Shown here piece by piece: positions 1 to 32,790 of a DNA stretch of 32,790 nt. Made by a program: the position numbers and the translations under genes. The stretch is from a bacterium (GTDB lineage: Bacteria; Chloroflexota; Dormibacteria; Aeolococcales; Bog-877). The notes below the pieces were generated by a model. That model saw nothing but the letters and a program-made list of their open reading frames with translations. It did not search any database and was not told the origin of the DNA. The stretch is from NCBI GenBank assembly GCA_021816695.1, contig JAKAXE010000018.1, positions 1-32,790 of the forward strand. Reading direction: 5' to 3'. Each line of letters starts with the position of its first letter. Position 1 is the stretch's first letter.

Positions 1-24
1 CGATCTCGCGGTGATGATCGGCCC

Positions 25-60
25 GACCCGAGGCGGCCCGAGCTCGGGCCGCCTCGGGTC
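25..60. repeat. 36-bp perfect palindrome
   Basis: Bases 25-42 are exactly the reverse complement of bases 43-60, with no spacer; the centre is GAGCTC. As RNA it would fold into a stem of about 16 bp with an AGCT loop. It lies upstream of the cupin gene and before any gene I can call, so it may be a terminator for a gene left of the window. There is no T-tract after it. It could also be a protein-binding or extrusion-prone site. The symmetry is read directly; the role is inferred. Confidence 0.9.
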
Positions 61-169
61 CGCTGTGCTGGGGCGGGGTGAGGGAGTGGGGATCTTTTGG
101 CCGGGGCACGTCCTGCTGAGGCCGCCAGCGCTCTACGGGGCGGCGGGCCTGCAGCGCCACTACCCCGGC

Positions 170-175
170 TATAGT
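170..175 (+). promoter_or_regulatory. -10 box of cupin gene (leaderless)
   Basis: TATAGT lies seven bases before the GTG start at 183. Transcription should therefore begin at or next to the start codon, giving a leaderless mRNA. I see no Shine-Dalgarno sequence and no clear -35 box. Confidence 0.55.
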
Positions 176-182
176 CGAGTCC

Positions 183-533
183 GTGGGAGCCGTGGACCTA
201 GCCGAGGCCCTGGCGGGGCTGACGGCCGCCTGGCGGCCACGCACCCTCGCCACTGTGAACGGTCACGCCCTGCGGGTGGTGCGGGCGATGGGGGAATTCA
301 GCTGGCACTCGCACCCCGAGGCCGATGAGCTCTTCCTGGTGCTGTCGGGGAGTCTCTCGATCTGGACTGAGGCAGGCGAGGTGCGACTGGGACGGGGCCA
401 GCTGCACGTGGTTCCGAGGGGGGTGAGGCACAGGCCCAGCTCGGCCGAGGGTGCCGACGTCCTGCTCTTCGAGCCCGAATTCACCGTCAATACCGGGGAT
501 AGCCCCGGGCCACTCACAGCACCCCTGGGGTAA
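183..533 (+). CDS. small cupin-domain protein
   Basis: A 116-residue single-domain cupin. The first cupin motif is visible as FSWHSHPEADELFLVLSG (two His, then Glu), followed by a glycine-rich turn around VRLGRGQLHVVPRGVRHRP, the second motif with its His. These His/Glu residues normally bind a divalent metal. Small cupins of this kind serve as sugar isomerases, dioxygenases or sensors, and nothing here picks one. The GTG start is favoured because it begins just after a -10 box. The gene is convergent with the long minus-strand operon ending at 599. Fold confident, function unknown. Confidence 0.85.
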   Translation: MGAVDLAEALAGLTAAWRPRTLATVNGHALRVVRAMGEFSWHSHPEADELFLVLSGSLSIWTEAGEVRLGRGQLHVVPRGVRHRPSSAEGADVLLFEPEFTVNTGDSPGPLTAPLG

Positions 534-552
534 GCCCCCGCAGGGCGGGGGT
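534..552. terminator. GC-rich hairpin between convergent genes
   Basis: A 7-bp perfect stem (CCCCCGC at 535-541 pairs with GCGGGGG at 545-551, loop AGG) starts right after the cupin stop codon. It lies between that stop and the end of the convergent operon at 599, so it could end transcription from both sides. No T-tract follows on either strand, so it is not a canonical intrinsic terminator. Confidence 0.5.
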
Positions 553-598
553 CAGGCGGCGATTGGAGCGCCAGATCCAGGCGCGCGGCGTTGGCGGA

Positions 599-1870
599 TC
601 ATTCGGCCCGGCGGCGCAGCCACGTCACCGCCTCGATGTGGGCCGCGAGCCCAGCCCGGCTGTTGCCCTCCGGGGTGCCCCCGTACTCGTAGAGGCGACC
701 ATCGGCGGGATGCACCGAGGCGGTCACCGTCCCCGGCAGTGTTGGGAAGTTGAAGCGGTGGCCGGCGGCGGGATAGGCAATGTGCCGCACTCGGTGGCCC
801 TCCCCGTGGGCCTGGAGCCGGCCCAGCACCAGCTCCGAGAAGAGGCTCGACGGCCACATGGCGTCGTCAACCCCGGAGATCAGCAGCAGCCGAGCCGATG
901 ACTTCTCCACCGGAATGGCCGCCGCCTGGACCTCCGCCCACTTGCTGAGGTCGGCACAGTAGAGGGGGGTTAGCCGGGCAGGACTCGGCAGCGACGCCGC
1001 ACTGGCATCGGCGGCCACGTGGGCGAGGTACGGAACCGGCTCACCCTGCCAGGTCCAGGAGGGGACGTCTGATTGCCAGGACTCGTCCGAGGCAGGAATA
1101 CCCGAGTGAACAATCCCGCTCGGCACATAGGCCACGGCGGCGTCCACCTCGCGGAAGGTGGCGGCGAGCAGGAGCGAGAGCTCCCCCCCACGCGACCGTC
1201 CCACCACCGCGATCCCCCCACCGTCGGCGCGCGGATCGTGCGCGAGGAGCTGGATGGCGCGGCCGAAGTACTCCAGAGGGATCCTGACCAGGTCCGGCGG
1301 CAGGCCGGGAAACCGGAAGTAGGGCAACGCCAGGGTGAGGAACCCCCGCGAGGCCAGAAGAGCGGCGGACTCTTCGTGCACCCCCCCGTCCGACCCGCCG
1401 AAGGAAAGCACAGGGCGGAACGGGGGCGGTCCGGCGGGGACCCAGAGGAACCCCTTCAGGTCATCCCGCTCCAAGGGCTCGCGTGAGACCCCGGGTCCGA
1501 TCCAACCGCGCTCCACTTCTACGGCAGCTGCCGTCTCCTTGCCTCCCTCTACTCTGAAGCGGAGGGTTATGGGCCGGGTCCCGGAGGTGGGGGAGTGGTC
1601 GCGGGCGGCGGCCGAGTCGAGTGGACGCATCGACCAGCAAAGGCCCGCGGCGTCCACGCCGGCGTACGTCCCGCTGATTGGTTCCGCCTCGGCCAGATCG
1701 AGGGCTCCGTTCTGGTCCAGGAGAAATTCCGCCCAGCTCTCCCAGGTCTGTCCGCCGTGATCGACGAGCCGGCCGCGCAGCAACACCTTCTCCCCGGGGC
1801 GACCTTCGGACACCTGGATCCGAATCGGGTCGTCCACCAGTCCGGTAGCGGGCCCGGCGGTTATCCTCAT
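599..1870 (-). CDS. BAAT-type acyl-CoA thioesterase / alpha-beta hydrolase
   Basis: A 423-residue protein with the two-domain layout of the acyl-CoA thioesterase / bile acid-CoA amino acid N-acyltransferase (BAAT) family. Residues about 10-120 form the beta-rich N-terminal domain (PIRIQVSEGRPGEKVLLRG onward). Residues about 135-420 form an alpha/beta hydrolase with the nucleophile elbow GRSRGGE (Ser226), a later acid region (SGVDDAMWPS) and catalytic His in YPAAGHRFNFP. The nucleophile is Ser rather than the Cys of animal BAAT, which favours hydrolysis over amino-acid conjugation. The ATG at 1870 overlaps the upstream stop by four bases (ATGA). It is the last gene of operon 1, where it probably releases CoA from an acyl-CoA intermediate. 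Substrate unknown. Confidence 0.8.
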   Translation of the reverse strand: MRITAGPATGLVDDPIRIQVSEGRPGEKVLLRGRLVDHGGQTWESWAEFLLDQNGALDLAEAEPISGTYAGVDAAGLCWSMRPLDSAAARDHSPTSGTRPITLRFRVEGGKETAAAVEVERGWIGPGVSREPLERDDLKGFLWVPAGPPPFRPVLSFGGSDGGVHEESAALLASRGFLTLALPYFRFPGLPPDLVRIPLEYFGRAIQLLAHDPRADGGGIAVVGRSRGGELSLLLAATFREVDAAVAYVPSGIVHSGIPASDESWQSDVPSWTWQGEPVPYLAHVAADASAASLPSPARLTPLYCADLSKWAEVQAAAIPVEKSSARLLLISGVDDAMWPSSLFSELVLGRLQAHGEGHRVRHIAYPAAGHRFNFPTLPGTVTASVHPADGRLYEYGGTPEGNSRAGLAAHIEAVTWLRRRAE

Positions 1871-2289
1871 CCCTCTCCCTCGCCCACTGCTTCCAACCGC
1901 GGCCCCCGCCGGAATGTTCCGACACCCACCACCGCGAACTCGCCCTGCGCCTCCCTGAGGCGGCACTGGACGCGCGCGAGCGCTCCGCCGATGTGCCAGA
2001 GCTCCGAGTCTGCCACCAACTGCTGGCCGGTGACAGGCGCCAGATAGTCGAGCCTCAGGTCCACGGTCGACCAGTCATGGCCGGTCGCCCCGATCAGGGC
2101 GAAGACCGCCGCCGTGTCGACGATGGTGGCGAGCACTCCTCCATGCACCGGCTCCCCCGGGACCAGCCAGCTTGCCGGCACCTCTGCCGCCATCCGGGTC
2201 CCCTTGAGCTCCGGGTCCAAGCGGAGCTGCAGCTGTCGGTGCAGGGGATGGGAGGCACAGATGGCCTGCAGGTCGAGCCCCCCCGCCAC
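1867..2289 (-). CDS. PaaI-type hotdog thioesterase
   Basis: A 140-residue protein matching the PaaI/YdiI hotdog thioesterase family. The active-site loop reads VPGEPVHGGVLATIVDTAAVFAL, where HGG and the following Asp are the typical elements. The region around WSTVDLRLDYLAPV is the usual central strand. I choose the GTG at 2289, one base after the stop of the preceding gene; the open frame runs further upstream only as a shadow of that gene. Family members hydrolyse phenylacetyl-, hydroxybenzoyl- or medium-chain acyl-CoA. It sits in operon 1 between an oxidoreductase and a second thioesterase, consistent with CoA-dependent catabolism. Confidence 0.85.
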   Translation of the reverse strand: MAGGLDLQAICASHPLHRQLQLRLDPELKGTRMAAEVPASWLVPGEPVHGGVLATIVDTAAVFALIGATGHDWSTVDLRLDYLAPVTGQQLVADSELWHIGGALARVQCRLREAQGEFAVVGVGTFRRGPRLEAVGEGEG

Positions 2290-2290
2290 C

Positions 2291-3283
2291 CTAGATCTCC
2301 ACCACAACCTTGCCGAAGCAACGACGGTCCTCGACCAGCTCGACCGCCTCGCGGACCCGATCCAGCGGCAGCACCGTGTCGACGGCCGGCACCAGCTCGC
2401 CGGCAGCAACCATCGCCACCAGTTGGTCGAGATCGGAGCGGCGCCACCCGTCCGAGCCCAGCATGGTGATCTCCCGGACCCAGACGTAGCGCAGGTCGAT
2501 GGTGGCATCGGTGCCGCTGCTGGCGCCACAGATCGCCACCCGACCGCCCAGCCGGGTCGCCCGGATCGACTTACTGAGGGTGTCGCGACCGATGTAGTCG
2601 ACGGCCACGTCGACCCCCACCCGGCCCGTCAGACGCCAGGTCTGGGCGCTGAAGTCGGTGGTTGAGGTGTCGATCACCTGTGCCGCCCCCACGGCGCGGA
2701 GCCGTTCGAGCTTGGAGGTGGAGCTGGAGCAGGCGATGACCCTGCAGCCGATCCTGGCCGCAAGCTGGACGCAGGCCACCCCCACCCCGCCCGCCGCCCC
2801 GAGGACCAGCACGGTCTCGCCCGGCTGGAGCTGGGCGCGGGTGAACAGCATCCGGTGGGCGGTTCCATAAGCAATGGGCAGAGACGCGAAGTACTCCGGA
2901 TGGGTGGTGTCCTCCGGGAGGCCGATTAGGTTCTCGGCCGGGACCACTACGTACTCCGCCAGCCCTCCGCGGCGGTCCTCCCCGAGGGCAGCGTGGCCGA
3001 TGAGGGGATCGATCAAGAAGAGCCGGCCATGGAGGTCCGCGTCGACCCCAGGGCCTACCGCGTCCAGTTCCCCCACCACGTCTCCGCCGGAGATGTGAGG
3101 TAGCTCGACCTTGATGCCGGGGACCCCTCGGCGGACGAAGTAGTCGAGGGCATTGAGTCCGCAGTACCGGACACGGATGCGGACCTCGCCGGGACCCGGA
3201 TCCGGCCGCTCGATGGTGCGGTAGACCAGTCGCTCTGGGCCGCCGTGCTCCTCGATCACCGCGGCCCGCATGGTCGCGGCCAT
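2291..3283 (-). CDS. MDR-family NADPH:quinone oxidoreductase-like protein
   Basis: A 330-residue medium-chain dehydrogenase/reductase of the zinc-independent quinone oxidoreductase type. The GroES-like N-terminal half includes the segment YCGLNALDYFVRRG and then HISGGDVVGELDAVG, where zinc alcohol dehydrogenases carry the Cys and His ligands. The nucleotide site VLGAAGGVGVACVQLA (about residue 150) is the AxxGxxG Rossmann motif. Related enzymes reduce quinones, enones or enoyl-CoA thioesters with NADPH. The start ATG shares one base with the stop of the VOC gene (TGATG). In this operon an enoyl- or enone-reducing role in substrate breakdown is plausible but inferred. Confidence 0.85.
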   Translation of the reverse strand: MAATMRAAVIEEHGGPERLVYRTIERPDPGPGEVRIRVRYCGLNALDYFVRRGVPGIKVELPHISGGDVVGELDAVGPGVDADLHGRLFLIDPLIGHAALGEDRRGGLAEYVVVPAENLIGLPEDTTHPEYFASLPIAYGTAHRMLFTRAQLQPGETVLVLGAAGGVGVACVQLAARIGCRVIACSSSTSKLERLRAVGAAQVIDTSTTDFSAQTWRLTGRVGVDVAVDYIGRDTLSKSIRATRLGGRVAICGASSGTDATIDLRYVWVREITMLGSDGWRRSDLDQLVAMVAAGELVPAVDTVLPLDRVREAVELVEDRRCFGKVVVEI

Positions 3284-3924
3284 CAGACCCGACCCTCGGC
3301 CGGTCCGACGGTCTCGATCACCACCTCCCGAGAGCCGGACCGAATCACCGCCCTCAGGGACGGTTCCGGGCCGGGCTGGACGGTGACCTCAACTCCCATC
3401 ATGTGCAGGGTCCCTTGCACCGAGCCGGGGTCAGGCGCCACCACCGTGAGTCCTTCCAGCTCCGCCCCCCGAGGAAGGCTCTGGGAGGGATGAGGAGACC
3501 CTCCCCAGTCGATCAGGAAAGGCAGCGCCGCGACCCCCGCCTCGAGGTGGGACGGGGTAAGCCGCCAGCTCAGGGCCCCCCCTGAGTGTTCCCGGGACAT
3601 AGCCTCGACCGGTCCGGGGTCCCAGCCCAGGTCACGCAGCCGCTCAACCTCCGCGTCGATCCCCTGCGTCCGGACGGCCCAGCCGACGAGCCTTCCGTGT
3701 CCGATCAGGCCGGAGCTGAGCCAGCCCGGGGTCAGCTCCGGGGCGTCGGGGTCTGGGCCGAGGACCTCAAGGTAGCAGGTGTCGCCCAGGCGGATGAGCG
3801 CGTTGGCCGTCCCCCGGCCGGGGTGATGTCCGCCGGGGACTGCGGCGGTGCCTAGCGCCGCCTCGACCGCGGAGGTCCCGCTCCTCAACTCGGGTACTCC
3901 CACGATCAGGTGATCGATCACCAC
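3283..3924 (-). CDS. VOC-family glyoxalase-like protein
   Basis: A 213-residue protein that begins MVIDHLIVGVPELRSG, a typical first strand of a vicinal-oxygen-chelate domain with its metal-binding His. It continues with a glyoxalase-3-like arrangement (GGHHPGRGTANALIRLGDT, then CYLEVLGPDPDAPE with the Glu ligand) and a second half around GVAALPFLIDWG. Proteins of this kind are usually called glyoxalase-like or lyase-like proteins of unknown substrate. GTG start. It is separated from the binding-protein gene upstream by 58 bases that hold a stem-loop, and overlaps the next gene by one base. Confidence 0.75.
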   Translation of the reverse strand: MVIDHLIVGVPELRSGTSAVEAALGTAAVPGGHHPGRGTANALIRLGDTCYLEVLGPDPDAPELTPGWLSSGLIGHGRLVGWAVRTQGIDAEVERLRDLGWDPGPVEAMSREHSGGALSWRLTPSHLEAGVAALPFLIDWGGSPHPSQSLPRGAELEGLTVVAPDPGSVQGTLHMMGVEVTVQPGPEPSLRAVIRSGSREVVIETVGPAEGRV

Positions 3925-3931
3925 TGGGGCC

Positions 3932-3953
3932 GCCCTCCCATGCGTGGGAGGGC
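3932..3953. terminator. stem-loop between binding-protein gene and rest of operon 1
   Basis: GCCCTCCCA (3932-3940) pairs perfectly with TGGGAGGGC (3945-3953) around a 4-base loop. It lies 30 bases downstream of the binding-protein stop codon inside a same-strand gene run, with no T-tract. Such hairpins after a binding-protein gene are known to protect the 3' end of the upstream mRNA or to attenuate read-through, so that the binding protein is made in excess. Confidence 0.55.
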
Positions 3954-3982
3954 AGCCCGCGGCGCCTTCTGGAGCGGCCCCA

Positions 3983-5806
3983 TTACTGTCCGCTCACCGT
4001 CCAGTTCTGGGGGTAGATGTTGCCGACCGGGTCCTGCGGCTGCCACCCGTGGAGGCTGTTCTTCACCACCGAGATCTGCAGGGAGAACTGGGGGAGGTAG
4101 AGCACCGGCAGGTCCTTGGTCAGGAAGTTTTCCGCGGCCTCGATCGCCTGGTCGCCCGTCTGGGTGTGCTCGGCGGTGATCAGCTGGTCAGCCTCGCTGT
4201 TGCTGTACGAGCCAGCGTTGCCTCCGGCCCCCGTGTGGAAGATCTCTCCCGCGGTCGGGAGGTAGTCGGGATCCCAGGTCCATCCTGCCCACCAGGCCAT
4301 GTCCCAGGTGCAGGGGGAGCCGCTGGAGCAGCCGAAGGCGGCCGCCTCGACGTCCCCGAAGGGGGCCTGCTTCAGGGTCAGCTGGATGCCAGCCTGGGCC
4401 AGGGTCGACTCGAACGCGGCCATCTGGTTGTTGTAGGCCTCATTGCCCGAGGTGTATAGGATCGAGAAGCTCGCGACCTGCCCCTGCGCGATGCCGGCCC
4501 CGCACTCTCCGCTTCCGGTCCCCGAGTGCTCACAGGCAAGCACCCCCTGGCTGTTCTTGCCCCAACCATGAGAGCTGAGGATCTTCTGGGCCGCAGCCGG
4601 ATCGTAGGGGTACGGGTTGCTGCGCTCGTACTGGGTCAGATAGGAGGTGGCGGGAGCGAGCGGCACGGGACCGTAGGTCGGCACCGCGTACCCGCCCCAG
4701 AACTCCTTGATGTACTGGGACTGGTCCACCATCTTCTGCAGCGCCTGGCGGAAGTACAGCTGCTTGAAGACCGGGCCTAGCGTGGGATTGGTGAAGTTGT
4801 AGACCGCGTAGGCGATGCCCCAGGTTGGCCAGGAGGCCACGGTGTAGCCGTGCGACTTGAAATAGGACCCGGCGCTGACCTCAGTGGGCGGCAGATAGCC
4901 GTAGTCGATGGTCCCGCTGCGCAGGCCGTTCAACTCGGCGGGGTAGCTAGTGAAGGGTTGCTCGACCAGCTTGCCGATGGTCGCCTTGGGCGTCCCTGAG
5001 TAATTGGAGTTGGGAACCAGCACGGTGTAGGCGTTGGCAGCGTTGTAGGTCTGGAGCCGGAATGGCCCGTCCACCACCTTCCACAGGGGGTTGGTGTCAT
5101 AGGTTGTGAGGACCTTCGCCTGCCCGTTGAGGTAGTTGTAGACGGCTGCCGCCCCCGCGGGGGTCTGGTCGTAGTTGCCCACGGCCGAAGTGGCCGAGGT
5201 CTTGTCCCAAGAGGCCTGGGGGAGGGGGGTGATCTGGCTCAGCTCGTTGTAGAGCAACCACTGCTGGCTGTACGCCTGGTCGAAGGTGAGGACCACCTGC
5301 TGGGCGGTGGGATAGGACTCCGAGACCAGGTTGTCTGGGAAGGCCCCCGGGACGTAGCCGTACCAGTTAGCCTTCTCCGCCTTGAGTTCGTTGATCCAGA
5401 ACTCCACGTCCCGACTGGTGATCGGCTTGCCGTCGGACCACTGCCAGGACTTGAGGTTGATGGTCACCGTGCGGCCGCCGTTGGAGTACACCGGCGCTGC
5501 CGCCAAGCTCAAAGCCTCGTTGAAGTCAGGCCTCCCATTGAGACCAAACCAGTAGAGGGGACGGTAGAGGAGCATCTGGAACTGGTTGTCGTCCACGGGA
5601 CCGGCATCCGCCAACCCTTGGAGGGGGAAGATGTAGGTCGAAGTCGAGTCCGGGGGCAGGGCGAAGGTGACCGTGGCCCCCTTGGTCGTCGAGGAATTGC
5701 TGGCGCCACAACCGGCCAGCGGGGCCGCCAATAGCGTCACCGCGCCCGCCACCATCAGGAGCCGCCTTCCGGGGCGGTGCGGGCGCCAACTTCCGAAACC
5801 GATCAC
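3983..5806 (-). CDS. family-5 ABC solute-binding lipoprotein (copy 1)
   Basis: A 607-residue extracytoplasmic binding protein of the SBP_bac_5 family (peptide, opine, nickel, oligosaccharide). The signal peptide has basic residues near 8-15, a hydrophobic core and lipobox LAGC with Cys33. It contains the typical family-5 segments SWQWSDGKPITSRDVEFWI and TNPLWKVVDGPFRL, a YFRQALQKMVDQSQYI helix, and a Cys-containing stretch late in the protein. The GTG start follows the strong ribosome-binding site GGAGGAGG. It is a clear paralogue of the binding protein at 10263-12212. No permease or ATPase gene lies beside it, so it must share a transporter encoded elsewhere or act in another way. Ligand unknown. 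Confidence 0.93.
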   Translation of the reverse strand: MIGFGSWRPHRPGRRLLMVAGAVTLLAAPLAGCGASNSSTTKGATVTFALPPDSTSTYIFPLQGLADAGPVDDNQFQMLLYRPLYWFGLNGRPDFNEALSLAAAPVYSNGGRTVTINLKSWQWSDGKPITSRDVEFWINELKAEKANWYGYVPGAFPDNLVSESYPTAQQVVLTFDQAYSQQWLLYNELSQITPLPQASWDKTSATSAVGNYDQTPAGAAAVYNYLNGQAKVLTTYDTNPLWKVVDGPFRLQTYNAANAYTVLVPNSNYSGTPKATIGKLVEQPFTSYPAELNGLRSGTIDYGYLPPTEVSAGSYFKSHGYTVASWPTWGIAYAVYNFTNPTLGPVFKQLYFRQALQKMVDQSQYIKEFWGGYAVPTYGPVPLAPATSYLTQYERSNPYPYDPAAAQKILSSHGWGKNSQGVLACEHSGTGSGECGAGIAQGQVASFSILYTSGNEAYNNQMAAFESTLAQAGIQLTLKQAPFGDVEAAAFGCSSGSPCTWDMAWWAGWTWDPDYLPTAGEIFHTGAGGNAGSYSNSEADQLITAEHTQTGDQAIEAAENFLTKDLPVLYLPQFSLQISVVKNSLHGWQPQDPVGNIYPQNWTVSGQ

Positions 5807-5837
5807 TTCCTACCTCCTCCTCTGGATGCCCCGAAGG

Positions 5838-7352
5838 TCACGCGGTGGCCTCCGGACTGGTCGTTAACAACTCGAGCACCGAACGGCGATCCACCTTTCC
5901 GGTGGTCCCCAAGGGAAGCGTGTCCAAGATGAGAACCCGCCGCGGATGGGCGTATGCCGCGGCGCGATCCAGGCACCACTCCTGGAGGTCCTCGGGGGTG
6001 GTCCGGGCGCCAGCCCGCAATACCACGGCGGCTGCCGGGGCCTCGCCCTTGGTGGGATGCGGAACGGCGACGACCGCGCAGTCCAGCACCTCCGGGTGGT
6101 CCAGGAGGGTCGCCTCCACCTCCCGGGGGTAGACGTTCTCCCCACCAACGTTGATCATGTCGTCGCGGCGGCTCACGTACGAGTAGTAGTTGTCTCCGTC
6201 CCGCGTCATGAGGTCGCCGGTCACCAGCCAGCCGTCGCGCAGCCGCTCCCGCGAGAGCTCGGGCAGGTTGTTGTACCCGACCGCGACCCCCGGATTGCGG
6301 ACCCAGAGCTCGCCCACGGTGCCAGGCGGGGCATCGCGGGTGGGATCGGCGAGGTCGGCAAGCCTCACCTCACAGCCCGGTAGCGCTGGGCCGAGGCTCC
6401 CGGGCCGGCGGATGCCGTGACGGGGCTCGATGAACACATCCGGGCCGCCCTCGGTGAGGCCGTAGCCATTCAAAAGGGGGACGTTGAACCGGGCTTCAAA
6501 CGCCGAGATCAGCTCCTCCGGGACGTCGGCCGAGCCCACCGTCGCGAAGCGCAGCGAGCTCAGGTTGAGTCCGGGGTAGGAGCGGGCGTGTTCCAGGATC
6601 GACCGCAGCATGACCGGCACTCCCCCGAAGAAGGTGCAGCGATGCCGGGCAACCATCTGTAGGGTCACGGCGGGGTCGAACTGCCGGAGAATGACCAGAC
6701 TAGCCCCGGCGATGAGGCAGACCTTCATGGTCACCCCGGCGTTCTTGTGGTACAGCGGGGCCGACACCACCGCCCGGTCGGTTTCGTCGAGGTACTTCCA
6801 TTTGCGCACCGTGTCGGCACACCAGATCTGCCCGCGGTGGGTCAGAAGCACCCCTTTGGGCTTGCCGGTGGATCCGGACGTGTAGGGCTGGAAGCAGATG
6901 TCGTCAGGAGACGAGGGCACCTCTCGGTACCGTGCGGGCGCCCCCTCCCACTCGTCACTGAGCAGCACCCGGAGCGGATGCCCCGCCCCCTGAGCCAGCT
7001 GCTCGGCACGCTCCCGCATCGGCGGCTCAGCGGCGATCAGGACCATCCCCGAATCCTGGATGACATGGAGCAGGCTCTGGTCACCGAGCTTGGAATTCAT
7101 CGGTACCACCACGGCGCCGGTGCGCAGCGCGCCCAGCAGGGCCTCCACGTAGTGGAACTCGTTGGACCAGAGAAGACCCACGCGATCACCCGGGCTCACC
7201 CCGGCGGCCTGGAGCACCCCCGCGACCCGGCACGCCCGAGCCTCCAGCTCCGCGTACGTGATCTGAACGTCATCCTGGATCAGCGCGACCCGATCTGGGT
7301 TCAGCGCCAAAGCGTCCGCGATGATGTGCCCGAGGTGGGAGATCTGGGTCAC
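5838..7352 (-). CDS. AMP-dependent acyl-CoA synthetase/ligase
   Basis: A 504-residue class I adenylate-forming enzyme of full length. Visible motifs are the phosphate-binding loop YTSGSTGKPKG (157-167), NGYGLTEGG (295-303), the adenine/ribose-binding GWLVTGD with Asp380, the hinge region SRRDDMINVGGENVYPREVE (394-413) and the C-terminal catalytic Lys486 in LGTTGKVDRR. Such enzymes activate a carboxylic acid with ATP and join it to CoA. The family alone does not tell whether the acid is aliphatic or aromatic. The GTG start overlaps the isochorismatase-like gene by four bases (GTGA), and the binding-protein gene follows after 31 bases. It probably makes the CoA thioester on which the downstream reductase and thioesterases act. 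Confidence 0.92.
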   Translation of the reverse strand: MTQISHLGHIIADALALNPDRVALIQDDVQITYAELEARACRVAGVLQAAGVSPGDRVGLLWSNEFHYVEALLGALRTGAVVVPMNSKLGDQSLLHVIQDSGMVLIAAEPPMRERAEQLAQGAGHPLRVLLSDEWEGAPARYREVPSSPDDICFQPYTSGSTGKPKGVLLTHRGQIWCADTVRKWKYLDETDRAVVSAPLYHKNAGVTMKVCLIAGASLVILRQFDPAVTLQMVARHRCTFFGGVPVMLRSILEHARSYPGLNLSSLRFATVGSADVPEELISAFEARFNVPLLNGYGLTEGGPDVFIEPRHGIRRPGSLGPALPGCEVRLADLADPTRDAPPGTVGELWVRNPGVAVGYNNLPELSRERLRDGWLVTGDLMTRDGDNYYSYVSRRDDMINVGGENVYPREVEATLLDHPEVLDCAVVAVPHPTKGEAPAAAVVLRAGARTTPEDLQEWCLDRAAAYAHPRRVLILDTLPLGTTGKVDRRSVLELLTTSPEATA

Positions 7353-8068
7353 GTCCGCTCCCCGGGGAGGGCCGCCTGGAGACGTCGGCTGCCCGCCCCC
7401 GCCCGGAGCGCCGCGACGATCTCCTCGGCGGCAGCGATGCTGGCATATCCCCGGCGCAGGGTACGGAGCTCGGCCTCATGGAGCAGGGGGTCGTCGGTGG
7501 AGTTCAGGTCGGAGGCAAAGGTCACTCGAAAGCCGTGCCAGAAGGCCTCCCTCGCGGTGGCGCCACAGCAGTAGTTGGTCATTGTTCCCGACACCACCAC
7601 GTCGGTGATATCGCGATTGCGCAGGACCGGGAGCAGCGGCGTCCCCTGGAAGCCGGAGTAGGTGTGCTTCAGCACCAGCAGATCCGCCGAGGTGGGGATG
7701 AGCGGCTCGGAGAAGGCCACCCTCTGGAACAGATCATCCTCGAACTCCTCCACTCCCTGACCGATCGGGACTCCCTGCAGGGTGCGGGGAAAGTTCGCCC
7801 CACCGAGGGAGGTCTCGTAGGCGAGGAAGACCACCAGGGCCCCCTGCTGGCGGAACGTGTCCACCGTGCTCCTGATCAGCGGCGCCTGCCGCGTGGCGTC
7901 GGGGATCCAATAGGGCGACCAGTTGGGTTTGACGAACTCGTCGATCATGTCGACGACCAAGATCGCGGTGTGGTCTGGATCCAGTGGGCGTGCTGGACTG
8001 GGGCTGTCGTACTGGGACCTGGCCAGTCGGCGGATCTCAGCCTCGGTGAAAGAACCCAGCTTGGACAC
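7349..8068 (-). CDS. isochorismatase-like cysteine hydrolase
   Basis: A 239-residue isochorismatase-superfamily protein. The Asp-Lys-Cys triad is visible: Asp40 in ILVVDMIDEF, Lys134 in LVLKHTYSGF and Cys167 in TMTNYCCGATAREAF. The residue after the Cys is a second Cys, where relatives often have Val. Members with this triad are amidases (N-carbamoylsarcosine amidase, nicotinamidase, ureidoacrylate amidase) or isochorismatases. With an acid:CoA ligase next in the operon, release of a carboxylic acid from an amide is a reasonable inference. The GTG start is preceded by GGGAGGA, and 148 bases separate it from the regulator gene. Confidence 0.88.
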   Translation of the reverse strand: MSKLGSFTEAEIRRLARSQYDSPSPARPLDPDHTAILVVDMIDEFVKPNWSPYWIPDATRQAPLIRSTVDTFRQQGALVVFLAYETSLGGANFPRTLQGVPIGQGVEEFEDDLFQRVAFSEPLIPTSADLLVLKHTYSGFQGTPLLPVLRNRDITDVVVSGTMTNYCCGATAREAFWHGFRVTFASDLNSTDDPLLHEAELRTLRRGYASIAAAEEIVAALRAGAGSRRLQAALPGERT

Positions 8069-8216
8069 CTAGGAATCCTCCCTCGACTTCACGGAGAGCG
8101 TGGTCGCCCCAGGTCCTAACACGAGGGTGCAGGCCGGGACGGGCGGGGCTGAGGCAGCGGCGCGGGGGCCGCGTCCGCGCGGGCCCAAGCCGAGACCGGT
8201 TGGCATGTCGGCCTGC
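8069..8216. other. spacer between regulator and isochorismatase-like gene
   Basis: This 148-base stretch contains no gene. It includes the GGGAGGA ribosome-binding site for the GTG at 8068 and GC-rich short inverted repeats in the 8160-8185 region. An internal promoter is possible, but I see no convincing -35/-10 pair. Confidence 0.5.
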
Positions 8217-8921
8217 CTACCCATCCGCAGCAGCCTTCAGTGGCGGCAGGTTGATGGGGAGGCGGGTCACGTCGTCGCTCGAAACCAGGGCATCGACCAC
8301 CATGCGTTGTGACGCCCGCACCTGGTCGACCGCCACCCGCCGAGCCCGCTCTGAGTCCCCGGCCAGGATTGCCTGCAACAGATCCTGGTGCTCGTGGACG
8401 ATCTCGTCCGCACGGGAGCTCAGGAGCAGCCCGATGCGGAACAGCCGCTCCATCTGGACCAGGATGATCTCGAGCGTCTGGGTCAGCCGACGGCTGGCCG
8501 AGGCGCTGGCCACCATCAGGTGAAACACCGTGTTGGCTTCGAGGAACCGGTCGACGCTGGTGGCGTCGGCCGGAGTGTAGGTGCTCGAGCAGAGTTCCTC
8601 CAACGTGCGCAGGTCCTCAAGACCAACTGAGCGGGCTGCCGCCTGACTCGCTGCCTCACCCTCCAAGAGCACTCGCAGGGCGAACAGTTCCCGCGTGTCC
8701 TTGATCGTGACGTCTGCGGCCCGGTAACCCGACCCCGCATCCACCGTCACGAACCCCTCGTGGCGCAACCGGGTGAGCGCGTCCCGCACCGGTGTCTTGC
8801 TCAGGCCGAGGTCGGCGGCAATCCGCGCCTCGGTGAAACTGCTACCCGGAGGAATCTCAAGCCGCGTGATCTGAGACCGCAGATGTGTATACACAGTGTC
8901 CGAAAGTGATTCAGGTGGCAT
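8217..8921 (-). CDS. FCD-type GntR transcriptional regulator (copy 1)
   Basis: A 234-residue GntR/FadR-subfamily regulator. A winged helix covers about residues 8-70 (SSFTEARIAADLGLSKTPVR and GSGYRAADV are typical), followed by an all-helical FCD ligand-binding domain to about residue 220. I start it at the ATG at 8921: the paralogue at 13688-14392 begins at the same residue, has the same length, and the promoter spacing matches. The two proteins are about three quarters identical by eye, with near-perfect identity across the middle of the FCD domain. FCD regulators usually sense a small acid and repress the adjacent catabolic operon. Here that is the isochorismatase-to-thioesterase gene set. 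Confidence 0.92.
   Translation of the reverse strand: MPPESLSDTVYTHLRSQITRLEIPPGSSFTEARIAADLGLSKTPVRDALTRLRHEGFVTVDAGSGYRAADVTIKDTRELFALRVLLEGEAASQAAARSVGLEDLRTLEELCSSTYTPADATSVDRFLEANTVFHLMVASASASRRLTQTLEIILVQMERLFRIGLLLSSRADEIVHEHQDLLQAILAGDSERARRVAVDQVRASQRMVVDALVSSDDVTRLPINLPPLKAAADG
8884..8895. promoter_or_regulatory. candidate GntR operator (12-bp palindrome) inside gene start
   Basis: TGTGTATACACA is a perfect palindrome. Its core tGTATACa fits the FadR-subfamily consensus (GTM, 0-1 base, KAC). It lies about 27-38 bases into the regulator gene. The paralogous regulator has GTATAC at nearly the same distance from its ATG, although the codons are framed differently, so this is not simply protein conservation. 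An autoregulatory role is inferred. Confidence 0.4.
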
Positions 8922-8938
8922 ATCGAAAAGTAGTGCGG

Positions 8939-8944
8939 AGTGTA
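8939..8944 (-). promoter_or_regulatory. -10 box of GntR copy 1 / operon 1
   Basis: TACACT on the minus strand, 17 bases before the ATG at 8921 and preceded by TGG (extended -10). A TTGCAC -35 candidate lies 19 bases upstream (8964-8969). The same TACACT occurs exactly 17 bases before the paralogous regulator, which supports the call. Confidence 0.55.
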
Positions 8945-8969
8945 CCAGGCTACCTGCTGGATCGTGCAA

Positions 8970-9430
8970 GCGGGGTGGGGAGCGTCCCAGGAGTCATCTT
9001 CGGAAGGGGCTGTCCGTACCAGGCCACCAGCCCGGCAGTCTTGGGGTTGAGGAGAAGGCCCGGCCATCGGCTGCGAGCTGCGCCCGGCTATCCCGGGAGA
9101 AGTAGTACCTGCCGGGTTGCCGCTCATCGTGCTGCCCCGGGAGAACGGCCATGGACACTAGCAGCGGCAAGGGGGTGTTGGGGCTGATCCCATCACCTCG
9201 GCCTGGAGAACCCCCTCCGCGTTCACCAGCTCGATGGAGTTCGTGGCTCTGACCTGAAGGAGTAGAAAAGGAGAGGGAGGAGGATTCGAGGCAGGTAGCA
9301 GAAGTGCCCCGCTGACTTGGTAGACGGGGGTTATGAACGACCCATCCCCCCCCGGCAGGAGGCGCTCGGCGAGTCAGGCGTACCGCAACCGTCCCCACCG
9401 TTCACCGCGGTCCCGCCGACCCCGCCGTCA
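8970..9430. other. non-coding stretch beside transposase remnant
   Basis: Apart from the operon 1 promoter at its left edge, I see no gene here. The open frames that exist lack family features or ribosome-binding sites. Its position next to a decayed transposase suggests eroded mobile-element DNA. There is a purine-rich run around 9265-9285. Confidence 0.5.
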
Positions 9431-9432
9431 CC

Positions 9433-9765
9433 TCTCCCGCCGGGCTACCGCTAGTCCGGGACCTGTACCCCAAGCTGCATCTGGTGGAGCGGCTAGACGC
9501 CCCGGTGGAGATGGTCCGGCAGTTCAAGCAGCGGCGCCGGGCCGCGCGCGGTGGGCAAGTTGCCCGCTCTGGCGATGCCCATCTCTGCCGCGGTTCACCC
9601 AGCGGCAGGGTCAGACGGTGGCGGCCGAACTGGACCAGGCGGACGGGGAGCTGTACCAGGTGCCGGGGCTGGCGGAGACGGACCCGGTGAGCCTGGACCT
9701 CGACTCCACCACCACCCGAGCCCACAGCGAGCTGAAGGAGGAAGCTGCGTGCAACGAGGAAGGGA
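9433..9765 (+). pseudogene. IS1380-like transposase remnant
   Basis: Pieces of a DDE transposase appear in different frames. Around 9439-9560 the frame gives GLPLVRDLYPKLHLVERLD and a following basic helix, like the N-terminus of IS1380-family transposases. Around 9615-9750 a different frame gives DPVSLDLDSTTTRAHSE, matching the first catalytic Asp region (typically LDLDATLVTAHSE) of that family. At least one frameshift separates them, and the rest of the protein (normally over 400 residues) is missing. I see no terminal inverted repeats. Family assignment is by motif only. Confidence 0.55.
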
Positions 9766-9784
9766 GGCTGAGCTTAAGCTCTGT

Positions 9785-9804
9785 GCTCTGCTCCTTGGCA
9801 GAGC
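9785..9804. terminator. hairpin after operon 2
   Basis: GCTCTGC (9785-9791) pairs with GCAGAGC (9798-9804) around a 6-base loop. It lies 25 bases beyond the OsmC stop codon on the minus strand, where operon 2 should end. A 12-bp palindrome (GAGCTTAAGCTC) follows a few bases on. There is no T-tract, so it is only a candidate terminator. Confidence 0.4.
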
Positions 9805-9828
9805 GGCGCCGGGGGCTGCGAGCGGGGC

Positions 9829-10260
9829 TCAGCCGGTCGGGTGGGGCTCCTGGAGCAGATGGGAGATGCTGGGGCCCCGCTCCACCGTCAACTGCACCGT
9901 GCAGTACCGCTCGGCCGCCAGCCGGATCGCCCGCTGCACTGCCTCCGTCCCCCCGGTGGTGGCCCACTCGTGGGTCAGCTCGAAGCCCTGAGCGGGGCGG
10001 CCGGGTACGTCGTCCGAGCGCTCCGTGGCCCGCACCGAGATCCGCCCTGCCGTCGGCTCAGCCCGTGATCGCTCGAGGATTGTCTGCACGTCCATGGCCA
10101 TGCAGCCCGCCAGGGCAGCCATCAGCAGCTCCAACGGCTGCCATCCGGATGCCCCATCCTCGCCCGCCGCAGCTCCCAGGGAGAGGGTGGCCCCGCGCGG
10201 CGACACCGCCCGGAAGCCCCCTCCGGGTACGGACTCGACCGTTACCTCGGCCTCGCCCAC
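9829..10260 (-). CDS. OsmC family protein
   Basis: A 143-residue OsmC/YhfA-like protein. The helix with the reactive cysteine reads LELLMAALAGCMAMDVQTIL. The second conserved Cys of peroxidatic OsmC proteins appears in AAERYCTVQLTVER near the C-terminus. Active members reduce organic hydroperoxides through these two cysteines; YhfA-like members have no fixed role. I start it at the GTG at 10260, two bases after the stop of the binding-protein gene, because the longer open frame only shadows that gene. It is the last gene of operon 2. With a desulfurase-like enzyme in the same operon, handling of thiols or sulfur is plausible but unproved. Confidence 0.85.
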   Translation of the reverse strand: MGEAEVTVESVPGGGFRAVSPRGATLSLGAAAGEDGASGWQPLELLMAALAGCMAMDVQTILERSRAEPTAGRISVRATERSDDVPGRPAQGFELTHEWATTGGTEAVQRAIRLAAERYCTVQLTVERGPSISHLLQEPHPTG

Positions 10261-10262
10261 GC

Positions 10263-12212
10263 CTAACCCTTGCCCAGGGAGTACTGCTGCGGGTAGAGCT
10301 CGTTGAAGATCCCCTGGGGGACCAGGCCGGCGAGGTTGCTCTTGTACATGGTGAGCTGGGTCGGTCCCTCTGGCATCCACACCACAGGCAGCTGGCGGGT
10401 GATGTAGTCCTCGTACTGGTAGAGGGCGGCGATCTCCGCCGAGTAGGTGGGGGCGGTGTGGGTGGCCAGGATGTTGGCGTCGGTGGTGGGGTCCGAGTAG
10501 TCCCCGGCGTTGCTGCCGGCGCCGGTCTGGAAGAGGTTCCCCCCGGTGGGCAGGTAGTCCAGGAGGTAGGTCCACCCCGGTCCGCCCCAGTCGGCCAGCT
10601 CCCAGTTGCTGCAGGGGGTAGACGGAGAGCACCCGTTGAAGACGGTGGCCGTGATCTGGGTGGACGAGGATTCCGAGAGGTTGAGCTGAATGCCGGCCGC
10701 GCTCTTGGCCGTCGACTGCAAGGTCTCCATCTCGTTGGTGAGGACCGTTGAGCCGCTGGCGTACAGCAGAGAGAGGCTGGCCCCCTGGCCCGCCGCGACG
10801 CCGCTGCCGCAATCTCCCGCAGAGGTGCCAGGGTGGGCGCAGACGCTCACCCCCCCGGGGTGCACGGTCCAGCCGTTTTCCCGAAGTAGGGCAACCGCCT
10901 TGGACGGGTCGAAGGGGTACACCTCACCCTTGGCCTCCAGCGGGCTGACGTACGGGTTGTGGGCGGGGAAGGTGGGGACCGGTCCCACCGTCGGGGTCCC
11001 GATCCCCGCCATGAAGTCGTGGATGTACTGGGGCTGGTTGACCAGCGACTGGAAGGCCTGCCGGAAGTAGAGCTTCTGCAGCAGCGGTCCCACCGTCGGG
11101 CTGGTGAAGTTGTAGGCGAAGTAGTTGAAGCCGAAGGCGTACCAGGGGTCGTAGCGGTAGCCGCGCTGGGCCACGAGGAAGGACTTCTGCCCCAGATCCT
11201 GGACCGGGAGGTAGCCCACGGTAACCGCCCCTGAGCGCAGGGCGTTGAACTCCGCCGTGTCCGAGGAGAAGGGCAGCTCCTCGAAGGCCGAGATCTGGGG
11301 CTTGGGCGACCCTGAGTAGGCCGGGTTGGGCACCATCTTGACGAAGCCCGCGGTGGTGAACTGGGCCAGCTTGAAGGGCCCGTCCACCACCTTCCACAGG
11401 GGGTTGGTGTCGTAGGTGCCGAGCGACTGCGACTGCAGGTTGAGGAACTGGGCCACCCCCAGAGCTCCGGACGTCGCCGTCCCGGGGTCGGCGGGCACGT
11501 ACTGCAGAGGGCTGGTGCCCGGGATCGACACCCGGGACTCAGCGCTGGCGTCGTAGTTGCCCACCGGCCCGGCGCTGGACAGCTTGTCCCAGGCCGCCTG
11601 GGGGATGGGGGAGATCTGGCTCAGCTCGTTGTAGCCGAACCAGGTCGGGTTGTAGGAGTGGTTGAGGTGGAAGACCACGGTGTAGGTGCCGGTCTGCTGG
11701 TAGCTGACCACGTTCTCCGGGAACCCTCCTGGGACGGCGCCTCCCCAGCCGGGGCCGGGGGAGTTGCTGCTCCCGATGGTGGGTGCCTTGGGATCGGTGG
11801 CGGCGCTGAGGAGGTTCATCCAGAAGATCACGTCCCGGGCGGTGATGGGGTGACCGTCGGACCACTGCCAGTGCTTCAGGGTGACCGTCACCGTGGTGTT
11901 GCCATCGGAGAACACCGGGGGAAGTGCCGAGCTCAGGGAGCGGTTGAGGACGGGCTGCCCGTTCACCCCGAACACGTAGAGCGGCGGGAAGAGGATCTCG
12001 GAGAGGTCGGGGATGTTGGCGTAGCTGAAGAAGGCGCCGCTGGCCATGGGCATGATGTAGTTGGGTGGGGAGCTGGGGGCCTCGGCGAAGGTGACGACCC
12101 CCTTGCTCGCCGAGGGATGAGCCGAGCCGCCGCTGCAGGCGGCGAGCAGCATGCCCCCCAGCACGATGGCCGTCAGCGTCCGCGCCGGCGTGACCCAGGA
12201 CCTCAACCTCAT
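10263..12212 (-). CDS. family-5 ABC solute-binding lipoprotein (copy 2)
   Basis: A 649-residue SBP_bac_5 binding protein with lipobox LAAC (Cys26) after a short basic N-terminus and hydrophobic core. It shares long collinear motifs with the protein at 3983-5806: HWQWSDGHPITARDV, TNPLWKVVDGPFKL, LYFRQAFQSLVNQPQYI and FQTGAGSNAGDYS. I estimate roughly 40% identity by eye. The ATG at 12212 is chosen over an upstream ATG at 12239 because AGGGAGGT lies five bases before it. As with copy 1, no permease or ATPase genes flank it. It lies 82 bases downstream of the aminotransferase gene. Ligand unknown, but probably chemically related to that of copy 1. Confidence 0.93.
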   Translation of the reverse strand: MRLRSWVTPARTLTAIVLGGMLLAACSGGSAHPSASKGVVTFAEAPSSPPNYIMPMASGAFFSYANIPDLSEILFPPLYVFGVNGQPVLNRSLSSALPPVFSDGNTTVTVTLKHWQWSDGHPITARDVIFWMNLLSAATDPKAPTIGSSNSPGPGWGGAVPGGFPENVVSYQQTGTYTVVFHLNHSYNPTWFGYNELSQISPIPQAAWDKLSSAGPVGNYDASAESRVSIPGTSPLQYVPADPGTATSGALGVAQFLNLQSQSLGTYDTNPLWKVVDGPFKLAQFTTAGFVKMVPNPAYSGSPKPQISAFEELPFSSDTAEFNALRSGAVTVGYLPVQDLGQKSFLVAQRGYRYDPWYAFGFNYFAYNFTSPTVGPLLQKLYFRQAFQSLVNQPQYIHDFMAGIGTPTVGPVPTFPAHNPYVSPLEAKGEVYPFDPSKAVALLRENGWTVHPGGVSVCAHPGTSAGDCGSGVAAGQGASLSLLYASGSTVLTNEMETLQSTAKSAAGIQLNLSESSSTQITATVFNGCSPSTPCSNWELADWGGPGWTYLLDYLPTGGNLFQTGAGSNAGDYSDPTTDANILATHTAPTYSAEIAALYQYEDYITRQLPVVWMPEGPTQLTMYKSNLAGLVPQGIFNELYPQQYSLGKG

Positions 12213-12294
12213 CTCGACCTCCCTGATTCCTTCATCCACCGTGATCGCCGGGCACGCGGGCAGGGCACTGCGCCCCCTTCAGTCCGCCGCCGAA

Positions 12295-13695
12295 TCAGCC
12301 CGCTGTCTCCCCCGCCGAGACCAACTCCCGGGCGCGCTCCAGGGCCCAGGTCGGCTGCAGCGTCGGCACAAAGTCTCCCGTCCGGGGATCCACCTCGTAG
12401 TCTAGCCGGGGGCCGCGCGCCGCCAGTTCCGCCACCGCGGAGAGGAAGTACTCCACCTCCGGGCGCGTCGTCCCCAGGCCCAGGCTGGCGCGAACCGCTC
12501 CCGGAACCGCCGAATGGTCGCCCTGAGCCAGTCGTGTCCGGATCTCCTCCGCGCCCTGCTCGGGCACCGACAGGAGGTGGAGCATCAAGGGATGGGCGCA
12601 GAAGCAGCCGTGGCGCACCCCGATGCCGTACTCGGCGCTCAGCGCCGCGGCCACCAGGCTGTGCTCCTGACCCTCGAGGTTGAAGGAGACCACCCCGGTG
12701 CGCTCCTTGGCCCCGGGCCAGATCGCATAGACCCGCACCCCCGGGATGGCTTGGAGCCCGGAGCGGACCTCGGCACCGAGCGCAGACTCCTCGGCCCACA
12801 CGCGGTCCATCCCGTACCGGTCCAGCTCGGCGGCAGCCACCGCCATGGCGACCGCCCCGAGGACGTTGGGGGAGCCGGCCTCCTGGCGTGCCGGCAGCTC
12901 GGACCACTGCACGGAGTCACGGGTGACGAAGTCCACCGCGCCCCCGCCCCGCAAGTACGGCTCGCGCCGGGCCAGCCAGTCCGGGCGACCGATCAGGATC
13001 CCGGCACCGTAGGGGGCGTACATCTTGTGCCCGGACGCCGCCAGGTAGTCGGCGTCGAGGCGGGCGAGGTTGATGGGCAGGTGGGGTGCGATCTGCGCCG
13101 CGTCCACCAGCACCCGGACCCCGAAGCGGTGGGCGACATCCACGAGTTCGTGGAGGGGCCAGAGCTCCCCGGTGACGTTGGAGGCCCCGGTCACCGCGAC
13201 GAGGTCAACCGGCTGCCCCCTCTCGAGCTCCGCGGAGAGCGCGGAGATGGCCGCCTCGGGGCTCTCCGGGATGGGGAGGCAGACCGCTCGCAGTCCCTCG
13301 CGGCGCCAGGGCAGGAGGTCGGCGTGGTGCTCCGAGCAGAAGGTCAGAACGGAGCTCCCCGGCGGCAGCGCCGAGGCCAGGAGGTTCATCGAGTCGGTGG
13401 TGTTCCGGGTGAAGACGGCCACGTCCCCCTCCCGAGCTCCGAAGAAGCTGAGAAGGCGCTTGCGGGCCGCTTCGTAGGCCGCGGTGGAGACCTGGGACTT
13501 GAAGCCGGCCCCCCGGTGGACGCTGCTGTAGTAGGGCAGCATTCGCTCCACGGCGCTGGCCACCCGGCAGAGAGCCGGAGTGCTGGCGGCATAGTCCAGG
13601 TTCACGTAGGGGCGCTCCCCGCCGGTCAGGAGCGGTGCGGAAACCCCGGCGCCGCACAGCCCTGGCCTTGCCGGAACCGATCCACCCTCACACAA
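12295..13695 (-). CDS. class V aminotransferase, cysteine desulfurase-like (SufS/Csd type)
   Basis: A 466-residue PLP enzyme. Key residues: His123 in SEHHADLLPW (stacks on PLP), Asp198 and Gln201 in VLVDAAQIAPH, Schiff-base Lys224 in SGHKMYAPYG, and RHGCFCAHP with Cys366 at the SufS active-site cysteine position. Presence of that Cys supports cysteine desulfurase or selenocysteine lyase chemistry rather than kynureninase-like chemistry. The protein is about 60 residues longer than SufS, mainly at the C-terminus. The TTG start at 13695 overlaps the regulator stop by eight bases and has GGGGGAG upstream. No other Suf genes are here, so a role in degrading a sulfur-containing substrate is more likely than Fe-S assembly. 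Confidence 0.85.
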   Translation of the reverse strand: MCEGGSVPARPGLCGAGVSAPLLTGGERPYVNLDYAASTPALCRVASAVERMLPYYSSVHRGAGFKSQVSTAAYEAARKRLLSFFGAREGDVAVFTRNTTDSMNLLASALPPGSSVLTFCSEHHADLLPWRREGLRAVCLPIPESPEAAISALSAELERGQPVDLVAVTGASNVTGELWPLHELVDVAHRFGVRVLVDAAQIAPHLPINLARLDADYLAASGHKMYAPYGAGILIGRPDWLARREPYLRGGGAVDFVTRDSVQWSELPARQEAGSPNVLGAVAMAVAAAELDRYGMDRVWAEESALGAEVRSGLQAIPGVRVYAIWPGAKERTGVVSFNLEGQEHSLVAAALSAEYGIGVRHGCFCAHPLMLHLLSVPEQGAEEIRTRLAQGDHSAVPGAVRASLGLGTTRPEVEYFLSAVAELAARGPRLDYEVDPRTGDFVPTLQPTWALERARELVSAGETAG

Positions 13696-14392
13696 GGCCG
13701 GACATCTCCCCCAGGGGCAACGCGATCGGCCGGGTGGTGACGTCGTCGCTGGACACCAGGGCGTCGATCACCATCCGCTGGGAGGCCCTCACCTGGGCCA
13801 CGGCCACCCGGCGGGCCTCCTCGGCGTCCCCGGCGAGGATCGCCTGGAGCAGGTCGCGATGCTCGTGCACGATCTCGTCGGCTCTGGAACTGAGGAGGAG
13901 CCCGATCCGGAACAGCCGCTCCATCTGCACCAGCATCACCTCCAGGATGGTGGTTAAGCGGAGGTTCCCCGACGCCCTTCCCACCATCAGGTGGAACTGC
14001 GTGTTGGCCTCCAGGAAGCGGTCCACGCTCCCGGTGTCCTCGGGTGAGTAGGTGCTGGTGCAGAGTTCCTCCAGCGCCCGCAGGTCGGAGAGGCCCACCG
14101 CCTGGGCCGCGGCCAGGGCCGCCGCCTCCCCCTCCAGCAGGACCCGGAGGGCGAAGAGCTCGCGGGTGTCCTTTATGGTGACATCCGAAGCGCGGTATCC
14201 CGCCCCCGGCGCGAGGTGGACGAACCCCTCCTGGCGCAGCCGGGCCAGCGCCTCGCGCACCGGCGTCTTGCTGAGCCCCAGCTGCAGGGCGAGCTGGGCC
14301 TCGGTGAAGCTGCTCCCGGGGGCGATCTCCAACCTCGTGATCCGCGAACGGATCTCCGCGTATACGGTATCTGCTAATGACTCATTTGGCAT
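13688..14392 (-). CDS. FCD-type GntR transcriptional regulator (copy 2)
   Basis: A 234-residue FadR-subfamily regulator, the paralogue of the protein at 8217-8921. The winged helix includes SSFTEAQLALQLGLSKTPVR, and the FCD domain includes VQMERLFRIGLLLSSRADE, which both copies share. Differences concentrate in the recognition region (AQLALQ versus ARIAAD), around residues 93-150 of the FCD domain and at the extreme C-terminus, consistent with different operators and ligands. It heads operon 2 (aminotransferase, binding protein, OsmC). The ATG is preceded by CGAT, exactly as in copy 1, and there is no clear Shine-Dalgarno sequence. Confidence 0.92.
   Translation of the reverse strand: MPNESLADTVYAEIRSRITRLEIAPGSSFTEAQLALQLGLSKTPVREALARLRQEGFVHLAPGAGYRASDVTIKDTRELFALRVLLEGEAAALAAAQAVGLSDLRALEELCTSTYSPEDTGSVDRFLEANTQFHLMVGRASGNLRLTTILEVMLVQMERLFRIGLLLSSRADEIVHEHRDLLQAILAGDAEEARRVAVAQVRASQRMVIDALVSSDDVTTRPIALPLGEMSGLV
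14360..14365. promoter_or_regulatory. candidate GntR operator core inside gene start
   Basis: GTATAC within the palindrome CGTATACG (14359-14366), about 27 bases into the regulator gene. It matches the position of the 12-bp palindrome in the paralogous gene. It is a weaker palindrome than that one; the operator role is inferred. Confidence 0.3.
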
Positions 14393-14409
14393 ATCGATCT
14401 CGCGCCTGC

Positions 14410-14415
14410 AGTGTA
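14410..14415 (-). promoter_or_regulatory. -10 box of GntR copy 2 / operon 2
   Basis: TACACT on the minus strand, 17 bases before the ATG, in the same sequence and spacing as the copy 1 promoter. No matching -35 is visible, so this promoter may need activation. Confidence 0.5.
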
Positions 14416-14498
14416 TCGCCTGGCGGGCATCGGGTGGGCGTCACCGTTGCGGGGGACGCCCGCCCGGGGGCCCCTGCGGGACGGCGGGTCGCCTCCCC

Positions 14499-15098
14499 TC
14501 AGGGAACGTCTGGGTAGAGCACGAAGAGCCCGCACACCCGGCCCTCGGGGTCGAACGCCACCCGGCCCTTCATGGGGCCGCGCTCGAAGGCCAGCGGGAC
14601 GTCCACCACCTGGTGGGTGCCCCGCAGCTCCACTCTGGGCTTGCCCATGGTGAGCAGCCGGCCGGACAGCTCCTCAACCTTGCCCCAGGCCGAGGCCAGC
14701 CCCGGGGCGTCCAGCCGCTCCTTCATGGGCTGGTCGAAGCGCCCGACCAGCTGCTGCCCCTCCCCTGACGACCAGAGCCGCAGCACCTCCAGGCCGTCGG
14801 CCGCCCGGCCGGCCACCTCCTGCTCCTCCATGGCAGTCTCCCTGCGGAACCGCTTCTGGGCCCCCTGTCTCGTGATCCGCAGCACCTGGCCGATCTCCGA
14901 CCAGGTGTGCCGGTCAGCCCGGGCCGCGGCGACCAGGCCACGGGTCGCGTCGGCGGCGAGTCCTTCCAGGCTCAGGGCGGCGGTGAGCGCCCCCAGCGAC
15001 GAGCCCCCAGGACCCTGGCGCAGGGCCCGAGCCACCACCGCGGCGTTCTCCTCCAGCATCCCCGCCAGCACCTCGGGGTCGATCGGCCTCTGCTCCAC
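14499..15098 (-). CDS. helix-turn-helix protein with DUF3887-like C-terminal domain
   Basis: A 199-residue protein. Residues about 55-87 contain a helix-turn-helix resembling sigma region 4 (TWSEIGQVLRITRQGAQKRF). Residues about 100-195 resemble the DUF3887 fold, a small NTF2-like domain (RLLTMGKPRVELRG, then VDVPLAFERGPMKGRVAFD). The gene is transcribed away from a 21-bp palindrome that covers its -35 box and that of the divergent gene at 15175, so it is the natural candidate to bind that site. The GTG start lies six bases after TAGGAT, so the mRNA should be leaderless. The domain call is by pattern; the ligand of the C-terminal domain is unknown. Confidence 0.75.
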   Translation of the reverse strand: MEQRPIDPEVLAGMLEENAAVVARALRQGPGGSSLGALTAALSLEGLAADATRGLVAAARADRHTWSEIGQVLRITRQGAQKRFRRETAMEEQEVAGRAADGLEVLRLWSSGEGQQLVGRFDQPMKERLDAPGLASAWGKVEELSGRLLTMGKPRVELRGTHQVVDVPLAFERGPMKGRVAFDPEGRVCGLFVLYPDVP

Positions 15099-15104
15099 CA
15101 GCCG

Positions 15105-15132
15105 ATCCTAACCCGCACAGCCGGGTTGTCAA
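15105..15132 (-). promoter_or_regulatory. promoter of helix-turn-helix gene (leaderless)
   Basis: On the minus strand TTGACA (15132-15127), a 16-base spacer and TAGGAT (15110-15105), followed by exactly six bases and then the GTG start. The transcription start should coincide with the start codon. The -35 box lies in one arm of the 21-bp palindrome. Confidence 0.75.
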
Positions 15133-15146
15133 CCATTGGTTGACAA
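15126..15146. promoter_or_regulatory. 21-bp perfect palindromic operator shared by divergent promoters
   Basis: The left arm TTGTCAACCA and its exact reverse complement flank a single central T. Each arm contains the TTGACA -35 box of one of the two divergent genes. The palindrome spans about -28 to -48 of the minus promoter and -29 to -49 of the plus promoter, so a dimer bound here would affect both equally. The likely binder is the helix-turn-helix protein encoded at 14499-15098. Confidence 0.75.
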
Positions 15147-15168
15147 AGTCCGGTGCCGGGTGTATGGT
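15140..15168 (+). promoter_or_regulatory. promoter of PH-like gene (leaderless)
   Basis: TTGACA (15140-15145), a 17-base spacer and TATGGT (15163-15168), followed by exactly six bases and then the ATG at 15175. This is a near-consensus housekeeping promoter with its predicted start site at the A of the ATG. There is no Shine-Dalgarno sequence. Confidence 0.8.
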
Positions 15169-15174
15169 CGGCCC

Positions 15175-15540
15175 ATGACCGAATATGAGATCGAGGGCGA
15201 CACTCTCAAGCTGACGGTGGAGGGCATGGACAAGGTGTGGTCGCTGCGCAGCCACCTCTCGATCCCCCTCAGCGACATCACCGACGCGAGGGCCGACCCG
15301 GAACGGGGCGCAGGGGCGCTCACCGGAGTCAAGGTGGCAGGCGCGCGGATCCCGGGAGTGCTCCAGGCGGGGACATTCGTGGACAGCGAGGGGATGGTGT
15401 TCTGGGATGTGCACCGCCCCGGGCACGCCATCGTCATCTCCCTGGAGCACGAGCACTACAAGCAGCTGATCATCGACGTGGCCGACCCCGCCACCGCGGC
15501 CCAGGAGATCTCGGAGGCCGCCCGCAGAGCCCGAGGCTGA
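15175..15540 (+). CDS. small PH-like protein of unknown function
   Basis: A 121-residue soluble protein, mostly beta strands with a C-terminal helix (PATAAQEISEAARRARG), resembling small bacterial PH-like domains. I do not recognise a characterised family. Visible segments include LTVEGMDKVWSLRSHLSIPL and AIVISLEHEHYKQLIIDVAD. An ATG 13 codons upstream lies within the promoter and is rejected. The gene diverges from the helix-turn-helix gene and shares its operator. It is followed after 51 bases by the metallo-hydrolase gene, with which it may be co-transcribed. Confidence 0.8.
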   Translation: MTEYEIEGDTLKLTVEGMDKVWSLRSHLSIPLSDITDARADPERGAGALTGVKVAGARIPGVLQAGTFVDSEGMVFWDVHRPGHAIVISLEHEHYKQLIIDVADPATAAQEISEAARRARG

Positions 15541-15591
15541 GCCCCGGCCGGCGGTATCCTGGAGCCAGGGCCAGTTCATAGGGGGAACGCG

Positions 15592-16230
15592 ATGCTGGAA
15601 GGCTTCACCTGGTTCAAGCAGTCGGCGTACCGCTGGCAGGGTGACGGGCTCACGGTCTACATCGACCCGTGGGAGGTGACGACCACGGACGTGGCCGACC
15701 TGATCGTCATCACCCACGCCCACTTCGACCACTTCTCGCCCCCGGACATCGAGAAGGTGAGCGGGCCGCGGACGGTGGTGGTGGCCCCCCATGACATCGC
15801 CAAGGAGCTGTCCGGCAACGTCACCGCCGTGGCCCCGGGGGAGGTCCTGGAGGCCGCCGGGGTCCATCTGGAGACCGTCCCCGCCTACAACGTGGTGGAG
15901 GAGCGGCTGGAGGCCCACCCCAAGGCCAACGGCTGGGTGGGGTATCTCCTCACCCTGGGCGGGCACACCTACTACCACGCCGGGGACACCGACCGGCTGC
16001 CGGAGCTGGAGCGGCTGCGCACCGAGGTGGCCTTCCTGCCCATCGGAGGCACCTACACCATGGATGTGGGCGAGGCCGCCGGGCTGGCCCGGGCCATGGC
16101 CCCGCGCCTGGCGGTGCCCATGCACTACGGCTTCGTGGTTGGCAGCCGTGAGGACGCCGAGACCTTCCGGGCCAAGGCGGCCCCGGTGGAGGTGCGCACC
16201 CTGGATCCGGTCCACCCCTTCACCCAATGA
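15592..16230 (+). CDS. metallo-beta-lactamase-fold hydrolase (UPF0173/UlaG-like)
   Basis: A 212-residue MBL-fold protein. The metal motif THAHFDHFS (His42, His44, Asp46, His47) is intact. The third His may lie in the segment before [11 protein letters not shown], the bridging Asp is in [12 protein letters not shown], and the last His is in VPMHYGFVV. The short single-domain length and the [18 protein letters not shown] segment resemble UPF0173/UlaG-like hydrolases of unknown substrate. The ATG has GGGGG upstream and a possible own -10 (TATCCT at 15555-15560). Its stop overlaps the methylglyoxal synthase start (ATGA), so the two are translated together. Confidence 0.88.
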
Positions 16231-16760
16231 GGGCGGAGGGGGGCCACCAGGAGGGTCCTCCCGCGCAGGATAGCTCGCCGCCCCTGCGCATCCCGGCTGG
16301 CGGGGGCGCCCAGGAGAAGGAGGCACGGGTCCTGGCGGTCGGGCTGGTGGCCCACGACCACAAGAAGCAGGATCTGGTCGAGTGGGGCCGGTTCAACCGG
16401 GGCAGCCTCAGCCCCCATCGGCTCTACGCCACCGGGACCACCGGCCGCCTGCTGGAGGCCGAGCTGGGACTCCCGGTGCAGTGCCTGCTCAGCGGTCCCC
16501 TGGGAGGTGACCAGCAGATGGGCAGCCTGATCGCCGACGGTACCATCGACCTCCTCATCTTCTTCTGGGACCCGCTGGAGCCCCAGCCCCACGATCCGGA
16601 CGTCCGCGCCCTGCTGCGGATCGCCGCCGTCTGGAACATCCCGGTGGCGACCAACCGCGCCTCGGCGGACTTCATCATCTCCTCGCCGCTGATGCGCTCC
16701 AGCTACCGCCGGCTGGTCCCCGACTACAGCGCCCACCAGGCCCGACTCGAGCGGGACTGA
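16227..16760 (+). CDS. mgsA: methylglyoxal synthase
   Basis: Converts dihydroxyacetone phosphate to methylglyoxal and phosphate, a bypass of lower glycolysis. The 177-residue protein carries the family residues: His43 in [11 protein letters not shown], Asp95 in [11 protein letters not shown], and Asp115, His122 and Asp125 in the [19 protein letters not shown] region, then [14 protein letters not shown]. About 33 extra residues precede the conserved first strand ([11 protein letters not shown]). The start at 16227 is set by the ATGA overlap with the metallo-hydrolase gene. Coupling to an MBL-fold enzyme invites the idea of a methylglyoxal-related hydrolysis, but the neighbour is not a typical glyoxalase II. 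Confidence 0.95.
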
Positions 16761-16785
16761 GCGGCCGGCCCGGTTCGGTCCGCGC

Positions 16786-17655
16786 TCAGCTCCCGGCCCG
16801 CGAGGCCCGGACCAGACCCTCGGGCCCGAAGTGGGTGATCGCCCGGGCGGCCCACCGGGTCCCCTCGACCAGCGCCTCCATGAACGCCGGCTGGTCCAGG
16901 CGCTTCAGCTGCGCCAGACGGCCCAGCATCCCGCCGGCGAGGGCGTCCCCGGCACCGGTCGGGTCCGCCACCCGCTCCACGGGCGCCGCCGGCACCGGCC
17001 AATCGCCCTGGTCGGAGATCAGCCGGGCGCCGCGGGCCGAGTCCTTAAGGACCACGGCCCTGAGCCGGCCGCCCCGGAACAAGGTCCCCGTGCCCTCCGG
17101 GGCCAGAGCCTCCAGCTCCGGACGGTTGACAAAGAGAAGGTCGACCCGCCGGATGACCGCCTCCAGGCGGCGCCGGTGTCCCTGGATGAAGTCGCGCATG
17201 GTGTCCAGGGCCACCAGCTGCGGACTTGCCACCGCTTCCAGGAGCGCCAGCTGGCAGCGGGGCGGCATCGAGCCCAGGAAGAGGATCTCGCTCTGCCGCG
17301 CCGATTGCGGGGGGCTCGGCCTCCAGCGGGAGTAGACCCCCAGCTGCTGGCGCTCCTGCAGGGGCGCGCCCCCCTCCGGACCGTGCTCGGCCCGCCAGCG
17401 ATAGCTCCGGCCGGGTAGCAGCTCCACCCCTAACACGTCCACCCCGGCCCCGGCCAGTGGACCCGCCAGCTCGGCTCCGTCCGGACCGACCGCCCCCACC
17501 GCGTGCACCTGGCACAGCGGGGCGGCCGCCAGGCCAAAGTAGAGGAGCGAACCGCCCGGGACGAAGGCCCGGCCGGCCGGGGTCTGCAGCTCGTCGCGAC
17601 CCAGCGTGCCCCCGGCGGTGACCTCCCAGGGAGGGGCCGTGCCCGGCGTCCTCAG
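16786..17655 (-). CDS. PfkB-family sugar/nucleoside kinase, probable CTG start
   Basis: A 289-residue ribokinase-superfamily protein. Substrate-side motif AFVPGGSLLYFGLAAAP (Gly-Gly) lies near the N-terminus. The ATP/anion-hole signature VADPTGAGDALAGGMLGRLA, with its catalytic Asp, lies near the C-terminus; VVALDTMRDFI-like and FVNRPELEALA segments lie between. Members phosphorylate ribose, adenosine, fructose or similar sugars. No ATG, GTG or TTG is available in frame near the expected N-terminus. The best start is a CTG at 17655 that overlaps the stop of the upstream gene (CTGA). Convergent with mgsA. Specificity cannot be read from the sequence. Confidence 0.8.
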   Translation of the reverse strand: MRTPGTAPPWEVTAGGTLGRDELQTPAGRAFVPGGSLLYFGLAAAPLCQVHAVGAVGPDGAELAGPLAGAGVDVLGVELLPGRSYRWRAEHGPEGGAPLQERQQLGVYSRWRPSPPQSARQSEILFLGSMPPRCQLALLEAVASPQLVALDTMRDFIQGHRRRLEAVIRRVDLLFVNRPELEALAPEGTGTLFRGGRLRAVVLKDSARGARLISDQGDWPVPAAPVERVADPTGAGDALAGGMLGRLAQLKRLDQPAFMEALVEGTRWAARAITHFGPEGLVRASRAGS

Positions 17656-18041
17656 GTGGCGGGGAAGAGGGGTATCACCGGGGCCAGCCCGGATGGCCTT
17701 CCCCCCTGGGACTCGCGCAGAAGCTGCTCCTGGATCGCGAAGAGGCAGCTCCCCACAGAATCCGGGTGGCGCTCGCGGCGGAGGCGTGGGAGCAGCGCCG
17801 GCGCCACTTCTCGTGCCAGGTGGACGGCCCCGGCCCAGGTGGAGGTGGGGACCAGGGTGAGCTCCAAGAGGCGGGTCCGCTCCACCTCGTCCAGGAGCCG
17901 GTCGGTCGCCCGGATCCTCTCCCGCAGCCGCTGGCGGTGCCCGGCTCGAAAGGCGGACTGGGCGGCGGCCGCGGCGATCTCCAGCGCTGTGCGCTCGAAC
18001 TGGCTGGTGGAGGCGGGGCTGGCCGACATGGCGGCCATCAT
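17652..18041 (-). CDS. small helical protein of unknown function
   Basis: A 129-residue protein predicted to be largely helical and rich in Arg, Ala and Leu (FERTALEIAAAAAQSAFRAG, then DRLLDEVERTRLLELTL). I recognise no family. The start is one of a tandem ATGATG at 18041 or the ATGs at 18038/18029; none has a clear Shine-Dalgarno sequence. It is divergent from the Nudix gene with only 37 bases between starts. Its stop overlaps the probable CTG start of the PfkB kinase, which suggests translational coupling. It is judged real because its frame is open exactly between the divergent promoter and the kinase. Confidence 0.6.
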   Translation of the reverse strand: MMAAMSASPASTSQFERTALEIAAAAAQSAFRAGHRQRLRERIRATDRLLDEVERTRLLELTLVPTSTWAGAVHLAREVAPALLPRLRRERHPDSVGSCLFAIQEQLLRESQGGRPSGLAPVIPLFPAT

Positions 18042-18061
18042 ACGCAGCGCTGCTGGCGGCT

Positions 18062-18070
18062 CTATCGTAG
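18062..18070. promoter_or_regulatory. possible shared symmetric -10 between divergent genes
   Basis: CTATCGTAG is almost its own reverse complement. It reads TATCGT toward the Nudix gene and TACGAT toward the small helical-protein gene. Symmetric -10 elements can fire in both directions. No -35 boxes are evident, so this is tentative. Confidence 0.3.
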
Positions 18071-18078
18071 GGGTGGAG

Positions 18079-18645
18079 ATGGCAGACGAGAACACTGGGG
18101 GCCGGGACCAGCTGCTGGGCAGCGAGGAGCGGTTCCGGGGGCGCCTCCTGCGGCTCACCGTGGACGTGATCGAGGTGAGCACCGGGAGGCGCGCGCAGCG
18201 CGAGGTGGTCCACCACCCCGGGGGGGTCGGGGTGGTGGCGGTCACGGACGACGGCAGGGTGCTCCTGGTCCGCCAGTACCGCCACGCCGCTGGAGAACAC
18301 CTCTGGGAGATCCCCGCCGGGGGGAGGGAGGAGGGGGAGTCGGTCCTGGAGACGGCCCGCAGGGAGCTGGCCGAGGAGACCGGGTATGGGGCGGAGTCCT
18401 GGCTGGGGCTGGGGGCCACCTACCTGGCTCCGGGCTACAGCACTGAGCTGCTCTGGTATTTCCGGGCCAGCGCGCTGAGCCAGATCGAGGAGCCCCATCC
18501 CGACCCGGACGAGGTGCTGGAGGCCCGGCTGTTCACGATCGAGGAGCTCCTGGAGCTCGCCTACCAGGGGCAGTTGCGGGACGCCAAGACGCTGGCGGGC
18601 CTGGCCCTGGCCGGGATCCTGCGGCTGGTTCCGGCTGCCGGATAG
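18079..18645 (+). CDS. Nudix hydrolase, ADP-ribose pyrophosphatase type
   Basis: A 188-residue Nudix protein with a complete Nudix box at residues 81-103 (G, five residues, E, seven residues, REL-A-EE-T-G-Y). The upstream strand RVLLVRQYRHAAGEHLWEIP and the following GLGATYLAPGYSTE are typical of ADP-ribose pyrophosphatases (NudF-like), which cleave ADP-ribose to AMP and ribose 5-phosphate. ATG start at 18079; a GTG at 18073 is an alternative. The macrodomain gene follows after five bases, so both very probably act on ADP-ribose compounds. Confidence 0.9.
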   Translation: MADENTGGRDQLLGSEERFRGRLLRLTVDVIEVSTGRRAQREVVHHPGGVGVVAVTDDGRVLLVRQYRHAAGEHLWEIPAGGREEGESVLETARRELAEETGYGAESWLGLGATYLAPGYSTELLWYFRASALSQIEEPHPDPDEVLEARLFTIEELLELAYQGQLRDAKTLAGLALAGILRLVPAAG

Positions 18646-18650
18646 CCGGC

Positions 18651-19154
18651 GTGGCCGGGGTCGAGGTCCTGGTCGGCGACATAACCCAGGTGGAGTGCGA
18701 CGCCATGGTCAATGCCGCCAACTCCCAGCTCCACCGCGGCGGCGGTGTGGACGGGGCCATCCACCGGGCGGCCGGGCCGGGCCTGCAGGCGGAGCTGAGC
18801 TCCCGGTACCCGCAGGGGTGTCCCACCGGCTCCGCGGTGCTCACCTCCGGGTATCTACTTCCCTGCCGCCACCTGGTGCACGCGGTGGGCCCGGTGTGGC
18901 GCGGTGGGGAGAGAGGAGAGCCCCAGCAGCTGGCGTCCGCCTACCGAACCGCCCTGGCCCTGGCCGCGGGGGCGGGATGCCGGGTGGTGGCCGCGCCCTT
19001 GATCAGCACCGGGGTGTTCGGCTACCCGCTGGTGGAGGCGGCCGCCATCGCCGTGGCCGCCGCGGGGGCCGCACCGGAGCCGGTGGAGCGGGTCATCTTG
19101 GTCGCCTTCGACCGCGAGGCGGAGGCGGCGCTGCTCAGGGCCATCTCCAGCTGA
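18651..19154 (+). CDS. macrodomain ADP-ribosyl hydrolase (YmdB-like)
   Basis: A 167-residue stand-alone macrodomain. It has the signature start VLVGDITQVECDAMVNAANS, the glycine-rich loop LHRGGGVDGAIHRAAGPGL with the Asp typical of O-acetyl-ADP-ribose deacetylases, and the phosphate loop PLISTGVFGYPLVEAA. Such enzymes remove ADP-ribose from acetyl, protein or nucleic-acid linkages. The GTG start is five bases after the Nudix stop codon, so this enzyme probably releases ADP-ribose that the Nudix enzyme then splits. Confidence 0.92.
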   Translation: MAGVEVLVGDITQVECDAMVNAANSQLHRGGGVDGAIHRAAGPGLQAELSSRYPQGCPTGSAVLTSGYLLPCRHLVHAVGPVWRGGERGEPQQLASAYRTALALAAGAGCRVVAAPLISTGVFGYPLVEAAAIAVAAAGAAPEPVERVILVAFDREAEAALLRAISS

Positions 19155-19326
19155 CCTCTCCGGGCACAGGCCCCTCCGCCGCCCCGTCGGCTTCTAACTT
19201 CGAAGGAGCGCGAGACCGAGAAAGCGGCCCGGGTGATCGGCGTTGTGGCTCCGCCGCAGCCGGAGAGACCAGAACGTGGCGGGCGAGAGCGTGGGTGGCA
19301 CCGAGATCTCCCCAGCCCCTCCTCGC
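19155..19326. other. spacer between convergent genes
   Basis: No gene is seen. It contains the small palindrome CTTCGAAG near 19197-19204 and other weak inverted repeats, but no convincing terminator. Confidence 0.4.
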
Positions 19327-19917
19327 CTAGACCCCGGCCGCCGGCTGCGCCAGCTCAGCCAGGCGGGTGACGGTGGCCCAGTTGCGGGTGGTGGCCCGGA
19401 CTCCCAGCTTGCGTTCGAAGAAGGAGTTGGTGAGCTTGCTGTCGCTGTACCGCCCGGAGCAGCGGAGGTACACCTCCCGTCCGACCACCAGGAACCGGTC
19501 CGGCTCCCCGGAGGCGGGGTCGAGGGCGGAGAGGCGGGCGGCGTCCGGCGGCGCCGCCAGGAAAGTCACGTGCCAGCCCCCGGGGTCTCCTCCCAGCGGG
19601 TTGGCGCGAGCTACAGTCGCCATCTGGTCCGCTGACCGCACCAGCACGTCCACCTGGTCCAGCCCCAGCTCCGCGAGCTTGGCGGCCAGACCCTGGGAGA
19701 CATCCTCCTCGCGCGGGACGGCCGGGAGGAAGACCAGGTTGCCACTCTGGAGGTGGGTGACAGCGTCGGTGTGGCCGAGATCGGTGGCGAGATCCGCCAG
19801 CTGGCGCATGGAGATGCGGTTGTGGTTTCCCACGTTGACTGCGCGGAGCATGGCCACGAAGCGGGCGCGCCCGTCTCCCGGGGCCGGTACGCTCTTGCCG
19901 GACCGGGTCCCGGTCAA
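19327..19917 (-). CDS. DUF1697 family protein
   Basis: A protein of about 196 residues with the DUF1697 hallmark RFVAMLRAVNVGNHNRISMR, then VTHLQSGNLVF and the C-terminal SKLTNSFFERKLGVRATTRNWATV. The family is widespread and uncharacterised. The start is uncertain: the TTG at 19917 gives a length close to the family norm, while the GTG at 19857 or ATG at 19851 would cut the first strand. No strong ribosome-binding site distinguishes them. It diverges from the YjbQ gene at 19960 and is convergent with the macrodomain gene. Confidence 0.8.
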   Translation of the reverse strand: MTGTRSGKSVPAPGDGRARFVAMLRAVNVGNHNRISMRQLADLATDLGHTDAVTHLQSGNLVFLPAVPREEDVSQGLAAKLAELGLDQVDVLVRSADQMATVARANPLGGDPGGWHVTFLAAPPDAARLSALDPASGEPDRFLVVGREVYLRCSGRYSDSKLTNSFFERKLGVRATTRNWATVTRLAELAQPAAGV

Positions 19918-19959
19918 CGGATGCGTCCGGCGGTGGAGATGGGATAGGGAGGACAGGCG

Positions 19960-20364
19960 GTGGACACGGTGGAGCTGGTCGTGGACACAAGTGGGCGCAG
20001 CATATCCGACCTCACCTCGGAGCTGCGAAGCTTCTGCCAGGGGCGGCGGGACGGTCTGGTGAACGCCTTCTGTCCCCACGCAACCGCCGCCCTGGTGCTC
20101 ATGGAGACGGGCGCCGGGAGCGACCTGGACCTTCTGGACTGGCTTCAGGCCCACCTACCCCGGGACGCGCGCTATCGCCACCAGCACGGGTCCCCGGGCC
20201 ACGGCGCCGGCCATCTCCTGCCTGCCCTGCTCGGCGCCTCGATCACCGTTCCCGTCCTGGGAGGCGAGCCCCTCCTCGGGACCTGGCAATCCCTCCTCCT
20301 CCTGGACACCAATCTGGAGAACAACCGGCGCCGGGTGAGGCTCTCCTTCCTCCCCGCCGGCTGA
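19960..20364 (+). CDS. YjbQ/UPF0047 family protein
   Basis: A 134-residue UPF0047 protein, the family annotated as secondary thiamine-phosphate synthase because YjbQ can replace ThiE weakly. It contains FCPHATAALVLMETG, GSPGHGAGHLLPALLGASIT with the conserved His residues, and PLLGTWQSLLLLDTN near the end. The GTG start is preceded by GGGAGGA at six bases. The in vivo function of the family is not settled. The amidase gene follows after 40 bases. Confidence 0.88.
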   Translation: MDTVELVVDTSGRSISDLTSELRSFCQGRRDGLVNAFCPHATAALVLMETGAGSDLDLLDWLQAHLPRDARYRHQHGSPGHGAGHLLPALLGASITVPVLGGEPLLGTWQSLLLLDTNLENNRRRVRLSFLPAG

Positions 20365-20389
20365 GCCGCGCTCCGGCGGCTCGGGGCGG

Positions 20390-20395
20390 TAAGGT
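20390..20395 (+). promoter_or_regulatory. possible -10 box of amidase gene
   Basis: TAAGGT nine bases before the ATG at 20405, with no Shine-Dalgarno sequence in between. It would give a leader of only a few bases. No -35 is evident, and read-through from the YjbQ gene is also possible. Confidence 0.3.
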
Positions 20396-20404
20396 GGGCG
20401 TGCC

Positions 20405-21820
20405 ATGAGCGGTCCCCGTGAGCCCGCCGACCTGTCGGCGCTGGAGCTCGCCGGCGCGATCCGGCGGCGCGAGCTCAGCTGCGTGGAGGCGCTGGAGTCC
20501 TGCCTCCGGCGGGTGGACGAGCGTGACAGGGATCTGGGCGCCATCGTGTGGCGCGACGACCAGGAGGCGTTGGGCGCCGCCCGGCGGGCGGACCAGCAGG
20601 TCGCCCACAGCCGCCCGGAGGACCTCCCTCCCTTCATGGGAGTCCCAATCCCGGTGAAGGACCTGACGCTGGTCGAGGGCTGGCCGGTCACCTTCGGGTC
20701 GCGCGGCGCTCCGCCGGGGATGTCTGACCACGACGAGTTGGTCGTTGGCGCCCTCCGCCGGGCTGGCTTCACCCTGGCCGGGCGCACCAACACCCCCGAG
20801 TTCGGGCTGATCACGGCGGCCGAGAACCTCCGCTATCCCTTCACGCGCAATCCCTGGGACCGCACTAGGACTCCGGGCGGCTCCAGCGGGGGCGCGGCGG
20901 CGGCGGTGGCCGGCGGCTTGTTTCCTCTGGCCCACGGCAACGACGGCGGCGGCTCGATCAGGATCCCCGCCTCCTGCTGTGGCCTGGTGGGCCTCAAGGT
21001 CAGCCGTGGGCGCGTTCCCACCCTGGTGACCTACTGGGACGGCGCCGCAGCGGAGGGGGTGCTGACCCACACTGTGGCCGACACGGCCGCGGTTCTGGAT
21101 GTGATCTGCGGCCCCGATCCACTCTGCTGGTACAACGCTCCCGCCCCACCCCGCCCGTTCCTGGAGGAGGTGGGCCGGGATCCGGGCCGGCTGCGGGTGG
21201 GGGTGGTGACCGAGGCACCCCTCGGGATGCCGGCGGCCGATCCCTGCCGGGAGGCGGTCGAGGCGACCGCGCGGGGGCTGGAGGCGCTGGGCCACATCCC
21301 GATCGAGGCCCGGGTGGAGCTCACCCCTGAGGAGGTCTCGGCCTTCATGCAGGTCACCGGAGCCGGGCTGGCCGACTTCCCCGGGGTCGCCTGGGAGGAG
21401 ACCGAGCCTCACGTCCAGGCCTCCCACGCCGGGGCACAGGCCGTGACCAGCCTGGAGTACACCGCCGCCACCCACACCCTGCAACGCTTCTCCCGGCGGC
21501 TGGTGGCGAGGTGGGGCTCGGAGTTCGACCTGCTGATCACCCCCACCATGACCATCGAGCCCCCTCAGGTGGGCGAGGTCATGGCCGCCGCGCACGAGGC
21601 TGGACCGGGGCCGGCCCTCCCGGTCCTGCAGATGGCGCTGCTCACCTCCATCTTCAACATAACCGGCCAACCGGCCATCTCCCTGCCCCTCGGACAGACG
21701 GGGGAGGGGCTCCCCGTGGGGGTCCAGCTGGTGGGGCGGCCCTTCGATGATGCCGGCCTTCTGCGGCTGGCGGCCCAGCTGGAGTCGGCCATGCCCTGGT
21801 CAGGAAGGAGAGCTCCCTAG
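20405..21820 (+). CDS. amidase signature family hydrolase
   Basis: A 471-residue amidase-signature enzyme with the Ser-Ser-Lys triad in place: Lys85 in GVPIPVKDLT, the cis-Ser in TPGGSSGGAAAAVAGG (160/161) and the nucleophile Ser184 in GNDGGGSIRIPAS. The family hydrolyses amides, and GatA is a relative. No GatB or GatC genes are nearby and the AAENLRYPFTRNPWDRT region looks like a generic amidase, so a catabolic or detoxifying amidase is more likely than the tRNA amidotransferase subunit. Substrate unknown. Confidence 0.9.
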   Translation: MSGPREPADLSALELAGAIRRRELSCVEALESCLRRVDERDRDLGAIVWRDDQEALGAARRADQQVAHSRPEDLPPFMGVPIPVKDLTLVEGWPVTFGSRGAPPGMSDHDELVVGALRRAGFTLAGRTNTPEFGLITAAENLRYPFTRNPWDRTRTPGGSSGGAAAAVAGGLFPLAHGNDGGGSIRIPASCCGLVGLKVSRGRVPTLVTYWDGAAAEGVLTHTVADTAAVLDVICGPDPLCWYNAPAPPRPFLEEVGRDPGRLRVGVVTEAPLGMPAADPCREAVEATARGLEALGHIPIEARVELTPEEVSAFMQVTGAGLADFPGVAWEETEPHVQASHAGAQAVTSLEYTAATHTLQRFSRRLVARWGSEFDLLITPTMTIEPPQVGEVMAAAHEAGPGPALPVLQMALLTSIFNITGQPAISLPLGQTGEGLPVGVQLVGRPFDDAGLLRLAAQLESAMPWSGRRAP

Positions 21821-21966
21821 CCAAAGTCAGGCAACGGGCCGCCGGTGATCGGTCCTGGGACGTTCCGGTTGGGAGGTACGGCCACCCAGAGCCCCTCGAC
21901 CCGGAGACTCTGCGACCTGCCGGACCGAGCCCGGCGGTCGCCGGAGCCAAAGCGCCGAGGCCGGAC

Positions 21967-21994
21967 CTGACCGGGCCGCCGGGGGCGGTATCCT
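21967..21994 (+). promoter_or_regulatory. leaderless promoter of ABC exporter operon
   Basis: CTGACC (21967-21972), a 16-base spacer and TATCCT (21989-21994) precede the ATG at 22001 by exactly six bases. This predicts a leaderless mRNA. The -35 box matches TTGACA at four of six positions. Confidence 0.5.
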
Positions 21995-22000
21995 GCCGCC

Positions 22001-22993
22001 ATGGTCCAAGCGGCTCCGGGCCCGGGGGGAGACGGAGGGGAGCTGCCGACCCGCGATGGGCCCGCGCTCCGGGTATCGGGGCTCACCAAGCGCTTCGGGG
22101 ATCGGGCGGCCTTCGAAGACGTCTCCTTCGAGGTCGCCCGGGGCGAGGTCTTCGGGTTCCTCGGGCCCAATGGGGCCGGCAAGACCACCACCGTCCGGAC
22201 GCTGGGCACCCTGATCGCCCCCACCTCGGGGTCGGCGGAGGTAGCCGGCCTACCGCTCTCCCCCCAGAACGGCGAAGCGATCCGGCGGCGGATCTCGGTG
22301 ATGCCCGAGAACCCCGGGCTCTACTCCCGGCTCACGGTCAGGGAGAACCTGGAGCTGTTCGCCTCCCTGTACGGCCTGCGCTCCCCGGGCGAGCGCATCG
22401 CCGGGGCGCTGGACGCGGTCCGGCTGGCGGACCGCTCCGAGGACCGCTGCGGGCAGCTCTCCAAGGGGCTGCGGCAGCGAGTCGGGCTGGCCCGCGCCCT
22501 TCTCAACGATCCCGAGGTCATGTTCCTCGACGAACCCACCTCCGGGTTGGACCCGGTGGCGGCCCGGGAGGTCCACGACCTGATCAACGGGTGGCGCCAG
22601 CGCGGGGTCACCGTCTTCCTCACCACCCACCGGCTGGAGGAGGCGGAGCGGCTCTGCGACCGGGTGGCGATCCTCAACACCCGCCTGAGGAGCGTGGGAA
22701 GCCCCAAGGACCTGCGGGCGAGGCTCTTCGGCGGCTCGCTGGTGGTGGAGACGGCCACGCCCCTGCCCGACCCTCGGGCGGTGTTCGCCGGCGTGGCCGC
22801 GGTCCGGGAGTGGAGCGAGGGGGACCACGGCGCCTATGTGCTCAGCGTCGCCGACCCGCGCCAGGCGGCGCCCCAAGTGGCCCGCGCGGTGGTGGCCGCC
22901 GGAGCCGACCTGGTCTCCTTGGCTGAGTCCCAGCACTCCCTGGAGGACGTGTACCTGCAGCTGATCGACGACGGCGGGTCGGCGCCGCAGTGA
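22001..22993 (+). CDS. ABC-2 type exporter ATP-binding protein
   Basis: A 330-residue ABC ATPase of the drug/sodium/DUF4162-type exporter class. Walker A GPNGAGKT (55-62), the Q-loop region before NPGLYSRLTVRENLELF, signature QLSKGLRQRVGLARA, Walker B EVMFLDEP and H-loop TTHRLEEAERL are all intact. A C-terminal domain of about 90 residues follows, as in NatA-like ATPases. Its last codons overlap the permease start (GTGA), so both form one exporter. Cargo unknown. Confidence 0.95.
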   Translation: MVQAAPGPGGDGGELPTRDGPALRVSGLTKRFGDRAAFEDVSFEVARGEVFGFLGPNGAGKTTTVRTLGTLIAPTSGSAEVAGLPLSPQNGEAIRRRISVMPENPGLYSRLTVRENLELFASLYGLRSPGERIAGALDAVRLADRSEDRCGQLSKGLRQRVGLARALLNDPEVMFLDEPTSGLDPVAAREVHDLINGWRQRGVTVFLTTHRLEEAERLCDRVAILNTRLRSVGSPKDLRARLFGGSLVVETATPLPDPRAVFAGVAAVREWSEGDHGAYVLSVADPRQAAPQVARAVVAAGADLVSLAESQHSLEDVYLQLIDDGGSAPQ

Positions 22994-23814
22994 GCGGGCC
23001 GGACCTCGGCCGCCTGCTGGCCATGACCCGGAAGGAGGCCCGGGAGTTCCGCCGCACCCCCTTCATCCTGGGCGCCATGGTGGTCCTCCCGGTGATCTTC
23101 ATCGTCGAACCGCTGATCGACATCTTCCGGCTGGGCAGCTCGACGCCCGCCAGCGCCGTCCAGAAGGTCGTCGGGGTGACCTTCCTTCTGATGCTGATCG
23201 TCCCCGCGGTCCTCCCCTCGACCATCGCCGCCTACTCAGTGATCGGGGAACGAGACCAGGGCACGTTGGAGCCCCTGCTCACCACCCCGGTGCGCCGCTC
23301 CGAGCTGCTCCTGGGCAAGGCGCTGGCGGCGATGATCCCCTCGGTATTGGTCTCCTACGTCATCTTCGGGGTGGTCCTGCTCTGCGCCCACCTCTTCGCC
23401 GCCAACCAGACCGTGGTGGCGACCCTCTCCAACGGGCCGGAGATCCTCGCCGAGGTGCTGTTCGCGCCCCTTTTGTCTGGGTGGTCGATCGCCGTGGGCA
23501 CCGGCATCTCGGCCCGGGCCAGCGACGTGCGCATCGCCCAGCAGCTGGGGACCGTGGCCAGCCTGCCGCCGCTGGCGGTCACCGCCCTGGTCTCCTTCCA
23601 GGTGCTGACCCCCAGCGTCCCGGTGGCGGTTGGGTTCGGCCTCGGCTTCCTGGTGATCGACATCGCCATGTGGCGGGTGGTGGCGGCGATGTTCGACCGG
23701 GAACGTCTCATCACCGGGGCCCGGGCCCTGGCAGCGGGAGGGGGCGGAGGCGGCGGGAGGCCACCGGGCACCGTGCGCCGGATCGAGATGGTGAGGGGAG
23801 GGGACCATGAGTGA
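22990..23814 (+). CDS. ABC-2 type exporter permease (NatB-like)
   Basis: A 274-residue membrane protein with about six hydrophobic segments (for example FILGAMVVLPVIFIV, VGVTFLLMLIVPAVL and VLVSYVIFGVVLL). The characteristic ABC-2 cytoplasmic motif GERDQGTLEPLLTTPVRRSE is present. A run of glycines near the C-terminus precedes a short basic tail. It pairs with the ATPase upstream. GTG start, overlapping by four bases; its end overlaps the next gene by eight bases. Homodimerisation is expected because no second permease is encoded here. Confidence 0.92.
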   Translation: MSGPDLGRLLAMTRKEAREFRRTPFILGAMVVLPVIFIVEPLIDIFRLGSSTPASAVQKVVGVTFLLMLIVPAVLPSTIAAYSVIGERDQGTLEPLLTTPVRRSELLLGKALAAMIPSVLVSYVIFGVVLLCAHLFAANQTVVATLSNGPEILAEVLFAPLLSGWSIAVGTGISARASDVRIAQQLGTVASLPPLAVTALVSFQVLTPSVPVAVGFGLGFLVIDIAMWRVVAAMFDRERLITGARALAAGGGGGGGRPPGTVRRIEMVRGGDHE

Positions 23815-24121
23815 GGGCACGTTGAGGTTGGAGCGGGTCAGGGGCGGGATGGGGTTCGGCGGCCAGAACGAGAGCTGGCAGATCGAGGTGGACGGGAGGC
23901 AGGTCGGGATGCTCGCCAGCCGCGAGGTGGTGGAGGTGGCGGTTCCTCCCGGCCGCCACACGGTCCGGCTTCGCTCCGGCCGCTACTTCAGCCCGCAGCG
24001 CACCTTCGAAGTGGCTGAGAACGAGACCGTGGATTTCGCCGGCCACGGTCCGAGGTATTGGCCCCTGGCGCTGGCCTCCCTCTTCAAGCCCGACCTCTGG
24101 ATCTCCCTTCACCAACGCTGA
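23807..24121 (+). CDS. small beta-rich protein coupled to exporter
   Basis: A 104-residue protein. Its middle (WQIEVDGRQVGMLASREVVE and then VAVPPGRHTVRLRSGRYFS) looks like a PEGA- or DUF2846-like beta domain. The C-terminus carries a moderately hydrophobic segment (PRYWPLALASLFKPDLWISL). There is no signal peptide. The ATG overlaps the permease gene by eight bases, which implies tight translational coupling and a role with the exporter. Family assignment is tentative. Confidence 0.72.
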   Translation: MSEGTLRLERVRGGMGFGGQNESWQIEVDGRQVGMLASREVVEVAVPPGRHTVRLRSGRYFSPQRTFEVAENETVDFAGHGPRYWPLALASLFKPDLWISLHQR

Positions 24122-24157
24122 CGGCAGCCGGGCGGCCTGCCCCGGATGATTCCCGGG

Positions 24158-24172
24158 TTGGGCGGCGCCCAA
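24158..24172. terminator. weak hairpin between convergent genes
   Basis: TTGGGC pairs with GCCCAA around GGC in the gap between the exporter operon and the convergent DinB-like gene. The stem is only 6 bp and has no T-tract. Confidence 0.25.
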
Positions 24173-24252
24173 GGGTCGAGCTGGGGAGATGTCGGAGCTG
24201 CGGTAGGGAAGGACTGGCGGTCGGGGCCTGCCTCAGCCGACCGGCGTCTCGG

Positions 24253-24852
24253 CTAGATGCCCACCCGGCCGTCTATCCGCTCGCGCAGGAAGTCGGCGTG
24301 GCCGGCGTGCCGGGCGTACTCCTCGATCATGTGGACCAGCACCTCACGCAGGTTGAGGACCAGCCCGTCCGGGGTGGTGCCGGTCACCTCGAAACTGGGG
24401 GCACGGTCCACGAAGCCCTCTGCGAACCGGACCTCCTCCCGCCAGGCCGCCCAGGCCTCCTCCACTTCGCCCGCGTCCGGGGCGGCGTCGTTGAAGGCGG
24501 CGTCCCGGTCGTCCGGGCGCCGATAGCGCGGGTGGGGCGCCTCGCCACTCAGTACCTCCCGGAACCAGAAGCTCTCCGCCTCGGCGAGGTGCCGGAGCAG
24601 CCCGAGGAGGGAGAGGTTGGAGGGCGGCACCGAGCGCCGGGCCAGGTCCGCGGGGTCCAGCCCAGAGCACTTAAGCTCGATCGTGAGCCGGTAGTCGCGC
24701 AGGTACCCCACCAGCAGGGAGCGCTCATCCAGGAACCCTCCCGGGCTGCGGGGATCTTCCTCCGGCTTGACGAACATCTGGCCCGAGCCGAACTTGCGCT
24801 CGGGCAGCTCCCCCGGGCCGTCCTGCTCGGATGGGATCTCGCCCTCAGCCAT
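24253..24852 (-). CDS. DUF664/DinB-like protein
   Basis: A 199-residue four-helix-bundle protein of the DinB/DUF664 type. It has the motifs LLRHLAEAESFWFREVLSGE and HMIEEYARHAGHADFLRERI, which carry His residues that usually bind a metal. The superfamily includes mycothiol- and bacillithiol-dependent transferases, but many members are uncharacterised. I start it at the ATG at 24852, six bases after CATACT, so this mRNA also looks leaderless; an upstream in-frame start would overlap the promoter. Confidence 0.85.
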   Translation of the reverse strand: MAEGEIPSEQDGPGELPERKFGSGQMFVKPEEDPRSPGGFLDERSLLVGYLRDYRLTIELKCSGLDPADLARRSVPPSNLSLLGLLRHLAEAESFWFREVLSGEAPHPRYRRPDDRDAAFNDAAPDAGEVEEAWAAWREEVRFAEGFVDRAPSFEVTGTTPDGLVLNLREVLVHMIEEYARHAGHADFLRERIDGRVGI

Positions 24853-24858
24853 CCCGGA

Positions 24859-24864
24859 AGTATG
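24859..24864 (-). promoter_or_regulatory. -10 box of DUF664 gene (leaderless)
   Basis: CATACT on the minus strand, with TGG just before it (extended -10), exactly six bases before the ATG at 24852. Confidence 0.5.
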
Positions 24865-25054
24865 CCAGGCGCAGGGGGCTCCCGGCCTCCGGCCCGGGGG
24901 GGCGGCCCGCTTGCCCACTTCCTCTGAGGACTCCCCGCTACCGCGGGAATGTCGGAAGCCAAGGCGGCGGGTGCCAGCGCCGGCCCAGCTTCTGGCTCCC
25001 AGCCGAACCCGTCTAGGGTCTAGCGCGGCTCCGAGGAGGGAGCTGGAGGCACCG

Positions 25055-26023
25055 TCAGGGTGCGAGCGGGGTGCCCAGGTCCAGGTGGGCCGCCGGAATC
25101 TGCCCCAGCCGGCCCGCGCGGTAGTCGGCGAAGGCCTGGCGGAGCTCCTCCTCGGTGTTCATCACGAACGGTCCGTACCAGGCGACCGGCTCCCGGATCG
25201 GCTGGCCCCCGAGCACCAGCACCTCCAGCGCCGGATGACGGCTCTCCTGGTGGATGTCCGCCGCCAGCCGCAGGCCGTCACCCTCGCCGAAGACCGCCAG
25301 CTGCCCGGTGCGCACCGGGTGGGCGCCCCCCGCCACCCCACTCCCCGCCAGCACGTAGGCCAGGGCGTTGAAGTCGCGGCGCCAGGGCAGGACCAGGGTG
25401 GAGCCGGGGGTGATGGTGGCGTGCACCATCACGATAGGGGTGTGGGTGACCCCCGGGCCCTCCTGACCTCCCAGCTGGCCGGCGATCAGCCGCACCAGGG
25501 AGGCGCCGTCGGAGGATCCCAGGAGCCGGACCTGGCCTCCGCGGATGTCCTGGTAGCGAGGCGGGCTCCACTTGAGCCGGCCGGGCAGGTTCACCCACAG
25601 CTGGATTCCGTGGAACAGCCCTCCGCTGGCGATCAGCGGCTCCGGGGGCCGCTCGATGTGGAGGATGCCGGCGCCGGCGGTCATCCACTGGGTGTCGCCG
25701 TTGGTGATCAGGCCCCCGCCTCCGTTGGAGTCCTGGTGCTGGAAGGTGCCGTCGATCATGTAGGTGACGGTCTCGAACCCCCGGTGGGGATGCCAGGGGG
25801 TCCCCTTGGGCTCGCCGGGCTGGTACTCCACCTCACCCATCTGGTCCATGTGGACGAACGGGTCGAGGTGGCTCTGGGCGACTCCGGCGAAGGCCCGCCG
25901 GACGGGAAATCCCTCCCCCTCCAGACCAGTGGGGGCGGTGGTCACCGAGATCACGGAGCGTTCTTGGCCCTCGCTCTGGGGGAGGCGGGGCAGCGCGATG
26001 GGGTCGGCGGAAATGGCGGGCAT
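25055..26023 (-). CDS. pirin family protein
   Basis: A 322-residue two-cupin pirin. The N-terminal domain has the metal site TPWHPHRGFETVTYMIDG, FQHQDSNG and GAGILHIERPP (three His and a Glu). The C-terminal domain has FNALAYVLAGSGVAGG and YGPFVMNTEEELRQAFADY. Bacterial pirins often act as quercetin dioxygenases or as stress-responsive proteins of unclear role. The ATG is preceded by a modest GGAG, and a possible operator lies about 30 bases upstream. Confidence 0.92.
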   Translation of the reverse strand: MPAISADPIALPRLPQSEGQERSVISVTTAPTGLEGEGFPVRRAFAGVAQSHLDPFVHMDQMGEVEYQPGEPKGTPWHPHRGFETVTYMIDGTFQHQDSNGGGGLITNGDTQWMTAGAGILHIERPPEPLIASGGLFHGIQLWVNLPGRLKWSPPRYQDIRGGQVRLLGSSDGASLVRLIAGQLGGQEGPGVTHTPIVMVHATITPGSTLVLPWRRDFNALAYVLAGSGVAGGAHPVRTGQLAVFGEGDGLRLAADIHQESRHPALEVLVLGGQPIREPVAWYGPFVMNTEEELRQAFADYRAGRLGQIPAAHLDLGTPLAP

Positions 26024-26051
26024 GGGACGCTCCAGGTCAGGCGGCAGATAC

Positions 26052-26068
26052 TTGCATAGACAACTATA
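26052..26068 (-). promoter_or_regulatory. pirin promoter with possible operator
   Basis: The minus strand has TATAGT (26068-26063) overlapping TTG-N6-CAA (26063-26052), an imperfect palindrome matching at 8 of 12 positions. This layout, an operator over the predicted start site, resembles MarR-type control of pirin genes in other bacteria. No regulator gene is adjacent. Confidence 0.35.
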
Positions 26069-26089
26069 CCCCGGAAGGCCCCGGACTGC

Positions 26090-28129
26090 TCAGGAGGCGG
26101 CCGCCTCCCGGGTGTGGCCGGCACGGCTGGCCTCGATGATCGGCTGGGCCACCTGCGGGGGCACCTCCTCGTAGTGATGGAACTGCATCTGGTAGCGCCC
26201 CCTACCCTGGGTCATGGCCCGCAGCTCGATGGGGAAGTGGTACATCTCAGCGAGTGGGACCTGGGCGGAGACCCGCTCCAACCCGTCCCCGGCCGGGAGC
26301 ATCCCCCCGATCCGACCCCGACGGGAGTTGAGGTGGCCGATCACGTCCCCCATGGTCTCCTCGGGGACGATCACCTCCACCTCCATCACCGGCTCCAGGA
26401 GATAGAGCCCGGCCTTCTCGGCCCCCTCCCGGAGGGCCATGGCCCCGGCCAGCTGGAAGGCGATGTCCTTCCCGTCCACCGGGTGGGTGGAGCCGTCCAC
26501 CAGCCGGACCTTGAGGTCCACCAGCGGGTATCCGGCCAGTACCCCCTCGGTGAGGCTCTGCTGCACCCCCTTCTCCACCGAGGGCCGGAACTGCTGGGGG
26601 ATGGCACCACCGAAGATCTTGTCCTCGAAGACGAAACCGGAGCCCCGGGGAAGCGGCTCCAGCTCCAGGGTGCAGTCCCCGTAAAGGCCGGCCCCGCCCG
26701 ACTGCTTCTTGTAGCGGTGCTGCTGGCGGGCGGTGCCCCGGATGGTCTCCCGGTAGGGCACCTTGGGGGTGGCCAGGACGGCGTCCACCTGGTACTTGCG
26801 GCGCAGCTTCTCCAGGGTCACCTCCAGGTGCACGTCGCCCAGGCCGTGGAGCAGCGTCTCCTTGGTGGAGGGCTCCCGCTCCAGGCGCAGCGTCCGGTCC
26901 TCCTCCAGGACGTGGGCCAGGCCGGCCTGGATCTTCTCCTCATCCCCCTTGCTCTTGGGCCGGATGGCCATGGTGTAGGAGGGGGCGGGGAACTCGATGG
27001 TCGGCAGGGGGGCGGTCCCCCGGGGACCCAGGGTGTCTCCGGTGTTGGTGTGGAGCAGCTTGGTCGCCGCCCCCAGCTCCCCGGCCGTGAGCCGCTCCTG
27101 AGGTTCGAGGGCCTTGCCCTTGGGCCGGAGTGGGCGGGCCAGCCGCTCCTCCTGCCCGCTGCCGGCGTTCACCAGGTGGGCGTCCGGCAGGAGGGTGCCG
27201 CTGATCACCTTGTAGTAGGTGACCCGGCCAAAGGGGTCCGCCATGGTCTTGAAGACCTGGAGGACCGGGGGGCCGTCGGCATCCAGCGGCCCCTCCGGCG
27301 CCAGGCAGCTGGCGAGGTGGTCGAGGATGGCGCCCGCCCCCATGGCCCGGGCCGGCGCCGCCACCAAAAGGGGGGCGATGCTGGCCGAGGCGGTCGCCTG
27401 GCGGAGCGCTGAGCGCAGCTCCTCCGGGGCCGGCTCCTCTCCCTCCAGGTAGCGCTCCAGCAGCCGGTCGTCGGTCTCGCAGACCGCCTCCACCAGCTGC
27501 TGGCGCAGCTCCTGGACCGCTCCCAGGAGCTCCGCGGGCGGATCCTCCTCCCCTTGACCACCGCGCTCGTCGAAGATGAGAGCCCTCCCGGTGATGAGGT
27601 CGACCGCCCCCCGGAAGTCGTGCTCCTCGCCGATGGGCAGCTGGACGGCCACCGGCCGGGGGCTGAGCCGCTGCAGACCGGCCAGCGTGCCCCGGAAGTC
27701 GGAGTGCTCCTTGTCGAGCTTGGTCATGACCACGATCCGGGGCAGCCGACGTTCGGCGAGGTGCGTCCAGGCGGACTCGGTCCCGACGGCCAGGTGGCTC
27801 CCCGAGCTGGCGCCGACCGTCACCAGCGCCGCGTCAGCGACCGCCAGTGCCTCCAACACCTCCCCCTCGTAGTCCTGGAACCCCGGGGTGTCGAGGAGGG
27901 TGACCCGGCGCCCCGCCCAGGTCAGGGAGGCCAGGGCGAGCTGCACCGAGATGTGGCGTCGCTGCTCCTCGGGCTCGAAGTCCAGGATCGCGCTGCCCTG
28001 GTCGGTCGACCCCATGCGGGGGATGGCCCCGGCGGCGAACAGGAGCGCCTCCGCCAGGGTGGTCTTCCCGTCGTGGCTGTGGCCCAGGATCGCGAGGTTG
28101 AGCATGGGCCGTTCCCCTTCCTCCGCCAT
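26090..28129 (-). CDS. EF-G-like translational GTPase (FusA2-type paralogue)
   Basis: A 679-residue protein collinear with elongation factor G. G1 is GHSHDGKT (16-23), the switch I region is EEQRRHIS (54-61), G3 is DTPGFQDY (80-87) and G4 is TKLD (136-139). Domains II to V follow, ending in the EF-G-like HLNSRRGRIGGM and AEMYHFPIELRAMTQGRG. Canonical EF-G has DTPGHVDF, and the catalytic His is Phe84 here. NKxD is TKLD, and the switch I Thr is replaced by Ser61. These changes mark an EF-G-like paralogue rather than the main EF-G, consistent with no rpsL, rpsG or tuf nearby. A TAGAAT -10 lies nine bases before the ATG. Confidence 0.9.
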   Translation of the reverse strand: MAEEGERPMLNLAILGHSHDGKTTLAEALLFAAGAIPRMGSTDQGSAILDFEPEEQRRHISVQLALASLTWAGRRVTLLDTPGFQDYEGEVLEALAVADAALVTVGASSGSHLAVGTESAWTHLAERRLPRIVVMTKLDKEHSDFRGTLAGLQRLSPRPVAVQLPIGEEHDFRGAVDLITGRALIFDERGGQGEEDPPAELLGAVQELRQQLVEAVCETDDRLLERYLEGEEPAPEELRSALRQATASASIAPLLVAAPARAMGAGAILDHLASCLAPEGPLDADGPPVLQVFKTMADPFGRVTYYKVISGTLLPDAHLVNAGSGQEERLARPLRPKGKALEPQERLTAGELGAATKLLHTNTGDTLGPRGTAPLPTIEFPAPSYTMAIRPKSKGDEEKIQAGLAHVLEEDRTLRLEREPSTKETLLHGLGDVHLEVTLEKLRRKYQVDAVLATPKVPYRETIRGTARQQHRYKKQSGGAGLYGDCTLELEPLPRGSGFVFEDKIFGGAIPQQFRPSVEKGVQQSLTEGVLAGYPLVDLKVRLVDGSTHPVDGKDIAFQLAGAMALREGAEKAGLYLLEPVMEVEVIVPEETMGDVIGHLNSRRGRIGGMLPAGDGLERVSAQVPLAEMYHFPIELRAMTQGRGRYQMQFHHYEEVPPQVAQPIIEASRAGHTREAAAS

Positions 28130-28138
28130 GCTCCGTCG

Positions 28139-28144
28139 ATTCTA
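28139..28144 (-). promoter_or_regulatory. -10 box of EF-G-like gene
   Basis: TAGAAT nine bases before the ATG at 28129. GGAG lies in the gap, so a very short leader is possible. No clear -35. Confidence 0.4.
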
Positions 28145-28237
28145 GGGAGGATGGGCCAGGTGCCGTGGGCCGCGGGCCGGTTGAGGTGGCCCCGGCCTGG
28201 GCACGATGGGCCGGCCCCAGTCGGTCAAACTGGCGCC

Positions 28238-29320
28238 ATGCCCGAGACCCCGACCTTGGTACCCCTGGCCCGCGGCCTGGGCCCCGAGGGGCCGTGGGCC
28301 AGACTTGGCCTCACCGGACATTCGCTGACGGCCCCGGTTCCGCAGGGGTGCCGGGTCGAGGTGCTAGAGGATGGGCTCTCGGTCACGGCCGGAGCGCCGG
28401 CGCTGCGCGCCCTGGCGCGCGGTCTGGAGGCCGGCGACCTGCGCTCCAGCCTCCTCCGGGTGGCTGCAGCCTTGGAGGGCCCCCCGCGGGCGCTGCGCCT
28501 CGGCGGCCGGTCGTGGCGCTTCGGGGCGCGTACCTACATCCTGGGGGTGGTGAACGTCACCCCGGACTCCTTCAGCGGAGATGGTGTGGGCGACTCCGTG
28601 GAGGCCGCGCTGGCGCGCGGGCGGCAGCTGGTGGCCGAGGGGGCGGACGCTCTGGACGTGGGGGGAGAGAGCAGCCGCCCCGGCCACCAGCCGGTCTCAG
28701 CGGAAGAGGAGCTGAGGAGGGTTGGGCCGGCGGTGGCCGCGCTGGCCGGGGAGCTCGGCGTCCCGCTGTTCGTCGACACCTGGAAGTCGGAGGTGGCGGC
28801 GGCCGCCCTGGCGGCGGGCGCCTGCGCCGTCAACGACATCTGGGGGCTCCGCCGCGATCGCCGGATGGCCGGCGTGGCCGCCGCCGCCGGGGCGGCGGTG
28901 GTCTGCATGCACAACCAGGAGGGCGTCCAGTACGCGAACCTGCCTCGCGACCTCGTGGCCTCCCTGCTGGAGTCGGTGGAGCTGGCCCTTACGGCCGCGA
29001 TCCCACCCTCCCAGGTGGTGCTGGACCCCGGGATCGGGTTCGGCAAGACCCCGGCCCAGAGCCTTGCCGCGCTTCGGCTCGTGCCGCTCTTGAAGCTCCT
29101 GGGCTTCCCGCTTCTAGTCGGGACCTCTCGCAAGTCACTGGTCGGCTGGCTCCTGGGCGACCGCCCCGTGGGCGAGAGGCTGATGGGCACAGCCGCCACC
29201 GTGGCCTGGGCCGCCTCCGCCGGCGCCGACATCGTCCGGGTTCACGACGTGGCCGAGATCCGCGACGTGCTCCAGGTGGTGGACAGGCTGGGCAGGGGTG
29301 GGACGGGGGCCGGCGCATAG
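28238..29320 (+). CDS. folP: dihydropteroate synthase with N-terminal extension
   Basis: Joins para-aminobenzoate to dihydropterin pyrophosphate in folate synthesis. Family motifs are intact: ILGVVNVTPDSFSGDG (101-116), ALDVGGESSRPGHQPVS (138 on), VNDIWGL, VVLDPGIGFGKTPAQ, LLVGTSRKSLVGWLLG and the final IVRVHDVAEI. The protein has 360 residues, with about 95 residues ahead of the first catalytic strand, where ordinary FolP has about 15. The extension (GDLRSSLLRVAAALEGPPRA and surrounding) has no motif I know. The ATG follows CAAACT by six bases. folK begins two bases after the stop codon. Confidence 0.95.
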   Translation: MPETPTLVPLARGLGPEGPWARLGLTGHSLTAPVPQGCRVEVLEDGLSVTAGAPALRALARGLEAGDLRSSLLRVAAALEGPPRALRLGGRSWRFGARTYILGVVNVTPDSFSGDGVGDSVEAALARGRQLVAEGADALDVGGESSRPGHQPVSAEEELRRVGPAVAALAGELGVPLFVDTWKSEVAAAALAAGACAVNDIWGLRRDRRMAGVAAAAGAAVVCMHNQEGVQYANLPRDLVASLLESVELALTAAIPPSQVVLDPGIGFGKTPAQSLAALRLVPLLKLLGFPLLVGTSRKSLVGWLLGDRPVGERLMGTAATVAWAASAGADIVRVHDVAEIRDVLQVVDRLGRGGTGAGA

Positions 29321-29322
29321 CC

Positions 29323-29856
29323 GTGGCCGGCCGGGCTCTGCTGGCACTGGGCTCCAACCTCGGCCCGCGAGAGCGCAACCTAGATTTAGCCTGGACCCAC
29401 CTGGCCGAGGCTGGGGTGCGGGTCCTGGCCGCGACCCAGCGGTGGAACACCGCTCCCATCGGGGCCCCGCCGCAGCCGGACTACCTCAACCAGCTGCTTC
29501 TCGCCGAAGGCCGACCGGACCCTTGGGGATGGCTGGTCGCCGCCCAGGAGGCGGAGGGGGAGCGCTCCCGGCTCATCGACAAGGGACCCCGGCGGCTGGA
29601 TGTGGACGTGATCCTGGTCGAAGGGGAGGAGAGCTCGGACCCGCGCCTCCACCTCCCCCACCCAGCCCTACTGGAGCGACCCTACCTGCTCTTGGGGGCT
29701 GCCCTGCTGGTGCCCCGGTGGAGAGTGGGCAGGGGCGGTCCCGCGATCCTGGAGGTGGCGCGGAAGTCCCTGCCACCGGGCTGGTGTCTGGATCTCCCCA
29801 ACCAGATGCTGCCGGGCCAGACGCGGGGGAGCCAGCGGGCCGGGCCGGCCCTCTGA
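29323..29856 (+). CDS. folK: 6-hydroxymethyl-7,8-dihydropterin pyrophosphokinase
   Basis: Activates 6-hydroxymethyl-dihydropterin with ATP, the step before FolP. The 177-residue protein shows LLALGSNLGPRERNL, the pterin loop NTAPIGAPPQPDYLNQLLL, and the Mg/ATP site GPRRLDVDVILVEG (the two Asp of DLDIL are kept as DVDVI) followed by LHLPHPALLERPYLL. The GTG start lies two bases after the folP stop codon. An open frame runs upstream over folP but has no family features. No folB gene lies between folP and folK. Confidence 0.93.
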   Translation: MAGRALLALGSNLGPRERNLDLAWTHLAEAGVRVLAATQRWNTAPIGAPPQPDYLNQLLLAEGRPDPWGWLVAAQEAEGERSRLIDKGPRRLDVDVILVEGEESSDPRLHLPHPALLERPYLLLGAALLVPRWRVGRGGPAILEVARKSLPPGWCLDLPNQMLPGQTRGSQRAGPAL

Positions 29857-30024
29857 CCACCCGGCCTCGCTGGGGAAGTCGGATTCCCTCGAATCAGGCC
29901 CGCTGGCTCGCTGGGTGGCAGTGACGGGGGCCCAGATGGAGCTCCCCGGCGCCTCTGCGGTCGACGCCGGCGCCGCCGGTCGGCGTTACGGATGCCCGCA
30001 AACCGGGGTCGCGTCCGGTCCCGG
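29857..30024. other. spacer between convergent folK and PIN genes
   Basis: No gene is seen. GATTC/GAATC (29881-29894 region) and ACGCCG/CGGCGT (near 29964-29988) are small inverted repeats, but neither is a convincing terminator. Confidence 0.4.
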
Positions 30025-30426
30025 TCAGTCGGCGAACAGCGCCGACAGCGGCGCCAACGGCACGAGCCCGGCGGCCTTGGCCGCGAGATCCGGATCGCCG
30101 GCTATCAGCGCGTCGGCTTGGAGCCTCGCCACCGCGAGGTACTCGGCGGAGTTAACCGTAGCCCAGCCCCGCTCCCGCGCGATCTCCCAAGCAGATCTCC
30201 GCGAGACCCGGTCCCCGAGGAGTCGCATCTTGACCTCGGTGAGGCGCTCCATCAGTCGAAGGGCGGCCTCCTCCGTCAGCTCGCCTGCCCGCACCCGGGT
30301 CAGCAGTAGATTGAGCGCCTCCGAGCGGATCGAATTTGGGGCCACGAGTTGGTGGCGCGAGTTCACCGGCCTGGAACCGCTGGCGATCTCCACCAGCGTC
30401 CCAGGATCGATGGCGAAGCGGGTCAT
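30025..30426 (-). CDS. PIN-domain protein without visible antitoxin
   Basis: A 133-residue VapC-like PIN protein. Acidic residues expected in the nuclease site are Asp7 (FAIDPGTLVEIAS), Glu36 (NSIRSEALNLLL) and Asp111/113 (ALIAGDPDLA). At the position where many family members have DAxY, this protein has SAEY, so the third carboxylate is Ser93 or is supplied by Glu95. No antitoxin-like gene precedes it. The ATG lies seven bases after TAGGAT, so it has its own leaderless promoter. It may be a lone toxin, a decayed pair or a housekeeping PIN nuclease. Confidence 0.75.
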   Translation of the reverse strand: MTRFAIDPGTLVEIASGSRPVNSRHQLVAPNSIRSEALNLLLTRVRAGELTEEAALRLMERLTEVKMRLLGDRVSRRSAWEIARERGWATVNSAEYLAVARLQADALIAGDPDLAAKAAGLVPLAPLSALFAD

Positions 30427-30433
30427 GGGGCGG

Positions 30434-30439
30434 ATCCTA
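30434..30439 (-). promoter_or_regulatory. -10 box of PIN gene (leaderless)
   Basis: TAGGAT on the minus strand, seven bases before the ATG at 30426; the same hexamer serves the helix-turn-helix gene at 15105-15110. The -35 is not clear. Confidence 0.45.
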
Positions 30440-30493
30440 ACTCCGCCCGGTCAGGCAGTGTCCCGGTTCGGCACGCAGCAAAGGCAGCAGCCT

Positions 30494-30958
30494 TCAGTGC
30501 CCTGCGGATTGCAGCACGTCATGGGTTATGTCCATCTGCCCCCGGTGACGGGCCAGCTCCTCGTAGATGTGCAGCAGTGCCCCCCCCTGAGTCCGGGTGA
30601 TCTGGGGCATGTCCGGGTCGGAGTCAACGGCACTTCGGGGGGCGGACTCCGGTTCTGCGCCCTCTACGTCCCGGACGAGCTGGTCGCGGGCGGCCCTGGC
30701 TCGCTGGACCAGCTCCCCGACCTCGCCCTCGGCAGCGAATTCGCTGGCGCGGCGCCGCTCGGACGGCCGGCCCGTCACCACGTGCCCTCCCCAGTACTCC
30801 ATGACGCCTAGACAGTGGGTGAGGATCACGAAGGGAGAGTTGGACCCCGGCGCCCTGAGCCGCCGGTTGGCCAGATCGTCGCCCAGCTCTTGGACCATTC
30901 GGATCATCGCTTCCAGCTGCTCGTCGACAAAGCGCAGGTAGTCGGGCTTGGAGATCAA
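30494..30958 (-). CDS. DinB/DUF664-like protein (second)
   Basis: A 154-residue four-helix DinB-type protein: YLRFVDEQLEAMIRMVQEL, then FVILTHCLGVMEYWGGHVV with a His, and a last helix LLHIYEELARHRGQMDITHD with two more His. These are the usual metal ligands. Such proteins resemble mycothiol-dependent maleylpyruvate isomerase relatives. The TTG start at 30958 is chosen because GGAGG lies seven bases before it and the domain begins at once. It is not a close copy of the DUF664 gene at 24253. Confidence 0.82.
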   Translation of the reverse strand: MISKPDYLRFVDEQLEAMIRMVQELGDDLANRRLRAPGSNSPFVILTHCLGVMEYWGGHVVTGRPSERRRASEFAAEGEVGELVQRARAARDQLVRDVEGAEPESAPRSAVDSDPDMPQITRTQGGALLHIYEELARHRGQMDITHDVLQSAGH

Positions 30959-31178
30959 TCGCGGCCTCCTCTGGCGGCTGTGGCCCCGCCCGGTCGCGCC
31001 GGAGAGGCCGGCGCAGGGCCATTGTCGGGCGGGCAGGGCTGGCGTTGTAGGCGGGGTCCCGCCATCGCGGAATGGCCCTTCGGCGCTGCCTTCCCGCCAC
31101 ACCGGGCAGACGAGCGCCCCCGCTCCGACCCGTCCGCGTCGAAGCCCTCCTTCCAAACGGCGGGGCGCAGGGCTCCCC
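30959..31178. other. gap between DinB-like and membrane-protein genes
   Basis: It holds the GGAGG ribosome-binding site of the DinB-like gene at its left end. I see no further gene and no clear promoter. Confidence 0.4.
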
Positions 31179-31664
31179 TCAGCTCGCCCGAATCGGCTCG
31201 CGCCCGGCAGCGGGGAGGAGAAACAGCAAGAGCGCGTAGGCCAGCATCGACAACCCGCCACAGCTCGCCATCGCGATTGAGGCGGCGTCTCCGGCACCGC
31301 CCAGGGTGCTGGCTCCAAGGTCCGCCGCAGCACCTGTAGCCAGGATCGCCAGGATCGCCAGCGCCACCGTCCGAGGCTGCCTGAGTGCCACAACGCGAAC
31401 GAAAGCGGCCATGGCGCTGGCCAGCAAGAGCGCCCCCAGCGCCGCGTGAACGGCGAGTGGTATTCGGCCCCGGGTGAAAAGCGCCAGAAGCTGGGCCGGC
31501 AGGCCGCGGGCCACGCCTCCCACCGGCCAGCGGACGGCGACGCTCACGGCCACCCCGAGGGATGACTCCAGCACCAGCATGGTCAGGGCGGCGAGGCAGT
31601 TGGCGCGCCGTGCGAAGGCGGCGGCATCGCTGGACGGGTGGCTGCCGTGGGCCGTCCCGGTCAC
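31179..31664 (-). CDS. four-helix membrane protein of unknown function
   Basis: A 161-residue protein with about four membrane segments: CLAALTMLVLESSLGVAVSV, LAVHAALGALLLASAMAAFV, TVALAILAILATGAAADLGA and MLAYALLLFLLPAAG. There are no motifs I can tie to a family. GTG start at 31664. It is on the same strand as its neighbours but separated by about 100 and 220 bases, so it is probably its own unit. Confidence 0.7.
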   Translation of the reverse strand: MTGTAHGSHPSSDAAAFARRANCLAALTMLVLESSLGVAVSVAVRWPVGGVARGLPAQLLALFTRGRIPLAVHAALGALLLASAMAAFVRVVALRQPRTVALAILAILATGAAADLGASTLGGAGDAASIAMASCGGLSMLAYALLLFLLPAAGREPIRAS

Positions 31665-31770
31665 AGCATCACCTTGCCGCCGGCGCCCGAGGGGAACGCC
31701 AAGCGCCGCCAGGAGGGCCAGGGCTGCCGGCCCCGCCGGATCCCACCGGCTGAGGGCCGCAGCTAGCAGC

Positions 31771-32400
31771 CTAGAGCGGCAGACGGTCCGCCAGAGTCGG
31801 GGTGGCCCTCAGGGTGGCGGCCACCATCTCGCAGATGGGGGAGAGATCGCGCGGCTCGCTGAGGTCAAGGTACCAGCTCTGCTCGGCGGTGAAGCGCTCC
31901 ACCCACACGGCCCCCTCGCGGAAGGCCAGGTTGAGGTGCACCACCCGGCCATCGTCGTCGGGAAGCACCCGGGACAGCAGCGACTCCACGGTCGAGATCC
32001 AGGCCTGCACCTCGCTCAGGTCGGACAGCTGGTATCCGCCGTCCCCCAGGTCGTACTCCACGACCAGGTCCACCCCGGGGTGGGGTCGCTGGGCGCGGTG
32101 GCTGCACGTCTCGCCCGGCTCGTGGTACAGGTCGCACTCGCTGCCCGGCCCGTAGGTCCCGAGGTAGGTGAGCAGGGCGTCCCAGTGGAAATGCAGCGAC
32201 GCCTGATAGCGCGGCGCCGCCTCCGAGCCGCCGACGTGGGCGGCGCAGCGGAAGGTGCGGTCCCCGGTGCTCGGCTCCATCTCGTGGCCGATGTCCTCCA
32301 CCACCAGGCCCGTCCGATCCAGCCCCTCCAGGAGATCGGAGGCCAGCTCCTCGTAAACCGGGAAGTAGTAGCCGTCCTCCTCGGGCAGCTCGCCGCTCAC
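31771..32400 (-). CDS. hypothetical protein coupled to FemAB-type gene
   Basis: A 209-residue soluble, acidic protein with many aromatic residues (GYYFPVYEELASDLLEGLD, QASLHFHWDALLTYLGTYG, VVHLNLAFREGAVWVERF). I do not recognise the family. The GTG start overlaps the end of the FemAB-type gene by four bases (GTGA), so the two are translated from one mRNA. Confidence 0.75.
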   Translation of the reverse strand: MSGELPEEDGYYFPVYEELASDLLEGLDRTGLVVEDIGHEMEPSTGDRTFRCAAHVGGSEAAPRYQASLHFHWDALLTYLGTYGPGSECDLYHEPGETCSHRAQRPHPGVDLVVEYDLGDGGYQLSDLSEVQAWISTVESLLSRVLPDDDGRVVHLNLAFREGAVWVERFTAEQSWYLDLSEPRDLSPICEMVAATLRATPTLADRLPL

Positions 32401-32790
32401 CGCGCTCTCCGATTCCGGCCGGTGAGACGGATCCGGTCGAGGGCTCTCAAGAGCGGCACCCCTCCGCGGACCAGCGGGCGTCGGCGGCCCCCGAGGTAGC
32501 GGACGCTGCGTCCGGCGAACCCGAGCTTGAACTGGGCCAGCCCATGCCAGGGGTGGTCGGGGCGGTCGTCCTCAGGAACTCCCCAGAGGTCATAGTCGGT
32601 GCAGCCCTCCTCGCGCCCCTCCATCATCGCGCGCCAGTGCAGGAGGTGGTTGGGCATGTCCTCGCGATGGTCGCCGGTGGCCCCACCGTAGAGGTACACC
32701 AGCTCCTGTCCGCAGCGGGCCAGGAGAACGGCCGCCGCGGTGGTTCCCCGGACCTCGGCCACCCGCACCCGGGCCAGCGGCCCCAGCTGC
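32397..32790 (-). CDS. FemAB-type peptidyl/acetyl-transferase, C-terminal part (partial)
   Basis: The gene continues beyond the right edge, so only about 131 C-terminal residues are present. They show the FemABX/GNAT hallmark: LVYLYGGATGDHREDMPNHL, then a long helix and GCTDYDLWGVPEDD, and FKLGFAGRSVRYLGG. In FemX-like enzymes this half binds the acceptor for adding an amino acid to lipid II; other members act in exopolysaccharide or cyanophycin-like pathways. The missing N-terminus prevents a finer call. Confidence 0.85.
   Translation of the reverse strand, partial: QLGPLARVRVAEVRGTTAAAVLLARCGQELVYLYGGATGDHREDMPNHLLHWRAMMEGREEGCTDYDLWGVPEDDRPDHPWHGLAQFKLGFAGRSVRYLGGRRRPLVRGGVPLLRALDRIRLTGRNRRAR

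Follow-up and report, generated by a model that had tools for sequence, protein, structure and literature searches.

The window (the whole stretch of DNA that was analyzed, 32,790 nt) belongs to the metagenome-assembled genome (MAG) of an uncultured soil bacterium of the Dormibacterota. At 14499–15098 on the minus strand it encodes a 199-residue regulator, in which a helix–turn–helix (HTH) domain of the ClpC2/RelI type is fused to DUF3887, a domain of NTF2-like fold. The predicted DNA-recognition helix (RQGAQKRF...) spans residues 77–88 (14835–14870, minus strand), is helical in the AlphaFold2 model and is nearly identical to TRQAAQKRF in ClpC2. The DUF3887 domain, a putative ligand sensor located with Pfam and Foldseek, occupies residues 109–191 (14526–14774, minus strand). 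The divergent partner gene, predicted to be regulated, encodes a small PH-like protein of 121 residues (15175–15540, plus strand). It is followed on the same strand, after a gap of 51 nt, by the gene for a metallo-β-lactamase-fold (MBL) hydrolase (15592–16230) and, with an ATGA overlap, by a methylglyoxal synthase (MGS) gene (16227–16760), both probable members of one operon. A gene for a GntR/FCD protein (13688–14392) adjoins the regulator on its other side. A role of the locus in anti-phage defense was considered and dropped, as PADLOC returned no match.

The regulator scored 31.4 bits against DUF3887 (PF13026), just under the gathering cut-off of 31.8 bits. It was assigned to the family on the score of its closest public orthologue (L055, 93% identical), which at 35.7 bits is above the Pfam cut-off, and on the NTF2-like fold. 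In Foldseek, the top PDB match of the C-terminal domain was the DUF3887 structure 4hyz (E = 9.9e-5). The AlphaFold2 model has an all-helical N-terminal half and an α+β C-terminal domain (mean pLDDT 85.5, pTM 0.54). Profiles, AlphaFold2 and Foldseek bore out the initial annotation, which had read this gene as encoding an HTH protein with a DUF3887-like domain. Identity with EstD (NCBIfam) was rejected, the match being weak and reflecting the DUF3887 region. For the 121-residue protein, Pfam matches were below threshold throughout (DUF356, bPH_5), and PH domains ranked first, with weak matches, for its structure model (pLDDT 72).

Between the two genes lies a perfect palindrome, TTGTCAACCATTGGTTGACAA, at 15126–15146. 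Its 10-nt arms are 100% complementary about a single center base (TTGTCAACCA-T-TGGTTGACAA, 21 bp), and it is the predicted operator, assigned to neither strand. The core, TGTCAAC-N5-GTTGACA (15127–15145), matches the published ClpC2 operator CGTCAAC-n5-GTTGACG (PMC10030653). The regulator promoter, on the minus strand, consists of TTGACA (15132–15127, in the left arm), a 16-nt spacer, TAGGAT (15110–15105) and six nucleotides ahead of the GTG start codon (15098–15096). The right promoter, on the plus strand, consists of TTGACA (15140–15145, in the right arm), a 17-nt spacer, TATGGT (15163–15168) and six nucleotides ahead of the ATG at 15175. Both this order of elements and the placement of the two TTGACA boxes (15127–15132 and 15140–15145) in the palindrome arms had been proposed in the initial annotation and were confirmed. 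A promoter consensus scan of 2.6 kb recovered the two divergent promoters and one weaker site, while shuffled sequences gave 0.1. The operator is seen to overlap the −35 boxes. The six-base geometry, which is conserved in relatives, suggests that both divergent genes are transcribed without leaders.

Apart from the one at 15126–15146, the window contains no perfect 10+1+10 palindrome; a Markov background predicts 0.18 per window. The 21-bp site is also the sole match with up to three mismatches in the 2.49-Mb genome, and at that threshold no further sites of a larger regulon were found. A half-site at C125:9882 (one mismatch) has no link to a relevant gene. The genome contains one regulator of the HTH–DUF3887 family and one operator. 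In a whole genome, chance could account for such a palindrome taken alone, but not for its position over the two −35 boxes and its conservation.

Conservation was assessed first within the Dormibacterota. In all seven genomes with the divergent gene pair, TGTCAA-N7-TTGACA is retained along with the two −10 boxes, and six bases separate each of these boxes from its start codon; the −10 box of the regulator promoter, with its 6-nt gap, follows TASSAT in 7/7. The initial annotation had made its proposal depend on the palindrome being kept ahead of orthologous gene pairs, and it was kept in these seven. In two further genomes (G009 and G017), where a PLDc_N–ABC transporter gene set separates the regulator from the PH-like gene, each of the separated genes retains an operator. 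There the regulator has two tandem copies, and the PH-like gene has one at exactly −48. In G008, an additional exact operator stands upstream of the PLDc_N–ABC gene set. PH-like orthologues with a regulator nearby carry the operator at −48 or −49 in nine of nine cases, in two of which the regulator is 2 kb off. The exact operator was found in none of the nine PH-like orthologues with full upstream sequence and no regulator nearby, several of the compared genomes being incomplete MAGs; one of these nine is from G012, in which the regulator is truncated at a contig end and the PH-like gene is on another contig. Across 101 genomes of the class, the exact TGTCAA-N7-TTGACA motif occurred in 12 places, compared with one for the reversed control. 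Nine of the 12 are directly upstream of a regulator orthologue, and a tenth precedes a PLDc_N–ABC transporter operon.

A search based on protein sequence only identified 80 relatives of the regulator, mostly from Actinomycetota and Dormibacterota. The strict motif GTCAA-N7-TTGAC occurred 45 times near these genes (−300 to +30 of the regulator) and six times in 753 kb of flank. The broad motif YGTMAA-N7-TTKACR, which was set after viewing the upstream sequences, gave 113 near sites (68 loci) and six far sites, an enrichment of about 540-fold; many of the relatives are Streptomyces near-copies, and neither set of counts represents independent events. Nevertheless, the operator spans the deepest splits of the tree. 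For the strict motif, arm spacings of 0–20 other than 7 were nearly empty in the 80 relatives. The far broad sites were at PH-like genes (L061 and L062), at a PLDc_N–ABC gene set (L060), at a β-lactamase gene that immediately precedes the regulator (two sites in L088) and just inside an aligned start (L102). Tandem copies were 27–29 bp apart in 44 of 45 successive pairs, and in 49 loci the last copy ended 1–3 nt ahead of an in-frame start codon.

A rival reading dispenses with the regulator and takes the palindrome as two strong −35 boxes placed back to back, the symmetry arising from TTGACA facing TGTCAA. The arms, which do not vary, coincide exactly with the −35 hexamers, both promoters are near consensus, and −35 function partly explains the conservation of TTGACA. 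Yet the spacing is fixed at exactly 7 with other spacings nearly empty, and in G001 and G008 T7:A13 has symmetrically replaced the inner pair C7:G13. Moreover, in G009 and G017 the site stands upstream of a PH-like gene on its own; it is missing where the regulator is missing, and occurs in Actinomycetota as tandem copies beside start codons, with no divergent promoter pair. On these grounds the back-to-back reading is very unlikely. Chance was likewise rejected on the fixed N7 spacing, the copies away from divergent promoters and the joint loss with the regulator.

The window has no second, start-proximal operator of the kind typical of the family; its single copy is at −35. Tandem ORF-proximal copies, typical although not universal for clpC2, are present in most relatives. 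The window, with its single operator on the −35 boxes, is thus a reduced version of a two-operator layout common among relatives. As an exception within the family, a sub-branch with the helix RQAVLQRF or RQAALQRF (L069, L072, L075, L078, L080, L083 and L086) comprises Dormibacterota and one Chloroflexi-labelled member. The canonical operator was not found upstream of the genes of this sub-branch. A direct repeat ending in GGTAAGGTACCTTGACA stands where the operator would be, and may be a diverged operator.

The closest functional precedent is mycobacterial ClpC2, a dimer of which represses its own gene through CGTCAAC-n5-GTTGACG (Taylor et al. 2023, PMC10030653). In that system the operator lies 1–2 nt ahead of the ORF, is often repeated and overlaps the −35 and −10 boxes; the transcript is probably leaderless, and cyclomarin A relieves repression (PMC10030653). 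The profile of the HTH–DUF3887 family matched RelI (PDB 9sdc, 1.2e-16). Of ClpC2 it matched the N-terminal fragment (8ADA, 5.3e-5) but none of the C-terminal chains. The 199-residue regulator thus has a ClpC2/RelI-type N-terminal dimerization/HTH domain, and YGTCAAC-N5-GTTGACR is present upstream of its own gene. The invariant R60 of the family alignment corresponds to R57 of ClpC2. The recognition helix reads T[RK]QAAQKRF in clpC2 orthologues and TRQGAQKRF in the window, and clpC2 genes in eight genomes were shown to carry the same operator, usually just ahead of the ATG. The RQGAQKRF helix is paired with C7:G13, as in ClpC2, while RQAAFQRF is found mostly with G7:C13; this pairing is confounded by descent across loci, with ClpC2 and the window clade in agreement.

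ClpC2 (Rv2667 and its M. smegmatis homologue) resembles the window regulator in its homologous N-terminal domain, nearly identical recognition helix, operator core including C7:G13, operator placement over a promoter and the leaderless geometry predicted for both. The two proteins are from different phyla. The clpC2 operator adjoins the ORF, whereas the single operator of the window is at −35 and is common to two divergent promoters. The regulator is not ClpC2 proper, because its C-terminal half is DUF3887 and not the ClpC1-NTD-like, cyclomarin A-binding sensor domain of ClpC2.

In seven genomes searched both ways, 26 of 33 genome-wide broad-motif sites, assigned by coordinates, were at a clpC2-like or HTH–DUF3887 gene, compared with 17 scattered sites for the reversed control. 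In Streptomyces carpinensis (G107:C5:12398-12444, near L143), a further paralogue of ClpC2 type has a tandem operator pair to itself, as does the first, and private sites thus seem to accompany each family member. The palindrome might instead belong to a different regulator, for instance the GntR/FCD protein, whose gene adjoins that of the HTH–DUF3887 protein both in this window and in closely related genomes. In the genome collection, however, the two genes are side by side in just three loci, all from close relatives. The operator tracks the HTH–DUF3887 gene across phyla, and ClpC2, a protein that shares this HTH, binds the operator of clpC2 (PMC10030653). Ownership by the GntR/FCD protein, whose gene is not conserved together with the site, or by another regulator is highly improbable.

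It is very probable that both −35 boxes are blocked through the palindrome by an autorepressor of the ClpC2 type, with DUF3887 as its sensor. The operator would be bound by the 199-residue protein through its ClpC2-type dimerizing N-terminal HTH, the dimer reading TGTCAAC-N5-GTTGACA. As each arm of the operator is the −35 box of one promoter, a single bound dimer would exclude RNA polymerase from the two promoters at once. The regulator is predicted to repress its own leaderless gene and the leaderless PH-like gene, and the MBL and MGS genes are probably repressed along with the latter. Much as cyclomarin A acts on ClpC2, a ligand in the DUF3887 pocket would release the regulator. Activation or dual regulation was weighed against repression. 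The regulator is encoded divergently and, as we infer, NTF2-like sensors could switch either way. Nevertheless, the operator lies directly over the −35 box, an occlusion position, and ClpC2, the precedent within the family, acts by repression (PMC10030653). An activator or dual role is accordingly given little credence.

Predicted autoregulation by the HTH–DUF3887 protein is strongly supported by the linkage of operator and regulator and by the ClpC2 precedent, in line with the initial annotation, which had named the left gene product as a candidate autoregulator. The annotation had further placed a PH-like/MBL/MGS gene set under its control. For the PH-like gene, predicted control is well supported by operator linkage; for the MBL and MGS genes, the proposal did not gain such support, and co-regulation is suggested by position in the operon layout.

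Two other groups of proteins are related to the regulator. The RelI antitoxin family (Rv2664) has the same HTH (PDB 9sdc, E = 1.2e-16). In the available text of PMC13284704, DUF3887-fused RelI homologues are noted as mostly stand-alone genes, and no inverted repeats are reported upstream of relSI. In RelS–RelI a RelS toxin gene is the neighbor, unlike at the window regulator. A RelS–RelI toxin–antitoxin pair was rejected for this locus, as the 199-residue protein carries DUF3887 and is flanked by the PH-like and GntR genes, with no toxin-like gene. The DUF3887/NTF2-like proteins (PDB 4HYZ) share the predicted C-terminal fold and a proposed small-ligand pocket (PMC3924330). Described DUF3887 members are mostly secreted or membrane-anchored, whereas in the window DUF3887 is fused to a cytoplasmic HTH.

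In the available text of literature mentioning DUF3887, no operator for the HTH–DUF3887 branch was found, and searches on the operator sequence and on leaderless genes of Dormibacterota returned nothing relevant. The locus had been put forward as a possibly undescribed switch. This holds in part: there appears to be no earlier description of the HTH–DUF3887 branch, of the operator that goes with it or of the divergent arrangement, but the kind of switch is known, with operator type, promoter overlap, leaderless geometry and autorepression published for ClpC2 (PMC10030653). The present analysis offers an operator and a testable mechanism for a widespread branch that the available literature mentions just as stand-alone fusions, and ties it to the drug-responsive ClpC2 switch. 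For the Dormibacterota, known here from MAGs alone, it predicts a two-promoter switch with a defined 21-bp site.

The comparison also bears on ClpC2 itself. Its DNA-binding region was inferred from the C-terminal arginines R185 and R189, its crystal fragment ends at residue 72, and R57A impairs dimerization and repression (PMC10030653). The predicted ClpC2 recognition helix, the second helix of its HTH, lies just past residue 72, where the fragment stops. Since the operator is common to proteins that share just the N-terminal domain, the N-terminal HTH should read the DNA in ClpC2; for the mycobacterial protein, the prediction is that reading of the common operator must fall to the domain that the two proteins have in common. 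We lean toward a broader proposal, in which the ClpC2/RelI HTH would be a modular, private autorepressor domain across Actinomycetota and Dormibacterota, with one operator code, interchangeable sensors (ClpC1-NTD-like or DUF3887), targets in the cell envelope or antibiotic response, and DNA reading in ClpC2 by the N-terminal HTH rather than by the C-terminal arginines. If this is true, the code YGTMAA-N7-TTKACR would be tuned by those residues of the recognition helix that follow RQ, and the targets would be PH-like, PLDc_N–ABC transporter and ORF12-type β-lactamase genes.

Neighboring genes were surveyed in the relatives. In Actinomycetota, a PH-like protein (sub-threshold bPH_5) is encoded directly downstream of the regulator in L064, L073, L085, L089, L090, L093, L094, L099, L109, L110 and L125. 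An hhalign probability of 61% and weak PH-domain fold matches are only suggestive of homology between these proteins and that of the window. A class A β-lactamase-like gene adjoins the regulator in L071, L081, L082, L088, L091, L092, L102, L112, L127, L129 and L132. The protein from L129, the one that was scanned, has an ORF12-type N-terminal domain. These neighbors suggest, for some of the family, a role connected with the cell wall or with antibiotics. In addition, the Actinomycetota relatives L079, L092, L112, L127, L129 and L132 have a zinc-ribbon-like CxxCG...CRSAARR segment upstream of the operator and in frame with the regulator, so that the operator would itself be translated, as V[KN]xxLT. 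The regulator would then have an extended isoform, or else a leaderless start inside the frame.
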